Shown in pieces: positions 1-64,000 of a stretch of DNA of 64,000 nucleotides. The stretch lies in assembly GCF_900104085.1 (NCBI RefSeq), contig NZ_FNLD01000001.1, positions 785,048 through 849,047 of the forward strand, given 5' to 3'. The position numbers were made by a program, and so were the translations under genes. The notes under the pieces were generated by a model. That model was not told the DNA's origin. It was given only the letters and a program-made list of their open reading frames with translations, and made no database searches. How positions within the stretch are numbered: the stretch's first letter is position 1; each line of letters starts with the position of its first letter. Source of the DNA: Pseudoxanthomonas sp. CF125. GTDB taxonomy: Bacteria; Pseudomonadota; Gammaproteobacteria; Xanthomonadales; Xanthomonadaceae.

Positions 1-7
1 TGGTCAG

Positions 8-820
8 TCATGGCCTTGTTTTTCCCCAGGGGTCCGCGGTAACCACATCGGGGAACTCCGCCCGTAACCGCTGAACATATCGGCTGGCGGCGGCCTTGTC
101 GCCCAGCTTTTCTTCTATACCAGCCGCCAGTTGTAGCACGGCTGCGTCGGCGGGTGCAGCAGCCAATCTTCGTTCTGTGAAGGCCCTCGCTTCAAAATAG
201 CGACCCTGGCGGTATTCGCTCTCGGCCAGGGAGACCAGCGCATAGGCATTTTGCGGGGCGATCGCAAGCGCTTTGCGCAGATCGCGGTCGGCGCGTTCGT
301 ACTGGCCGGTCTTGAGCGCGCAACCGCCTGCGTTGGCCAAGGCCGACTCCGGGGTACGGTAATCCGGCGCCGCGAGGGCCCGGTCGAACCAGACCAGGGA
401 CTCGGCCGGAAAGCCATTCCCGCACAGCCAGGCTCCGTAATTGTTGAGCGCTCCGCCCTTCTTGGGTGCCGCCTCGGCCGCTCGTTTGAAGTATTGGCCG
501 GCCTGGGTGCTGGCCCCCTTCTTGTCGGCGATGACGGCCAGCAGTGTCAATGCGTCGGCCGAGGAAGGGTTGGCCTTCAGCGCCGCAGCGGCTTCGATTT
601 CGGCCGTCTTGAGGTCGCCGGCGCTCAGCCGTTGTTCGGCCAGGCTCAGCCTGCGCTGCGCCGCCATCCGCTTGGTGGTCTTGGCATCATCGACGACATG
701 GTAATCGGGGGCTACGTATTCGGCGCGCTGCTCCTTCATGGCAGGCTCCATGAAGGCCCGGCATGCGGTCAGCAGCGGCAATAGCATCAGTACAGCGAAT
801 GCAGCGCTACGCAGCCGCAT
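8..820 (-). CDS. pilW: Type IV pilus biogenesis/stability lipoprotein PilW (PilF)
   Basis: A 270-residue outer-membrane pilotin-type lipoprotein that, in type IV pilus systems, helps the secretin PilQ assemble. The N-terminus is a lipoprotein signal peptide ending in the lipobox LLTAC (Cys about residue 20). The rest is helical with tetratricopeptide repeats (for example residues 57-130 and 160-250). Its start overlaps the 3' end of rlmN by 14 bases, so it is translated from the ndk-rlmN-pilW transcript, a gene order common in gammaproteobacteria. The family assignment is confident; pilus function itself is inferred from family and context. Confidence 0.88.
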
Positions 821-1961
821 CGTCGATCCCTTGCGACTGCAGATGCAGGCGGAACTCGGCCTGGCGCCGCGTGCGGTCGACCACCTGCCCCTTCAACTGA
901 CCGCAGGCCGCATCGATATCGTCGCCGCGCGTACGCCGGACCATGGTGAGCACTTGCGAATCCAGCAGGATCTTCTGGAAAGCCCGGATGTCCGCATCGG
1001 TACTGCGCTCGTAGCGCGTGCCGGGGAACGGGTTGAACGGAATCAGGTTGACCTTGCCCGCATCCTTCGATTGCACAGTGTTGTCGAACTGGCGCATCAG
1101 GCGCGCCAGTTCGCGCGCGTGCTGGGGCTGATCGTTGACGCCACGCATCATGGTGTATTCGAAAGTCACCGAATCGCGTTTCTTGTTGTGCTGCACGTAG
1201 CGCGCGCAGGCGGCCATCAATTCGGCGATCGGATATTTCTTGTTCAACGGAACCAGTTCGGTGCGCAGCTCGTCGTTGGCCGCATGCAGCGACACCGCCA
1301 GCGATACATCGGATTCGACCGAAAGACGGTCGATCATCGGCACCATGCCCGCGGTGGAAAGCGTCACGCGCTTGTTGGCCAGACCGTAGCCCAGATCGTC
1401 GCGCATCACGCTCATGGCGCGCACGACGTTGTCGAAATTCATCAACGGCTCGCCCATGCCCATCATCACCACGTTGGTGAGCTTGCGCTGCAGGTGCGGC
1501 ACGTTGCCCAGGTGGCGCGCGGCCACCCAGACCTGGCCGATGATCTCGGCGGTGGAAAGATTGCGATTGAAACCCTGGGTGGCGGTGGAGCAGAACTGGC
1601 AGTTGAGCGCGCAACCCACCTGCGAAGACACGCAGAGCGTGCCGCGGCCCTTGTCCGGAATGAACACGGTTTCGATGGAATTCTTGCCGTCCATGCCCAG
1701 CAGCCACTTGTGGGTGCCGTCGCTGGAAGGCTTTTCGAACTGTATTTGCGGAACCACGACCTCGGCGTGCTGCTGGAGCTTGGCGCGCAGCGCCTTGCCG
1801 AGGTCGGTCATGGCATCGAAATCGGTGACATAACGGTGATGTATCCACTTCATCACCTGGTGGGCGCGATAACGCTGCTCGCCGAGCGTGTCGGCGAAGA
1901 AGCGCTCCAGGCCCTCGCGATCGAGGTTGAGCAAGTTCTGTTTCTTGACGACCTCGTTCAC
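807..1961 (-). CDS. rlmN: Dual-specificity 23S rRNA A2503/tRNA A37 methyltransferase RlmN (radical SAM)
   Basis: Makes 2-methyladenosine at A2503 of 23S rRNA, and at A37 of some tRNAs, using S-adenosylmethionine and a 4Fe-4S cluster. The radical-SAM CxxxCxxC signature is present (C117, C121, C124), and the mechanistic cysteine is in DIDAACGQL (C353). The 384 residues match the family length. It lies 9 bases downstream of ndk and overlaps pilW, so it is the middle gene of a three-gene operon. Confidence 0.96.
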
Positions 1962-1970
1962 GTCATCGAC

Positions 1971-2396
1971 TCAGCGCGAGACCACTTCGGTCGCGGCGAA
2001 GAAGTAAGCCACTTCCACTGCGGCGTTTTCGACCGAATCCGAACCGTGCGCCGCGTTGGCGTCGATGGAATCGGCGAAGTCGGCGCGGATCGTGCCCGGA
2101 GCAGCGTCTTTGGGATTGGTGGCGCCGAGCAATTCGCGATGCAACGCGACGGCGTTCTCGCCTTCCAGCGCCTGGATCATCACCGGACCGGAGATCATGA
2201 AGTCGACCAGCGCGTTGAAGAACGGACGTTCGCGATGCACGGCATAGAAACCTTCGGCTTCACGACGCGACAACTGCTTGTACTTGGCGGCGACGATTTT
2301 CAGGCCGGCCTTTTCGAAACGCGAATAGATTTCGCCGATGACGTTCTTGGCGACGGCATCGGGTTTGACGATTGACAGGGTGCGCTCCAGCGCCAT
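1971..2396 (-). CDS. ndk: Nucleoside-diphosphate kinase
   Basis: Transfers the gamma-phosphate from ATP to nucleoside diphosphates through a phosphohistidine. The protein has 141 residues, a normal bacterial Ndk length, and the catalytic His117 lies in NAAHGSDS. The start (MALERTLS) was chosen over an in-frame codon 45 bases upstream because it matches the family N-terminus and has GGAG a few bases before it. It is the first gene of the ndk-rlmN-pilW operon. A terminator-like hairpin lies about 50 bases upstream of the start on the same strand. Confidence 0.96.
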
Positions 2397-2442
2397 GGAT
2401 TTTCTCCGTTGGGTGGGCCACTGCGGACCCGAGATTAACATG

Positions 2443-2465
2443 AAAAACCCGCGTCGAAACGCGGG
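2443..2465 (-). terminator. Intrinsic terminator-like hairpin in the ndk leader
   Basis: Read on the minus strand, CCCGCGT pairs with ACGCGGG around a TTCG tetraloop and is followed at once by five T residues. No minus-strand gene lies upstream that it would obviously end. It therefore either blocks read-through into ndk or attenuates ndk transcription. Confidence 0.55.
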
Positions 2466-2574
2466 CTTAGGCTAAATTGCGTAGCGCAATTCTAACGTAT
2501 CGGCAGCACATTTGCAGCGGCTCCATACTCTCCATGCGGCAGTGCAGCATGACTTTCAAAAGGGCTGAGCACAG

Positions 2575-2594
2575 AATCAAACAAGCGTTTGATT
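2575..2594. promoter_or_regulatory. PsrA-like operator upstream of the tetR-fad operon
   Basis: A perfect inverted repeat, AATCAAAC-AAGC-GTTTGATT (8-base arms, 4-base spacer), ends 12 bases before the tetR start. Its core CAAAC-N4-GTTTG fits the published PsrA box of pseudomonads (G/C-AAAC-N2-4-GTTT-G/C). The regulator encoded immediately downstream is PsrA-like. A second site of the same design lies before fadN. Binding by this regulator is an inference. Confidence 0.75.
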
Positions 2595-2606
2595 ACCGAG
2601 AGCCTC

Positions 2607-3233
2607 ATGGCCAACACCGCCCATTTTTCAACCAAGGACCGGATCCTTGGCGCCGCCGAGGAACTGTTCGCCCAGCACGGCTTCGCCGGCACCTCGTTGC
2701 GTCAGGTGACCAGTCGCGCCGACGTCAATATCGCCGCGGTCAACTACCACTTCGGGTCGAAGGAGAACCTGGTCAACGAGGTCTTCCGCCGGCGCATGGA
2801 CGACATGACCCTGCTGCGCCTGAGTCAGCTGAAAACAGCCCTGGAACAGCATCCCGGTGAACTGCAACCCATATTGGCCGCGTTCGTGGAGCCCGCCCTG
2901 GCCATGTCACAAGACCGTCATGGCGGCGGCGCGTTCGTACGCGTGGTGGCACGCGCCTACGCCGAAAAGAACGATGGCCTGCGCAAGTTCCTCTCCGATC
3001 ACTACGGCCACGTGCTGCGCGAATTCGGCAAGGCGATCGCCGGTTGCGTTCCCGGCCTGAGCAAGGAAGAGCTGTACTGGCGGCTCGACTTCCTGGCCGG
3101 GGCACTTACCTACGCCATGGCCGACTTCGGCCTTATCAAGCGTCCCGCCGATGTCACCGAAGCGGCGCACCGTGAGCGTGCAGCACGCGAGCTTATCCGT
3201 TTCGCCGAGGCCGGCATCCGTGCCGGCCACTGA
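2607..3233 (+). CDS. psrA: TetR-family fatty-acid-responsive repressor, PsrA-like
   Basis: A 208-residue TetR regulator. The N-terminal helix-turn-helix (about residues 12-58) includes AAEELFAQHGFAGTSLRQVT and NIAAVNYHFGSKENLVNEVF, very close to what I recall of Pseudomonas PsrA. PsrA senses long-chain fatty acids or acyl-CoA and represses beta-oxidation genes. The ATG at 2607 was preferred to a TTG at 2589, which would fall inside the operator. It lies 34 bases before fadN on the same strand, and matched inverted repeats flank it, so it probably represses itself and the fad genes. The symbol is by similarity of domain, site and context; the ligand is unproven. Confidence 0.8.
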   Translation: MANTAHFSTKDRILGAAEELFAQHGFAGTSLRQVTSRADVNIAAVNYHFGSKENLVNEVFRRRMDDMTLLRLSQLKTALEQHPGELQPILAAFVEPALAMSQDRHGGGAFVRVVARAYAEKNDGLRKFLSDHYGHVLREFGKAIAGCVPGLSKEELYWRLDFLAGALTYAMADFGLIKRPADVTEAAHRERAARELIRFAEAGIRAGH

Positions 3234-3245
3234 ACAATTTCAATT

Positions 3246-3263
3246 TATAAACAAGGGTTTATA
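3246..3263. promoter_or_regulatory. Second PsrA-like operator, just upstream of fadN
   Basis: A perfect inverted repeat TATAAAC-AAGG-GTTTATA (7-base arms, 4-base spacer) lies between tetR and fadN, ending 4 bases before the fadN start codon. Its core AAAC-AAGG-GTTT matches the site upstream of tetR in arm sequence, spacer length and most of the spacer. Its position over the ribosome-binding region suggests a separate control point for fadN. Confidence 0.65.
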
Positions 3264-3267
3264 GGAT

Positions 3268-5640
3268 ATGTCTAACAAATTACTTGTACGAAAAGCCGCC
3301 GTGCTCGGCGCTGGCGTGATGGGTGCGCAGATCGCCGCGCACCTGACCAATGCCGGGGTGGACACCGTGCTGTTCGACCTGCCCGCCAAGGAAGGGAATC
3401 CGGATGGCGTGGTGCTGAAAGCCATCGCCAACCTGGGCAAGCTCAGTCCCGCCCCGTTTGCCAGCAAGTCGCTGGCCGAGGCCATCACGTCCGCCAACTA
3501 CGACAGTGGGCTCGAACAACTGCGCGGCTGCGACCTGATCATCGAGGCCATTGCCGAGCGCATGGACTGGAAGCAGGACCTGTACAAGAAGATCGCACCG
3601 TTCGTGGCCGACCATGCCGTGCTGGCCAGCAACACCTCCGGCCTGGGCATCAACGCCCTTTCCGATGTGCTGCCGGAACAGCTGCGCCACCGTTTCTGCG
3701 GCGTGCATTTCTTCAACCCGCCGCGCTACATGCACCTGGCCGAACTGATCCCGACCAAGGTCACCGACACGGCCGTGCTGGAAGGCCTGGAAGGCTTCCT
3801 GGTCACCACCCTGGGCAAGGGCGTGGTCTACGCCAAGGACACGCCCAACTTCATCGGCAACCGCATCGGCGTGTTCTCCATCCTGGCCAGCATCCATCAC
3901 ACCGCCGAATTCGGCCTGGGCTTCGATGAAGTGGACGCTGTCAGCGGCCCACTGATCGGCCGGCCCAAGTCGGCGACCTACCGGACTTCCGACGTGGTCG
4001 GCCTGGACACCATGGCCCACGTCATCAAGACCATGGGCGACACCCTGCCCGACGACCCGTGGCACAAATACTTCGCTGCGCCAAAGTGGCTGCAGGCACT
4101 GATCGCCAAGGGCGCGCTGGGACAGAAGACCGGCGCCGGCATCTTCCGCAAGGTCGGCAAGGACATCGTGGTGCTCGACCTGAAGGCCCAGGACTACCGC
4201 CCGTCCACCGGCGTCGCCGCGCCGGAAGTCGTCGAGATCCTGAAGCTCAAGAACCCTGCCGAGAAGTTCGCCAAGCTGCGCGAAAGCCCGCACCCGCAGG
4301 CGCAATTCCTGTGGGCCACTTTCCGCGACCTGTTCCATTACAGCGCCTATCACCTGGCCGACATCGCCGAAACCGCGCGCGACGTCGATCTGGCCATCCG
4401 TTGGGGTTACGGCTGGTCGCTGGGCCCGTTCGAAACCTGGCAGGCCGCCGGCTGGAAGCAGGTGGCGCAGTGGATCGCCGACGACATCGTGGCCGGCAAG
4501 GCCATGAGCTCGGCGCCGCTGCCCAATTGGGTGTTCGACGGCCGCGAAGGCGTGCATGCGGCCGAGGGCAGCTACAGCCCCGTCAAGAACGCCAAGCTGC
4601 CGCGTTCCGCTCTGCCCGTCTATCAGCGCCAGCGTTTCCCGGATCCGCTGCTGGGCGAGAAATTTCCCGCCGGCGAAACCGTGTTCGAAAACGACGGCCT
4701 ACGCATGTGGACCGACGGCGACGGTATCGCAGTGGCCAGCTTCAAGACCAAGATGAACACCGTCAACGATCACGTGCTCAACGGCCTGCAGGAAGCGGTG
4801 GGCCGAGCCGAACGCGATTTCAAGGGACTGGTGCTGTGGCAGAACGGCGAACCGTTCTCGGCCGGCGCCGATCTTTCCGGCGCGATGGGCCTGCTGCAGG
4901 CCGGCAACGTGGCCGGATTCGAGGCCATGGTCGCCAACTTCCAGGCCACTAGTCAGCGCATCAAGTATTCGCTGGTGCCGGTGGTGGCCGCAGTGCGCGG
5001 ACTTGCGCTGGGCGGCGGTTGCGAATTCCAGATGCATAGCGCCAAGACCGTGGCTGGATTGGAAAGCTATGTCGGCCTGGTCGAGGCCGGTGTCGGCCTG
5101 CTGCCTGCGGGCGGCGGCCTGAAGGAAATCGCCGTGCGCGCTTCGCAGGCCGCAGGTCCCGGCGGCGACGTGTTCGCCGAACTGAAGAAAACCTTCGAGA
5201 CCGTGGCGATGGCCAAGGTTTCGGCTTCGGCGATGGAAGCGCAGGAACTGGGCCTGATGCGCAAGACCGACAAGATTGTGTTCAACGCCTTCGAACTGCT
5301 GTATGTGGCCAAACAGGAAGCGCTGGCCCTGGCCGAAGGCGGCTACCGCCCGCCCCTGCCCGCGCGCCGCGTCCAGGTCGCCGGCGATGTCGGCATCGCC
5401 ACCTTCAAGATGATGCTGGTGAACATGCTGGAAGGTCGCTTCATCAGCGAATACGACTACGAGATCGCCATGCGCATCGCCACCGTGCTGTGCGGCGGCG
5501 CGGTGGATCGCGGATCGCTGGTCGACGAGGAATGGTTGCTGAAGCTGGAGCGCCAGCACTTCGTTGAACTGGCGCAACAGGAAAAGACCCAGGCGCGCAT
5601 CGGCCACATGCTGAAGACCGGCAAGCCGCTTAGAAACTGA
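3268..5640 (+). CDS. fadN: 3-hydroxyacyl-CoA dehydrogenase/enoyl-CoA hydratase, FadN type
   Basis: A two-step beta-oxidation enzyme of 790 residues: hydration of enoyl-CoA and NAD-dependent oxidation of the 3-hydroxyacyl-CoA. The dehydrogenase is N-terminal (Rossmann GAGVMGAQ near residue 15; GVHFFNPP with the active His about 150). The hydratase/crotonase domain is C-terminal (GLALGGGCEF and the acidic GLVEAGVGLLPAGGG, about residues 570-620). This order is the reverse of FadB/FadJ and matches FadN of Bacillus subtilis in arrangement and length. It is followed by a thiolase, as in fadNA operons. Confidence 0.9.
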   Translation: MSNKLLVRKAAVLGAGVMGAQIAAHLTNAGVDTVLFDLPAKEGNPDGVVLKAIANLGKLSPAPFASKSLAEAITSANYDSGLEQLRGCDLIIEAIAERMDWKQDLYKKIAPFVADHAVLASNTSGLGINALSDVLPEQLRHRFCGVHFFNPPRYMHLAELIPTKVTDTAVLEGLEGFLVTTLGKGVVYAKDTPNFIGNRIGVFSILASIHHTAEFGLGFDEVDAVSGPLIGRPKSATYRTSDVVGLDTMAHVIKTMGDTLPDDPWHKYFAAPKWLQALIAKGALGQKTGAGIFRKVGKDIVVLDLKAQDYRPSTGVAAPEVVEILKLKNPAEKFAKLRESPHPQAQFLWATFRDLFHYSAYHLADIAETARDVDLAIRWGYGWSLGPFETWQAAGWKQVAQWIADDIVAGKAMSSAPLPNWVFDGREGVHAAEGSYSPVKNAKLPRSALPVYQRQRFPDPLLGEKFPAGETVFENDGLRMWTDGDGIAVASFKTKMNTVNDHVLNGLQEAVGRAERDFKGLVLWQNGEPFSAGADLSGAMGLLQAGNVAGFEAMVANFQATSQRIKYSLVPVVAAVRGLALGGGCEFQMHSAKTVAGLESYVGLVEAGVGLLPAGGGLKEIAVRASQAAGPGGDVFAELKKTFETVAMAKVSASAMEAQELGLMRKTDKIVFNAFELLYVAKQEALALAEGGYRPPLPARRVQVAGDVGIATFKMMLVNMLEGRFISEYDYEIAMRIATVLCGGAVDRGSLVDEEWLLKLERQHFVELAQQEKTQARIGHMLKTGKPLRN

Positions 5641-5652
5641 GATTCGGGAAAC

Positions 5653-5688
5653 GGGATTCGGGATTCGTGAAAGCGAAGCCCGAATCCC
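5653..5688. repeat. Inverted repeat between fadN and fadA
   Basis: GGGATTCGGG (5653-5662) pairs with CCCGAATCCC (5679-5688) across a 16-base loop. Further degenerate copies of GATTCGGGA and its complement fill the rest of the 96-base gap. There is no T tract, so it is not a classical terminator; it looks like a small dispersed repeat or an mRNA processing or stabilising hairpin. Confidence 0.6.
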
Positions 5689-5736
5689 TGCACTACCGAA
5701 TCCCCAATCTCGAATCTCGAATTCCGGAGTTATTCC

Positions 5737-6942
5737 ATGAGCAAGCAAATCCAAGACGCCTACATCGTCGCCGCCACCCGTACCCCGGTAGGCAAGGCGC
5801 CCAAAGGCGTATTCCGCAACACCCGCCCCGATGACATGCTGGCGCACGTGCTCAAGGCCGTGGTCGCCCAGGCGCCGGGCATCGACGTCGGCCGCATCGA
5901 CGACGCCATCATCGGCTGCGCCATGCCCGAGGGCGAGCAAGGCATGAACGTGGCGCGCATCGGCCTGCTGCTGGCCGGCCTGCCCAACACCATCGCCGCG
6001 CAAACCATCAACCGCTTCTGCTCGTCGGGCCTGCAGGCCGTAGCGCTTGCGGCCGACCAGATCCGCCTGGGCAATGCCGACCTGATGCTGGCCGGCGGCA
6101 CCGAATCGATGTCGATGGTGCCGATGATGGGCAACAAGATCGCCATGGCGCCCAGCGTGTTCGATAACGACCATGTGGCCATCGCCTACGGCATGGGCAT
6201 CACCGCCGAGAAAGTAGCCGAGGAATGGAAGGTGTCGCGCGAAGACCAGGACGCCTTCGCCCTGGCCTCGCACCAGAAGGCCATCGCCGCGATGCAAGCG
6301 GGCGAGTTCCGCAGCGAAATCACGCCTTATGAAGTGATGTCGCACGTGCCCGATCTGGCCGGCAACACCATCCAGCTGCGCAAGCTGCTGGTAGAGAACG
6401 ACGAAGGTCCGCGCCCGGACACCACGCTGGAAGGCCTGGCCAAGCTGCGCACCGTGTTCCGCAATCCCCAGTTCGGCGGCACCGTGACCGCTGGTACTTC
6501 ATCGCAGATGAGCGATGGCGCCGCGGGCGTGCTGCTGGCTTCGGAACAGGCGATCAAGGACTACGGCCTGACCCCGTTGGCGCGTTTCGTATCCTTCTCA
6601 GTCGCCGGTGTGCGCCCGGAAGTGATGGGCATCGGCCCCATCGCCGCGATTCCGAAAGCGCTGAAGCAGGCGGGCATCACCCAGGATCAGTTGGACTGGA
6701 TCGAATTGAACGAAGCCTTCGCGGCCCAGGCGCTGGCGGTGATCCGCGATGTCGGCCTGGATCCGTCCAAGGTCAATCCGCTGGGCGGCGCCATCGCGCT
6801 CGGCCATCCGCTGGGCGCTACCGGCGCGATCCGCACCGCCACGCTCGTCCACGGCATGCGCCGCCGCCAGCAGAAGTACGGCATGGTGACCATGTGCATC
6901 GGCACCGGCATGGGCGCGGCGGGCGTGTTCGAAGCGCTTTAA
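5737..6942 (+). CDS. fadA: Acetyl-CoA C-acyltransferase (3-ketoacyl-CoA thiolase)
   Basis: Cleaves 3-ketoacyl-CoA with CoA to acetyl-CoA and a shortened acyl-CoA, the last step of beta-oxidation. It has 401 residues with the nucleophile C95 in NRFCSSGLQ, H357 in GHPLGATGA and the second catalytic cysteine C387 in CIGTGMG. It lies 96 bases after fadN on the same strand and is followed by an intrinsic terminator, closing the tetR-fadN-fadA unit. Confidence 0.93.
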   Translation: MSKQIQDAYIVAATRTPVGKAPKGVFRNTRPDDMLAHVLKAVVAQAPGIDVGRIDDAIIGCAMPEGEQGMNVARIGLLLAGLPNTIAAQTINRFCSSGLQAVALAADQIRLGNADLMLAGGTESMSMVPMMGNKIAMAPSVFDNDHVAIAYGMGITAEKVAEEWKVSREDQDAFALASHQKAIAAMQAGEFRSEITPYEVMSHVPDLAGNTIQLRKLLVENDEGPRPDTTLEGLAKLRTVFRNPQFGGTVTAGTSSQMSDGAAGVLLASEQAIKDYGLTPLARFVSFSVAGVRPEVMGIGPIAAIPKALKQAGITQDQLDWIELNEAFAAQALAVIRDVGLDPSKVNPLGGAIALGHPLGATGAIRTATLVHGMRRRQQKYGMVTMCIGTGMGAAGVFEAL

Positions 6943-6967
6943 ACCGGTATTCTCGCCAGACCGGAAA

Positions 6968-6991
6968 GGGCAGCCATTGGCTGCCCTTTTT
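6968..6991 (+). terminator. Intrinsic terminator after fadA
   Basis: GGGCAGCC pairs with GGCTGCCC around a 3-base loop and is followed by five T residues, 25 bases after the fadA stop codon. Confidence 0.88.
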
Positions 6992-6992
6992 C

Positions 6993-7056
6993 GTAGGTCG
7001 GGACTACGTCCACGATGCGTGAATCTCCGGCCGTCGGCCGCGTCGGGCCGACCTAC
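6993..7056. repeat. GTAG-type REP inverted pair (family A)
   Basis: Two inverted copies start with outward GTAG: GTAGGTCGGGACTACGTCC and, in opposite orientation, a copy ending GGGCCGACCTAC. The shape matches SMAG/REPIN elements known from Stenotrophomonas. Related copies are at 36178, 41703 and 55821. Confidence 0.8.
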
Positions 7057-7120
7057 GAAATTTCACAACACCCCAAGGAGCTTTCCAGGAACGCCGGAAC
7101 GGGTCGCGATTTCCAACCCG

Positions 7121-8020
7121 TTATTCCAATTCGGTGACACCGAGCTCTTTGAGCGCGTTCTGCATCAACTGTTGCGCCGCATCGCTCAGTTTCTCGTGGT
7201 CCAGCGCATAACGGATGGTGGCCTCGATCAGGCCGATATGCGTGCCGCAGTCGAAACGCGTGCCGCGGAAACGGTAGGCGTGCACGGGGTGCTCGGCCAG
7301 CAATGCCGCGATCGCATCGGTCAGCTGGATCTCGCCGCCCGCACCGGGCGTGGTGCTTTCCAGCAGATCGAAAATTCGCGCGCTCAGCACATAACGTCCG
7401 ACCACCGCCAGCGTGCTCGGCGCCGTCTCGGGGCTGGGCTTTTCGACGATGGCCGAAATACGACCCTCGCGGCCGGAAAATGTTTCGGTCGCCACGATGC
7501 CGTAACTGCCGGTCTGATCGCGCGGCACGTCCTGCACCGCGATCACGCTGGCGCCGGAAGACTCGGCGGCGTCGGCCATCTGTTTGAGCGCACCTGGACC
7601 GCGGTTCCAGATCAGATCGTCGGGGAGCAATACCGCGAAAGGTTCGTCGCCCACGATAGGCTTCGCGCAAAGCACCGCGTGCCCGAGCCCCAGCGCTTCG
7701 GCCTGGGTGACGAATACCGCGCGCACATGGCTGGGCAACACATTGCGCACCAGCTCCAGCTGCTCCAGTTTGCCCGCCCGCTCGAGCTTCTGCTCCAGCT
7801 CGTAGGCCTTGTCGAAATAGTCGGCCACCGCATGCTTGTAGCGGTTGGTGACGAAAATCAGCGTATCGCAGCCTGCTTCCACCGCCTCATCCACGGCGTA
7901 CTGGATCAGCGGCTTGTCGATGATCGGCAGCATCTCCTTGGGGACGGTCTTGGTGGCGGGCAGGAATCGGGTTCCAAGACCTGCGACGGGGAATACGGCT
8001 TTCCGGATACGTTGGCTCAT
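7121..8020 (-). CDS. galU: UTP--glucose-1-phosphate uridylyltransferase
   Basis: Makes UDP-glucose from UTP and glucose-1-phosphate for LPS and exopolysaccharide synthesis. It has 299 residues with the nucleotidyltransferase signature [20 protein letters not shown] near residue 14. Its ATG overlaps the stop of the upstream dehydratase gene by 4 bases, so the two are translationally coupled. It is the last gene of the minus-strand lap/polysaccharide block. Confidence 0.95.
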
Positions 8021-9924
8021 CGGGTATGTCTGGCCTCGCGTGCGGGGAACTGCACGATGGTGGCGCCTGCGTCGCTGTTCTTCCCGGGAGAAAACTCGGG
8101 TATCGCAGCGCGCAGAATGCGCGAAAGCTCGTCGTTGTCGTAATTCGCTACCGCGGTCTGCAGCAGGGAAACGGCACGTGCGATGATCTCCACCGAAGCG
8201 TCGCGCGCGCGCGCTTCGAGAATCTTGGAATGGGAAGTGGGCCGATAGAGCTCGTCCGCGTGAAACAGCGTTTCATGCAGCTTCTCACCGGGACGCAAGC
8301 CCGTATAGGTGATCGCGATGTCCTTGCCGGGCTGCTTGCCGGCCAGACGGATCATCTGCTCAGCCAGCACGCGAATCGGCACCGGCTCGCCCATGTCCAA
8401 GGTGTAGATGGAGGCATGGGCAGCGCTGGCGGCCGCCTGCACGATCAATTGGCAGGCTTCCGGGATGGTCATGAAATAGCGCGTGACCTCCGGATCGGTG
8501 ACGGTAACCGGGCCACCCAGCCGAATCTGCTCGCGGAACAGAGGCACCACGCTCCCCGCCGAATCCAGCACATTGCCGAAACGGACGGTCACAAAACGCG
8601 TCGAAACGCGGTCGTCCAGGGTCTGGCAAACCATTTCGGCCAAGCGCTTGGTCGCGCCAAGCACGTTGACCGGATCGACCGCCTTGTCGGTGGAGATGAA
8701 GACGAAGGTCGATACGTTCGCCTCGCGGCAAGCCCGCGCCACGGCTTCGGTCGCCAACACGTTGTTGCGCACCGCTTCGCGCAGTTGCTGCTCCAGAAGC
8801 GGGACTTGCTTGTAGGCGGCAGCATGGAAGACCGCATCGGGCTCGGCGGTCTTCAACGCATGCTGGATGACTGCAGGATCGCCGCAGTTGCCCAGTACGG
8901 AAATGATCTCGAGATCCGGGAATGCGCGATGCAACTCCGTCTGTGCGGTGACCAGGGCGAGTTCATCGACCTCCAGCAGAGCGATCTTGCTTGCGCCATG
9001 GCGGGCGCACTGCCGACACAGCTCCGAACCGATGGAACCGCCGGCACCAGTCACCAGAACGGTGCGCCCACCCAGCCAGCCGCGAATGAGTTTCCAGTCC
9101 GGAGTGACCGGCTTGCGGCCCAGCAAGTCGTCGATGGCCACTTCCTTCAGTTCGCCGGGCAGCGAGCGGCCTTCCAGCACGTCCACCAACCTGGGCACGG
9201 TGCGGAATGGCAGGCCGGTGCTTTCGCAGATGGCCACTACCCGCTGCATGCTTGCCGCATCCAGGGACGGCATCGCTATGACGATGAGCTTGGCGGCGGT
9301 TTCCTTAGCGATGACGGGGGCATCGGACAATCCGCCGAGCACGGGAACGCCGTGCAGCTTGGTGCCCTGCAAACGGGCCGAATCGTCCAGCAGGCCGACC
9401 GGTTGATAGGCGCCGCTGCGCCGCAGGTCGCGGACCAGGGCTTCGCTGGATCTGCCCGCGCCGAGTATCAGCACCCGCAAGGCGATGCCGTTCTTGCTGT
9501 CCGTGTTCTGGTTGTCCTTCCAGGCCCGGAACATGAGGCGCGGCATGCCCAGCAACCCCACCAGGAGGAAGGGATACATTACCAGCACCGCGCGCGGCAC
9601 CGACCCCAGACGGTTATAGAGCGCAAGCCCCAAGGCAAGGGCGAGCAAGCCGATCAGGCTGGCTTTGAGGATATTGCCCAGGTCCGGGACGCTGGCGAAG
9701 CGCCAAAGCCCGCGATAAAGGCCGACCCACCAGAACACCAGCCCCTGCGCGACCACGACTATCGCGATCTCCGGCGACCAAAGTGGATACGAAGGGGGGT
9801 TGGGCAACATCGCATAACGCAGATGGTGCAGCGCTTCCCAGCACAGCCAGACCATCAGCAGATCGTGCCCGACCACCAACGAACGAGGCACCAGGGCAGC
9901 CATCTTTCCGCGCCAGGAATTCAC
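8017..9924 (-). CDS. CapD/WbpM-like nucleotide-sugar 4,6-dehydratase (membrane)
   Basis: A 635-residue polysaccharide-biosynthesis protein. It has about four N-terminal membrane helices (residues 10-125), a first Rossmann domain ([12 protein letters not shown], about 150-270) and a C-terminal extended SDR domain with [10 protein letters not shown] and the STDKAV...GATKRLAE active-site region. WbpM/CapD/FlaA1 relatives convert UDP-GlcNAc to a 4-keto-6-deoxy sugar, the first step toward QuiNAc or FucNAc in O-antigen or exopolysaccharide. The WecA-like transferase upstream and galU downstream support this role. The exact substrate cannot be read from sequence. Confidence 0.88.
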
Positions 9925-9936
9925 TTTTGCGCATCC

Positions 9937-10914
9937 TTACTCATTAGAGATATCCCTGCGCATACGCGCCCATAAAAAGCCTGCGCCCAGAAACCATACC
10001 AGGCAAATACCTGCCGACCCATATTCCGTCCAGTTCCTACCGATAAGGACCAATATCACGGCCACAAGACTGAATCCTGCGTAAGCCAAGGTGACTCTTA
10101 CATGACTCGAGTTACGGCTCGCCCATTTTTGATAGGTGTGTTGGACATGCGGCGTCCACCAACGTTCCCTTCGCAGGATGCGCATAACCAATGTGAAGCC
10201 TGCGTCTACCAGGAAGGCCGAAACCGGCAGCAGCAGCAACGGCCAAGGGACCCGGCCCGACTCGAAAGCCCCCGCCAGCAATCCCGCCAACAGGAATCCA
10301 AGCGCTCCGCTGCCCACATCGCCCAGAAAAATCCGGGCCTTGGGGAAATTGAAGGGCAGGAATCCGGCCAGGGCCGCGACCAATCCGGCGGCTATCCACC
10401 CCCACACGCCACCGGCCAGGAGCAAGGCCATGGCCAAGGCAACGATGGCGGCCTGACTGGCTGCCAGCCCATCTATGCCGTCCATGAAGTTCCAGATATT
10501 CACCAGCGCCATGGCCAGAACGAATGCCACAACGGGGGCCAGCAGACCCGGCGTGGAGCGGTGCACACCCCAGGCCAGAAGGAATGCGGCCAATGCCTGT
10601 ACCAGCAGCCTTGGCCAGGCCGGAAGGGATCGATGGTCATCCACCCAGCCGATACCCGCGACCAGAACCAATCCCGCAGCGAAACATTTCAACAACAAAG
10701 ACTCCGGCCCGCCTCGCAGTGCCAACCAGACTATCGTCGCCAACATGGTTGCCGCTATCGCGATGCCGCCGCCTCTCGGCGTGGCCACGACATGGCTCCG
10801 TCGCTCGCCAGGCTGGTCGAGCAGTTGCTTCTTCAGCGCATAGCGTCGCGCCAACCATGTGCCGGATGCCGCGAGCACCAGGTGCAGCAGCATCCATACC
10901 GGTAGTGCCGTCAC
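9937..10914 (-). CDS. WecA-like polyprenyl-phosphate sugar-phosphate transferase (glycosyltransferase family 4)
   Basis: A polytopic membrane enzyme of 325 residues with about 10 helices. It carries the family signatures GWVDDHRSLP (cytoplasmic Asp-Asp), NIWNFMDGIDG and IFLGDVGSGALGFL. Such enzymes move a sugar-1-phosphate from a UDP-sugar to undecaprenyl phosphate, starting a repeat unit of O-antigen or exopolysaccharide. The gene abuts lapB directly and precedes the dehydratase by 12 bases. The sugar could be GlcNAc, QuiNAc or FucNAc; WbpL-like enzymes are the alternative assignment. Confidence 0.88.
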   Translation of the reverse strand: MTALPVWMLLHLVLAASGTWLARRYALKKQLLDQPGERRSHVVATPRGGGIAIAATMLATIVWLALRGGPESLLLKCFAAGLVLVAGIGWVDDHRSLPAWPRLLVQALAAFLLAWGVHRSTPGLLAPVVAFVLAMALVNIWNFMDGIDGLAASQAAIVALAMALLLAGGVWGWIAAGLVAALAGFLPFNFPKARIFLGDVGSGALGFLLAGLLAGAFESGRVPWPLLLLPVSAFLVDAGFTLVMRILRRERWWTPHVQHTYQKWASRNSSHVRVTLAYAGFSLVAVILVLIGRNWTEYGSAGICLVWFLGAGFLWARMRRDISNE

Positions 10915-12093
10915 TCAGACCACCGCGTAGTTCAGCAGCGGCTTCACCGTTCCCCACTCCTTGCAACTGGGGCACTGCCAATGGTGGGTACGCGCGCCGA
11001 AACCGCAGCGCGTACAGCGATAGCTGGGATTGCGCACGAGCAATTGATCGGTGATGTGCTTGAGGTCGTTCAACGTGGCGGTCGGATCGGCGCCCTCGGC
11101 CAGGGTCAGGTCTATCAGCGCTGCTTCGCCACGTACCGAAGGCCGATCCTTCAACTGCCGGGCGAGATAGGCGCGCGCGGCCGCCACGCCGTCCTGCTTC
11201 TCGACCAGACGGGTCAGCGCCAGGACCGGAGCGATGCCCCGGTAGTGTTCGCACATTTCCGAAAGGAAAGCGCGGGCGCCGGAAAGGTCGCCGCCCTGCT
11301 CATAGTTGGCCAGCAGGCTGGGCAGCACTTCGGGCAGATAATCTGGGTCGTGCCGCGCAGCGCGTTCGAAGGCGCGGATAGCGGCTTCGGGGTTGGCCGC
11401 GTCCGATTCCATCCGGCCTTCCAGGATGCCCGCACGCACGCAGCTGGCATCTGCCTGATAAGCGCGCGCGATGGCGGCACGGGCGGACTCGACATCGTTG
11501 GCGGTGCGATGGCGCTCGGCCAGTTCGCACTCGAATTGGGCGATCAGCTTGCCCATCGGCTCGCCGGCCACTTCTTCGTAGCGGGTGGCGTTGTCGATGG
11601 CTTTTTCCCAGTCGCGCTCGGTCTGGTAGATGCCGATCAAGTGCTTGAGTGCCTGCGGAGCGCGCTGGTCGATGCGGGTGAGATCGCTGAAAACGGTCTC
11701 GGCACGGTCCAGCAACCCCGAGCGCATATAGTCTTCGCCCAAGGCCAGCAACGCCTGCACTTTCTGCTGGTCGCTCAAGTCGTGGCGCTGCACCAGCCCC
11801 TGATGCAGACGGATAGCGCGATCGACTTCGCCCCTGCGACGGAACAAGTGCCCCAGGGCGACCTGGGTCTCGAAGGTTTCCTTGTCCAGCTCGGCGATAT
11901 GCAGAAACAGTTCGATGGCCTTGTCGGGCTGTTCGTTCAACAGATAGTTCAGGCCGCGGAAGTAGGTGCTGGAAAGCCGGCTGACCTGGGTGTCGCCATG
12001 GCGCTGTCCGCCTCTGCGCCCTATCACCCAGCCACTGAGCGCGGCCAGCGGCAGGAACAGGAAGAACCAGAACCATTCGTTGAGGAATTGCAT
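10915..12093 (-). CDS. lapB: Lipopolysaccharide assembly protein LapB (YciM)
   Basis: An inner-membrane TPR protein that steers degradation of LpxC by FtsH and so balances LPS and phospholipid synthesis. It has an N-terminal anchor (residues 4-24, ending in GRR), TPR units through about residue 345, and a C-terminal rubredoxin-like metal site with two CxxC pairs (CTRC and CPSC). The 392 residues match the family. It follows lapA, as in Escherichia coli. Confidence 0.95.
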   Translation of the reverse strand: MQFLNEWFWFFLFLPLAALSGWVIGRRGGQRHGDTQVSRLSSTYFRGLNYLLNEQPDKAIELFLHIAELDKETFETQVALGHLFRRRGEVDRAIRLHQGLVQRHDLSDQQKVQALLALGEDYMRSGLLDRAETVFSDLTRIDQRAPQALKHLIGIYQTERDWEKAIDNATRYEEVAGEPMGKLIAQFECELAERHRTANDVESARAAIARAYQADASCVRAGILEGRMESDAANPEAAIRAFERAARHDPDYLPEVLPSLLANYEQGGDLSGARAFLSEMCEHYRGIAPVLALTRLVEKQDGVAAARAYLARQLKDRPSVRGEAALIDLTLAEGADPTATLNDLKHITDQLLVRNPSYRCTRCGFGARTHHWQCPSCKEWGTVKPLLNYAVV

Positions 12094-12116
12094 CTACTGG
12101 AAGCCTATCTGATGGC

Positions 12117-12389
12117 TCAAACGCCGGTGCCGAGCGGAGGTGCCGATGACGCAACGGCCTGTTTGTTGGCTTTGCGCAGCTTCGTATACAGAGGCCAGAC
12201 CAGAGTCGCCAAGACGATCAAACCGCCTATGGCCACACCGGCCAGCAGCGAGAGGATGATTGCGACCCCCGAAGAAGTCTGGATGTCTGCGAACAGCAAT
12301 TTGAGCGTGATGGGCTGGGTATTCAGCACACCGACCAACAGACCTATGCCCAGGAAGATCAATGCGATGATCAGACGGAAAATGTTCAT
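12117..12389 (-). CDS. lapA: Lipopolysaccharide assembly protein LapA
   Basis: A 90-residue inner-membrane protein with two helices (about residues 3-23 and 40-65). Between them is the NTQPITLKLLFADIQ segment characteristic of LapA, and a basic cytoplasmic tail follows. It lies 23 bases upstream of lapB and is probably cotranscribed with it. Confidence 0.92.
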   Translation of the reverse strand: MNIFRLIIALIFLGIGLLVGVLNTQPITLKLLFADIQTSSGVAIILSLLAGVAIGGLIVLATLVWPLYTKLRKANKQAVASSAPPLGTGV

Positions 12390-12478
12390 CGGACAGCTCC
12401 ATGCTTGGGAGCCGCTAGCTTAGCCGAGAGCGGCAGGACAGGACACGCCGAATGCGCGCGGGACGCAGCAAGCAGCGC

Positions 12479-12784
12479 TTATTCGCCGCTTTCCTCGATG
12501 GGAGTCACGCCGCTGACGCGTTCGCGCAGCTCCTTGCCGGGTTTGAAATGCGGCACGTGCTTGGCCGGCAGGGCCACCGAATCGCCGGTCTTGGGGTTGC
12601 GGCCCAGACGGGGTGGACGGTAATGCAGGGAAAAACTGCCGAATCCGCGGATCTCGATGCGCTCGCCATGAGCCAGGGCACCGCCCATCATCTCCAGCAG
12701 CGACTTCACTGCGAGGTCGACGTCGTCGGCCTTCAGGTGAGGCTGGCGACGGCTGAGGATTTCGATGAGTTCGGATTTGGTCAT
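12479..12784 (-). CDS. ihfB: Integration host factor subunit beta
   Basis: The DNA-bending IHF beta subunit (101 residues), which pairs with IhfA encoded elsewhere. The DNA-binding arm contains [12 protein letters not shown] and [11 protein letters not shown], the family signature, in which the conserved proline intercalates into DNA. It lies downstream of rpsA, separated by a strong hairpin, as in many proteobacteria. Confidence 0.96.
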
Positions 12785-12809
12785 CGTTGCTTAGGTAGGG
12801 CGATAAATA

Positions 12810-12842
12810 CCACTCCGGCCCGGACGAACCGGGCCGGAGTGG
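12810..12842 (-). terminator. Strong hairpin between rpsA and ihfB
   Basis: A perfect 14-base-pair stem (12810-12823 with 12829-12842) with a 5-base loop. On the minus strand it is followed by a T-rich tail (TATTTAT). It probably terminates part of the rpsA transcript, or separates rpsA and ihfB expression by processing. Confidence 0.7.
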
Positions 12843-12855
12843 ATCGTTTGCCTGC

Positions 12856-14544
<1,689 letters not shown>

Positions 14545-14712
14545 TGAATAAATCTCGGTTGATGACGCAGACCGGGCACTGGTTGAGATGTGCGGCGGTC
14601 CACCCGTTGTCGGCCTGGGCGGGATGCCTGTGACCGTGAGTGTTGTGGTTGAAAAACCGCTGGGAAAAATTCCCGACGGGGCTGTTTCCGCTGCGCTGGA
14701 CCCGGACCGGAC

Positions 14713-15384
14713 TTAGGATTTCACCAAGGCCAGCACGCGCTCAACGACCTGATCGATGTTCAGGCCGGTGGTATCGATGAGGACGGCGTCTTCGGCCGGC
14801 CTCAACGGCGCCACCGTGCGCTGTGCATCACGGGCGTCGCGGGCGAGAATCTCGCGTAGCAGACCGTCTATTGTGACCGAAACCCCTTTGTCTTTCAACT
14901 GGTTATAGCGCCTTTCCGCCCTTTCCTCGGCACTGGCGGTCAGGAAGACCTTGTAGGGGGCGTCCTTGAAGATGACCGTCCCCATGTCCCGCCCGTCGGC
15001 CACCAGCCCGGGAGGCTGCCGGAAAGCACGCTGGCGCTCCTTCAGCGCTGAACGGACCTCGGGAAAGGCGGCTATGGCCGAAGCCACCGCGCCTGTGGTC
15101 TCGAGCCTGAGCTCGTCGGTGGCATCGGAGTCGTTGACCCAGACCCGCAGGTCGCCCTGGGCGTTCTCCTTGAAGCTGACCTCGGTGTCGAAAGTGCAGC
15201 GCACCAGGGCCGCAGGGTCGGAAATGTCCAGGTTGGCCCAGCTCGCCGCCACGCCCACCGCACGGTACAAGGCGCCGGAATCGAGGTAATGCCAGCCCAG
15301 GCGGGCCGCGGCGATACGGCTTACCGTGCCTTTGCCGGCGCCGGAGGGTCCGTCGATGGTCAGAACCGGAATATTGTCGGACAT
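14713..15384 (-). CDS. cmk: Cytidylate kinase
   Basis: Phosphorylates CMP and dCMP. It has 223 residues, the P-loop GPSGAGKGT near residue 12, and [10 protein letters not shown] in the nucleotide-binding region. The start MSDNIPVL was chosen because it matches the family; the open frame continues 61 codons upstream into non-conserved sequence. It is first in the cmk-rpsA-ihfB order. Confidence 0.95.
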
Positions 15385-15584
15385 GGGAACCCCGTGGATT
15401 TGCCGGGCATTATGCCCGGCCACCCGCCAGTAGCCGGAGGACGCCAGTCGCCGCAAGGCAAAGGCTTGAACCTCAAGGGAAAAACCCGCTAGAATGCGCG
15501 GCTTGATTTTTGTCCCGGCGGGACCCCAGGTCCGCTCCGGCCACATTCCCAGACAGTTACAGTCCAAATTTCCCGAGGTATGTC

Positions 15585-15710
15585 ATGAAAGTCCTTTCCT
15601 CCCTGAAGTCGGCAAAGACCCGTCATCGCGACTGCAAGGTGGTCCGCCGCCGTGGCAAGGTCTTCGTGATCTGCAAGTCGAACCCGCGTTTCAAGGCGCG
15701 CCAGCGCTGA
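15585..15710 (+). CDS. rpmJ: 50S ribosomal protein L36, type B (YkgO-like)
   Basis: A 41-residue L36 paralog: [20 protein letters not shown], then [18 protein letters not shown]. It matches YkgO-type L36, not the zinc-ribbon form, and lacks the complete CxxC...C...H metal site. GAGG precedes the ATG by a few bases. A clear terminator follows, so it is a single-gene transcript. Confidence 0.93.
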
Positions 15711-15769
15711 AATAGGGCGAGTCCCCGGGCGGCGCCGATGTTCGGCGCTCCGCTGCAGGCCGCAGAAAG

Positions 15770-15789
15770 ACCGCCTCCGGGCGGTTTTT
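15770..15789 (+). terminator. Intrinsic terminator after rpmJ
   Basis: ACCGCC pairs with GGCGGT around TCCG, followed by a T tract. A second hairpin without a T tract (15732-15748) lies just upstream. Confidence 0.85.
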
Positions 15790-15932
15790 CTTTGCCCCGC
15801 CGCATGGGTTGCGCGGCAGCCGGGCGTGTGGCGACGCGCCCGCCGTCACGTTTGCCGCACTAGGTCCCGGTGCAGCGGTTTTTTGTCGGGGCCGTTTTGC
15901 TATAAAGACGCGTCCTCTGGGGAGCTACCGCT

Positions 15933-16262
15933 ATGAACTGTCGTCTTCTTGCCATCCCGATGCTCGTCCTGCTCTGCAGCGCAGGCGCCGCCAGCGCCGA
16001 TACCCTGCTGATAGAGCGCGCCCAGGAAAAACCCGCCGTCGCCTTGCCGGTGCGGGGCGATACCGCTGCAGCCGTGGAAGCCCGCTTCGGCGCGCCCCAG
16101 CAGAAACTGGAACCACGCGGTGGCCAGAAACGCCAATGGCCGGTGATCAACCGCTGGGTGTACCCGGCCTTCACCGTGTATTTCGAGAAGAACCGCGTCA
16201 TCGATGTGGTGGCCAACCAGGCCGGCCCTGACGAAGTCGGGCCCAAGCCTCCGATCCGATAA
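15933..16262 (+). CDS. Small exported protein, conserved hypothetical
   Basis: A 109-residue protein with a Sec signal peptide (residues 1-22, cleavage near ASA-DT). The mature part contains TAAAVEARFGAPQQ and YFEKNRVIDVV, a pattern seen in small periplasmic proteins of the SmpA/OmlA fold type. GGGGAG precedes the start. It ends 20 bases before aguA on the same strand, but nothing ties it to polyamine metabolism. I do not recognise a specific function. Confidence 0.75.
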   Translation: MNCRLLAIPMLVLLCSAGAASADTLLIERAQEKPAVALPVRGDTAAAVEARFGAPQQKLEPRGGQKRQWPVINRWVYPAFTVYFEKNRVIDVVANQAGPDEVGPKPPIR

Positions 16263-16282
16263 AACAGTCCGAAATAACTTCA

Positions 16283-17323
16283 ATGACCGATGCTTTTCGC
16301 TTCCCTGCGGAATGGGAACCCCAATCCGCGGTCCTGATCGCGTGGCCGCATGCCGAAACCGACTGGGCCGGGCGCCTGGGCGAAGTCGAGGAAACCTACG
16401 TCGCACTGGTCGCGGCCCTGACCCGTTTCGAGCCGGTGGTGATCTGCGTGGCGGACGAAGACCTGCAGACCTATGCCGAAGCGCGCCTGCGTTCGGCACG
16501 GGTGGACATGGCCAAAGTACGGTTCGTGCCTGCCGAGTACGACGACACCTGGCTACGTGATACCGGCCCGATCACCCTGCGCGCGGACGATCGGTTCAAG
16601 CAACTGGATTTCCGCTTCACCGGCTGGGGCGGCAAATACCAGGCGAGCCGCGACGACCTGCTGGTGGGCGAGCTTTCCGGTATGAACCTGTTTCATAACT
16701 ATTTCGTGCAAAGCATTGATTTTGCATTGGAAGGCGGTGCCATCGAGACGGATGGCGAAGGCAGCCTGCTGACCACCTGGCAGTGCCTGCACGAGCGTCA
16801 CCCCGAGGCCTCCCGTGAAGATCTCAGCGCGCGCTTAGCGGGCTGGCTGCAACAGGATCGTGTGCTGTGGCTGGATCGCGGTTACCTGGAAGGCGACGAT
16901 ACCGACGCCCACATCGATACCCTCGCCCGCTTCGCCGGCCCGGAGGCTATCGTCTTCCAGGCATGCGACGACCCGGCCGATTCGCATTACCCCGAACTCG
17001 GCGCGATGGCCGACGAGATAGCGGCACTGCGCACGCGCGACGGAAAACCGTACCGCTTGTTCCCGTTGCCTTGGGCGCAACCGATCGTGGACGAAGGGCG
17101 CCGGCTGGCGGCTTCGTACGCCAACTTCCTGATCGTCAACGGCGCCGTGCTGATGCCGGCATATGGGGACCCGGCCGATGCCAAGGCCGCCTCAGTACTG
17201 GCCGAGGCGTTCCCGGATCGCGAAGTCGTGCAGGTGCCCTGCCGTTCCCTGATCTGGCAGAACGGCAGCCTGCATTGCATCACCATGCAATTGCCCGCCG
17301 GCCTGCTGGCGACGGTCGAATGA
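16283..17323 (+). CDS. aguA: Agmatine deiminase
   Basis: Hydrolyses agmatine to N-carbamoylputrescine and ammonia. It has 346 residues of the peptidyl-arginine-deiminase-type fold, with DDTWLRDTGP, LEGGAIETDGEG and the nucleophilic cysteine (about C332) in GSLHCITMQ. Its partner aguB lies 2.5 kb downstream on the same strand, with a reductase and a transporter in between. Together they give arginine-derived putrescine. Confidence 0.94.
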   Translation: MTDAFRFPAEWEPQSAVLIAWPHAETDWAGRLGEVEETYVALVAALTRFEPVVICVADEDLQTYAEARLRSARVDMAKVRFVPAEYDDTWLRDTGPITLRADDRFKQLDFRFTGWGGKYQASRDDLLVGELSGMNLFHNYFVQSIDFALEGGAIETDGEGSLLTTWQCLHERHPEASREDLSARLAGWLQQDRVLWLDRGYLEGDDTDAHIDTLARFAGPEAIVFQACDDPADSHYPELGAMADEIAALRTRDGKPYRLFPLPWAQPIVDEGRRLAASYANFLIVNGAVLMPAYGDPADAKAASVLAEAFPDREVVQVPCRSLIWQNGSLHCITMQLPAGLLATVE

Positions 17324-17462
17324 CCCGCCGGGACCGGTCAACCCCGCGAAGATTGGCGGTTCCGCGCAACCATGACTTTAGTGGGTGCGCGAATTGACGT
17401 TTCATTTACACCCGGCCGGTTGCGATGACCGATAACAGCAGTCCCCCAGCGCGGAGGCTGCC

Positions 17463-18419
17463 ATGTACACGCGGCGCAGATTCCTCACCTCCACCGCAAT
17501 CGCGGCGGCTGCCGGCATTGGTCTGGCAGCCTGCCGCGATCCGGCGCAGGCATCCCAGGCCGAGCCAACAGCGGCGGCACCCCAACTTGCCGGTCCACTG
17601 AACACCCGGCCGATTCCTTCCACCGGCGAGAAAATCCCGGTGATCGGCATGGGCACTTCGGGAAGTTTCGAAGTAGGCGACACCGCGGGCGAGCGCGATC
17701 CGCTGCGTGAAGTGCTCAAGCGTTTCTTCGCGGCCGGCGCCAGCCTGATCGACACCGCGCCCACCTATGGGACCGCAGAGGACGTACTGGGTGCTTTGCT
17801 CGCCGAACAGGGCTTGCGCCCGAAAGCATGGATCGCCACCAAGCTCTCGGGCGTCAACGGTCGCGAAGCGGGACTGGCGCAGTTCAACGACACCCTGCGG
17901 CGCCTGAAGACCGACAAGGTCGAACTGCTGCAGGTCCACAACCTGGGCGACCTGAAAACGCAACTGGCGCTGGCACGCGAACTGAAAGCCGAAGGCAAGG
18001 TGCGCTACGTCGGCGTCACCCACTACCTCGAACGTGCGCAGGACGAACTGGCCGCTGTAGTCCAGGCCGAGAAGCCCGACTTCCTGCAGATCAACTATTC
18101 GGTCGTGACGCGCGGTGCCGAAAAGCGGGTATTGCCGCAGGCGCAAGACCTGGGCGTGGCCGTGCTGATCAACCGCGCCTTCGAGGACGGCAAGCTGTTT
18201 GCGCAGGTCAAGGACAAACCCCTGCCGGCCTGGGCGGCCGAGGCCGGCATCGCTTCCTGGGCCCAGGCTTTCCTCAAGTTCTCGTTGAGCCATCCCGCCG
18301 TGACTGTGGTGATTCCCGCCACCGGCAAACCGGATCGTCAGAGCGACAACCTGGGCGCGGGTACCGGTCCCGATCTCACCGAAGCGCAGCGCCAGTCGCT
18401 GATCGCTGCGCTGGCCTGA
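17463..18419 (+). CDS. Aldo/keto reductase, Tat-exported lipoprotein
   Basis: A 318-residue aldo/keto reductase with an export signal: twin arginines in YTRRRFLTS (residues 2-10) and a lipobox LAAC (Cys about 24), so it is probably exported folded and lipid-anchored. Catalytic-tetrad residues are visible in LIDTAPTYG (Asp, Tyr), ATKLSG (Lys) and LLQVHN (His). It lies between aguA and a transporter gene whose start is 8 bases after its stop. The substrate is unknown. Confidence 0.85.
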   Translation: MYTRRRFLTSTAIAAAAGIGLAACRDPAQASQAEPTAAAPQLAGPLNTRPIPSTGEKIPVIGMGTSGSFEVGDTAGERDPLREVLKRFFAAGASLIDTAPTYGTAEDVLGALLAEQGLRPKAWIATKLSGVNGREAGLAQFNDTLRRLKTDKVELLQVHNLGDLKTQLALARELKAEGKVRYVGVTHYLERAQDELAAVVQAEKPDFLQINYSVVTRGAEKRVLPQAQDLGVAVLINRAFEDGKLFAQVKDKPLPAWAAEAGIASWAQAFLKFSLSHPAVTVVIPATGKPDRQSDNLGAGTGPDLTEAQRQSLIAALA

Positions 18420-18427
18420 CGCCGCAC

Positions 18428-19729
18428 ATGGCATCGCAAGCGAATGCGGCGACTCGCCGGCTGGCTGCGTTGTTCAACGTGGAGGAACGGGAAGCCGGCG
18501 CGGTGGCTGCGGGACTGCTGATGTTCTTCCTGCTGTTCGCCGGCTATTTCATGCTGCGCCCGGTGCGCGAAACCATGGGCGTGGCCGGCGGCGTGGACAA
18601 CCTGCAATGGCTGTTCACCGGCACCTTCGTGGCCACGATAGCGGCGTTGCCGCTGTTCGGCTGGTTGGCCTCGAAAGTAGCGCGGCGGCGCATTCTGCCC
18701 TGGACCTACGGTTTTTTCGCCGCGAACCTGCTGGCCTTCGCTGCCGCATTCGTACTGGCGCCCGACAATCTGTGGTCGGCACGCACCTTCTATATCTGGT
18801 TGTCTGTGTTCAACCTGTTGTCGATCTCGGTGGCGTGGAGCGTGGTCGTCGATGTATTCGCTTCGAATCAGGCCAAGCGCCTGTTCGCGCTGATGGCCGG
18901 AGGCGCGAGCCTGGGCGGCTTGGTCGGGCCGCTGCTGGGCACCTTGCTGGTGAAGCCCATCGGCCATTCCGGCTTATTACTGCTGTCGGCGGTGATGTTG
19001 GGCGGTAGCGCGCTGGCCGCGCGTCATCTGCAGCGGTGGCGCGATGCGAACCCCTTGCCGCAGCGGGAGGACAGCCAGACGCGACGCAGACCGCTTGGCG
19101 GCAACCCTTTCGCAGGCGCCACGGATGTTTTCAAATCGCCCTACCTGATGGCCATCGCGCTGTTCGTGCTGCTGTTGACCAGCGTCACCACGTTTCTGTA
19201 TTTCGAACAGGCGCGGCTGGTGGCCGAGACCTTCAGCGACAAGACCCGGCAGACGCAGGTGTTCGGCACCATCGACGTCGTCGTGCAGAGCCTGGCCATC
19301 CTGACCCAGATCTTCCTCACCGGCCGCGTCGCGCAACGGCTGGGCGTCGGCGTGCTGCTGGTGGCCGTGCCGGTCGTGGTGGCGGTGGGATTCGTCTGGC
19401 TGGCGCTGGCGCCGACCTTCGCCGTGTTCGTGGTGGTGATGGTGGTGCGGCGCGCGGGCGAATACGCCTTCGTGCGGCCCGGGCGGGAGATGCTTTACAC
19501 CGTCGTCACTCCCGGGGAAAAGTACAAAGCCAAGAACTTCATCGACACCGTGGTGTACCGGGGCGGCGATGCGGTGAGCGGCTGGGTCAAACGCGGACTG
19601 GATCTGGTTGCCGAACATCCTGCGCTGGCGATGCTGATCGGCGCCGGGATCGCGCTGGCCTGGGCCGCCACGGGCGGCATGCTGGGGCGCTGGCATCATC
19701 GCCGCGAAGCCGCCATAGGCACGCAATAG
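18428..19729 (+). CDS. Major facilitator-like transporter (NTP/NDP translocase-type)
   Basis: A 433-residue membrane protein with about 12 helices. The first begins in a FFLLFAGYFMLRPVRETMG segment, which is characteristic of bacterial homologues grouped with the ATP/ADP translocase-type MFS families. A central cytoplasmic loop (about residues 195-235) is charged. The ATG at 18428 is preferred to upstream in-frame codons, which lie inside the reductase gene. It is probably cotranscribed with the upstream reductase. The substrate is not known; nucleotide exchange should not be assumed. Confidence 0.8.
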   Translation: MASQANAATRRLAALFNVEEREAGAVAAGLLMFFLLFAGYFMLRPVRETMGVAGGVDNLQWLFTGTFVATIAALPLFGWLASKVARRRILPWTYGFFAANLLAFAAAFVLAPDNLWSARTFYIWLSVFNLLSISVAWSVVVDVFASNQAKRLFALMAGGASLGGLVGPLLGTLLVKPIGHSGLLLLSAVMLGGSALAARHLQRWRDANPLPQREDSQTRRRPLGGNPFAGATDVFKSPYLMAIALFVLLLTSVTTFLYFEQARLVAETFSDKTRQTQVFGTIDVVVQSLAILTQIFLTGRVAQRLGVGVLLVAVPVVVAVGFVWLALAPTFAVFVVVMVVRRAGEYAFVRPGREMLYTVVTPGEKYKAKNFIDTVVYRGGDAVSGWVKRGLDLVAEHPALAMLIGAGIALAWAATGGMLGRWHHRREAAIGTQ

Positions 19730-19807
19730 CGCGGCGTTCATCGCTCGGCGGCCTTCCTTGCTGCCTTACGCGATAACATGCCCCTCCCCGCCCCGCTCCC
19801 CATCGAC

Positions 19808-20773
19808 ATGACCCTGCGCACCACCCTGCCCGTCGCCCTGATCCAGGAAAAAAACCATGGCGATGCCGAGGCCAATCTTTCGGTGATCGAAGCACGCGTG
19901 GCCGAAGCGGCCAAGCGCGGCGCCAGGCTGGTGCTGCTGCAGGAACTGCACAACGGCGCGTACTTCTGCCAGCACGAATCGGTGGCGGAGTTCGACCTGG
20001 CCGAACCCATCCCCGGCCCCAGTACCGAGCGCCTGGGCAAGCTGGCCAAGCAGCATGGCGTGGTGCTGGTCAGTTCGTTGTTCGAGCGCCGCGCCGCCGG
20101 CCTGTACCACAACACCGCGGTGGTCTTCGAGAAAGACGGCAGCACCCTGGGCAAGTACCGCAAGATGCATATCCCGGACGATCCGGGCTTCTACGAAAAA
20201 TTCTATTTCACCCCCGGCGATCTCGGCTTCAAGCCCATCGATACCTCGGTGGGCAGGCTCGGCGTGCTGGTGTGCTGGGACCAGTGGTATCCGGAAGCCG
20301 CACGGCTGATGGCGCTGGCAGGCGCGGAACTGCTGCTGTATCCCACCGCGATAGGTTGGGATCCGTCCGATGAACAAGCCGAGAAGAACCGCCAACGCGA
20401 TGCCTGGATTCTCAGTCACCGTGGCCACGCGGTCGCCAATGGCTTGCCGGTGCTCTCATGCAACCGCGTCGGACACGAGCCGGCACCCAACCCGAGCGGC
20501 CTCGATCTTCGCGGCGCGGTGCGGTTGGTCAACGCAGATCCCGGCGCAGTCACCGAGATCGAGAATCCACCGATCTCCGGCATCCAGTTCTGGGGCAATA
20601 GCCATGTGCTGGGCCCGCAAGGCGAATTCATTGCCGAAGCCGGCGGCGAGCCGGAAATCCTCAGCACCGAAGTCGACCTGGCGCGCAGCGAACACGTGCG
20701 CCGCATCTGGCCGTTCCTGCGCGACCGGCGCATCGACGCTTATGGCGATCTGCTGAAGCGGTATATCGATTGA
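19808..20773 (+). CDS. aguB: N-carbamoylputrescine amidase
   Basis: A nitrilase-superfamily enzyme converting N-carbamoylputrescine to putrescine, CO2 and ammonia. It has 321 residues with the Glu-Lys-Cys triad: Glu in LLQELHNGAYF, Lys in GKYRKMHIPDD and Cys in VLVCWDQWYPE. The start MTLRTTLPVAL was chosen over a Met 10 codons upstream by family alignment; both are possible. Its stop codon overlaps the TTG start of the next gene. Confidence 0.94.
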   Translation: MTLRTTLPVALIQEKNHGDAEANLSVIEARVAEAAKRGARLVLLQELHNGAYFCQHESVAEFDLAEPIPGPSTERLGKLAKQHGVVLVSSLFERRAAGLYHNTAVVFEKDGSTLGKYRKMHIPDDPGFYEKFYFTPGDLGFKPIDTSVGRLGVLVCWDQWYPEAARLMALAGAELLLYPTAIGWDPSDEQAEKNRQRDAWILSHRGHAVANGLPVLSCNRVGHEPAPNPSGLDLRGAVRLVNADPGAVTEIENPPISGIQFWGNSHVLGPQGEFIAEAGGEPEILSTEVDLARSEHVRRIWPFLRDRRIDAYGDLLKRYID

Positions 20774-21300
20774 ACCTGCAACTGCGCAAGGCGACCCTTG
20801 CCGACATTCCGCACATCCACGCGGTGTACGCACGGGAAGTACGCGACGGCGTGGCGACTTACGAGTACGAGGCGCCTGACGAAGCGGAAATGTCGCGACG
20901 CTTGCAAGAACTGCTGGCGGGCGGGTATCCCTTTCTGGTCGCCGAACTAGAGGGTGTTTTCGCGGGCTACGCCTACGCCAGTTCGTATCGCGGCCGCGCC
21001 GGTTACCGCTGGACTGTCGAGGACACCGTCTACGTCAGCGCAGAAGTGCAAGGCAGAGGCGTCGGCCGCGCCCTGCTCACCCGCCTGATCGCCGACTGCG
21101 AAGCGCTCGGTTTCCGCCAGATGGTGGCGGTGATCGGCGAACCCGGCAACGGCGCCTCTGTAGTCCTGCACGAAAAACTCGGCTTCCACATCATCGGCAT
21201 ATTCCCTGGCCTGGGCCGCAAACACGGGCGCTGGCTGGATACCGTGCAGATGCAGCGCGCGCTGGGCAGCGGCAACAACGAAGCACCTTCCGAAGAATGA
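20770..21300 (+). CDS. GNAT N-acetyltransferase, phosphinothricin-acetyltransferase-like
   Basis: A 176-residue GNAT enzyme. The acetyl-CoA site is VQGRGVGRALL (about residue 95), and YRWTVEDTVYV plus GEPGNGASVVLHEKLGF are typical of the phosphinothricin/methionine-sulfoximine acetyltransferase group. It starts at TTG overlapping the aguB stop (TTGA), so translation is coupled. Given the neighbour, acetylation of an amine or amino-acid analogue is plausible, but no substrate can be named. Confidence 0.85.
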   Translation: MNLQLRKATLADIPHIHAVYAREVRDGVATYEYEAPDEAEMSRRLQELLAGGYPFLVAELEGVFAGYAYASSYRGRAGYRWTVEDTVYVSAEVQGRGVGRALLTRLIADCEALGFRQMVAVIGEPGNGASVVLHEKLGFHIIGIFPGLGRKHGRWLDTVQMQRALGSGNNEAPSEE

Positions 21301-21304
21301 ATCC

Positions 21305-22531
21305 ATGAACGATATCTCCTCCTCTTCCCTGCAAGACCCGCTGGCCGGGCAGCCGCACCAGATCGTCGAGCGCGACGGCGTGCGCTACACCTTGTTGGGG
21401 ACCGCGCACGTCTCCAGAACCAGCGTGGAAACGGTACAGGCCGCGATCGCCAGCGGTCATTACGATACGGTCGCGATCGAGCTCGACGCCGGGCGCCTGC
21501 AAGCGCTGACCGATCCTGATGCCTTGGCCAAACTCGACTTGGTGAAAGTAATCCGCGAAGGCAAGACCCATTTGTTCGCCGCCAACCTCGCACTGGCCGC
21601 CTACCAGCGGCGCCTGGCCGAGCAGTTGGACGTGGAGCCGGGCGCCGAACTGAAAGCAGCCGCGCTTGACGCACGCGAACGCAATCTGCCGCTGCACCTG
21701 ATCGACCGCGAAGTCGGCCTGACCTTCAAGCGTGCCTTGAGCCGGCTGGGCTGGTGGGGCCGCGCCAAGATCAGCGCTGGCATCATGATGGCGATGTTCG
21801 CCGATGAGGAAGTCGGCGACGACGAAATAGAAAAACTCAAACAGGGCGACCTGCTGGAATCTAGCTTCGGCGAATTCGCAGTGGAAAGCCCGGCGCTGTA
21901 TGAAAGCATCATCGCCGAACGCGACCGCTATATGGCCGCGCGTCTGCGCGAGTCGGTCACCCACGCCAGCGGCGCGCGCGAGGTACTGACGGTGATCGGC
22001 GCCGGCCATCTGCAGGGCATGGCCGAGCATTTGCGGAGCGATGTTGAAGCGCCCGCCACGGTGCGCGCCGCGCTGGAGTCGGTTCCCGAGAAGAGCAAAG
22101 TGCCGTGGTTCACCATCGCGCTGGCCGCTTTCCTGGTCGGCGGATTCGCGTGGGGCTTCTACCGCGGCGGTGTCGACGTGGGCGCCGATCTCATCGTGCA
22201 ATGGGTGCTGGCCACCGGCCTGCTGGGCGCGTTGGGTTGCGCCATCGCTGGCGGCCATCCGCTGAGCATCCTGGCCGCCTTCGTTTCTTCTCCGCTGACG
22301 CCCCTGCACCCGGCGTTGGCCTCGGGCACGGTCAGCGCGTTCGTCGAAGCGGCGCTGCGCAAACCCACCCACGCCGATTTCATGGCGTTGCGCGATGACG
22401 TGCAGACGGTGCGCGGCTGGTGGAAGAACCGGGTCGCGCGGATCCTGCTGAACTTCTTCCTGACCAGCCTGGGCACCGCTATCGGCGTGTGGACCGGCGG
22501 CTTGCGGATGCTGGGAAAACTCGTCGGCTGA
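21305..22531 (+). CDS. TraB/GumN-family membrane protein
   Basis: A 408-residue protein with an N-terminal TraB domain: LLGTAHVSRTSVE near residue 31, TVAIELD, and the C-terminal domain motif IGAGHLQGM near 230. It ends in several hydrophobic segments (about residues 265-330 and 375-400) that anchor it in the membrane. It follows the GNAT gene by 4 bases. The family is widespread and its biochemical role in bacteria is unsettled; a metallopeptidase-like function has been proposed for relatives. Confidence 0.82.
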   Translation: MNDISSSSLQDPLAGQPHQIVERDGVRYTLLGTAHVSRTSVETVQAAIASGHYDTVAIELDAGRLQALTDPDALAKLDLVKVIREGKTHLFAANLALAAYQRRLAEQLDVEPGAELKAAALDARERNLPLHLIDREVGLTFKRALSRLGWWGRAKISAGIMMAMFADEEVGDDEIEKLKQGDLLESSFGEFAVESPALYESIIAERDRYMAARLRESVTHASGAREVLTVIGAGHLQGMAEHLRSDVEAPATVRAALESVPEKSKVPWFTIALAAFLVGGFAWGFYRGGVDVGADLIVQWVLATGLLGALGCAIAGGHPLSILAAFVSSPLTPLHPALASGTVSAFVEAALRKPTHADFMALRDDVQTVRGWWKNRVARILLNFFLTSLGTAIGVWTGGLRMLGKLVG

Positions 22532-22543
22532 CCCAGAATTCTT

Positions 22544-22610
22544 GTAGAGCCGAGCTTGCTCGGCTGCTTCCGATTCCGCGCCAGGAGCAGCCGAGCAAGC
22601 TCGGCCCTAC
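22544..22610. repeat. GTAG-type REP inverted pair (family C)
   Basis: GTAGAGCCGAGCTTGCTCGG and its inverted copy (ending GAGCAAGCTCGGCCCTAC) flank a short spacer between two convergent genes. Each arm is itself a hairpin, and the ends are outward GTAG. Confidence 0.85.
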
Positions 22611-22647
22611 AAACGATACAACCATGGCGGGCCGAGGCCCGCCTTGT

Positions 22648-25600
22648 TTACTCGGCTTTCAGCGCCGCTATCGCAGCCGCAGGCAAGGCTTCTCCCTTGC
22701 GCGCACGCGCACGCTTGAACAGACGTGCGGTGCCGCTGCGCATATCGTCCAGAATCGCGTAGATGGTCGGCAGGAACAGCAGACTGACCACCGTGGAGAA
22801 CGCCAGACCGCCGGCTATGGCGCGCGCCATCGGGTAGTACGGCGGGCCGTCGCCGCCCATCTGCGTGTTGCCCCAGGCGATGGGGATCATCGCCAGGATC
22901 GCCGTGCCCATGGTCATCAGGATGGGCCGCAGGCGTTCGCGACTGCCCTCCACCAACGCATCGGTCCGGGTCATGCCGCGCCGGCGCAGGTTGTTGATGT
23001 GCTCGATCATCACGATGCCGTTGTTCACCACCACGCCCATCAGCACCAGGATGCCGATGAAGGCCATGATGTTGAATTCGGTACCTGTCAGCCAGAACAG
23101 CCAGAACACGCCGAACACCGAGAACAGCACGCCGCTCATGATCGCCGCCGGGAACAGCAGCGATTCGAACACCGCCGCCATCACGATGTAGATCAGCAAC
23201 AGCGCGATGACCAGGTTGGTCATCATCTGCGCACCCGCCTCGTCCTCTTCCTGGAAGGCGCCGCCATCGAAGGAATAGCTGTAGCCGGTCGGGAACGTAG
23301 CGGCCTTCAGGGTGTCCTCCATCGCCTTGCGCGCCTCGGGCACGGTGACCTTGTCGGCCAGGTTGGCCTGCACGGTCAGCGTGGTCTGGCGATTGGTCCG
23401 CGAGATCTGCGTGGCGGCGGGGCTAACGCCCACATCCACCATGCTCAGCAGCGGCACCGTGCGTCCGTCGGACGCTCGCACCATGAAGCTGTCCAGGTCT
23501 TCGATGCCGTACCGCTCGGCGCCGGCAAAACGCACCCATACCGGCACTTCGCTCTCACCACGACGGAACTCGCGCAGCGGCGCGCCACGCAGGGCTATAC
23601 CCACGAAACTGGCCACATCGTTGGCGCTGAAACCGAACGCCGCAGCGCGCTCGCGATCCACCCGCACCGATAGTTCGCTGTTCTGGTCGCCGGCATCCAC
23701 GCGCACGTCGCGCAGTTGAGGACTCTTGGACAACATCGGCACAATGTCCTTGGCGATCTCGGCCAGAGTCTCGGTGGAATCGCCCACCAATTGCACTTGT
23801 ACGTTCTGGCCCGGCTGACCGCCTCCACCGCCCTGGCCGCCGTCATTGCCGATACCGACGGTGGCCCGCGCGGACTTGGGCAGTTCCTTGCGGATTTCGT
23901 CGATCAGGGCTTTGGTGTCGTCGTTATCAAGTTCGGTCATGTCGAACTTGATACGGGTGCCCGCATCGCCCTGCTCGCTGTACCAGGAGTAGATCTGCTC
24001 GACGTGGAAGCGCTTGCGGTTGGCGTCCATGAACTGCTCGACCTTCAGCACCTCGTCCGACATCTGTTTCAGGCTGTAGGAGCCCTTCCACTGGTAGAAG
24101 ATGTTGGTCTCGCCGCCGTCGTCGCCGCCGAACATGTTCTTCTTGGTCAAGACCATCGGCACGATGCTGACCATGATGATCAACAGGATGCCCATCACGC
24201 TCCAGCCGCGATGCTCCAGGGTCCAGCGCAACAGTCCGGCATAGCGCTTCTGCATGCGCGGGATGATGCCGTTGGTGTTGCCGACCGCAGGCGGTGTCTT
24301 CAGGCGCGCGGACAGCATCGGGATCAGGCTCACCGCCACCAGCCACGAGGCCAGCAGCGACACCGAGATGGTGATGGCGATCTGCGACAGATAGATGCTG
24401 AGGAAGTTGCGCTCGCCGAACAGATTGGGCACGAACACGATGCAATGGCACAGCGTACCGGCCGACAGCGCGATGGCCACGTGGCGCGTGCCCACGATGG
24501 ACGCCAGCCGCGGCTGGTTGGGCATGCGCTCGCGTTCCTGGTAGATGCTCTCCACCACCACCACGGCGTTGTCCACCAGCATGCCGATGGCCAGCAGCAG
24601 GCCCATCATCGACAGGATGTTGAGCGTGACCCCCGCGAAGTACATGAAGCCCAGGGTCATGATGAAGCAGATCGGAATGGCCAGCGTGACCATCATGGTC
24701 GAGGGCCAATGGCGCAGGAAGAAGAACAGCACCGCGATGGACAGCACCAGACCGATACCGCCGGCCTCGGCGAGCTCTATCAGCGAAGTGGTGACGTTGT
24801 CGCCCTGGTTGTCGATGACCTTGATCTGCAGGTCGTTCAACGAAGGTTCCTTGCGGATTTCCTCAACTTCAGCCAACGCGCGCTTGGAGACTTCGACAAG
24901 ATTCGCGCTGCGCTCCTTGAAGATGTCCAAACCCACCGCCTTCTTGCCGTCCAGGCGCCGGCCCAAGGTCGTGCGCTCCTGTTTCAAACGCACCTCGGCG
25001 ATGTCTGACAGACGCACGCCGTTGTTGCCGATCACCAGGTCGCGCAATTGCTGCAGGTCGGTCAGCTCGCCGACCGGCTGCACGCGCAGCCGGCTCCCGC
25101 CATCGGTGATGGTGCCGGCGGAGACCGAGAAATTGATCGCCTGCAGGCGCGTGGTCAGATCGTTGAGGCCCAGGTTGTGCGCGGTCAAGCGATCCTGGTC
25201 GATCGCGATCTCCACCTCGTTGGCCTGGGCGCCGGAGATATCCACGCGCGCGACACCGGGAATGCGCTCGATGCGCCGCTTGAACTCGCGGTCGATCATG
25301 TCGTAAGAGCTGGCCAGGTCCATGTCGCTGGCCAGACGCACGCGCAACACCGGCTGATCCGTGGTCGAGAACTTCAGCACCAAGTAGCGTTGCAAGTCGT
25401 CCGGCAGATCGTCGCGGATGGCGTCGATGCGCTCCCGCGCATCGGAGGCGGCGATGGCGACATCCCGCTCCCAATCGGTGAACTGGATGAAAAGCTGCGC
25501 GCCGTCGGCATTGGCGCTGGTGTCCATGCGCTTGATGCCGGGCATGGTGGACAGCGTCTCTTCCACCGGCCGCAGCACTGTGCGCTCCACTTCCTCGGGT

Positions 25601-25764
25601 GTCGAGCCCACATAGGGCAACTGCACGAAGATGAAGGGCGGCGACACTTCCGGGAAAGCCTCCAAGGGCAGACGGAACGCGGCGATAAGCCCGATCGCGG
25701 TCAACGACACGAACAGCATGATCGCGCTGACCGGCCGCTTGATGCTCAGTTCGGCGATGCTCAT
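22648..25764 (-). CDS. RND efflux permease (second of two)
   Basis: A 1038-residue proton-driven inner-membrane pump subunit with 12 helices and two large periplasmic loops. The N-terminus SIKRPVSAIM and the GSTPEEVER segment are family hallmarks. In helix 4 the usual Asp-Asp pair reads VDNAVVVVES, so the second acidic residue is Asn. Its ATG overlaps the stop of the upstream RND gene by 4 bases. It probably works with the upstream adaptor and an outer-membrane factor encoded elsewhere. Confidence 0.92.
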   Translation of the reverse strand: MSIAELSIKRPVSAIMLFVSLTAIGLIAAFRLPLEAFPEVSPPFIFVQLPYVGSTPEEVERTVLRPVEETLSTMPGIKRMDTSANADGAQLFIQFTDWERDVAIAASDARERIDAIRDDLPDDLQRYLVLKFSTTDQPVLRVRLASDMDLASSYDMIDREFKRRIERIPGVARVDISGAQANEVEIAIDQDRLTAHNLGLNDLTTRLQAINFSVSAGTITDGGSRLRVQPVGELTDLQQLRDLVIGNNGVRLSDIAEVRLKQERTTLGRRLDGKKAVGLDIFKERSANLVEVSKRALAEVEEIRKEPSLNDLQIKVIDNQGDNVTTSLIELAEAGGIGLVLSIAVLFFFLRHWPSTMMVTLAIPICFIMTLGFMYFAGVTLNILSMMGLLLAIGMLVDNAVVVVESIYQERERMPNQPRLASIVGTRHVAIALSAGTLCHCIVFVPNLFGERNFLSIYLSQIAITISVSLLASWLVAVSLIPMLSARLKTPPAVGNTNGIIPRMQKRYAGLLRWTLEHRGWSVMGILLIIMVSIVPMVLTKKNMFGGDDGGETNIFYQWKGSYSLKQMSDEVLKVEQFMDANRKRFHVEQIYSWYSEQGDAGTRIKFDMTELDNDDTKALIDEIRKELPKSARATVGIGNDGGQGGGGGQPGQNVQVQLVGDSTETLAEIAKDIVPMLSKSPQLRDVRVDAGDQNSELSVRVDRERAAAFGFSANDVASFVGIALRGAPLREFRRGESEVPVWVRFAGAERYGIEDLDSFMVRASDGRTVPLLSMVDVGVSPAATQISRTNRQTTLTVQANLADKVTVPEARKAMEDTLKAATFPTGYSYSFDGGAFQEEDEAGAQMMTNLVIALLLIYIVMAAVFESLLFPAAIMSGVLFSVFGVFWLFWLTGTEFNIMAFIGILVLMGVVVNNGIVMIEHINNLRRRGMTRTDALVEGSRERLRPILMTMGTAILAMIPIAWGNTQMGGDGPPYYPMARAIAGGLAFSTVVSLLFLPTIYAILDDMRSGTARLFKRARARKGEALPAAAIAALKAE

Positions 25765-28700
25765 GCGGGTTCGAGCCCTTCACTGTCCGCTTCCAAGGAA
25801 GCGCGATGCAGGCGGCCGCGTTCGGCGTAATACTCGTCCGAACGGCGGTCCAGCAGGTCGTACACCACCGGGATGACCACCAGCGTCAGCAGCGTGGAAA
25901 CCAGCAGGCCGCCGATCACGGTGATCGCCATCGGCGAACGCACTTCCGCGCCTTCGCCGAAGGCCAGCGCCAGCGGCAGGAAGCCGAACAGCGTGCACAA
26001 GGTGGTCATGATGATGGGTCGCAGACGCGAGCGGGCGCCTTCCACCAGTGCTTCGCGCTTGGCAACGCCGGCCTCGCGCAACTGGTTGACCTTGTCGATC
26101 AGGATGATCGCGTTCTTCACCACCAGGCCTACCAGCAGGATCAGGCCGATGAAAACCACCACCGACACCGGCGAACGCGTCAGCAGCAACGCGAGCACCG
26201 CGCCCACCAGCGCCAGCGGGATGGTGAACAGGATCACAAACGGATGCAGCAGTGATTCGAACTGCGAAGCCATCACCAGGTAGACCAGGAAGATCGCGAG
26301 GCCGAAGGCGAACAGCAGCGCCTTGACCGATTCGGCCAGTTCCTCGCCCTGCCCGCCGATGTGCATGCCGATGCCAGCGCCGAGATTGTTCTCGGCGACC
26401 ATGTCGCGCACTTCGTTCACCGCACCGCCCAGATCTATATCGCGCAGATTGGCCGAGACGATGGCCACGCGCACCTGGTCGGCGCGATGGATTTCGCTGG
26501 GTCCGGTGGTGGAGACCACCTCCGCCACCGACTCCAACGTCACCGGACGCGAACTGCCCGGGTTGACGATCAGCTTGCGGATGCTTTCCACCGAAGCGCG
26601 ATCCGATTCCTGCGCACGCACCAGCACGTCGATCTTGCGGTCGCGGAAGCTGTAGCGCGTGGCCACATCGCCGCGCACCTTCTTGACCACTATGTCGGCG
26701 ATCTGGCGCGTGGTCAGGCCCAGCGCACCGGCGCGGTCCTGGTCGAAGCGGATCTGGATTTCGGGGAAGCCCTCCTCCACCGTCGACTTGACGTCGGCAT
26801 AGTGCGGATTGGCGCGCAGCATGGCCGCCATCTTCTGGCCCGCGCGCTGGATCGTGTCCAGATCCTGACCGCGCAACTCGATTTCCAGCGGCGTGGAGAA
26901 ACTGAAGAGTTCCGGACGGCGGAAATCCACTTGCGCGCCCGGATGATCCTTCATCGACGCACGCAGCTTTTCGGTTTCCTCTGCCTCGAGCTCTTTGCTG
27001 CCGCCATCGGCCATCACCACGGTGATCTTTCCGATGTTCTCGCCACTCTCGGTAGGACTGGCATCCAGTCTCGTACCGGTGCCGCTGACGCCGTACAGCG
27101 CGCGGATGCCTTCATCCTTGGCGTGCGTCTGCTGCAAGCTGCGCACCAGACTGTCGGTTTCGCGCAACGGCGTGCCGGGCGGCAGTTTCACCGTCATCTC
27201 GAAGCGGTCCTGCGCTAGCTGCGGAATCAGGTCCGCACCCAGCATCGGCACGGTCATCATGGTCAGGACAAATGCCGCCGCGGCGAAGCCCAGCACCAGC
27301 CAGGGACGGCGCAATGAACCGGGCAACAGCTTCATGTAACCACGTTCGGCGTGGTCGTAAGGCATCATCGCCAGATCGCTGGCCTTGCGCATCACCGGAC
27401 CGACGATGGCCACCAGGCCGCGCCAGATCCGGATGAAGAACCATACGATGCCGAAGAAGACGCCGCGCACACCAATACCGATGCCGCGCTCGGTGGCCGC
27501 GAGAGGTTTTTGCCAGCGCGACTTAGGCTGCCAGTCCGGATGCGGAGCCTCTTCCGGGAAGGCCATCGGCGGCCTGCCCTTCAATGCGCTAAGCATCGGG
27601 ATCAGCGTCATCGACACCACCAGCGACACCGCGATGGCGATGGCCACCGTCAACGCCTGGTCGCGGAACAACTGCCCGGCGATGCCCTGCACGAACACCA
27701 GCGGCAGGAACACCGCGATGGTGGTCAAAGTGGAAGCCACCACCGCCATGCTGACTTCGCGCGTGCCGGTGATCGCGGCCTGCAGCACACTTAAGCCCCG
27801 CTCCCGTGCCTTGGCGATGCTTTCCAGCACTACGATGGAGTCGTCCACCACTAGGCCGGTGGCCAGCGCAAGGCCGCCCAGCGACATCACGTTCAAGCTC
27901 AGGCCCAACTGGTCCATGAAGAAGAACGTGGTGACGATGGAAGCCGGCAACGACAGCGCCACCACGAAGGTGCTCCAGCCATCGCGCAGGAACAGGAAGA
28001 TGATCAGGATCGCCAGCAAACCACCGATCACCGCGTCCACCTTCACGTCGCTGATGGCATGGCGGATGAACTGAGACTGGTCGTCGATGGGAGTGAGATC
28101 GACGTCCGGCGGAACCTGACTTTTGATTTGCTCCAGCTTCGCCTGGATGGCGTCGGCCGTGGCGACCGTGTTGGCGTCGCCTTCCTTGTAGATCGCCAGC
28201 TCGACCGCTTCGCTGCCGGCCAGACGGATGATGCCTTCACGCTCCTTGTAGCCCTGGCGCACATCGGCGATGTCCTTCAGGCGCACCGGCATGCCGCCAG
28301 CGATAGTGCTGGACGATGAGGAGTTCGCGCTCTGCACCGAAGCCGCCGCCGCCATGGCCGCCGCATCGCCGGTGGAGGCGGCGATGGCCGCCATTTGCGC
28401 CGCCGCGCTGGCAGCGGCATTGCTGCCGCCGCTCTGCGTGGTGACCAGCATGTTGCGGATTTCTTCGACGGTGGCGAACTGGTTGACGGTACGCACCAGA
28501 TAGCGCTGCGAACCCTGCTCCAGACGGCCGCCGGAAATGTTGATGTTCTCCTGCTGCAGGCGCTGTATCACCGTGTCGATAGGCAGATTGAGCTGCGCGA
28601 GTTTCTGTTGATCGATATCGACCTGGATTTCGTCTTCCAGGCCGCCGCCGACCTTGACCGCGGCCACGCCTTCAACCGGCTCCAGCTTCTTCTTCAGGTC

Positions 28701-29294
28701 CTCGTCGGCATAGCGGCGCAGCTCGGTGAGCTGGCGGACGGAATCGGCCTCGGTCTTGCCGGCGACTTTCGACGACAGCGCAAGCCGCATGATCGGCTCG
28801 GTGGAGGGATTGAAACGCAGCAGCACCGGCGCCTTGGCTTCCAGCGGTAGCTGCAGCACTTCCATCTTGTCGCGCACCTCCAGGCTGGCCTGGTCCATGT
28901 CGGTGCCCCAGGCGAATTCCAGCACCACGTCGCTCTGGCCGGTGCGCGAAACGGATTTCAGTTTGCGCAGGTTCTTCACCACGCCGACGGCTTCTTCCAC
29001 CGGCTCCGAAATCAAAGTCTCGATTTCCGAAGGCGCCGCACCGGTGTACTCGGTGCGCACGGTCAGGGTGGGATAGCTGAGGTCCGGCAGCAGGTTGACC
29101 TTCAACGCGGCCAGCGCGATGCAGCCGAACAGGAACATGGTGACCCAGAACATCGCCACGGTGACGCGGCGGCGTGTGGAGAATTCCACCAGTCCGCCGC
29201 CGGTCAGACCGGCAGGCGGCGCCAAGGGATCGTTCGCTTCGGGGCCCGCAGCTCCGTGATCCGGAGCCCCCCGGTCGGGGCCGTGGCCGCTCAT
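25761..29294 (-). CDS. RND efflux permease (first of two) with low-complexity periplasmic insertion
   Basis: A 1177-residue RND pump, longer than usual. There is a 40-residue Gly/Pro/Ala-rich N-terminal extension before STRRRVTVAMF. An Ala/Ser-rich insertion covers about residues 287-334, just before VRLKDIADV in the first periplasmic loop. Helix 4 has the canonical Asp-Asp in LVVDDSIVVLES. The ATG overlaps the adaptor stop codon by 4 bases, so the adaptor and both pumps are translationally coupled. Confidence 0.92.
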   Translation of the reverse strand: MSGHGPDRGAPDHGAAGPEANDPLAPPAGLTGGGLVEFSTRRRVTVAMFWVTMFLFGCIALAALKVNLLPDLSYPTLTVRTEYTGAAPSEIETLISEPVEEAVGVVKNLRKLKSVSRTGQSDVVLEFAWGTDMDQASLEVRDKMEVLQLPLEAKAPVLLRFNPSTEPIMRLALSSKVAGKTEADSVRQLTELRRYADEDLKKKLEPVEGVAAVKVGGGLEDEIQVDIDQQKLAQLNLPIDTVIQRLQQENINISGGRLEQGSQRYLVRTVNQFATVEEIRNMLVTTQSGGSNAAASAAAQMAAIAASTGDAAAMAAAASVQSANSSSSSTIAGGMPVRLKDIADVRQGYKEREGIIRLAGSEAVELAIYKEGDANTVATADAIQAKLEQIKSQVPPDVDLTPIDDQSQFIRHAISDVKVDAVIGGLLAILIIFLFLRDGWSTFVVALSLPASIVTTFFFMDQLGLSLNVMSLGGLALATGLVVDDSIVVLESIAKARERGLSVLQAAITGTREVSMAVVASTLTTIAVFLPLVFVQGIAGQLFRDQALTVAIAIAVSLVVSMTLIPMLSALKGRPPMAFPEEAPHPDWQPKSRWQKPLAATERGIGIGVRGVFFGIVWFFIRIWRGLVAIVGPVMRKASDLAMMPYDHAERGYMKLLPGSLRRPWLVLGFAAAAFVLTMMTVPMLGADLIPQLAQDRFEMTVKLPPGTPLRETDSLVRSLQQTHAKDEGIRALYGVSGTGTRLDASPTESGENIGKITVVMADGGSKELEAEETEKLRASMKDHPGAQVDFRRPELFSFSTPLEIELRGQDLDTIQRAGQKMAAMLRANPHYADVKSTVEEGFPEIQIRFDQDRAGALGLTTRQIADIVVKKVRGDVATRYSFRDRKIDVLVRAQESDRASVESIRKLIVNPGSSRPVTLESVAEVVSTTGPSEIHRADQVRVAIVSANLRDIDLGGAVNEVRDMVAENNLGAGIGMHIGGQGEELAESVKALLFAFGLAIFLVYLVMASQFESLLHPFVILFTIPLALVGAVLALLLTRSPVSVVVFIGLILLVGLVVKNAIILIDKVNQLREAGVAKREALVEGARSRLRPIIMTTLCTLFGFLPLALAFGEGAEVRSPMAITVIGGLLVSTLLTLVVIPVVYDLLDRRSDEYYAERGRLHRASLEADSEGLEPA

Positions 29295-30436
29295 TTCTTC
29301 TTACCGGCTGCTTCAACCTCCACCTTGGCGGTGGCGGTCTTCTTCTTGGCATCGCCAATGACCTCCACCGGCGTGCCGTCGCGCAGCGCGATCTTGCCGG
29401 CGGTTACCACGCCGTCGCCCGGCTTGAGGCCTTCGCGGATTTCCACCCACTCGCCATCCATATAGCCCAATTTGACTGAAACCCGTGCCGCCTTGCCGTT
29501 GCGCACCGCGAACACCGCCGGATCGCCATCGTCGTCCAGCAACGCTACGCGCGGCACCACCAGCGCGTCGGCGCGCTTGTCGTAATCGATCTTGATGCGT
29601 CCGAACATGCCCGGCTGCAGCAGGCCGTCGCCGGCGAAGGTGCAGACCACCCGGAAAGTGCCGCTGCCCGAATCGACCACCGGCGCGATGCGGTCCACGG
29701 TGCCGGTGAAGGTCTGGCCCGGCAGCGCGTCGGCGGCCAGTTCGACCGGCTGGCCCGCCTTAAGCGTGGAGATCTCGCGTTCGGGGACATTGAGCGTGGC
29801 TTCCAGCCGCGAGTTGTCGACAATGCGGAAAATCGGCGTGTTGATCTGCACGAAGTTGCCGGTCTTGATCGAGCGCGAGGCGATCACGCCGGAGATCGGC
29901 GCCACCACCGTGGTGTAAGAAAGCTCCAGCGTGGCCATGGTGTACTGGGCGCGCGCGTTCTCCAGATCGAACTTGATCTGGTCCACGTCGTTGGCGCTGA
30001 TCATCTGCTGGGCGACCAGCTGCTTGGCGCGGCTGTAGTTGTTTTCCAGCTTGTGCATCTGCGCCGAAGCCTGGGCCACGGCCAGACGCGAGCGGTCAGG
30101 ATCCAGCCGCACCAGCGGCTGACCGGCGCGGACTACCTGGCCTTCTTCCACCATCACCGCCAAGGCCACACCTGAGGTCTTGGCCACCACCTGCGATTCT
30201 CCGCGCGGCTCCAGCGCCGCGGTGCCGGTATAGCTTGCTGCGACCGGACGATGGGCCGCCTTGGCGACTTCCACCGGTACCGCATCCGGCCCTTTCGGCG
30301 GATCGCCCGGCTTGGCCTGGGCTTCTCCATCCCCTTTCTTGCAGGCGGCCAGGGCGAACACAAAAACACAGATAAGCGCGGACGCACGGAGCGCACGCAT
30401 CGAGAGACGGCCTGCGATGAAGTCGGGTCGAGACAT
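29291..30436 (-). CDS. Efflux membrane-fusion (adaptor) lipoprotein
   Basis: The periplasmic adaptor of a tripartite pump, 381 residues. It has a lipoprotein signal with lipobox FALAAC, a biotinyl-lipoyl-like half-motif region (GVALAVMVEEGQVVRAGQPL), an alpha-hairpin (about residues 120-170) and beta-barrel domains. A Lys-rich tail follows. An internal ATG at 30400 (MRALRASALI) would give a more typical 20-residue lipoprotein signal and may be the true start. It is the first gene of the three-gene efflux operon; no regulator or TolC gene is adjacent. Confidence 0.9.
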   Translation of the reverse strand: MSRPDFIAGRLSMRALRASALICVFVFALAACKKGDGEAQAKPGDPPKGPDAVPVEVAKAAHRPVAASYTGTAALEPRGESQVVAKTSGVALAVMVEEGQVVRAGQPLVRLDPDRSRLAVAQASAQMHKLENNYSRAKQLVAQQMISANDVDQIKFDLENARAQYTMATLELSYTTVVAPISGVIASRSIKTGNFVQINTPIFRIVDNSRLEATLNVPEREISTLKAGQPVELAADALPGQTFTGTVDRIAPVVDSGSGTFRVVCTFAGDGLLQPGMFGRIKIDYDKRADALVVPRVALLDDDGDPAVFAVRNGKAARVSVKLGYMDGEWVEIREGLKPGDGVVTAGKIALRDGTPVEVIGDAKKKTATAKVEVEAAGKKK

Positions 30437-30701
30437 GGTGGTACCGGGTGGTTGTTAGGTGTTGTACATAGGTATATCACCCAAGTACGGGTACGGCATG
30501 CGCCGAAGGTCATGGTGACTTGCGTCGTGAAGTGTGTTGGCTGCCAAAAAAAAGAAGCCGCGACCGACAGCATGCGCCTGCTCGCACGAACCGGCTAGCA
30601 AGCTACGGATGGCAGGCTTCGGGAGTCGCACGCTATACTTGCCGCAGCCAAGCGCTGCGGTTGGACGTAGCGCGCGCAATGAGAGAGTCCCGGATTACGA
30701 C

Positions 30702-31115
30702 ATGATGCGACCGCTGCCGCTCGCCGCTTGCCTTGCCTTGGCCGCCGCCCTATCGGTGGCCGTTGTTACCGCCCAAACCCCTGCCCCCTCGGCCGCCAAG
30801 CCCGCCGAGGCAGCGCCCGCTCCTGCGGCCGCTGCGCCAGCCCCGGCAACGCCCGCCGTACTGGTCGGCAACGCCCAGGCCGGCCGCACTCTGGCCTATA
30901 CCTGCCAGGGTTGCCACGGCGTTACCGGCTACAAGAACGCCTATCCCAGCTTCCATGTGCCCCGCATCGGCGGCCAGTCGGCCGAGTACCTGACCCAGGC
31001 GCTGACCGAATACAAGAAAGGCAACCGCAAGCACCCGACGATGCAAGCCCAGGCCCAGAGTTTCTCTGACCAGGACATCGCCGATATTTCCGCCTATCTC
31101 TCTTCTGTGAAGTAA
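30702..31115 (+). CDS. Exported c-type cytochrome (class I, c4/c5-like)
   Basis: A 137-residue protein with a signal peptide (residues 1-24) and an Ala/Pro-rich linker (about 25-55). A single haem motif CQGCH is followed by the axial Met in KHPTM. The ATG at 30702 was chosen because the upstream frame lacks conserved sequence. It lies 7 bases before a second cytochrome gene and both end at a strong terminator, so they form a pair of soluble periplasmic electron carriers. Confidence 0.88.
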   Translation: MMRPLPLAACLALAAALSVAVVTAQTPAPSAAKPAEAAPAPAAAAPAPATPAVLVGNAQAGRTLAYTCQGCHGVTGYKNAYPSFHVPRIGGQSAEYLTQALTEYKKGNRKHPTMQAQAQSFSDQDIADISAYLSSVK

Positions 31116-31122
31116 GCCGCCC

Positions 31123-31572
31123 ATGTCGAACGCCGTGCACGCCCCGCGTCTAGCCATCGCCCTGCTCGCCGCCCTCGCCCTGGCCGCCTGCTCCCAGAAC
31201 AACGAAGTCGCCGCCGAAGATCCCGGCCATGCCAGCGGCGAACATGGTTCCAGCTCGTCCGCCGGCCTGCCCGACGGCCACATCGCCGCCGGCGAGAAAC
31301 GCGCGCAGGTGAAGAGCGAAGCGACCAAGCAGAGCTGCATCGATTGCCACGGCGCCGAAGGCAATGCGCCCATCGATCCCACCTATCCCAAGCTCGGCGG
31401 CCAGTACGGCGACTACATCGCCCACGCGCTTCAGGCCTACCGGGCCGGCGACCGTCAGAATCCGCAGATGACGCCGCAAGCAGCAGCGTTGACCGACCAG
31501 GAGATTTCCGACCTGGCCGCCTACTTCGGCTCGCGCCCCTCGAAACTGCGTGACCTGCACGGCGTCGATTGA
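31123..31572 (+). CDS. c-type cytochrome lipoprotein
   Basis: A 149-residue monohaem cytochrome with a lipoprotein signal (lipobox ALAAC, Cys about 23), a His/Ser-rich linker, the haem motif CIDCH (about residue 71) and the probable axial Met in NPQM. It shares the motif layout of the cytochrome immediately upstream, which suggests duplication, but it is membrane-anchored where the first is soluble. Confidence 0.88.
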   Translation: MSNAVHAPRLAIALLAALALAACSQNNEVAAEDPGHASGEHGSSSSAGLPDGHIAAGEKRAQVKSEATKQSCIDCHGAEGNAPIDPTYPKLGGQYGDYIAHALQAYRAGDRQNPQMTPQAAALTDQEISDLAAYFGSRPSKLRDLHGVD

Positions 31573-31603
31573 GCCCACCAGGCAAGCCATTCAAGTCTTC
31601 CGA

Positions 31604-31629
31604 CCCCCAGCCTGCTGGGGGTTTTTTTT
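31604..31629 (+). terminator. Intrinsic terminator after the cytochrome pair
   Basis: CCCCCAG pairs with CTGGGGG around a 4-base loop, followed by eight T residues. Confidence 0.93.
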
Positions 31630-31732
31630 GGCCGTTTGACTCGATTGGCCGGCCCTGCCCAGAAGCGCCACAGCCCGCGCCAGCGACCCTGGAGCAAAAA
31701 ATTCCGTCCTACCCTCTTTACATACTGTGTAT

Positions 31733-31746
31733 CACATTGTAATGTG
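31733..31746. promoter_or_regulatory. Candidate operator of the PadR-type regulator
   Basis: A perfect palindrome CACATT-GT-AATGTG sits in an AT-rich stretch (31715-31760), which also holds TACATACTGTGTA. It lies 23 bases before the padR start, where autorepression would act. Confidence 0.5.
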
Positions 31747-31769
31747 TGTCAAACATTATCAGGTGCCGT

Positions 31770-32117
31770 ATGGTAGAACCCAACTCCAACCCGACCCCAA
31801 AGCTGGAACTTGAGCTCCGTCGTGGCGCGCTAGTGCTGGCGGTGCTGTCCCAGCTGCGCGAAGTCCAGTACGGCTATTCCCTGCGCCAGGCCCTGGCGCT
31901 GCGCGGAATGCCGATCGAGGAAGGCACGCTTTATCCCTTGCTTCGCCGCTTGGAAGGCCAGGGCCTGCTGGCTTCGGAGTGGCGGATCGAAGACGGCCCG
32001 CCGCGCCGCTATTACCGGCTTAACGACGCTGGCGAGGCGCTGCTCGTCGAACTGACCGCCACCTGGAACGCCCTGGTCGGGACCATGGCCGGACTACTTG
32101 AGAGGAGTGACAAATGA
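31770..32117 (+). CDS. PadR-family transcriptional regulator
   Basis: A 115-residue PadR repressor with a winged helix: LELELRRGALVLAVLSQL, YGYSLRQAL, EEGTLYPLLRRLEGQGLL and RRYYRLNDAGEALL are the family landmarks. It has only a short C-terminal helix. The start at 31770 has AGGTG at good spacing. Its stop overlaps the ATG of the HAAS-domain gene, the classic PadR plus membrane-partner pairing. Confidence 0.92.
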   Translation: MVEPNSNPTPKLELELRRGALVLAVLSQLREVQYGYSLRQALALRGMPIEEGTLYPLLRRLEGQGLLASEWRIEDGPPRRYYRLNDAGEALLVELTATWNALVGTMAGLLERSDK

Positions 32118-33025
32118 GCTCGAATGACGTGATCGAAGCCTATGTAGCCGAGGTGATGCGCCACTTGCCCCGCAAGGAGCGCAACGAAATCGGCTTCGAG
32201 CTTCGCGATCTGCTGACCCAGATGCTGGCCGAGAGGACGCAGGACGCGGCCACGGATGATGCGGTCTTGGACATGCTGCGTGACTTCGGCGCGCCCACCG
32301 AAGTGGCGGCGCGCTATCGCCCTCCCGGCGTGGTGGCGATCATTCCCGCCGAACAGACCAAGACCTTCGCGCTGCTGTCGCTGGGAGGCATAGCCCTGCA
32401 ATGGGCACTGACGCTTCCGCGCGTGTTCGATGGACAACCCGTGGTCGCCTGGTGGTTCAGCTGGGGCCTGGGTGCGTTCTGGTGGCCGGGATTCATGGTG
32501 ACGATGGCGTTGATCGGCATGTTCGCTCGCGAGTCGGGGATGTTCAAGCGGACCTGGAACCCCCGCACCGTCGACCCGGAACGGATCAACCGCAACGCCA
32601 TGGCTTTCGGCCTGGCTTGGTATGCCATCGGAGTGGCATTCATGATCTGCCTGCCGTGGACAGCTGCGCTGCTGCCCGAACCCATGCCGCGAATCTTCGC
32701 CTTCGATCCGACGTTCCTGCGTGAGCGCGCGCCACCGGTGATCCTGCTGTGGCTAGGCGGCTTCGCCACCATGTTCGTAGCCATGCTGAAGGGCCGCTGG
32801 TCGAAACTGACGCGGCGTTTGTCCACTGCTTTCGCCCTGGGGTTCGTGGTGCTGCTCCTGTGGTGGATGACGGCGGGAAATATTTTCCTGTCTCCGGCGA
32901 CCGACGAAGGCGCCAAGGCCGGTTTGGGATTGGTCGTAGTCATCATCGTGGCGTCCCTGGCCTACGAGCTTTACCGTCGGCGACCACGGATCCACGCGCC
33001 GAAGGTCAAAGCGTCCGGAACCTAG
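32114..33025 (+). CDS. HAAS/DUF1700-type membrane protein paired with PadR
   Basis: A 303-residue protein. The N-terminal HAAS-like helical domain (about residues 1-70) contains YVAEVMRHLPRKERNEI and DMLRDFGAPTEVAARY, and five to six membrane helices follow. HAAS proteins are regularly coded beside PadR regulators and may signal membrane state to them. Translation is coupled to padR (ATGA overlap). The specific function is unknown. Confidence 0.85.
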   Translation: MSSNDVIEAYVAEVMRHLPRKERNEIGFELRDLLTQMLAERTQDAATDDAVLDMLRDFGAPTEVAARYRPPGVVAIIPAEQTKTFALLSLGGIALQWALTLPRVFDGQPVVAWWFSWGLGAFWWPGFMVTMALIGMFARESGMFKRTWNPRTVDPERINRNAMAFGLAWYAIGVAFMICLPWTAALLPEPMPRIFAFDPTFLRERAPPVILLWLGGFATMFVAMLKGRWSKLTRRLSTAFALGFVVLLLWWMTAGNIFLSPATDEGAKAGLGLVVVIIVASLAYELYRRRPRIHAPKVKASGT

Positions 33026-33045
33026 TCCAGGCTCAGGCAAGCTGC

Positions 33046-33067
33046 GCGGCCCGGCAATGCCGGCCGC
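33046..33067. other. GC-rich hairpin at a convergent junction
   Basis: GCGGCCCGGCA and TGCCGGCCGC form a stem with one bulged base between two convergent genes. There is no T tract in either direction, so termination would be factor-assisted if it occurs here. Confidence 0.45.
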
Positions 33068-33077
33068 AGTGGGCCGA

Positions 33078-34655
33078 TCAACTATCGGTAGGGATCGGAT
33101 TGCGCTTGACCGGAATATCCGGCGGCGGCCGTGCCACGGCCGGCTGCTCGTTGAGATTGGGATCGAACAAACCGCAGGCTCCACCGGCCTGCAGGATCGA
33201 CACCACGCATCTCACCCGTTTGTTGGTGCCCGGGATCTTCATTTCCACTTCGCGGATATTGCGGCGCACCCATTCGCCCAGCAGCGATTCGTTGGTCGGA
33301 CGCCAGTACTTGTCGAACATGCCGGGCTCGTAAGGGAACTCGGGGCGCTCTAGCCATTTGTTGGCGCGATCGGCGTCGGCGCGCTGCTGCTGTTTGGAAC
33401 CGGGCGCACCGGGACGCGCCGTGTCGCCGGTGGCGTTGGAAGGCACGCGCACGCTGCCATCGGCATTGAACAGACCAGGACCATCGCCTGCACGGCCGCC
33501 GGTCGTCGAGCCGGGCGTATTGCGGGTGGAGTCGCCCCAGTCGTCCCCGCGGGTGGGCGTGGCGAGACCGCCGGGACGGTTGGCGGCGGCGGAAGAACCG
33601 GCGGCGGTCGAGTTCGGTTGCGTGCCCTGCTGTGCGCTGGGGGCGCGCGCGGAATCGCCGGTGGTGGAAGGGCTGGTCGTATTGGCCGTACTGCTGGAAG
33701 AGGCCGTACCGCGATTGGGTGCCGCTATCTCGACCTGACGCACACTCTGCGCTGGCGCGCGCAACTCGGGCGCAGCGATTGCACGCGAAGGAACCTGTGC
33801 GCTGCGAATCTGCGGCAACGGCGCCGCGATCTCACGCTGCCGGACTTCCTGGGTGGGCTGGGCGATCTGCGGGGTCGCGATCTCCCGTTGCGGCAGTTCG
33901 CGCTGCGCTGGGGGCGTTTCCACTACCGTGACCTCACGGGTCGGCACGCCCAGTTCGCGCGGCTTGAGCTGCGGCGGCGCGATTTCCACAGAACGCGGAG
34001 TAGCGGGCGGCAACACGAACGTCGTGGTGGGCGCAGGCGTTTCGGTAACCTGCACGTTCTGCTGCGCCACCGGCGGAGCGGGCGCGGGAACTTCCTGTTG
34101 CGGCACCGCCGAAGCCTGCGCGGTTTCTGCAGGCGCGCTCGAAGACGGAGCCGCCGCCGACTGCGCGGCGGCAGCGGCGGCGGATTCTGATTGCGCTGCA
34201 GGCGGTCCACCGCCTTCTTCTTCGGGAGTTCCCTGGCCCATGAACTCGACCTGCACGCGGCTCTCATCTTCGGCCGCCGGTGGAGGCGGCAATTTGATCA
34301 TCGCCAGCAGCATCAGCAACAGCACGAACAGCAGATGCATGAAGAAACTGATGCCGCCGGCGAACCAGCGCAGTCTGCGGTCCTCGCGCAGCGGCGGGCC
34401 CCAGTCCTGGTAGAACATCGAGCGGAAAGCCTGCCAGCGGTTCAACGCCAACGGACGGCGCGGAGTTTCGGGCACGGGCCGTTCGGCGAATAGCCGGACG
34501 ATGGCCTCGGCGCTGTCGTGACGGATCACGCCCAGCTTTTCCCTCAACGCGCGCAGCCACAGGCCCCAGCCGTAGGGCATGCCGGTGTGGCGTTCCAGGA
34601 TGGGCGCTGGCTTGCCCGCCTGCAGCGCTGCGATGATTTCGGCGGCTCTCGTCAC
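33078..34655 (-). CDS. Transmembrane repetitive protein (xanthomonad-type), function unknown
   Basis: A 525-residue protein. A cytoplasmic N-terminal domain (1-97) is followed by one membrane helix (about 98-120) and a long Pro/Ala/Gln/Ser-rich stretch (about 121-440). Within that, a loose repeat centred on V/R-E-I-A-x-P recurs (REIATP, REIAAP, AIAAPEL, VEIAAP). The C-terminal domain (about 440-525) contains CVVSILQAGGACGLFDP. The layout recalls TonB or periplasm-spanning proteins, but there is no TonB domain. It lies 13 bases after nfuA and is probably cotranscribed. Similar proteins are annotated in xanthomonads only as 'transmembrane repetitive protein'. Confidence 0.8.
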   Translation of the reverse strand: MTRAAEIIAALQAGKPAPILERHTGMPYGWGLWLRALREKLGVIRHDSAEAIVRLFAERPVPETPRRPLALNRWQAFRSMFYQDWGPPLREDRRLRWFAGGISFFMHLLFVLLLMLLAMIKLPPPPAAEDESRVQVEFMGQGTPEEEGGGPPAAQSESAAAAAAQSAAAPSSSAPAETAQASAVPQQEVPAPAPPVAQQNVQVTETPAPTTTFVLPPATPRSVEIAPPQLKPRELGVPTREVTVVETPPAQRELPQREIATPQIAQPTQEVRQREIAAPLPQIRSAQVPSRAIAAPELRAPAQSVRQVEIAAPNRGTASSSSTANTTSPSTTGDSARAPSAQQGTQPNSTAAGSSAAANRPGGLATPTRGDDWGDSTRNTPGSTTGGRAGDGPGLFNADGSVRVPSNATGDTARPGAPGSKQQQRADADRANKWLERPEFPYEPGMFDKYWRPTNESLLGEWVRRNIREVEMKIPGTNKRVRCVVSILQAGGACGLFDPNLNEQPAVARPPPDIPVKRNPIPTDS

Positions 34656-34668
34656 CGGAAAGCGGGAA

Positions 34669-35265
34669 TCAGGCCGCGTTGTCGCGCGGGATGTACGGTG
34701 CGTCGCCGGTATCGTGATCGGTGACGTCGCGCACCGCGGTGATGCCGGGAACGCGCGCCATCAGGGTCTTCTCGATACCCTGCTTCAGGGTCACGTCCGC
34801 CATGCCGCAGCCGTTGCAGCCGCCGCCGAAACGTAGCAGCACCACGCCGTCCGCGCTTACCTGCTCCACCGCCACCCTGCCCTTGTGCTGGGCCAGTTGC
34901 GGGTTGATTTCGTTCTCCACCACCCACCGCACGCGTTCCACCAGCGAGGCGGATTCGGCTGGCGCCTGTCCCTTGATCTTCGGCGCCTTGATGGTGAGCT
35001 GGCTGCCGGCGCCTTGGGTCACGTAGTCGATCTCGGCGCCATCCAGCCAGGCGACGCTTTGCGCATCGATATAGACGGTGAAGCCTTCGCAATCGACCGC
35101 CCATTCGTCGCCCACCAGATCGCGCGGTTCGGCGAACTCCAGGCGCGCGTCGGCGCGCGCGGTGCCCGGATCGACCGCGCTCAGCCGTACGCCCAGGCCG
35201 GGCAGCGCTTCGCGTTCGATCAGTTTGCGGAAATGGGTCTGGGCGGTGTCGGAGATATGGATCAT
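34669..35265 (-). CDS. nfuA: Fe-S biogenesis protein NfuA
   Basis: A carrier that delivers 4Fe-4S clusters to target enzymes. It has 198 residues: an N-terminal degenerate A-type domain (1-95) lacking its cysteines, and a C-terminal Nfu domain with the cluster-binding CxxC in [14 protein letters not shown]. It is followed by the repetitive membrane protein gene. Confidence 0.95.
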
Positions 35266-35358
35266 GCGGCTATTCTAGCCACCCTATTGTTAGACGCTCA
35301 TTCGAGCACATAACGGCATGGATGTTACGTTCAGCCAGTCCACGCCGAGGAAGCCCCC

Positions 35359-35700
35359 ATGTCCGACCTGATCCCCCTGGCCCAAGCGCATTGCCTGCCG
35401 CTCAAGGGCAGCGAACACAAACTCACCCAGGCCCGCGTGGCTGAACTGATCCTTGAGGTCCCGGGTTGGGATCTGGTCGAGGAAGGCCGCGCGTTGTGCA
35501 GGATTTTCCATTTCGACAACTACTACCAGACCATGGCCTTCGTGAACGCGCTGGCCTATGTCGCCCATACCGAGGACCACCACCCCGATCTTGGGGTTCA
35601 CTACAACCGCGCCGTCGTGCGCTACTCCACGCACGACGTGGGCGGTCTCAGCGAGAACGATTTTATCTGCGCGGCCAAGGCCGACCTGCTTGCCAATTGA
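35359..35700 (+). CDS. phhB: 4a-hydroxytetrahydrobiopterin dehydratase (pterin carbinolamine dehydratase)
   Basis: Regenerates the pterin cofactor of phenylalanine hydroxylase. It has 113 residues with the family signature [18 protein letters not shown] and [19 protein letters not shown] precedes the ATG. No phhA is in the window. It is divergent from nfuA. Confidence 0.93.
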
Positions 35701-35747
35701 ATCCGGGCCAGCGCGCCGACTCCACTCCCACTCCGGAAACTGCCGAT

Positions 35748-36176
35748 ATGGACACCAACCCGATTCACCGCGTTTTTCCACGCGCGGCCTGCACCTTCCT
35801 GGCGCTTTCCTTTTCCCTGATTGCCGGCTGCGGCGATGACGCTCCGGTCGTGGCGGCGATTCCCTCCACCCCGCTGACCGCGGTGCAGACACCCAAGCCC
35901 GACTACCCCATCGAACTGGCCTGCGCCAACATCGGCGGCACCGCGGTGTTCAATGTGGTGGTCGGCGTCGAAGGCAAGCCGGTGGAAGTGAAACTGCTCG
36001 CCAGCAGCGGCCAGCCCAAACTGGACGCCTCGGCCAAGTCAGCCGTGCACACCTGGATCTTCGAAGCGGCCACCCGCAACGGCAAACCGGTCGTGCAGGG
36101 CCTGCAGGTGCCAGTGCGGTTCACGCCTCCGGCCGAACGGCCGAGCCAGTGCTTCGCGCTCGACGCGAAATCCTGA
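35748..36176 (+). CDS. TonB C-terminal-domain lipoprotein
   Basis: A 142-residue protein with a lipoprotein signal (lipobox LIAGC) and a TonB_C-like domain (about residues 50-130; PDYPIELACANIGGTAVFNV, then VHTWIFEAATRNGKPVVQGL). It has no membrane-spanning TonB anchor, so it cannot energise transport as TonB does. Such stand-alone TonB-C lipoproteins are common in this family and of unknown role. A GTAG REP begins two bases after the stop. Confidence 0.78.
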   Translation: MDTNPIHRVFPRAACTFLALSFSLIAGCGDDAPVVAAIPSTPLTAVQTPKPDYPIELACANIGGTAVFNVVVGVEGKPVEVKLLASSGQPKLDASAKSAVHTWIFEAATRNGKPVVQGLQVPVRFTPPAERPSQCFALDAKS

Positions 36177-36177
36177 C

Positions 36178-36215
36178 GTAGGTCGGGGCCACGTCCCCGA
36201 CGCACAGGAACCTAC
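36178..36215. repeat. GTAG-type REP (family A), partial pair
   Basis: GTAGGTCGGGGCCACGTCCC with its hairpin continues to CGACGC and is followed by a short inverted remnant ending CCTAC. It lies directly after the stop codon of the upstream gene. Confidence 0.75.
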
Positions 36216-36218
36216 AGA

Positions 36219-37199
36219 TCAGGCAAGACGATCCAGCGCCGCGGCCAGATCGTCCGCAAGCGGCGCATTCAGCACATAAGGCGCCCTCCCGCCATCGAGC
36301 GCGAACTCCAACGACGCCGCATGCAGGAACAGACGCTTCAGCCCCACCTGTTCGCGCAACCGCTTGTTGACCGCCTCATCGCCGTACTTGTCGTCGCCTG
36401 CCACCGGGTGGCCGATGTGCTGGGCATGCACGCGGATCTGGTGGGTGCGTCCGGTTTCGATCCTGACTTCGCAGTACGAGTGTCCGCTGCGCCGCTCCAG
36501 CACCTTGAAGTGACTTACCGACTCCTTGCCGATCGCATTAACTTGCACATGGCGCTCTCCGCCCTGGCGCAGGCCGACATGCAACGGCGCATCCACGCTC
36601 ATGGTTCCATCGGGCATGCGCCCGATCAGCAGGGTCAGATAGCGCTTGTTGATGCCGGTGCCGCCCTCCTCGCGCATGAGCGCCTGCAACTCGGTCAAGG
36701 CGGAACGCTTCTTGGCCACGATCAGCAGGCCGGAGGTATCCCGGTCCAGCCGGTGCACCAGTTCCAGATTCATGTTGGGCCGCAGCGCCCGCAAGGTTTC
36801 GATGGCGCCATGACTGATGCCGCTGCCGCCATGGCTGGCCACGCCAGTGGGCTTGTTCAGCACCAGCAGACGCGCGTCCTCGAACACGATCGCCGCTTCC
36901 AGCCGTTGCAGGAACCCGCTCGGCGGCGGGGCTTTGTCTTCCGGATCGCTGAGACTGACGGGTGGAATACGAACCTCGTCGCCGGACAGCAGCTTGCGGT
37001 CCGCCTTGGCCCGCCCGCCGTTGATCCGGACCTGCCCGCTGCGCACCAGCTTGTAGACCAGGCTGCGCGGGGCGCCCTTCAGCTGGCCCAGCAGGAAGTT
37101 GTCCAGGCGCTGCCCGTCGCGGTCTTCAGGCACCTTGATGGTGCGAACGGCGGTCTTGGTGGCCCCTTCGGGCTTGCTTGCGGGGGGCTGATCGGTCAT
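36219..37199 (-). CDS. rluC: 23S rRNA pseudouridine(955/2504/2580) synthase RluC
   Basis: Isomerises uridines in 23S rRNA. It has 326 residues with an N-terminal S4 RNA-binding domain (about 30-90) and a RluA-type catalytic domain with the active Asp in HRLDRDTSGLL. ATG 37199 was chosen over a GTG seven codons upstream. It is divergent from rne, the arrangement seen in many gammaproteobacteria. Confidence 0.94.
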   Translation of the reverse strand: MTDQPPASKPEGATKTAVRTIKVPEDRDGQRLDNFLLGQLKGAPRSLVYKLVRSGQVRINGGRAKADRKLLSGDEVRIPPVSLSDPEDKAPPPSGFLQRLEAAIVFEDARLLVLNKPTGVASHGGSGISHGAIETLRALRPNMNLELVHRLDRDTSGLLIVAKKRSALTELQALMREEGGTGINKRYLTLLIGRMPDGTMSVDAPLHVGLRQGGERHVQVNAIGKESVSHFKVLERRSGHSYCEVRIETGRTHQIRVHAQHIGHPVAGDDKYGDEAVNKRLREQVGLKRLFLHAASLEFALDGGRAPYVLNAPLADDLAAALDRLA

Positions 37200-37620
37200 C
37201 CGTCTTTTATTCTGATACACTCGGGGGGCGAGATAAGGGTTTGATTTCGCTGGAAGTTAACCAGCATCTTCACGATGCTGCGGGCCAGAAGCCCAGCTTC
37301 CCGCGATTCCGGCAAAGTGCGTAGCCACCGCCCTCGGGGCTGTGAATGTTACCGCGGCTGGTCGGCGAATCCGGATATCGCCCGATGCGTCAGACGTCGG
37401 TAGCTGAACATGCCCCGTGAGGCGCAAGGGTTATTCCCGGGCAGCCTCCGGTCCGAAACATATTTGTTAAATGAACCAAAGCGCTCCCGCGGCCTGCCGT
37501 GGTGTTGCAGCGCTGGAAACCAACCCTGCCCCGTTCGCGCCTGCGCGAGGGGTGGCGAGCAGTATCCAGAATGCGAAACCCACGGTGTTCCGCGCGGTAG
37601 CAGCGCGCGAGGAACGCACA
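37200..37620 (+). promoter_or_regulatory. Long rne leader / rluC-rne intergenic region
   Basis: This 421-base region holds no convincing gene. It contains a perfect 7-bp stem-loop (CAGCATC at 37262-37268 with GATGCTG at 37274-37280) and other GC-rich stems. In Escherichia coli the rne 5' leader is about 360 bases and lets RNase E control its own mRNA decay; the size and place here suggest the same. An AT-rich patch (37459-37472) precedes the upstream in-frame ATG at 37471. Confidence 0.6.
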
Positions 37621-40600
37621 ATGAAACGTATGCTGATCAATGCGACGCAGGAAGAAGAACTGCGCGTCGCCATCGTTGACGGACAGACCCTGTACGACAT
37701 CGATATCGAACAACCGTCCAAAGAACAGAAGAAGTCCAACATCTATAAAGGCCGGATCACCCGGCTCGAGCCTTCCCTGGAAGCGGCCTTCGTCGAATAC
37801 GGCGGCGAACGCCATGGCTTCCTGCCGCTGAAGGAAATCTCCCGCGACTATTTCCAGGCAGGCGTCGACCACAACAAGGCCGGCCTGAAGGAACTCCTGC
37901 GCGAAGGCCAGGAAGTCGTAGTGCAGGTCGACAAGGACGAGCGCGGCAACAAGGGCGCCGCCCTGACCACGTTCATCTCGCTGGCCGGCCGCTACATGGT
38001 GCTGATGCCCAACTCGCCCACCGCCGGCGGCGTCTCGCGCCGGATCGAGGGCGACGACCGCGCCGAGCTGAAGAAAGCGATGGACGCGCTGGTCATCCCC
38101 GAAGACATGGGCGTGATCATCCGCACCGCCGGCGTCGGCCGCGACGCCGAGGAACTGCAATGGGACCTGGACTACCTGCTGCAGGTCTGGCGCTCGGTCG
38201 CCGAAGCCGCGCTCAGCAAGCCGGCCCCGTTCCTGATCTACCAGGAGTCGCGCCTGATCGTGCGCGCCCTGCGCGACTACCTGCGTGCGGACGTCGGCGA
38301 GATCCTGGTCGACACCCCTGAGCTCTACGCCACGGCGAAGGAGTTCATAGAACAGGTGATGCCGCACAACCTGCGCAAGCTCAAGCACTACACCGACGAC
38401 ATTCCGCTGTTCAACCGCTTCCAGATCGAGTCGCAGATCGAAGGCGCCTACGAGCGCAACGTGCGCCTGCCCTCGGGCGGCTCCATCGTGGTCGATCAGA
38501 CCGAAGCCCTGACCGCGATCGACGTCAACTCCTCGCGCTCCACCAAGGGCAGCGACATCGAAGACACCGCCTTCCAGACCAACATGGAAGCGGCCGACGA
38601 AGTGGCCCGCCAGTTGCGCCTGCGCGACCTGGGCGGCCTGGTGGTCATCGACTTCATCGACATGTCCAGCAGCAAGCACCAGCGCGACGTCGAAAACCGC
38701 CTGCAGAACGCACTCAAGTACGACCGCGCGCGCGTGCAGATCGGCCGCATCTCGCGTTTCGGCCTGATGGAAATGAGCCGCCAGCGCCTGCGCCCCTCGC
38801 TGGGCGAATCCAGCCAGATCGTGTGCCCGCAGTGCGAAGGCCACGGCCGCATGCGCAGCATCGAATCGCTGTCGCTGTCCATCATCCGCGTGGCCGAAGA
38901 GCATGCGATGAAGGAGAACACCGGACAGGTGCTGGTGCAGGCCCCGGTGGAGATTGCCAACTTCCTTCTCAACGAAAAGCGCAACGCGTTGCGTGAAATC
39001 GAAAAGCGCCACGACGCGCCCATCGTCATCGTCGCCGACGAAGCGCTGCATACGCCGCACTACGAAGTCACCCGCATCCGCGAGAACGAGCTCGGCGAGG
39101 AAACCTCCAAGCCCAGCTACCAGCGCAATACCCCACGCAAGCTGCCCGTGCACGCATTGACCAAGGCGCAGTTGAACATTCCCGCGCCCGCGGTCACCCA
39201 CGTCAAGCACAGCCAGCCCGCGCCGATCCGCGAAGAGCGCGAGGAAGCGGCAGCGCCCGCTCCTGCATTCGTCAAGGCGCCCGCTGCGTCCGCACCCGCA
39301 GCCGCCGCCTCCGGCGGCGTAGTGGGATGGTTGAAGCGCGTGTTCGGCGGCGGCTCCAGCGAAACCTCCAACGCCACTTTGGCCGAGCAAACCCGCCAGC
39401 ACGAAAACCGCCAGCGGAATGACCGTGGCAACGACCGCAACAACGGCCAGCGCCGCGACGGCCGCGGAAACCAGCAGAACCAGGGTCGCGGCAACGCGGG
39501 CGGCCAGCGCCGCGATGAGCAGCGCGGTCCCAAGCCGCAGAACGCCCAGCCCGCTGCTCAGGGCGGCCAACAGCAGAAGCAGCGCAACGAACAGCCGAAA
39601 CAGCAGCAGCAACCCAAGCAACAGCAAAACCAGCCCAAGCAGCAGAAGCCGCAGAACGAGGCAGGCCAGAACAGCGGCCGTCCGCCGCGTCAGCCGCGCA
39701 ACAACGATGCGCCCAGGCAGCCCCAGCAGGAAAATGCGGCGGAAACAGCCGATCTGACCGTGGCGCCGGCTATCGCAGCGACAGCAGCGGTTGCGGCGAC
39801 ATCGGCTGCATCGTTGCCTGCAACAGCCCCCGCCGCTGCCGTCAGCGCCGCGCCCGCCGCCTCCGCCACGGAAGAAAAAGAAGCTTCTTCCATGCAGGTC
39901 GCAGCAGCCGCCAACGATTCCAGCGAAGGCGAAACCGCGGATACCGGAGACGGCACCGGCCGCCGCCGCCGTGGTCGTCGCGGTGGACGCCGCAGGCGCC
40001 GTGGCGCGGGCGAAACCGGCACCAGCAATGAAAGCAGCGGCTCGGAGGATTTCGGCGACGACGAACAACCTCAGGTCATCATCGCCAACGGCTCGCAACC
40101 CGAGTTCGATTTCGATGACGAAACCCCTGCCGCCAGCCCCGCCGCACGTCCTGCTGCTCAGGCGCCCGCCGCACCGGTGGTGGCGACGCTCGCCGTTGCC
40201 GCACCTGTTGCCGAGCAGGTCCGCCCCGCTCCGGAAGCGGCCACGCCCGAGTCCGTTGCTGTCGCTCCGGCGGCGGTCGAAACGAAACCAGCGGCCGTAG
40301 TCGAAACGCCAGAGCCAGCAGCGACGGCACCTTCCGTCGAATGGAGGACCGAATCGGTCGCCGCACAGACCGAGTCCTTGGCGATCGCCACGCCGGCCGA
40401 AGCCAATGCGACGGCTCAGGAAATCCTGAACAACGATACCGTCGAGAGCTTCACCCTAGTCGAGAATCCGGCCCCCGCGGAAGCGGCCTCGATTGTCGCG
40501 CAAGCCGCCGAGCCTGAAACCACGCCTGAAGCCGTGCACGAAGTCGTCGTACCGACTCCAGCGCCCGTGGCCGCCGTCGAGCCGCCCAAGCCCGCGCCGG

Positions 40601-40815
40601 TGCGGCCGGCGGTCGGCAATACCGGTTCGCTGTTCTTCACCGCCGATGCCGACACGCCGTCTTCGGTCACGCGGCACTTGTTCGAGCCCATGCCCGCCCC
40701 GCAGCCGGCGGCGGTCGTGGAAAAGCACGAAGAGCACGATCTTCCCCTGCTTGCCGAAAACGACGAAGCGGCCAGCGAAGAAGAAAAAGACCAGGGCAGC
40801 GAACGTAGCGCCTGA
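37621..40815 (+). CDS. rne: Ribonuclease E
   Basis: The central endonuclease of mRNA decay and rRNA/tRNA processing. It has 1064 residues. The catalytic half includes the S1 domain (about 35-120), the DNase I-like region (VVIDFIDM) and the zinc link CPQC (C402, C405). An amphipathic membrane-targeting segment ([11 protein letters not shown]) lies near 565. A long disordered tail follows, first Arg/Asn/Gln-rich, then Pro/Ala-rich, with an Arg-rich RNA-binding patch near 785. ATG 37621 was chosen over upstream in-frame Met codons because [10 protein letters not shown] is the family start. Confidence 0.96.
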
Positions 40816-40830
40816 TTTAAGCGGTCGGGC

Positions 40831-40864
40831 ATCCCGCGTGTTCGCTACAGCGAATGCGCGGGAT
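40831..40864. other. Hairpin at the convergent rne/response-regulator junction
   Basis: ATCCCGCG (40831-40838) pairs with CGCGGGAT (40857-40864), and TTCGC pairs with GCGAA inside it. It overlaps the last codons of the response-regulator gene. There is no T tract. Confidence 0.6.
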
Positions 40865-41492
40865 CCAGCAATCCGTACTGCGCGGCCAGCCGCGCCAGTG
40901 CGATGTTGTCCTGGATGCCGACCTTCTGGAACAAGCGCGTCTTGTGCGTGTTCACCGTCTTGGCGCTCAGGCTGAGGCGCTTGGCGATGTCTTCCTGGCG
41001 CAGTCCCTGGATGAGCAGCATCGCCACCTCCAGCTCCCGCGGCGACAATCCATCGAAGGGCGAGGCGCTTCCGCTCACATTGGAAAGCGCCATGTTCTGC
41101 GCGACATTCGTACCCAGGTAGCGCTTGCCGCGCGCCACTTCGCGCACCGCGCGCAGCAGTTCGCCCGCATCGCCGGCTTTGCCGATGTATCCGCAAGCGC
41201 CGGCTTCCAACAGACGTTTGGGCAGCGGACCGTCTTCCAGCACCGATACGATGATCACCTTGGTGTCTAGGTCGCCGCGGGCGATGCGCTCGGTGATTTC
41301 GAGCCCGCTCATTCCGGGAAGATGCAGATCGCACAACACCACATCGGGTTTCAGGCTGCGTATCTGGCGCAACGCGTCTTCGCCATTGTCGGCGTCGCCC
41401 ACGACCTCGATGTCCACTTCGCCGGCCAATATCATCTTCATGCCGGTCCGCACCAGCGCATGATCGTCGATCAGGTATACGCGTATCGTCAT
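40845..41492 (-). CDS. NarL/FixJ-family response regulator (GacA/UvrY-like), orphan
   Basis: A 215-residue two-component regulator. The receiver domain has acidic D9 and D10 and phospho-acceptor D55 in VVLCDLHLPGMSG. The LuxR-type helix-turn-helix has LSPRELEVAMLLIQGL and SLSAKTVNTHKTRLF. It resembles GacA/UvrY, which control the Rsm/Csr system, but no sensor kinase or uvrC is next to it, so the pathway is uncertain. Confidence 0.87.
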   Translation of the reverse strand: MTIRVYLIDDHALVRTGMKMILAGEVDIEVVGDADNGEDALRQIRSLKPDVVLCDLHLPGMSGLEITERIARGDLDTKVIIVSVLEDGPLPKRLLEAGACGYIGKAGDAGELLRAVREVARGKRYLGTNVAQNMALSNVSGSASPFDGLSPRELEVAMLLIQGLRQEDIAKRLSLSAKTVNTHKTRLFQKVGIQDNIALARLAAQYGLLDPAHSL

Positions 41493-41702
41493 CCTTGTTT
41501 CCCCTCAGTGACACTCCCATCGCGAGAGTAGCTTCGGCAATCGATACGAAGCAACTCACACTTTCCTTTGGAAGCGGTGAAAAACAAGGCCAGACAACGT
41601 AACCAACATTTCTCAGAAGCGGCTGGTTGCGGGCATTCTACTTATTCGCTCCGGTTGCGCATCCTCCAGCGGTCACGCTTCCTTCAAACGACCCGCATCC
41701 CC

Positions 41703-41776
41703 GTAGATCGGGGCTATGTCCCCGACGCATGGGAAACCCACCTACTCCGCAAGTCGGGGACGTAGCCCCGACCTAC
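41703..41776. repeat. GTAG-type REP inverted pair (family A)
   Basis: GTAGATCGGGGCTATGTCCC and, inverted, a copy ending GTAGCCCCGACCTAC flank a short spacer. The outer CTA of the right arm (41773-41775) is, on the minus strand, the TAG stop codon of the DUF418 gene. Confidence 0.85.
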
Positions 41777-42993
41777 GCAATGAGTTTCAGCGGTTGCCGA
41801 CGCGCATAAGTCAGACTGCGCCACAACCATTCCATCGGACCGAAACGATAGCGCGATAACCACCAGCGACTGAAGAAGATCTGCGCTCCGAACAATACGA
41901 TCCACGCCGACAATATGCCGACAAGACCATACCTGGGCCCGACACCCAGCCCTGCGCCATAGAACACCGACAGGCACACCGCCGTCTGCAACAGGTAATT
42001 GGTCAGCGCCATGCGCCCCACCGGAGCCAGCGCACGCAGATAGCGCCGGCATGAAGCATGCAGGAACAGCAATGCGAAGCCGGCGGCGTAAGCGACGCCC
42101 AGAGCCAAGGGGCCGGCGCGCAGGATGATGCGCAGCAGCGCTAATCCCGGTTGCCCCGCGAAGGCCGAAATATTAGTTTCCAGCGACTCCTCGAAATACC
42201 CGAACCCCGTCGCGGCCGCGCCGACGATCGTTGTGGCGATGAAAAGGCGATTCAGCGTCTCCCGATGGACTTCCGGCCGTTGCAGCAAGCCTGCACGGCC
42301 AGCCCAGTAGCCCAGCAGAAAACGCCCGAAGACGAAGGGCCACACATCCCACCAGACAACGTAGGCCCAATTGGAAAAAACCATGTTCTGCGCCAGCGCC
42401 GTCGTCCAGTGCGGAGATGAAAACGCCGCTAGGTTGGCCCTCTCCACCGTGTCCTGCGCGGGCATGCCTTCCAGCAGCGCCTCCATCCATGGTTCGATCA
42501 ACGCCGGAAGCACCAGCGCCACCGACAAGCCCAGCAACAGCAATGCACGCGACGAAAGCTTGCGGCAGAGAACCAGCAGCAGACCCATCAGCGCATAGAT
42601 CAGCAGGATGTCGCCCCACCAGAACAGGTAGGAATGGATAACGCCGAACAGCAGCAGCACGCCGATCCTGCGCAGATACAGCCGCGACCCGGCCGAACCC
42701 CGTGTTTGCGCCCGCTCCAGCTGCAGGGCGAAGCCCAGCCCGAACAGCATCGAGAACAGCGTGATCGCTTTTTCCTCGACCAGCAGCGATTCGATCGCAT
42801 CGGCCACGCGGTCGAAACCGGCGGTCGGCAGCGCCGCCCGCGCGGCATCGTCCAGGAAGGCGTAGAGGGTGAAAGAACTTAGGTTAACCAGCAACACGCC
42901 GGCCAGTGCGAAACCGCGCAATGCGTCGATCAGTTCGAGACGCTCGCCTTCCGCGCTGGGACTGCCGTACTGCGTTGGGGAAAGCTGCTGCAT
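41773..42993 (-). CDS. DUF418-family membrane protein
   Basis: A 406-residue polytopic protein with about 10 helices, starting ERLELIDALRGFALAGVLLVNL, the hallmark of YeiB/DUF418 proteins. Further landmarks are GFALQLERA and ALTNYLLQTAVC. The start is uncertain: ATG 42993, or a TTG at 43017 that fits no better. It is related to acyltransferase-3-like membrane proteins; function unknown. Its stop codon comes from a REP element. Confidence 0.85.
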   Translation of the reverse strand: MQQLSPTQYGSPSAEGERLELIDALRGFALAGVLLVNLSSFTLYAFLDDAARAALPTAGFDRVADAIESLLVEEKAITLFSMLFGLGFALQLERAQTRGSAGSRLYLRRIGVLLLFGVIHSYLFWWGDILLIYALMGLLLVLCRKLSSRALLLLGLSVALVLPALIEPWMEALLEGMPAQDTVERANLAAFSSPHWTTALAQNMVFSNWAYVVWWDVWPFVFGRFLLGYWAGRAGLLQRPEVHRETLNRLFIATTIVGAAATGFGYFEESLETNISAFAGQPGLALLRIILRAGPLALGVAYAAGFALLFLHASCRRYLRALAPVGRMALTNYLLQTAVCLSVFYGAGLGVGPRYGLVGILSAWIVLFGAQIFFSRWWLSRYRFGPMEWLWRSLTYARRQPLKLIA

Positions 42994-43033
42994 TGCTGTT
43001 GCAAACGTCTTTCGCAACGGAAACAGGCCGGCC

Positions 43034-43612
43034 TCAGGCCCCGAACCATCCCTTGCCGCGGGCTTCTTCGAGCCGGCTTTGCAAGTAATCCCACAATGCG
43101 GGACAGCCCACCTCGATCGGCAGCCCCACCCGGGCCACTACTCGCTCGTAACTTATCCCGTTCTCGCGCCAGCTCTGCCCTGCGTTGGCCAAGTTGAGCA
43201 ATACGGGCATGGCGCGGTCGGCGGCATTGGCGAAACGGGCGTCTGCGGTTTCGCCGCGTTCGAACTCCTTCCACAACACCATGAACTCCGCGCCCTGCGC
43301 CTCCGGCAGCAAACCGAATATCCGCGTCACCGCAGCCAGTTCCGCGGTCTTGCGTTCTTCCCAGTTGCCTTCGACGAACACCATGGTGTCGCCGGTATCG
43401 ATCTCGCCGATATCGTGCACCAGCAGCATGCGGATCACCCGGTCGATATCGACGGAAGCTTCCGCGTAAGCCGCCAGCGACGATGCCAGCAGCGCGATCT
43501 GCCAGCTGTGTTCGGCGGAATTCTCGTAGCGGTCCGCGTCGCGGAGACGGATCTTGCGCGTCACGGCCTTCAGCTTGTCCAGCTCAAGAATGAAATCGAT
43601 GATCTGTTGCAT
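43034..43612 (-). CDS. HD-domain phosphohydrolase (HDDC2/YfbR-like)
   Basis: A 192-residue metal-dependent phosphohydrolase. The metal ligands are visible in ENSAEHSWQIALLA (His), VHDIGEIDTGD (His-Asp) and a later Asp in NAADRAMPVLLN. HDDC2-type enzymes act as deoxynucleoside 5'-monophosphatases in related cases. ATG 43612 was chosen because the longer frame would run into tRNA-Ser. Confidence 0.85.
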   Translation of the reverse strand: MQQIIDFILELDKLKAVTRKIRLRDADRYENSAEHSWQIALLASSLAAYAEASVDIDRVIRMLLVHDIGEIDTGDTMVFVEGNWEERKTAELAAVTRIFGLLPEAQGAEFMVLWKEFERGETADARFANAADRAMPVLLNLANAGQSWRENGISYERVVARVGLPIEVGCPALWDYLQSRLEEARGKGWFGA

Positions 43613-43686
43613 GCCGTGGCTCGTCTGAAGGGAATCCGATCCTGTCAGCGCACGACGCTCGACTGGTAGTGTGGCGATCCATGCAT

Positions 43687-43776
43687 TGGCGGAGAGAGTG
43701 GGATTCGAACCCACGGTGGTATCGCTACCACGCCGGTTTTCAAGACCGGTGCCTTAAACCGCTCGGCCATCTCTCC
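43687..43776 (-). tRNA. tRNA-Ser (anticodon UGA)
   Basis: A 90-nt type II tRNA. The acceptor stem GGAGAGA/TCTCTCC ends in G and an encoded CCA. The anticodon stem-loop CCGGTCTTGAAAACCGG carries anticodon TGA. The long variable arm contains GGTAGCGATACC, and the T-loop GGTTCGAATCC is intact. It reads UCA and, by wobble, other UCN codons. Confidence 0.97.
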
Positions 43777-43843
43777 GAAGCTGTTGCTGCAGGCGGCCCA
43801 TTGCGGGTCGCGCGGCATTTTCCCATGAAGCGCGCGTGCTTGC

Positions 43844-44830
43844 CTACGAGGCCTTCTTGACCTTTATCTCGGGCAGTTCCTCGCCCTGCTTCGTCTCATC
43901 GCACTTGCCGCCGCAATCCAGCCGCGAGGACTCGATTTCCTTGGGCAGGTGCTCGGCCAGGAAATCGATGAACACGCGCACGGCAGGAAGCATGCCGCGG
44001 CGCGAGGCGAACACGGCGTGGCAGATGCCTTGCGGCAAGGTCCAGTCGCGCAACACCACTTCCAGCTCGCCCTTGCGCACCGCTTCGGCGCAGACCGTTT
44101 CCGGCAACAGAGTGATGCCGAAACCATCCTTGGCCATCGACTGCAGCAGCGGAAAATCGAAACCCGAAAGCCGCGGCTGGATATCCACCCGGACGATATC
44201 GCCGTCCGGACCATGCAGCTCCCAACGCTGACGGGCTTCGTCCTCGCTGGTGCTGAGGGTCACGTGATCGGTGAGCTCGTCCGGATTCTTGGGCCGGCCC
44301 GCACGGGCCAGGTATTTGGGGCTGGCGACCATCAACTGCCGGATCTGGCCGAAACTGCGCATGACCAGGCTGCCATCGTCGTCCAGCTTGGCGCGCACGC
44401 GCAGCGCCACGTCGTAGCCTTCGTTGATCAAGTCTACGCGGCGGTTGCTGACGTGCAGCTGCAGGCGGACCTTGGGGTACTTGTCCAGGAAGGCCGGCAG
44501 GATCTTCGGCAATTGCGTCTGCGCCACTTCCACCGGCACGCTGACGCGCACTACCCCGCGCGGCTCGGCGCTGAGGCGGTCCACTACTTCGCGGGCGGCC
44601 TGGGCCTCGGCCAGCATGGTCTGCGCATGGCGATGCACGCTCATGCCCACGTCGGTGACCGCGAATCGGCGAGTGGAGCGCTGCAGCAAGCGTACGCCCA
44701 TGTCGGTTTCCAACTGACTGATGCGCCGGCTCAGGCGCGACTTGGGAATACCCAGCGCGCGCTCGGCGGCAGCGAAACCGCCGTGGTCCACGACCATGGC
44801 GAAGTAATAAAGGTCATTCAGATCCTGCAT
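43844..44830 (-). CDS. LysR-family transcriptional regulator
   Basis: A 328-residue LysR regulator with an N-terminal winged helix (GGFAAAERALGIPKSRLSRR, residues 17-37) and a periplasmic-binding-like effector domain (about 90-295). It has a charged C-terminal tail with two Cys (LDCGGKC). It is divergent from an azoreductase across 116 AT-rich bases, the usual layout for regulator and target; relatives of this subgroup often control quinone or electrophile detoxification. Confidence 0.9.
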   Translation of the reverse strand: MQDLNDLYYFAMVVDHGGFAAAERALGIPKSRLSRRISQLETDMGVRLLQRSTRRFAVTDVGMSVHRHAQTMLAEAQAAREVVDRLSAEPRGVVRVSVPVEVAQTQLPKILPAFLDKYPKVRLQLHVSNRRVDLINEGYDVALRVRAKLDDDGSLVMRSFGQIRQLMVASPKYLARAGRPKNPDELTDHVTLSTSEDEARQRWELHGPDGDIVRVDIQPRLSGFDFPLLQSMAKDGFGITLLPETVCAEAVRKGELEVVLRDWTLPQGICHAVFASRRGMLPAVRVFIDFLAEHLPKEIESSRLDCGGKCDETKQGEELPEIKVKKAS

Positions 44831-44858
44831 GGCGGTAATTCCATATTCAGAACAATTA

Positions 44859-44887
44859 GTGACATTAAACCATCTTTATTCTATTTA
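44859..44887 (+). promoter_or_regulatory. Candidate sigma-70 promoter of the azoreductase gene
   Basis: A -35 element GTGACA (44859-44864) and a -10 element TATTTA (44882-44887) are separated by 17 bases, in a strikingly AT-rich patch between divergent lysR and azoR. LysR binding would overlap it. Confidence 0.45.
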
Positions 44888-44946
44888 TACAACAATCTAC
44901 CTTGGTATCCAACGCGGCGCCGCCGCTTCCTAAGTGGATAGCCAAC

Positions 44947-45525
44947 ATGAAACTCCTGCACCTCGACTCCAGTGCACTGGGCACCGGCTCGGTCACCCGT
45001 GAACTCACCGCCGCCATCGTAGCCCGTTGGCAGGACAAACTCCCGCAGTTGCAGGTCGAATACCGCGACCTGGATAGCGATCCCCTGCCCCATCTGACCG
45101 GCCAGTCGCTGGCCCAGGCCAATCCGGAAGAAGCGGCCGACGCGGCACGCACCATGGAACAGTTCCTGGCCGCCGACGTGCTGGTGATCGGCGCGCCGAT
45201 GTACAACTTCTCCATTCCTTCGACCTTGAAGGCCTGGATCGACCGCGTAGCGGTGGCGGGCAAGACTTTCCAATACACCGAGAAAGGGCCGGAAGGTCTG
45301 GCGGGCGGCAAGAAGATCATCATCGCCAGCGGCCGCGGTGGCATCCATACCGGCTCGCCGACGGATTTCCAGGAAGCCTACCTGCGCCAGGTGTTCGGTT
45401 TCCTGGGCGTGACCGATATCGAATTCGTACGCGCCGAAGGCGTAGCGTATTCGCCGCAGCACCGCAGCGATGCGATCGCCGGGGCGCTGGCTTCCGTTCC
45501 GGAGCCGGTGCGGCTGGCTGCGTAA
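44947..45525 (+). CDS. azoR: FMN-dependent NADH:quinone oxidoreductase / azoreductase
   Basis: A flavodoxin-like enzyme of 192 residues that reduces quinones and azo bonds with NADH. The phosphate-binding loop is near LLHLDSSALGTGSVTREL. The FMN contacts APMYNFSIPSTLKAWIDR and SGRGGIH are conserved. The start at 44947 (MKLLHLDS) matches the family. It is divergent from a LysR regulator and ends at a strong terminator. Confidence 0.92.
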   Translation: MKLLHLDSSALGTGSVTRELTAAIVARWQDKLPQLQVEYRDLDSDPLPHLTGQSLAQANPEEAADAARTMEQFLAADVLVIGAPMYNFSIPSTLKAWIDRVAVAGKTFQYTEKGPEGLAGGKKIIIASGRGGIHTGSPTDFQEAYLRQVFGFLGVTDIEFVRAEGVAYSPQHRSDAIAGALASVPEPVRLAA

Positions 45526-45550
45526 CGAACACGATGTTCGTGCCGATCGA

Positions 45551-45581
45551 AGCGGGTCTGCCTGTGCAGACCCGCTTTTTT
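45551..45581 (+). terminator. Intrinsic terminator after azoR
   Basis: AGCGGGTCTGC pairs with GCAGACCCGCT around CTGT, followed by a T run. Confidence 0.92.
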
Positions 45582-45614
45582 ATGGATACGTGGGTGAGCG
45601 TGTCGACTTCCGAT

Positions 45615-45752
45615 CGTCATCCCAGCGAAAGCTGGGATCCATTTTGATCTTGATCTGGCTTGGTGCGAAGCTGCGAGGAGCCGGACCACAAAAGCCTAAA
45701 AGCACAAACAAAAACAAAGTCAAAATGGATCCCAGCTTTCGCTGGGATGACG
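45615..45752. repeat. CGTCATCCC-type inverted repeat pair (family D)
   Basis: A roughly 34-base unit starting CGTCATCCCAGCGAAAGCTG is repeated inverted at 45719-45752 with a 70-base spacer. Each arm is itself a hairpin. Related pairs are at 47116 and 59926, and a single arm at 49989. Confidence 0.88.
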
Positions 45753-45780
45753 CCGCTCTTCTCTTGTGTCGGCTGGAAGA

Positions 45781-47197
<1,417 letters not shown>

Positions 47198-47309
47198 ATC
47201 GAAACGGTGTCTTGCGATTCGCCTTAATTATCGCTTTTTATGCGATGCCCTGCCTCGCCCGGCTAGCCTGGGCTATGCCAGAATCGCGGGCAGCCCACCG
47301 GAACCCGCC

Positions 47310-47972
47310 ATGCCCGCTTCGAACCCGCCCGAACACGATTACGTTTTCCGCCTACCGCGCAGCGCCCTGCGTATCGCCGGTATCGCCTTCGGCATCGGCC
47401 TGGTGCTGTTCCTGATCGTGTGGTGGATGGGGCGCGACCAGGCGTTCTACAAAGTGGAACCCACCGCACCCGGCAAGCCGTTGAGCGAACTGGAAGCCTT
47501 GCCGGAACCCCTGGCCGGCGGCGACGGCGCCAGCGACATGCCCTCAGCCGGCACCGGTGCCGGACCGACCGAGCGCCCGCAACTGGTGGAAACCGCACCT
47601 CCACCGCCTTTGCCAACGCCCATCGACGAAACGGCCCAGCCCACAGCCCCCGAAGCCGGCGTTCCGGCTGCCGCCGGGATAGTGCTCGCGCCGGGCGACC
47701 AGCCGGTCCCGCTCAGCGGGCAGACGCCGCCGCCGCGTTATCCCAGTGACGCATTGCGCAGGGGCGAAAGTGGCACGGTGCTGGTGCGGGTGGAAGTGGA
47801 CGTCAACGGCGCACCGGCGGGCGTGGCGCTGGTGCAGCGCAGCGGTTCGCGCGACCTGGATCGCGCCGCCATGGAAGCGGTGCGCAAGTGGCGCTTCATG
47901 CCCGCGCAGCGCGATGGGCAAGCTATAGCATCGAGCCTGGTGATTCCCATAGATTTCAAGGCCGACGAGTAA
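47310..47972 (+). CDS. TonB-like energy transducer (C-terminal domain), first of a pair
   Basis: A 220-residue protein with a short cytoplasmic N-terminus, one membrane helix (about 20-40), a Pro/Ala-rich periplasmic linker (45-140) and a TonB_C domain (PPPRYPSDALRRGESGTVLV to the end). The arrangement is that of TonB. No exbB/exbD lie nearby. It is followed 119 bases later by a paralog with the same layout. Confidence 0.82.
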   Translation: MPASNPPEHDYVFRLPRSALRIAGIAFGIGLVLFLIVWWMGRDQAFYKVEPTAPGKPLSELEALPEPLAGGDGASDMPSAGTGAGPTERPQLVETAPPPPLPTPIDETAQPTAPEAGVPAAAGIVLAPGDQPVPLSGQTPPPRYPSDALRRGESGTVLVRVEVDVNGAPAGVALVQRSGSRDLDRAAMEAVRKWRFMPAQRDGQAIASSLVIPIDFKADE

Positions 47973-48091
47973 ATTCGGAACCTGAACGGCTACGGCTCCC
48001 GGCGGCCGCTTTCACGGTGCCGTGACGCTTTCGCAACAAACCCGCATGCAAGACTCGCACCTGTTCATCCACATGTTCAGGGAGGTCAAGC

Positions 48092-48664
48092 ATGTCTACA
48101 CCTAATCCGAACGATCCCGGTTACAACAGCGTCGATCCCGATGCGCCCGTAGTCGCACCACCGCGCACCAGCAGCGCGCTGCTCTGGCTACTCCTGCTGG
48201 TGGCGCTGGTTGCGCTGGGCCTGTGGTGGTACGGAAAACGCGAGGCCACCGAAGCCCGCGACCTGCCTGCCGCCACCCAGCAGCCGGCGGTGGTAGATGA
48301 AACAGCGGCGCCTTCGGCCGTAGTGGCGGACAAGAAACCGGTAGAGAAAAAGCCGGTGGCCAAGCCCAAGCCGGTGGCCAAAATCAACCGCGATCCTTCT
48401 CCCCTGGCCGGCAATCAGACCCCGAAATACCCGCCGCAAGCGCTGCGCTCCGGCGTGGAAGGCAGCGTGAGCGTGCGCGTGGAAGTAGACGCCAACGGCA
48501 ATCCCACCGATGTACAAGTGGTGGAACGCAGCGGCGAACGCAGCCGCGACCTGGACCGGGCGGTGACCGATGCCGTGCGCAAATGGCGCTTCGAGCCGGC
48601 GATGAAGGACGGCAAGGCGGTACCGGGCGCGGTGGTGGTGCCGGTGGAGTTCAAGAACCAGTAA
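48092..48664 (+). CDS. TonB-like energy transducer (C-terminal domain), second of a pair
   Basis: A 190-residue paralog of the preceding gene. It has one membrane helix (about 27-48), a Lys/Pro-rich linker (KKPVEKKPVAKPKPVAK) and a TonB_C domain with TPKYPPQALRSGVEGSVSV and DAVRKWRFEPA. GGGAGG lies upstream of the start. Its end overlaps the 3' end of the convergent aroA by 14 bases. Confidence 0.83.
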   Translation: MSTPNPNDPGYNSVDPDAPVVAPPRTSSALLWLLLLVALVALGLWWYGKREATEARDLPAATQQPAVVDETAAPSAVVADKKPVEKKPVAKPKPVAKINRDPSPLAGNQTPKYPPQALRSGVEGSVSVRVEVDANGNPTDVQVVERSGERSRDLDRAVTDAVRKWRFEPAMKDGKAVPGAVVVPVEFKNQ

Positions 48665-49964
48665 AGGTTCCGAAACCGACGCTTCGCGCCAACGCATCGT
48701 AGTTCGGGAACGACGTGGCCACATTGGCCACGTCGTCGATTGCGACTTCGCCCGACGCCACTTGGGCGGCCACGCTGAAAGCCATGGCGATGCGATGGTC
48801 GCCATGGCTGTCGACCGCGCCGCCTCCGATCCGGCCGCCAAAAATGGTGGCGCCATCGGCAGTTTCGTCCACCCGGATACCCAGCGCGCGCAACCCCACC
48901 GACATGGAAGCCAGGCGGTCGGATTCCTTGACCCGCAGTTCGGCGGCGCCGCGCACTACCGTGTTGCCGGCGGCGCAGGCCGCGGCGACGAACAGCGCGG
49001 GGAATTCGTCGATCATGTCCGGCACGATTTCCACCGGCACTTCGATGCCGCGCAACGGCGCGTGGCGCACGACCAAGTCGGCTACGGGTTCGCCGCCGTG
49101 CTCGTTGCGGTTTTCTTCTGCGATGTCCGCACCCATCGCCCGCAATGCGATCAGCAGGCCGGTGCGACGCGGGTTCAGTCCGACAGCACGCAGGCGCAGT
49201 TCCGAACCGGGAACGATGCTGGCCGCGACGATGAAGAAGGCGGCCGAGGAAAAATCGGCCGGCACCGAAATATCCGTGGCGCGCAGGCGCTGTCCGCCGC
49301 GCAGGCGCGCATGGCCCGGTGAGAATTCGATGTCCACGCCGAACGCCGAGAGCATGCGTTCGGTGTAGTCGCGGGTCGGGTGCGGTTCGCGCACCACGGT
49401 TTCGCCTTCCGCATACAGCCCGGCCAGCAGCACTGCGGACTTGACCTGCGCGCTGGCCACTTCCAAGGTGTAGTCCATACCGCGCATGGGCTGCCCGCCA
49501 TGGATGCGCAAGGGCGGCACGCCGCCCGGCTCGGAGTCGATGCGCGCGCTCATCTTCGCCAGCGGATCGATGACCCGGCGCATGGGGCGCTTGGAAAGCG
49601 ATTCGTCGCCCACCAGCACGCTGTCGAAGTCCTGCGCGGCCAGCAGGCCCGCCAGCAAGCGCATGCCGGTACCGGCATTGCCGCAGTCCAGGGGCGCTGC
49701 GGGCGCGCGCAAGCCGTCTACGCCTACGCCGTGCACGATGCGTTGCGAGGGCGAAGGCGTTTCGATGCGTACGCCCAGCTGCGAGAAGATCGCGGCGGTG
49801 GCGCGGGTGTCTTCTCCTTCCAGGAAGCCGTCGATGTGGGAGATGCCGTCGGCCAGGGCGGCGAACATCACCGCGCGGTGGGAGACCGACTTGTCTCCCG
49901 GGATCTCGATTTCGCCGCGCAGCGCTTGCCCGGGAGAAACGGTCCAGTTTTGCCTTTCAGTCAT
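48651..49964 (-). CDS. aroA: 3-phosphoshikimate 1-carboxyvinyltransferase (EPSP synthase)
   Basis: Joins shikimate-3-phosphate and phosphoenolpyruvate in the shikimate pathway. It has 437 residues with GDKSVSHRA, GNAGTGMRLL and RVKESDRLASM. Several segments (FLEGEDTRAT, SLSKRPMRRV, ASAQVKSAVLLAGL) follow the class II pattern of Bacillus and CP4-type enzymes more than that of the Escherichia coli class I enzyme. It is third in serC-pheA-aroA but separated from pheA by 444 bases of repeats. ATG 49964 (MTERQNWT) was chosen over an in-frame start 10 codons upstream. Confidence 0.95.
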   Translation of the reverse strand: MTERQNWTVSPGQALRGEIEIPGDKSVSHRAVMFAALADGISHIDGFLEGEDTRATAAIFSQLGVRIETPSPSQRIVHGVGVDGLRAPAAPLDCGNAGTGMRLLAGLLAAQDFDSVLVGDESLSKRPMRRVIDPLAKMSARIDSEPGGVPPLRIHGGQPMRGMDYTLEVASAQVKSAVLLAGLYAEGETVVREPHPTRDYTERMLSAFGVDIEFSPGHARLRGGQRLRATDISVPADFSSAAFFIVAASIVPGSELRLRAVGLNPRRTGLLIALRAMGADIAEENRNEHGGEPVADLVVRHAPLRGIEVPVEIVPDMIDEFPALFVAAACAAGNTVVRGAAELRVKESDRLASMSVGLRALGIRVDETADGATIFGGRIGGGAVDSHGDHRIAMAFSVAAQVASGEVAIDDVANVATSFPNYDALARSVGFGTFTGS

Positions 49965-50408
49965 TCTATGAATCCTGCTAGCTCGTACCGTCATCCCAGC
50001 GAACGCTGGAAGCGTTTTTCAACAGCCGAATGGCTGGTCATCCATCTTGATCTTGCACTTGCTCCGCTTCTGCCTCCTCCCTTGCGCGCAGCGCAGGGGA
50101 GGATTGAGGAGGGGTGCTCTTGATTTTGCTTTTTGCTTTAGCGTCTCAGAAGCAGATCAAGAGCGTTTCGCGCTTTGCGCGAGTCACTTTTCTTTGAACG
50201 GCAAAGAAAAGTAACCAAAAGAAAGCCGCCCTAACGTCGCGCCCGGCGATGAAGCCACCGGGTCCGCAAGCGGGCCGGGAATTTCCGTAAGGCGCATCCT
50301 GCGCCTCCGGAAACGGCGCACATCCTTGTGCGCCGCCCCTGCGGGGTTTACCCGGCCCGCTTGCCGCGTCTCACGGGGCTATTGGAGCAAAGCCGAAGCC
50401 TAGAGCAC
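49965..50408. repeat. Repeat-filled aroA-pheA gap with several stem-loops
   Basis: There is no gene here. It holds a single family D arm (49989-50010) and a CCTCCC/GGGAGG stretch (50072-50115). A perfect 11-bp stem ACTTTTCTTTG/CAAAGAAAAGT is at 50186-50212. A compound hairpin TTTCCG-GGCGCA/TGCGCC-CGGAAA is at 50282-50313, and GGCGCACA/TGTGCGCC at 50315-50334. The AGTCACTTTTCTTTG...AAAGAAAAGTAACC core is, to my knowledge, a recurrent intergenic element in Xanthomonas relatives and pseudomonads; its function is unknown. Confidence 0.75.
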
Positions 50409-51569
50409 TTAGGGCACCGCCACCGGATACGAACCCAGCACCTTGATCTGTGCCGAATGCGCTTCCAGTTCGGCCAGCGCTTTCTTCATCGACTCGTCCT
50501 CGACATGGCCGGCCAGGTCGATGAAGAATCCGTATTCCCATTTGGCGTGGTGCGAAGGCCGCGATTCGATGCGGTTCATGCTGATGCCGTGGCGCGCGAA
50601 CGGGCTCAGCACATTGAACAGCGCGCCGGGCTGGTCGCGGATGAACACCAGCACCGAGGTGCGATCGTGGCCCGAGGAAGGGAATATCTGCCGGCCGATC
50701 ACCAGGAAGCGGGTGGTGTTGTCGGCGTCGTCTTCGATCGAAGCCATGATGACTTTCTTCAGCCCGTACACATGGCCGGCGCTTTCGCCGGCGATGGCCG
50801 CCGCGTCGTCCGAATTGCGGGCGCGGCGCGCGCCTTCGGCGTTGCTGGAAACCGGGATCTTCTCGACCTTGGGCAGATTGGAACGCAGCCAGGAAGAAGT
50901 CTGTGCGAACGACTGCGGATGCGAGTAGATGCGCTCGATGTCCTCGATGCGGCCGGTGCGCGACAGCAGGTACTGGTGTACGCGCAGTTCGACTTCGCCG
51001 CAGATCTTGAGGTTGGAGGTGAGGAACATGTCCAGGGTGACCTGGATGGTGCCCTGCCCCGAATTCTCCACTGGCACCACACCGAAATCGGCGTTGCCGT
51101 TCTCCACTTCCTGGAACACTTCCTCGATGCTGGCCAGCGGCAGGCCGTGTGCGGAGCGGCCGAAGTGCTTCATCACCGCCTGCTGGCTGAAGGTGCCTTC
51201 CGGGCCCAGGAAGCCGACTTTCAAGGGCTCCTGCTGGGCCAGGCAGGCGGACATGATTTCGCGGAATACGTGCACCAGCACTTCATCGCTGAGCGGGCCC
51301 TGGTTGCGGTCCACCACCATGCGCAGCACCTGGGCCTCGCGTTCGGGGCGGTAATAGTCCACGGCGGCGGCGAGCTTGCCCTTGGCTTTTCCGACCTGCA
51401 GCGCATACGCGGCCCGGTCGGCGATCAGACCTTGTATCTGGCGGTCGATGCCGTCGATATGGGCACGCACGTCAGCCAGAACCGGCGCTGCTGCCGTGTC
51501 GGGCTTGGCGGCTTTCTTCGCGACGGGCTTGGCGGCTTTCGCCGCTTTCTTCTTGGGTTTGGGGGTCAT
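50409..51569 (-). CDS. pheA: Bifunctional chorismate mutase/prephenate dehydratase (P-protein)
   Basis: Converts chorismate to prephenate and then to phenylpyruvate for phenylalanine. It has 386 residues: a Lys/Ala-rich N-terminal tail (1-28), an AroQ chorismate mutase (about 30-110), a prephenate dehydratase (GFLGPEGTFSQQAV to DNTTRFLVIG) and a regulatory ACT domain (TSVLVFIRDQPGALFNVL) with ESRPS for Phe binding. The Lys-rich tail is unusual for the family and may be dispensable. Confidence 0.95.
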   Translation of the reverse strand: MTPKPKKKAAKAAKPVAKKAAKPDTAAAPVLADVRAHIDGIDRQIQGLIADRAAYALQVGKAKGKLAAAVDYYRPEREAQVLRMVVDRNQGPLSDEVLVHVFREIMSACLAQQEPLKVGFLGPEGTFSQQAVMKHFGRSAHGLPLASIEEVFQEVENGNADFGVVPVENSGQGTIQVTLDMFLTSNLKICGEVELRVHQYLLSRTGRIEDIERIYSHPQSFAQTSSWLRSNLPKVEKIPVSSNAEGARRARNSDDAAAIAGESAGHVYGLKKVIMASIEDDADNTTRFLVIGRQIFPSSGHDRTSVLVFIRDQPGALFNVLSPFARHGISMNRIESRPSHHAKWEYGFFIDLAGHVEDESMKKALAELEAHSAQIKVLGSYPVAVP

Positions 51570-51610
51570 GGCTAATCCGGTGCTTTCATCAATCTGGACT
51601 TGATCTGGAC

Positions 51611-51678
51611 GTAGGAGCGACGTAAGTCGCGAATCGATTACTGGTCGAAGACACCATCGCGACTTACGTCGCTCCTAC
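51611..51678. repeat. GTAG-type REP inverted pair (family B)
   Basis: GTAGGAGCGACGTAAGTCGC and its inverted copy (ending CGACTTACGTCGCTCCTAC) flank a spacer in the 122-base gap between serC and pheA. Confidence 0.88.
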
Positions 51679-51691
51679 GCGGAATTGGGCT

Positions 51692-52777
51692 TTATCCATT
51701 GCGTTGCTGGAAATCGCGCATGAAGTCGACCAGCGCCTGTGCGGCTTCCACCGGCAATGCGTTATACAACGAGGCGCGCAGGCCGCCGACCGCCTTGTGG
51801 CCTTTCAGCGCCAGCAGGCCCGCGGCCTTCGATTCGGCCACGAAGCGCGCCGTCAGCGTCTCGTCGGGAAGGAAGTACGGAACGTTCATGCGCGAACGCA
51901 CCGACGGCACCACTTCGTTGCGGTAGAAACCGCCCGAAGCGTCGATGGCGTCGTAGACCAGCTTCGACTTCACTGCGCTGCGGCGGGCGAATTCCGCCAC
52001 CCCGCCCTGCGCCAGCATCCACTTGAACACCAGTCCGGCCAGATACCAGTTCCAGGTGGGCGGCGTGTTGAGCATGGAATCGCGCGCGGCGTGCGAGCGA
52101 TAGTCGAAGATGTCGGCGCGCGGCTGGCCGCTGCGTTCCAGCAGGTCGCGGCGGATGATCACCACCGCCACGCCCACCGGCCCCAGGTTCTTCTGCGCGC
52201 CGGCGTAGATCACGCCGTACCTGGTGACGTCGATGGGTTCGGAGGCGATGCTGGAGCTGAAGTCGGCGAACAACGGCGCGGCGCCGACTTCGGGCGTATT
52301 GCGGAATTCGACGCCATGGATGGTTTCGTTGGCGGTGATGTGCACGTAGGCTGCATCGGGGGTGAGCTTCCAGCTGTCGCGTGCGGGAATGTCGCGGAAG
52401 CCCCCCGGTTCGCCATCGGCGGCTATGTTCACCTTGGCGTACGGTGCGACCTGCTTGATCGCCGTCTTGCCCCAGTGGCCGGTCACCACGTAATCGACGG
52501 TCTGGCCGGGCGCGGTAAAGTTGAGGGCCAGCAAAGCCTGCTGGGTGGTGGCGCCTCCGGACAGGAACAGCACCGCGTAATCATCCGGAATTCCCACCAG
52601 GGTCCGCAGGTCGGCTTCGGCCTCGGCGGCCACCGCGATGAAATCGGCGCTGCGGTGGCTGATCTCCACGATCGAGGCGCCTACGCCATTCCAGTCGAGC
52701 ATTTCCGCCTGGGCCTGCAGCAGTACTGATTCCGGCAAGGTGGCGGGGCCGGCACTGAAATTGAAGACGCGGGTCAT
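51692..52777 (-). CDS. serC: Phosphoserine aminotransferase
   Basis: A PLP enzyme of serine and pyridoxine synthesis. It has 361 residues with the PLP lysine in [11 protein letters not shown] and [15 protein letters not shown] at the start. ATG 52777 was chosen over a codon 8 residues upstream by family match. It is first of the serC-pheA-aroA order on the minus strand. Confidence 0.96.
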
Positions 52778-52931
52778 GAGGGGCCTGCAAAGTGGATCCA
52801 TAGTATGCCGCAGCGCAGCAGCCAGAGCAGTCCTGGTTTCAAACGTAACTTGTGCTGTCTGGACCGTGCGGCCGCGAAACCTTTTGCCGCCTGCCCGCCT
52901 CTATAGTTGGGCTATCCCAAGGAACACCGCC

Positions 52932-53900
<969 letters not shown>

Positions 53901-53916
53901 CCGAGATTCCGATAAC

Positions 53917-54022
53917 CCGTTCGTGGTGAGCCTGTCGAACCACGCTCTTTGCGATTTGTTTAAATATACGGCCGTTTTATTTCCCTTCGAAAAGCGTGGT
54001 TCGACAGGCTCACCACGAACGG
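53917..54022. repeat. Inverted repeat pair between msrP and msrQ (family E)
   Basis: CCGTTCGTGGTGAGCCTGTC and the rest of the arm (to about 53945) recur inverted at 53994-54022, around an AT-rich spacer. TTCGACAGGCTCACCACGAA-type repeats occur in many proteobacterial genomes. Confidence 0.88.
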
Positions 54023-54062
54023 CGTTCTTTCTCTTCTTTGAACCCCACACACCTGGTAATGA

Positions 54063-54692
54063 ATGGCCAAGACCTCCATCGGCATCATCGCCGCCAAGAC
54101 CCTCGTACACCTTGCCGCGCTGACGCCGGTGGCGATCCTGGCCTGGCAGTTTTACGACGTCTGGCAGAACAACAGCGACGCTCTGGGCGCCGACCCGGTG
54201 GCCGAGATCGAGCACCGCCTCGGCCTGTGGGCATTGCGTCTGCTGATGGTCGCCCTGGCCATTACGCCGCTACGGCAGTTGACCGGACAGGCGGTATTGA
54301 TCCGCTTTCGCCGCATGATCGGCCTGTATGCGTTCTTCTACGCCTGCCTGCACTTCGCCGCCTACCTGGGACTGGACTTGCGCGGTTATTGGACGCAGAT
54401 ATTCGCCGAGATCGTGAAGCGCCCGTACATCACCGTGGGTTTCAGCGCCTGGCTGCTGTTGTTGCCCTTGGCCGTCACTTCCACCAAGGGTTGGATCAGG
54501 CGTCTGGGGCGCAACTGGGGACGCCTGCACAAACTGGTCTACGCTGCCGGCGTGCTGGCGGTGCTGCATTTCTGGTGGCTGGTGAAATCCGACATACGCG
54601 AACCTTTGCTGTACGCCTCGATCCTGACGGTACTGCTGGGCTGGCGCGCGTGGAAAGCCTTCAGCCGGCGCCGAACAGCAACAGCGCACTGA
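54063..54692 (+). CDS. msrQ: Haem-binding subunit MsrQ
   Basis: A membrane cytochrome b that feeds electrons from the quinone pool to MsrP. It has 209 residues with about six helices and candidate haem-ligand histidines in IEHRLGLWALR, YACLHFAAYLG and LHKLVYAAGVLAVLHFWW. Its 3' end overlaps the convergent FHA gene by 32 bases. Confidence 0.94.
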   Translation: MAKTSIGIIAAKTLVHLAALTPVAILAWQFYDVWQNNSDALGADPVAEIEHRLGLWALRLLMVALAITPLRQLTGQAVLIRFRRMIGLYAFFYACLHFAAYLGLDLRGYWTQIFAEIVKRPYITVGFSAWLLLLPLAVTSTKGWIRRLGRNWGRLHKLVYAAGVLAVLHFWWLVKSDIREPLLYASILTVLLGWRAWKAFSRRRTATAH

Positions 54693-55479
54693 GCATCGCG
54701 GCCAGGAAAAGAGCCGCCAGCAACAGCCATGGCCAACGCCGCATGGAAGGCTTGTTGACGGGAACTGCGTCCGACCCGGCTCCCTCCTCGCCACCGTCGT
54801 CGGCCAAGCCCGCAGCCTCCCCGGAGGCTTCCTGCCAGGGCACCTCCACCAGGAACCGGTGCTGGCTGCCGAAAGCCACCTGATCGCCGGCCGCCAGCAG
54901 CGCATCGCGCACCATGACGCCGTTGACCATGCTTCCCGCAGTCGAACTCAAGCCGCGCAACAGCACGCGGTCGCCGCGGCGTTCCAACTGGGCGTGGCGC
55001 TCCGCGAAATCCGTATCGTCGATACGGATCGCCGCGTCGGCCGCACGGCCGACCAGGCAGGGTTGCGACAAGGTGAAAGCGCGGCCATGGTGCTTGCCGC
55101 CCACACCGCGAAGAACGATGCGCGGATCGCTGTCGGCTGGATCGGCCGGCGGCACCGCGTCCAGGCCCTGGTGCGAGGCCTGCACCAGGATCTCGGCGCC
55201 GTCGAGATAGATCGAGTCGCCGGCGCGCACCAGCGCCATGCGCTGCACCGGCCTGCCGTTGACGTGGACGCCCCGGATGCCCGCGGCCACCTGCAGCCAC
55301 AGGCCGCGACGGTCCATGCAGAACTGGGCCAGCAAGGCGCCTTGGGCGTTGTCGCCTACGCCCAGCAGGCCGCTGGCTTCGCGCACGATACGATGCACGC
55401 CGGTGACCAGCGCGCGATCAGGTTGTTGGCGGTTGCCGAAATGAAGTCTGAGGTTTTCCACGCCGCAGGAGACTAACAT
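54661..55479 (-). CDS. FHA-domain protein with C-terminal membrane anchor
   Basis: A 272-residue protein. A clear forkhead-associated phosphothreonine-binding domain spans about residues 145-225 (CLVGRAADAAIRIDD, FAERHAQLERRGDRVLLRGL, GSMVNGV). A degenerate FHA-like stretch precedes it (VHVNGRPVQRMALVRAGDSI, about 75-105). One helix at the C-terminus (WPWLLLAALFLAAMLSALLL) anchors the tail. No Ser/Thr kinase is in the window. ATG 55479 is the best of several weak start choices. Confidence 0.8.
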   Translation of the reverse strand: MLVSCGVENLRLHFGNRQQPDRALVTGVHRIVREASGLLGVGDNAQGALLAQFCMDRRGLWLQVAAGIRGVHVNGRPVQRMALVRAGDSIYLDGAEILVQASHQGLDAVPPADPADSDPRIVLRGVGGKHHGRAFTLSQPCLVGRAADAAIRIDDTDFAERHAQLERRGDRVLLRGLSSTAGSMVNGVMVRDALLAAGDQVAFGSQHRFLVEVPWQEASGEAAGLADDGGEEGAGSDAVPVNKPSMRRWPWLLLAALFLAAMLSALLLFGAG

Positions 55480-55548
55480 GCCGCGTTGCGGCTTGGACTC
55501 GGCGACGCGCTTGCGCACAATAGACAACGAACGACAGGAACCACGTAC

Positions 55549-55824
55549 ATGCCCAGCATCGACATCCACCACGAACACTCCAAGACGCCGAAACAGGCGC
55601 GCAAGGCATTGGAAGACGTTGCCGAAAAACTGGCCGAGCGCTTCGGCATGCAGCACGAGTGGGACGGCGACACGCTGACCTTCAACCGCTCCGGGGTCGA
55701 CGGAAAGATCGAACTGTCGCCGAAGAAATTGCACGTCACCGCACAGCTCGGCTTCATGTTGTCGATGCTGAAGGACCCCATTGAGTCCGAAATCAGGCGC
55801 GTGCTCAACGAGAAATTCGGGTAG
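55549..55824 (+). CDS. Polyhydroxyalkanoic acid system family protein
   Basis: A 91-residue protein of the PHA_gran_rgn type: MPSIDIHHEHSKTPKQARKA, then VAEKLAERFG and LSPKKLHVTAQLGFMLSMLK. It is found near PHA granule genes in many proteobacteria; the role is not firmly known. AGGA precedes the ATG. Its TAG stop is the outer GTAG of a REP element. A phasin-like gene lies 2.3 kb downstream. Confidence 0.85.
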   Translation: MPSIDIHHEHSKTPKQARKALEDVAEKLAERFGMQHEWDGDTLTFNRSGVDGKIELSPKKLHVTAQLGFMLSMLKDPIESEIRRVLNEKFG

Positions 55825-55885
55825 GTCGGGGCTACGCCCCCGACGCACGGACGGTCAAGGCCTCGGGGGCGTAGCTCCGACCTAC
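55821..55885. repeat. GTAG-type REP inverted pair (family A) bridging two stop codons
   Basis: GTAGGTCGGGGCTACGCCCC and an inverted copy ending GGCGTAGCTCCGACCTAC. The TAG of the left GTAG (55822-55824) ends the plus-strand gene. The complement of CTA at the right end (55882-55884) ends the convergent minus-strand gene. Confidence 0.9.
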
Positions 55886-56595
55886 CGGAAGGGATCCGGG
55901 TCGGCTTCGAACAAGCGCTTGGCCACTACGCGTTCGGATTTTTCGATATCGGCGACGAACGCCTTGCCGTCGCCCAGCGCGGCGAAAGCGGCGAAGCCGC
56001 GTTCCAGAAAGCCTTGCAGCTCCGCCAGTCCGCTGGCCTTGGCCGGTCCGCGCGACAAGCGCAGCAGCATGGCCACGCCGGGCGTCTTCACTGCGCGGGC
56101 CAAGCCCACGCCCACGCCCGAGATCAGGTCGATCTGATGCCGGCGCAAACGCCGGTGTCCCACTTCCCGGTAGGCCTTCCCATACAACTCGGCATCCAGC
56201 CGCTTGCGGTTAGGCGCGATGCGCTGCAATTCATCGGCCATGCGCAGGTCCAGGGCATGGGTAAGCGCGCCCAGTTCGATGCCATCGGCCACCGTTCCCA
56301 GCACTGCGGTCGGCAACAGCCGCTGCATCATCGGCAGGACTTTGGCGACATTGGCGTCGCGCTTGCTGAAGTCGCGGTCGCCGTAAACGTCGGTCAGAAA
56401 GAACAGCGCCGCCGCACGCCGCTGCGGATCGTGGAGAAAATGCTCGAAACTGGTTTCCAAGCGCTTGGTCTGCCAACTGCGCAGGACCGGCAGCCAACGC
56501 AGTCGGTTGCGGGGCTCGCGCTTGTGGTCGTGAAGGGCTTGATGGCACGCCAGGCGGCGTCCGAGCCGATCGATCAGGGGATTGCCACGTGCCAT
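55882..56595 (-). CDS. Conserved protein of the FFLEELY-motif type, function unknown
   Basis: A 237-residue, mostly helical, basic soluble protein. The core AALFFLTDVYGDRDFSKRD (about residue 65) corresponds to the FFLEELY...DFSxRD motif that names this family in xanthomonads and relatives. There is no signal peptide or membrane helix. ATG 56595 (MARGNPLIDRL) was chosen over a start 14 codons upstream. It is divergent from the patatin gene. Confidence 0.75.
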   Translation of the reverse strand: MARGNPLIDRLGRRLACHQALHDHKREPRNRLRWLPVLRSWQTKRLETSFEHFLHDPQRRAAALFFLTDVYGDRDFSKRDANVAKVLPMMQRLLPTAVLGTVADGIELGALTHALDLRMADELQRIAPNRKRLDAELYGKAYREVGHRRLRRHQIDLISGVGVGLARAVKTPGVAMLLRLSRGPAKASGLAELQGFLERGFAAFAALGDGKAFVADIEKSERVVAKRLFEADPDPFR

Positions 56596-56724
56596 GCCGG
56601 CGATGATCCCGTGCGGGGCCCATGACCGCAAGCGCAATGCGCCCCCCGGTTCAATCCAAACAACGTTTACAAGCTCTAGACCTTGTCGGCTAAACTCGGA
56701 TAGTTTTTCGCAAGCGGACCGTGC

Positions 56725-57990
56725 ATGCTCTCACTTCATAGTGCCCAGAAACGCGGCTCAGGCGGGCGCATCGGCCTTGCCATCGCGGGCGGCGGCCCCA
56801 TCGGCGGCATGTACGAACTGGGTGCGTTGCGGGCCATGGATGAGGCGATGGACGGCCTGGACCTGACCCGCATGGATTGCTATGTAGGCGTCAGTTCGGG
56901 CGCTTTCCTCGCCGCGGGCCTGGCCAACCGCATGAGCACCGCCGAAATGTGCCGCATCTTCATCACCGGCACCAGCGACGATGCCGAGTTCCGTCCGGAA
57001 ATATTCCTCAAACCCAACGTGGGCGAGTACCTGCGCCGCGCCGCCACCCTGCCCGGTCTGTATGCGGACTGGGCGCGCCGGCTGATGCTCAACCCGCGCA
57101 AGGCCACGCGGCTGTCGGACCTGATTTTGCGTTTCGGCGGGCTGGTGCCGACCGGCCTGTTCGACAGCGAGGGCGTGGAAAGCTTCCTGCGCGACATCTT
57201 CACCCGCCGAGGCCGCAGCAACGATTTCCGCACGCTCGGCGCGGATTTGTTCGTGGTGGCGGTGGACCTGGACAGCGGCGAAGCGGTGCGCTTCGGCGAA
57301 AAAGGCTGGGACGGCGTGCCTATCTCGCAGGCCGTGCAGGCAAGCTCGGCCCTGCCGGGCCTGTATTCCCCCGTGCAGATCAATGGCCGCCATTTCCTCG
57401 ATGGCGCCCTGCGCCGGACCATGCACGCCTCCACCGTACTGGAACGCGGCATCGACCTGATGATAGGCATCAATCCGCTGGTGCCCTTCGACGCCGGCAA
57501 TGCCGCGCCGCAGGCCGGCGAGGAAGAACGGCGCGGCCTGGCCAGCGGCGGATTGCCCGCCGTGCTGTCGCAGACCCTGCGCACCCTGTTGCAGTCGCGC
57601 ATGCAGATCGGCATGGAGAAATACCCGCACCAGTTCCCCAACATCGACCAATTGGTGTTCGAGCCGAATGCGGAGGACAGCGAGCTGTTCTTCACCAATC
57701 TTTTCAGTTTCTCCGCGCGCCACCGCGTCTGCCAGCTCGCCTACCGCAATACCCTGGCCGACCTGCGCAAACGCGCCGACGTGCTGCGGCCCATGCTGGC
57801 CGCGCACGGCATCGGCCTGCGCGAGGAAATCATCAACGACCGCCACCGCTCCTTGCTGGACGGACTGGACGTGACTCCGCGCATGACCGAAACCACCGCG
57901 CGCCTGCGGCGTGCGCTGGACGACGTGGACCAGGTGGTGGCCAAGCGCCGCGCCCGACGTGCCCCGCGCGCGCTGAAACCGACCGGTTGA
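56725..57990 (+). CDS. Patatin-like phospholipase family protein
   Basis: A 421-residue serine acyl hydrolase. It has an oxyanion loop AGGGPIGGMYELG (about 20), the nucleophile in GVSSGAF (GxSxG, about 55-60) and the dyad Asp in HFLDGALRRT (about 228). The C-terminal third is helical and specific to this subgroup. Relatives act on phospholipids or neutral lipids; the neighbouring PHA-system and phasin genes make a storage-lipid or granule role worth considering. Confidence 0.87.
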   Translation: MLSLHSAQKRGSGGRIGLAIAGGGPIGGMYELGALRAMDEAMDGLDLTRMDCYVGVSSGAFLAAGLANRMSTAEMCRIFITGTSDDAEFRPEIFLKPNVGEYLRRAATLPGLYADWARRLMLNPRKATRLSDLILRFGGLVPTGLFDSEGVESFLRDIFTRRGRSNDFRTLGADLFVVAVDLDSGEAVRFGEKGWDGVPISQAVQASSALPGLYSPVQINGRHFLDGALRRTMHASTVLERGIDLMIGINPLVPFDAGNAAPQAGEEERRGLASGGLPAVLSQTLRTLLQSRMQIGMEKYPHQFPNIDQLVFEPNAEDSELFFTNLFSFSARHRVCQLAYRNTLADLRKRADVLRPMLAAHGIGLREEIINDRHRSLLDGLDVTPRMTETTARLRRALDDVDQVVAKRRARRAPRALKPTG

Positions 57991-58090
57991 AGCGCGGCAA
58001 GGCCATCCATCTTCGCGAGCTGGTGTGAAAGCTCTAGACAAGCGGTTGATTCTTCGGCTTCCTCAATCATTCGATTTGTCGACGGAACCC

Positions 58091-58630
58091 ATGGCCAAGC
58101 TGAAGAAAACCGCGCGCAAGACCACCTCCGCGAACAACCCCAACCTGCAGGCGCAGGCCGAACGTCTTTCCAAGAACCTCGGCGAATCGGCGCAGCAGGT
58201 GTGGCTTGCCGGCGTCGGCGCGTTCGGCCGCGCCCAGGCCGAAGGCAGCAAGCTTTTCGAAACGCTGGTGAAGGAAGGCCTTTCGGTCGAACAGCTCACC
58301 CGCAAGGTCGCCGGCGGCAAGGTCGGTGCGGTGCGCGACGCGGTCGAAAGCACGGTCGGCCAGGCGCGCGAACGCGCCTCCGACACTTGGGACCGCCTGG
58401 AAAAAGTGTTCGAAGAACGCGTACAGCGCGCGCTGCGTCGCCTGGAAGTGCCCAGCCGCGAGGACCTCAGCGCCCTGATCGACCGCGTGGATTCGTTGAA
58501 CGGGGAGCTGCGCAAACTCGGTGGCGCCGCCGCGCCGCGCAAGACCGCCGCAAAGAAGGCCGCGACCAGGAAACCCGCAGCGAAAAAGGCCGCACCGGCC
58601 AGCAAGCGCGCGCGCAAAGCGGCTAAATAA
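58091..58630 (+). CDS. Phasin-family (PhaF/PhaI-like) granule-associated protein
   Basis: A 179-residue protein. The amphipathic helical phasin region (about 25-110) contains SAQQVWLAGVGAFGRAQAEG and LFETLVKEGLSVE. A coiled coil follows, then a Lys/Ala/Pro tail (AAKKAATRKPAAKKAAP) like histone H1 or PhaF, which can bind DNA. In pseudomonads PhaF coats PHA granules and segregates them by binding the nucleoid. ATG 58091 is preferred to an upstream GTG. No PHA synthase is in the window. Confidence 0.85.
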   Translation: MAKLKKTARKTTSANNPNLQAQAERLSKNLGESAQQVWLAGVGAFGRAQAEGSKLFETLVKEGLSVEQLTRKVAGGKVGAVRDAVESTVGQARERASDTWDRLEKVFEERVQRALRRLEVPSREDLSALIDRVDSLNGELRKLGGAAAPRKTAAKKAATRKPAAKKAAPASKRARKAAK

Positions 58631-58707
58631 GCCGCGACTAAACCGCAGCACACACTGCTCCCAAAAAATTGTTGCAAGGCACAATATAAAGCGTAACAAT
58701 CGTTACT

Positions 58708-58774
58708 AGCCCGCCAGTCCACTCGAAGTACGTATGCTCCCCTCCCCTTACGACTTCGGACTGGCGGGCTTTTT
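58708..58774 (+). terminator. Large hairpin terminator after the phasin gene
   Basis: AGCCCGCCAGTCC (58708-58720) pairs with GGACTGGCGGGCT (58758-58770), with an inner stem CGAAGT/ACTTCG, followed by five T residues. It is much longer than needed and could be the 3' part of a small RNA starting in the AT-rich stretch at 58660-58707. Confidence 0.75.
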
Positions 58775-58850
58775 CGTGCCCGTAAGCAAATCGGCGCCAT
58801 CGGGTGCTGGCGTAGAATGTGAGTTTCCTCGTATCGCTTGAAAGGTAATC

Positions 58851-59867
58851 ATGCCCGCCTGGTTGTTCGGATCGGTCATTACGCTCCTGGTGGGTGCCGT
58901 TACCACTGCTTATCTCTGGCTTGTCCGCCGGCGCGACGATGAAACCGCGGCCGGCTTGCTGGCGCTTGCCGGAATGCGCTGGCGCGATTTTTCCCGCCTG
59001 ATCCTGGAAGCCATGGAGCTGCGCGGGCTGGGGCGCATTCCCATCGCAAACGAAGACAGCCAGGAGCATGGCTCCAGTTTCCTGCTCTCCGGCCAGGGCA
59101 AGCAGCTGTTGCTGGCCTGCAAGCATGGTTCGGCCTACCGCATCGGTTCCGCCGCCGTCGACGAATTCGCTTCCGAGATCCGCCTGCGCGGCGTGCAGGG
59201 CGGGATCCTGGTGACCGAGGGCGTGCTGGACAAGGGCGGCGTGGAAAAAGCGGCCCGGTACAACATCGAAGTCATCGATGGCCCCCTGCTCTGGCCAACG
59301 GTCAAGCCGATGGTGGAAGGCAACCTGCAGCGCCGCATCGTCGGCAATGCCTCATCCCGCGCGCGCCGCCACATCGGCATCGCCTGGCTGGGAGCGTTCA
59401 CCCTGGGGCTGGCGTCGGCGTTGGCTTTTCCAGGCGTACTGGCCCCCGAATCGGCGCCGGTGCCGACTCCAGCATCGGCTGCTCCCGCGACGCCCGCCGC
59501 GGAGACCGGCAAACCTGCCATTGCACCCGCCGCCCCTGCATCCGGCATTGCGACGGCACCCAAGCCTGCGCCTGCGCCTGCGACCACAGCACCCGCCGCC
59601 GGCGCTACCGCAGCTGCGACCGAAGCCGACACCGAAAAGCACCGTGCGGAAATCTCCAGGAAATTGTCCAAGACTCCGGGCATCAGCCGCGGCGTCTGGA
59701 TATCGCGCTCGACCCTTGCCGTGGACCGCATCGTCCCCGAACAAGACGCCTGGCCGCTGGTCTGCAGCCAGCTGAAGGCCTACCCCGATCTGGAGTTCAC
59801 CCGGGTGCAGATGAATCCACCCCAGGGCAGCACCGATCAAGTTCGCTGGCGGCAGTGCCCGCTTTAA
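58851..59867 (+). CDS. Membrane-anchored Mrr-like (restriction-endonuclease-fold) protein
   Basis: A 338-residue protein with an N-terminal helix (residues 3-24), a cytoplasmic Mrr/PD-(D/E)xK-like domain (about 35-165; KQLLLACKHGSAYRIGSAAV, then GVQGGILVTEG), a second helix (about 177-197), a Pro/Ala-rich linker (200-265) and a C-terminal domain. The Lys of the QxK-type motif is kept (ACKHG), but I cannot find the conserved Asp of GxD. It may bind DNA without cutting, and the membrane topology is odd for a nuclease. AAAGG precedes the ATG. Confidence 0.75.
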   Translation: MPAWLFGSVITLLVGAVTTAYLWLVRRRDDETAAGLLALAGMRWRDFSRLILEAMELRGLGRIPIANEDSQEHGSSFLLSGQGKQLLLACKHGSAYRIGSAAVDEFASEIRLRGVQGGILVTEGVLDKGGVEKAARYNIEVIDGPLLWPTVKPMVEGNLQRRIVGNASSRARRHIGIAWLGAFTLGLASALAFPGVLAPESAPVPTPASAAPATPAAETGKPAIAPAAPASGIATAPKPAPAPATTAPAAGATAAATEADTEKHRAEISRKLSKTPGISRGVWISRSTLAVDRIVPEQDAWPLVCSQLKAYPDLEFTRVQMNPPQGSTDQVRWRQCPL

Positions 59868-59925
59868 CGGAAGCGCCGCTTCAAGAGCCTGTCCAAGATC
59901 TCTGAAATATCTCGTAAAAGAGATC

Positions 59926-60025
59926 CGTCGTCCCCGCGAAGGCGGGGACCTAGTGTCTTTCGTACCGCGACCATAGGTTTGCAGAAAGCTTAAGTCGCTG
60001 GATCCCCGCGTTCGCGGGGACGACG
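59926..60025. repeat. CGTCGTCCCC-type inverted repeat pair (family D)
   Basis: CGTCGTCCCCGCGAAGGCGG at the left, and an inverted copy with GATCCCCGCGTTCGCGGGGA then CGACG at the right, around a 50-base spacer between convergent genes. Confidence 0.88.
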
Positions 60026-60045
60026 AGCCACGGCAGGCAGTGCGG

Positions 60046-62034
60046 CTACCAGTGCACGCCGCGCATCAGCGAAGCGAATGCGATCTGCTCCTGGCTGGGC
60101 GCCGATTCCTTCAGCGCCTTGCGGTCGCCCTTGGCGGCGGCCGAATCGGGGAACAGTTCGAACGCCGTGCTCATGATCACCTCATAAGCCTTGGGCGCCA
60201 CGGCGTTGATCAACGCCGAGAAAATGCCAAGGCGCGTGGCGATGCGGCTTGGTTTCTCGATGATGGCTTTCACCAGCAGGTCCGCAGCCTCTTCCGGAGT
60301 CAGCGTAGGCACGCTGTCGTACATCTTGGTCGGCGCGATCATCGGCGTCTTCACCAGCGGCATGTTGATGGTGGTGAAGCTGATGCCCTTGCCCGACAGC
60401 TCGCCCTGCGCGCAGCGGCTGAAGGCGTCCAGCGCCGCTTTCGACGCCACGTACGCCGAGAAACGCGGCGAACTGGCCAGCACGCCGATCGAGCTGATGT
60501 TGATGATGTGGCCCTTGCGGCGATGGGTCATGGTGGGCATGAAGCCCATGATCAGGCGGATGCTGCCGAAATAGTTCAGCTGCATGGTGCGTTCGAAATC
60601 GTGGAAGCGGTCGTAGCTGGCCTCGATGGAACGGCGGATCGAGCGTCCCGCGTTGTTGATCAGGATATCGACGTGGCCATGCTCTTCCAGCACCAGTTTC
60701 ACCAGCCGGTCGCAGTCGGCCATGTCGGCCAGGTCCGCGGTGTAGGCGAAGACCTTGCCGCCGGCTTTCTTCATTTCGTCGCGGGCCTTGAACAGCTCTT
60801 CTTCGCCACGCGCGACGATTACGGTTATCGCGCCGGCCTCGGCCACGCGCTGCGCGGTGGACAGGCCGATGCCCGACGAACCGCCGGTGATCACCACCAC
60901 CTTGTTGCGCACCTTGCCCTTCAGGGTGCGGTCGATGAACAGGTCTGGGTCCAGGTGCCGTTCCCAGTAGTCCCACAACCGCCATGCGTAACCTTCCAGC
61001 TTGGGCACCGCGATGCCGCTGCCCTTGAGCGCGCGCTCGGCTTCGCGGCTGTCGAAACGGGTGGGATAGGTGATGAACTTCAGCACTTCCTTCGGAATCT
61101 TGAAGTCGCGCAGCAACATGCCGATGAAACGCTTCACCGGCGGCAAGTTGCCGACCGCGCCGCGGATGCCGCTGGGCACGAAGGCGAACATGCGCGCATC
61201 CACGCGCATGGTCATCTCCGGCGCATGGCCGGCGCGGGCGAAGGCGTTCAGCACTTCGCCCACGCGCATGGGTTCCGGATCGGTAAGGTGGAAGGTGTGG
61301 CCGTCCAGCTTGGGCTTGTGCGCGATGTGGTCCATGGCGTCGGCCACGTAATCCACCGGCACGATATTGATGCGTCCGCCCTCGATACCCAGCACCGGCA
61401 TCCACGGCGGCAGCGTCTCGCGCAGTTTCTTGATCAGGGTGAAGAAGTAATAGGGGCCGTCGATCTTGTCGATTTCGCCGGTTTGCGAATGGCCGACCAC
61501 CATGCCGGGGCGGTAGATGCGCCATGGCAGGCGCTTCTCGTTGCGCACCAGCCCTTCCGAATCGTGCTTGGTGCGCAGATAAGGATCGTCCAGGCCCTCG
61601 GCCTCGTCGAACATGTCTTCGCGGAAGATGCCCGGGTACAGGCCGGCGGCCGCGATGGAGCTGGTGTGGTGGAAGGTTCCGGCCTTGATGGCCGCCGCCA
61701 GATCCAGCGCATGCTGGGTGCCGTCGATATTGGCGGCGCGCTGGGCTTCGGCGCTGGCGGCCAGGTCGTAGATGGCGGCCAGATGGAAGAAATGTTTCAC
61801 CTTCCCCGACAGCGTACGCAGTTGGCCTGGCGTGAGCCCGCACTTGGGCTTGGTCATGTCGCCGTAGACCACGCTGACGCGTTTGAGGTCCCAGCCCGCC
61901 TTCTTGGCGATGGCGTCGAATTTCTTCTGCGAATCCTTGCGGACCAGGACATATACAGTCCCGCTGCGCTTGAGCAGGTTGGTGACCAGGTAGCGGCCGA
62001 TGAATCCTGTGGCGCCGGTGACGAAATAACTCAT
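60046..62034 (-). CDS. Two-domain fatty acyl-CoA reductase-like protein (Marinobacter FAR type)
   Basis: A 662-residue fusion. The N-terminal half is an extended SDR / male-sterility-type reductase (GATGFIGRYL at 7-16; FHLAAIYDL; YLRTKHDSE; IYRPGMVVGHS; INIVPVDYVADA). The C-terminal half is a classical SDR (ITGGSSGIGLS about 381; INNAGRSIRRS; SAYVASKAALDAF). Length, order and long stretches agree with what I recall of the 661-residue Marinobacter enzyme that reduces acyl-CoA to fatty alcohol for wax esters. The upstream in-frame region is not conserved, so ATG 62034 was chosen. It is divergent from an acyl-CoA-binding protein gene. The activity is an inference. Confidence 0.82.
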   Translation of the reverse strand: MSYFVTGATGFIGRYLVTNLLKRSGTVYVLVRKDSQKKFDAIAKKAGWDLKRVSVVYGDMTKPKCGLTPGQLRTLSGKVKHFFHLAAIYDLAASAEAQRAANIDGTQHALDLAAAIKAGTFHHTSSIAAAGLYPGIFREDMFDEAEGLDDPYLRTKHDSEGLVRNEKRLPWRIYRPGMVVGHSQTGEIDKIDGPYYFFTLIKKLRETLPPWMPVLGIEGGRINIVPVDYVADAMDHIAHKPKLDGHTFHLTDPEPMRVGEVLNAFARAGHAPEMTMRVDARMFAFVPSGIRGAVGNLPPVKRFIGMLLRDFKIPKEVLKFITYPTRFDSREAERALKGSGIAVPKLEGYAWRLWDYWERHLDPDLFIDRTLKGKVRNKVVVITGGSSGIGLSTAQRVAEAGAITVIVARGEEELFKARDEMKKAGGKVFAYTADLADMADCDRLVKLVLEEHGHVDILINNAGRSIRRSIEASYDRFHDFERTMQLNYFGSIRLIMGFMPTMTHRRKGHIINISSIGVLASSPRFSAYVASKAALDAFSRCAQGELSGKGISFTTINMPLVKTPMIAPTKMYDSVPTLTPEEAADLLVKAIIEKPSRIATRLGIFSALINAVAPKAYEVIMSTAFELFPDSAAAKGDRKALKESAPSQEQIAFASLMRGVHW

Positions 62035-62197
62035 GTGCGGTCTATCCCTGGTGTTTGGGCGCGGCCCCTCCGCTGCGCCCCTGCGGCCTAAGTTGCCAGA
62101 GATGGCGCTGTTCGACAATGCCGCCGCGTATGGAATGGCATTGACCCGTCCTGCCCCTCGTGGTGTGATGCGCGCGATCACTGGGAGGGATCTTTAC

Positions 62198-62455
62198 ATG
62201 GCAGATCTGAAAAGCAGCTTCGAACAGGCATCCAAGGCGATCCAGGGCCTGTCCGAACGTCCGGACAACGACACTCTGCTGCGCCTGTATGCGCTGTACA
62301 AGCAGGGTTCGGAAGGCGACATCAGCGGCGACAAGCCGGGGTTCTTCGATTTCGTCGGCACCGCCAAGTACGAAGCCTGGGCCAAGCTGAAGGGCACTTC
62401 GCAGGAAGAGGCGCAAAAGAAGTACGTGGATCTGGTGAAGAAGCTGACCGCCTGA
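62198..62455 (+). CDS. Acyl-CoA-binding protein
   Basis: An 85-residue four-helix ACBP that binds long-chain acyl-CoA and shields or delivers it. Family landmarks are LLRLYALYKQGSEGD, GDKPGFFDFVGTAKYEAWAK and [18 protein letters not shown] precedes the ATG. It is divergent from the acyl-CoA reductase-like gene (163 bases between starts) and is followed 22 bases later by a TetR gene. ACBPs are sporadic in bacteria. Confidence 0.94.
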   Translation: MADLKSSFEQASKAIQGLSERPDNDTLLRLYALYKQGSEGDISGDKPGFFDFVGTAKYEAWAKLKGTSQEEAQKKYVDLVKKLTA

Positions 62456-62477
62456 CCCGGCGCCGGATTAGATCCTG

Positions 62478-63104
62478 GTGGCACGCGATACGCGCCAACG
62501 CATCCTCGATGCCTCGCTTGCGATGTTCAACACGCAGGGCGAGCCACACGTCACCACCAACCACATCGCCGACGAGCTGGAGATCAGCCCGGGCAATCTG
62601 TACTACCACTTCCGCAACAAGGACGACATCATCGAGCAGCTGTTCGCGCGCTATGAAGAGCGCATGGACGCGGCCCTGGCGACGCCGTCCGGACGCCTGC
62701 CGGAACTGGAAGACATCTGGCTGCAGTTGCATCTGGTGTTCGAGTGCATCTGGGACTACCGGTTCCTGTACCGCGACCTGGTCGAGATCCTCAGCCGCAA
62801 CCGGCGCATCCGCATGCGTTTCGCGCGCATCCTCAAGCGCGCCGACGACAGCGCGCACGCGGTGATGCGCGGCCTGTCGCAGGCCGGCATCATGCGCGCC
62901 TCGGCCGCGGAACTGGCCGGCACCGCCACCAACGTGCTGGTCATCGCCACTTTCTGGCTCAACTACGCCGCCGCCCGCGGCGACAAGGACGAACAGGTCG
63001 CAATCCGCCATGGCATCGTACAGGTGATGATGCTGCTGGCTCCGTTCCTGCGCGATGCGGAGCGGGTGCATTTGAATACGTTGACGCAGGCTTATCTGGA
63101 TTAG
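62478..63104 (+). CDS. TetR/AcrR-family transcriptional regulator
   Basis: A 208-residue regulator with an N-terminal TetR helix-turn-helix (RQRILDASLAMFNTQGEPHV and ELEISPGNLYYHFRNKDDII) and a ligand domain rich in basic and aromatic residues. It starts at GTG. Being just downstream of the ACBP gene and near the acyl-CoA reductase, it may sense an acyl-CoA or fatty acid, but no palindromic operator stands out in the 163-base divergent region. Confidence 0.88.
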   Translation: MARDTRQRILDASLAMFNTQGEPHVTTNHIADELEISPGNLYYHFRNKDDIIEQLFARYEERMDAALATPSGRLPELEDIWLQLHLVFECIWDYRFLYRDLVEILSRNRRIRMRFARILKRADDSAHAVMRGLSQAGIMRASAAELAGTATNVLVIATFWLNYAAARGDKDEQVAIRHGIVQVMMLLAPFLRDAERVHLNTLTQAYLD

Positions 63105-63110
63105 AACGCG

Positions 63111-64000
63111 GTGCTGTCCACGAGGTTCATTCGCGAACTGACTCTGGCATCGCCACAGAACGCGGACAGTGCCCGGCACATCAGCGCGGCGAGCGGCATG
63201 GTCGTCGTCGGCAGGTTCCTCTATGTAATTGCTGACGATGAGCTTCATTTGGGCGTGTTCGACAATAGTGGAATCGGAGCCGGCACGCTGGTCCGGCTTT
63301 TCCCTGGCGAGCTCCCCGATGCCTCTGCCGAACGCAAAGCGCTCAAGCCCGACCTCGAAGCGCTTGTCCGGCTACCGAGCTTTCCCGGATATCCGCATGG
63401 CGCTCTGCTGGCGCTTGCTTCGGGGTCCAGGCCCAACCGGCGTACCGGCGCCGTAGTGAAGCTCGACGAATCCGGCCTCATTGCCGGAGAGCCATGTCCA
63501 TGCGACCTGACGCCCTTCTACTCATCTCTGGAGAGCAAGTTCCCTGCCTTGAACATCGAAGGTGCCGTGGTGGTCGCAGATGAGCTGGTACTTCTCCAGC
63601 GCGGAAGCAAGGCGCAGCCGGAAAGCGCGTTGATTTCGTTTTCTTTGTGCGAAATCTTCCGCGCGACGAATCCCGAAACCGCAAATGTCTCCCAAGTTGC
63701 CGCAAGTCACGTACGGTTCTTTGACCTTGGCGCGATCGAAGGTGCCCCGCTCTCTTTCACTGATGGCACAGCCCTGCCTGACGGCCGGTTCGTATTCAGC
63801 GCAGTCGCGGAAAACACGGAAGACAGTTATCAGGATGGTCCCTGCGTAGGCGCCGCCATTGGAATCATCGGAACCGATGACCGTGTGGAAACCATGCTTC
63901 GGCTCGAACCTACCGAAAAGGTCGAAGGCATCCATGCGACAGTCGAAGGCGACCGCATAAGCCTGCTCCTGGTGACCGATGCGGACGATGCAAGCGTACC
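63111..64000 (+). CDS. DUF6929-like beta-propeller protein, cut by the window end
   Basis: A reading frame opens at GTG 63111, just after the TetR stop, and stays open to base 64000 (296 codons). The start has RELTLAS and HISAASGMVVVGRFLYVIAD; later come YPHGALLALASGSR, ALNIEGAVVV, LPDGRFVFSAVAE, EKVEGIHA and LLLVTDADD. This spacing of beta strands fits a propeller and what I recall of DUF6929 proteins. The 3' end is missing. The TetR stop is in the same frame, six bases before the GTG. Confidence 0.75.
   Translation, partial: MLSTRFIRELTLASPQNADSARHISAASGMVVVGRFLYVIADDELHLGVFDNSGIGAGTLVRLFPGELPDASAERKALKPDLEALVRLPSFPGYPHGALLALASGSRPNRRTGAVVKLDESGLIAGEPCPCDLTPFYSSLESKFPALNIEGAVVVADELVLLQRGSKAQPESALISFSLCEIFRATNPETANVSQVAASHVRFFDLGAIEGAPLSFTDGTALPDGRFVFSAVAENTEDSYQDGPCVGAAIGIIGTDDRVETMLRLEPTEKVEGIHATVEGDRISLLLVTDADDASV

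Follow-up and report, generated by a model that had tools for sequence, protein, structure and literature searches.

A two-domain fatty acyl-CoA reductase gene divergent from acyl-CoA-binding protein and TetR genes in Pseudoxanthomonas sp. CF125, and its predicted place in wax-ester storage

The DNA analysed here (the window) is a 64,000-nt stretch of Pseudoxanthomonas sp. CF125 (contig NZ_FNLD01000001.1, positions 785,048 to 849,047). It carries a fatty acyl-CoA reductase (FAR) gene arranged divergently from genes for an acyl-CoA-binding protein (ACBP) and a TetR-family regulator, as a first-pass annotation of the sequence had described. That annotation placed the limits of the module at these three genes, which are indeed there, but the conserved neighbourhood is larger and also takes in a phasin, a patatin-like lipase and an FFLEELY protein. 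In window coordinates, the features are:

55882-56637, reverse strand: FFLEELY motif protein, divergent from the patatin gene (NF047641, 212 bits)
56725-57990, forward strand: patatin-like phospholipase/lipase (PF01734, 93.5 bits)
58025-58630, forward strand: phasin of the PHA granule-associated type, likely start ATG at 58091 (PF05597, 154 bits; TIGR01837, 128 bits)
58851-59867, forward strand: Mrr_cat domain protein, between phasin and FAR (PF04471, 39 bits)
60046-62034, reverse strand: FAR, 662 aa, ATG at 62034, stop ending at 60046
62035-62197, no strand: 163-bp divergent intergenic region between FAR and ACBP, with conserved promoter-like elements
62198-62455, forward strand: ACBP, ATG at 62198, 85 aa (PF00887, 100.7 bits; cut-off 28.3)
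62478-63104, forward strand: TetR-family regulator, GTG start, 208 aa (PF00440 plus PF13972, 147 bits)

The mechanically called ORF for the ACBP, which runs from 62033, is overlong; the ATG at 62198 gives the 85-aa product.

The reductase matched the NF005539/PRK07201 profile with 999.1 bits (cut-off 549) over positions 1-657 of 657, the runner-up NCBIfam model reaching 316 bits, which is under its own cut-off. Its Pfam domains were NAD_binding_4 (residues 5-234) and adh_short (residues 378-568), and it was 61-62% identical over its full length to 12 Marinobacter orthologues, the comparison set being these orthologues and not the characterised enzyme sequences themselves. Invariant in 9 aligned homologues were T6-G7..G10-F11..G13 and Y152-xxx-K156 in the N-terminal domain and T383-G384..G388-I389-G390, N460-N-A-G463 and Y528-xxx-K532 in the C-terminal domain, motifs that we take to be the SDR cofactor-site and catalytic (YxxxK) residues. 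A quick tree with midpoint root, the long branches of which were flagged as possibly false joins, put the window FAR and Marinobacter in one 85-row group (support 100), apart from the more distant NF005539 proteins L073-L075; inside this group Marinobacter lay in a 21-row set (support 84) and the window FAR in a 64-row set (support 90). The resemblance to the two-domain Marinobacter-type reductase, which had been proposed from the letters alone, is thus borne out by the profile score, the aligned motifs and the tree. Judged by its sequence, the protein is a fatty acyl-CoA reductase of the AcrB/PRK07201 type with two fused SDR domains, and this kind of reductase is already known. The likeness to that type (represented by Maqu_2507 of Marinobacter, presumably itself a two-domain reductase, and by FCR1/Rv3391 of M. 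tuberculosis) covers the full-length two-domain build, the conserved residues and the co-occurrence with a wax synthase (WS/DGAT). The difference from Marinobacter lies in the surroundings, as the window FAR is divergent from ACBP and TetR whereas the 12 Marinobacter loci fetched had neither nearby. In the parts of the literature accessible to us, a 639-residue match of Maqu_2507 to Rv3391 is quoted (PMC3522743) and the PRK07201 profile is used for the alcohol-forming acyl-CoA reductase AcrB (PMC11948995). In the latter source, FarA matches the PLN02503 profile and is <30% identical to AcrB; the C-terminal half of the window FAR is adh_short, which fits AcrB.

A search of the genome for a WS/DGAT-type acyltransferase found one, at L066:9380-10846 and ~273 kb from FAR. 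It scored 421.5 bits against TIGR02946 (cut-off 310), its translation contains the HHxxxDG motif as HHSYADG, and its PDB matches included the WS/DGAT structures 7nxg (E 4e-35) and 6chj (E 2e-33). We then consider 149 genomes of the family, which are kin, so that the counts are not independent observations. Searches (FAR called at E <= 1e-100, TetR at E <= 1e-30) detected FAR in 94 of them, ACBP in 98 and TetR in 96; these genes are widespread in the family and not special to this strain. FAR and WS were both present in 93 genomes and both absent from 54, the exceptions being G142 (71% complete), with FAR alone, and G114 (85% complete), which has WS alone and breaks the pairing in genus g54. 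The two genes also come and go together within genera: both are in G082 and G108 and neither in G002, G054 and G132 of genus g3, both are in G141 and neither in G019, G065, G093 and G119 of genus g19, and G028 is without either in genus g28, the four others having both. Among 274 genomes of the class, FAR was over the cut-off in 10 (own genome included), of which 8 had WS and 8 had ACBP, each going undetected in 2, against a class background of 18/274 for WS and 17/274 for ACBP. As a point against the pathway, WS lay inside the fetched flank of FAR in only 10 of 80 named loci, the closest of 542 candidates.

Within the family, 75 of the 94 FAR genomes had FAR and ACBP starting back to back within 1 kb of each other. 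Of the 98 ACBP genomes, 95 had TetR on the same strand as ACBP, the matches lying no more than 298 bp apart. The synteny of the reductase with both genes is thus upheld across genomes. In the remaining 19 FAR genomes, ACBP was within 11 kb (9 genomes), 272 kb off (1), on another contig (7) or without a match (2); for one of the seven, G041, a FAR fragment adjoins the ACBP at a contig end (L175), and the two genes are probably adjacent there too. The divergent pair also recurred in 49 of the 80 named FAR loci, which are the closest of the 542 candidates, so that near relatives are over-represented. Gene orders vary among these 80 and include TetR-ACBP/FAR, WS/phasin/TetR-ACBP/FAR and ACBP/WS/TetR-patatin-phasin/FAR.

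Phasin and patatin-like lipase genes recur in FAR neighbourhoods with their order shuffled. In 86 of the 94 FAR genomes, no more than 6 kb separated the phasin from FAR; among 53 named FAR loci taken with about 10 kb on each side, 23 had the lipase and 22 the FFLEELY protein. By family (PF05597/TIGR01837) the phasin resembles those of PHA granules, and it may serve PHA, since a class III PHA synthase was over the cut-off in 133 of the 149 genomes, that of CF125 included. This count, together with the presence of the phasin in 30 of the 50 FAR-less genomes with class III PHA synthase, rules out a general claim that the phasin coats wax because there is no PHA. It differs from PHA phasins in its proximity to FAR and in its persistence in all ten genomes, of two genera (Silanimonas and Arenimonas, judged by coordinates), that have FAR and WS but in which no PHA synthase was detected. 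Five genomes lacked FAR and PHA synthase alike, and none of them had a phasin. The ten-genome exception is a hint that the phasin coats wax droplets.

The 62198-62455 product is, on sequence evidence, an acyl-CoA-binding protein: at 85 aa it falls within the 80-90 aa size range, its alignments with acyl-CoA-binding proteins in the PDB (best E 3e-20) begin at residue 6 or 7 and end at 83 or 84, and it keeps the Tyr/Lys positions that we assume to be the acyl-CoA ligand contacts. In the family, ACBP accompanied FAR in 92 of 94 genomes and occurred in 6 of the 55 genomes without FAR; for TetR the counts were 92 and 4. Seven FAR-less genomes of the family have ACBP and/or TetR, and all seven are without WS. 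The flanking Mrr gene is kept at these loci and a phasin in 4/7, and they look like remnants. Since either gene persists in these seven genomes, ACBP and TetR may have other duties.

Alignment of 65 of the 78 FAR/ACBP intergenic regions (regions of <=90 bp or >=300 bp and identical copies being dropped) revealed a conserved TTGACC at about 62141, facing ACBP, and a conserved TTGCCAGAG ... GACAAT block facing FAR, which we read as promoter-like elements. WS upstream regions resemble the FAR/ACBP regions in having promoter-like TTGAC ... TG elements. A search for a TetR operator shared by the FAR/ACBP and WS promoters yielded, in the 65 aligned regions, promoter-like elements and no operator. 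A loose shared pattern hit 2 genome sites, equal to the reversed control count; its settings were at fault, so that neither of the genome's own two promoters was matched (the ACBP one because of the spacer, the WS one because of the last bases). The FFLEELY/patatin intergenic regions have a conserved block of another kind, and no shared element was seen upstream of patatin in the regions examined.

Channelling of acyl-CoA to fatty alcohol and on to wax ester, the function first suggested for the locus, is the best reading of the reductase family, the WS/DGAT in the genome and the joint occurrence in 93/149 genomes; the sequence data make a wax-ester pathway well supported and common in the family. 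It is extremely improbable that the reductase owes its name to resemblance alone and is a common fused SDR with some unrelated function. Its NCBIfam label is only 'SDR family oxidoreductase', and no solved structure closely covers the whole protein (the closest, at 97 bits, spans residues 4-270 only), but the end-to-end match to the AcrB profile, the distance to the next model and the identity to Marinobacter orthologues all argue against misnaming. A fatty alcohol or aldehyde product destined for ends other than wax, e.g. ether or capped lipids, is very unlikely. FarA, which has a different reductase domain, does serve ether lipids in Myxococcales according to the accessible text of PMC11948995; against this, 93 of the 95 family genomes holding either FAR or WS/DGAT hold both. 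Alcohol-capped lipids, the other fate named in the first-pass annotation, gained no support from anything met along the way.

How ACBP relates to the reductase is less clear-cut. The first-pass annotation proposed it as the delivery partner of FAR, and direct substrate channelling by an ACBP dedicated to the window FAR would agree with the conserved divergent pair and with an ACBP that is uncommon in the class yet present in nearly every FAR genome of the family. An exclusive partnership is made less secure by an ACBP that is divergent from WS and not FAR in G215, G345, G254 and loci L125, L128, L143 and L153, by six family genomes that retain ACBP with neither FAR nor WS, and by the fetched flanks of FAR loci, where ACBP was found in 0 of 12 Marinobacter loci and in none from Hahella, Oleiphilus, Oleispira, Thalassolituus or Endozoicomonadaceae. 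We thus regard the adjacency as conserved and the dedicated role as rather doubtful. Slightly less doubtful, though still unlikely, is a general role for ACBP and TetR as a pair in acyl-CoA homeostasis (in fatty-acid stress or the control of beta-oxidation), FAR being just one target that shares the promoter region. Six genomes have ACBP and four have TetR in the absence of FAR, and the solved structures closest to this TetR, 3nnr and 3rh2, bear no functional name more specific than regulator; however, both genes track FAR closely in the family, and the FAR-less loci resemble remnants.

We favour, with a probability of roughly 0.8, a wax-ester (neutral-lipid) storage pathway to which this locus contributes the reductase. 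What we observed directly is which genes are there, that their linkage is conserved and that they are present together or absent together; from this we infer every catalytic, binding and regulatory step as well as the direction of gene loss. Like its homologues from Marinobacter and mycobacteria, FAR would use NADPH to turn long-chain acyl-CoA into fatty alcohol on a single polypeptide, and the WS/DGAT would couple the alcohol to a second acyl-CoA. ACBP, whose gene is divergent from FAR in this window and from WS in some other lineages, would buffer acyl-CoA and present it to the whole pathway. The likeliest role of TetR is repression of the divergent FAR/ACBP promoters, relieved by acyl-CoA or a fatty-acid-like ligand; the phasin would most likely coat the lipid body and the patatin-like lipase mobilise it. 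More tentatively, these six components could form a 'wax body' module reshuffled between lineages, with a PHA-type phasin as the native coat of the wax droplet, ACBP feeding both enzymes and an acyl-CoA-sensing TetR switching all of it, a possibility that we put short of even.

The reductase is of a known kind; its gene company is less well known. The AcrB-WS/DGAT link is already published, acrB being found in WS/DGAT genomes 94% of the time in the accessible part of PMC11948995. The ACBP link, initially considered a new idea, is only partly so: as far as the available account goes, coastal sediment ws/dgat scaffolds, from Betaproteobacteria and in one case Gammaproteobacteria, carry ACBP together with a Marinobacter-like (Maqu_2507-like) SDR, and a phasin occurs on a further ws/dgat scaffold (PMC10351704). 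They differ in being metagenomic and described by content; TetR is absent from the main text, and the account as available names no patatin and holds no survey of Xanthomonadaceae. We predict that wax-ester storage is common among Pseudoxanthomonas, Lysobacter, Luteimonas, Arenimonas and their relatives, a group for which no description of it was found in the open-licence literature searched, mostly by listing. These non-model strains offer material for asking what bacterial ACBP does, what coats a wax-ester body and how the pathway is switched.

Two further neighbours were considered as parts of the module and set aside. The Mrr_cat protein occurs in only 12 of the 53 named loci and is probably a passenger of the neighbourhood; DUF6929, downstream of TetR, occurs in 0/53 and is treated as a local neighbour. 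DUF6929 does recur in two congeneric genomes (L193 and L201).

The three-gene module that the first-pass annotation had described was confirmed, with 163 bp between the start codons of the fatty acyl-CoA reductase (FAR) and acyl-CoA-binding protein (ACBP) genes.

Module genes in the window (G000:C6:785048-849047, on contig C6 of the 4.2-Mb genome G000)
60046-62034, minus strand, FAR
62198-62455, plus strand, ACBP
62478-63104, plus strand, TetR-family regulator (TetR)

In an NCBIfam profile search, FAR covered the whole of model NF005539 (PRK07201) at 999 bits (cut-off 549), the second-best model scoring 316 bits, under its own cut-off. The cofactor-site and YxxxK residues, motifs whose roles are assumed here, are kept in both halves of FAR and are invariant across nine aligned homologues. 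The proposed likeness to the Marinobacter reductase was borne out by the NF005539 score and by 12 Marinobacter orthologues among the named relatives (61-62% identity over 662 residues), and a tree of 88 proteins placed the window FAR among Pseudoxanthomonas sequences, the nearest (locus L093) being 94% identical. AcrB, which is detected by the PRK07201 profile, is reported to convert acyl-CoA to alcohol in an NADPH-dependent manner, with acrB nearly confined to genomes carrying a wax synthase (WS/DGAT), 94% of the time (ISME J 2025, PMC11948995), and M. tuberculosis FCR1 (Rv3391), with 40% identity to Maqu_2507, produces fatty alcohol (PLoS One 2012, PMC3522743). Taking together the profile match, the kept motifs, the Marinobacter orthologues and the AcrB and FCR1 work, the window FAR is, as judged from sequence, a further member of an already known enzyme family.

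The annotation had also suggested that acyl-CoA is turned into fatty alcohols, for wax esters or alcohol-capped lipids. A search of the genome for a WS/DGAT-type acyltransferase gave one match (catalytic domain at G000:C6:570921-571715), which shares a contig with FAR at a distance of about 273 kb. This 489-aa protein scored 421.5 bits against TIGR02946 (cut-off 310), contains both WS/DGAT Pfam domains, reads HHSYADG at the HHxxxDG motif and matches two solved WS/DGAT structures. Among 149 family genomes from 54 genera, the same set being searched for every gene, FAR was present in 94, ACBP in 98, TetR in 96 and WS in 94. FAR and WS occurred together in 93, and neither in 54; the single FAR-only and WS-only genomes are incomplete assemblies (71% and 85%). 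In the genera mixed for FAR (g3, g19 and g28) WS accompanies FAR in every sampled member; in g54, genome G114 breaks this rule. This within-genus agreement was weighed above Fisher values, which ignore kinship. In a class sample of 274 genomes, own genome included, FAR was above cut-off in 10, ACBP was found in 17 and WS/DGAT in 18 (17 above its cut-off); WS and ACBP each accompanied FAR in 8 of its 10 genomes, our own being one of the ten. The wax-ester reading is thereby supported at the level of gene content. Upstream of the wax synthase (own-genome locus L066:9300-9380) lies a near-palindrome, GTGATTCAC, found in 8 of the 21 family-type upstream rows listed and reading GTGCTTCAC in our own genome, at most a candidate operator.

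Conserved synteny of FAR with ACBP and TetR was likewise found. Both ACBP (both 92, FAR only 2, ACBP only 6, neither 49) and TetR (both 92, FAR only 2, TetR only 4, neither 51) follow FAR across the 149 genomes; FAR and ACBP form a divergent pair less than 1 kb apart in 75 of the 94 FAR genomes, and ACBP and TetR are codirectional in 95 of 98 ACBP genomes. Among 80 named loci, the best of 542 encoding a relative and some of them truncated at contig ends, the divergent pair was seen in 49, with TetR in 47 of those, and ACBP lay anywhere in the fetched DNA in 54 and the module's TetR in 52. The linkage spans Lysobacteraceae, Rhodanobacteraceae, Wenzhouxiangella and Marinicella. Few microbes carry an ACBP: a survey of 99,211 microbial genomes counted it in 3,635 (PMC8174751). 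In six genomes (G059, G086, G123, G128, G131 and G148) the ACBP-bearing frame is open for 662-876 codons, probably a chance open frame in GC-rich DNA and not a fusion.

Whether ACBP is the delivery partner of FAR, as had been proposed, can be weighed against a role in the pathway as a whole. The linkage in 75 of 94 FAR genomes favours the former, but the FAR loci of Marinobacter, Hahella, Oleiphilus, Oleispira, Thalassolituus and Endozoicomonadaceae carried none of the other genes sought in the fetched DNA, and the lack of ACBP in these flanks speaks against a strict need of this type of reductase for ACBP. The proposal of ACBP as the delivery partner of FAR is thus borne out only in part. Moreover, ACBP also pairs with WS: the two are divergent neighbours in three class-sample genomes (G215, G345 and G254), and WS lay in the fetched flank in 10 of the best 80 named loci, in several orders.

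Gene orders in named loci with WS in the flank (FFLEELY, FFLEELY motif protein)
L113, L114, L116, L136: WS / phasin / TetR-ACBP / FAR
L109: WS / TetR-ACBP / FAR, no phasin on that side
L125: ACBP / WS / TetR-phasin / FAR
L153: ACBP / WS / TetR-patatin-phasin / FAR
L128: WS / ACBP / phasin / FAR
L143: FFLEELY-patatin-TetR-WS / ACBP-phasin-FAR
L146: WS / FAR

That the same genes occur in differing orders favours a functional set over frozen ancestry, and because its divergent neighbour switches between FAR and WS, ACBP is read as serving the pathway and not just FAR.

Phasin (PF05597 at at least 100 bits) was found in 94/94 FAR genomes and 30/55 others; in 86 of the 94, no more than 2.8 kb separates its start from an end of FAR. 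Class III PHA synthase was over cut-off in 133 of the 149 genomes, below it in 1 and undetected in 15; PhaC_N matches occurred in 36 genomes, none of them among those 15. FAR and WS are present in ten of the 15, each of which also retains phasin; the five FAR-less ones had no phasin match (0/5). As the ten all fall in two genera (g10 and g42), they are nearer two observations than ten. Identical FAR coordinates match G009 to Silanimonas lenta L100 and G076 to Arenimonas fontis L099, which points to Silanimonas and Arenimonas as these two genera. Among the 53 named loci whose flanks reach about 10 kb in each direction, phasin was present in 31 and a patatin-like protein in 23; phasin and the patatin-like lipase might coat and mobilise wax bodies. 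In the window, a patatin-like lipase and then a phasin lie on one strand at 56725-58630, a pair recurring near FAR in many lineages. Just past the window, locus L192:6730-7497, minus strand (G000:C6, about 849.7-850.5 kb), encodes a second small, Lys/Ala-rich protein, phasin-like by eye and convergent with the TetR-DUF6929 side. Among the matches listed, weak ones to PF05597 fall some 0.3-1.2 kb past TetR in G062, G063, G015 and G008, and none is a second match of our own genome.

Seven genomes (G019, G021, G052, G065, G066, G093 and G119) lack FAR and keep ACBP and/or TetR; WS was found in 0/7. The Mrr gene still adjoins ACBP/TetR in all seven stretches (L163-L169) and phasin is present in four. 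These remaining flanks suggest that the locus once held FAR and lost it, a direction of change that we infer.

ACBP with a Maqu_2507-like SDR and ws/dgat is reported for metagenome scaffolds, several from Betaproteobacteria and one from Gammaproteobacteria, with phasin on a further scaffold and some WS/DGAT sequences grouped with Xanthomonadales (PLoS One 2023, PMC10351704). Titles and abstract openings in one open-licence library gave no wax-ester pathway paper for Xanthomonadaceae, Lysobacter, Pseudoxanthomonas or Xanthomonadales. FAR is an enzyme of known kind in a conserved, somewhat under-described gene set.

Elsewhere in the window, 38001-40000 shows a strong AT skew (0.298) and holds short CAG/AAC-type tandem repeats at 39569-39653, a segment that is probably a Gln/Asn-rich coding stretch.
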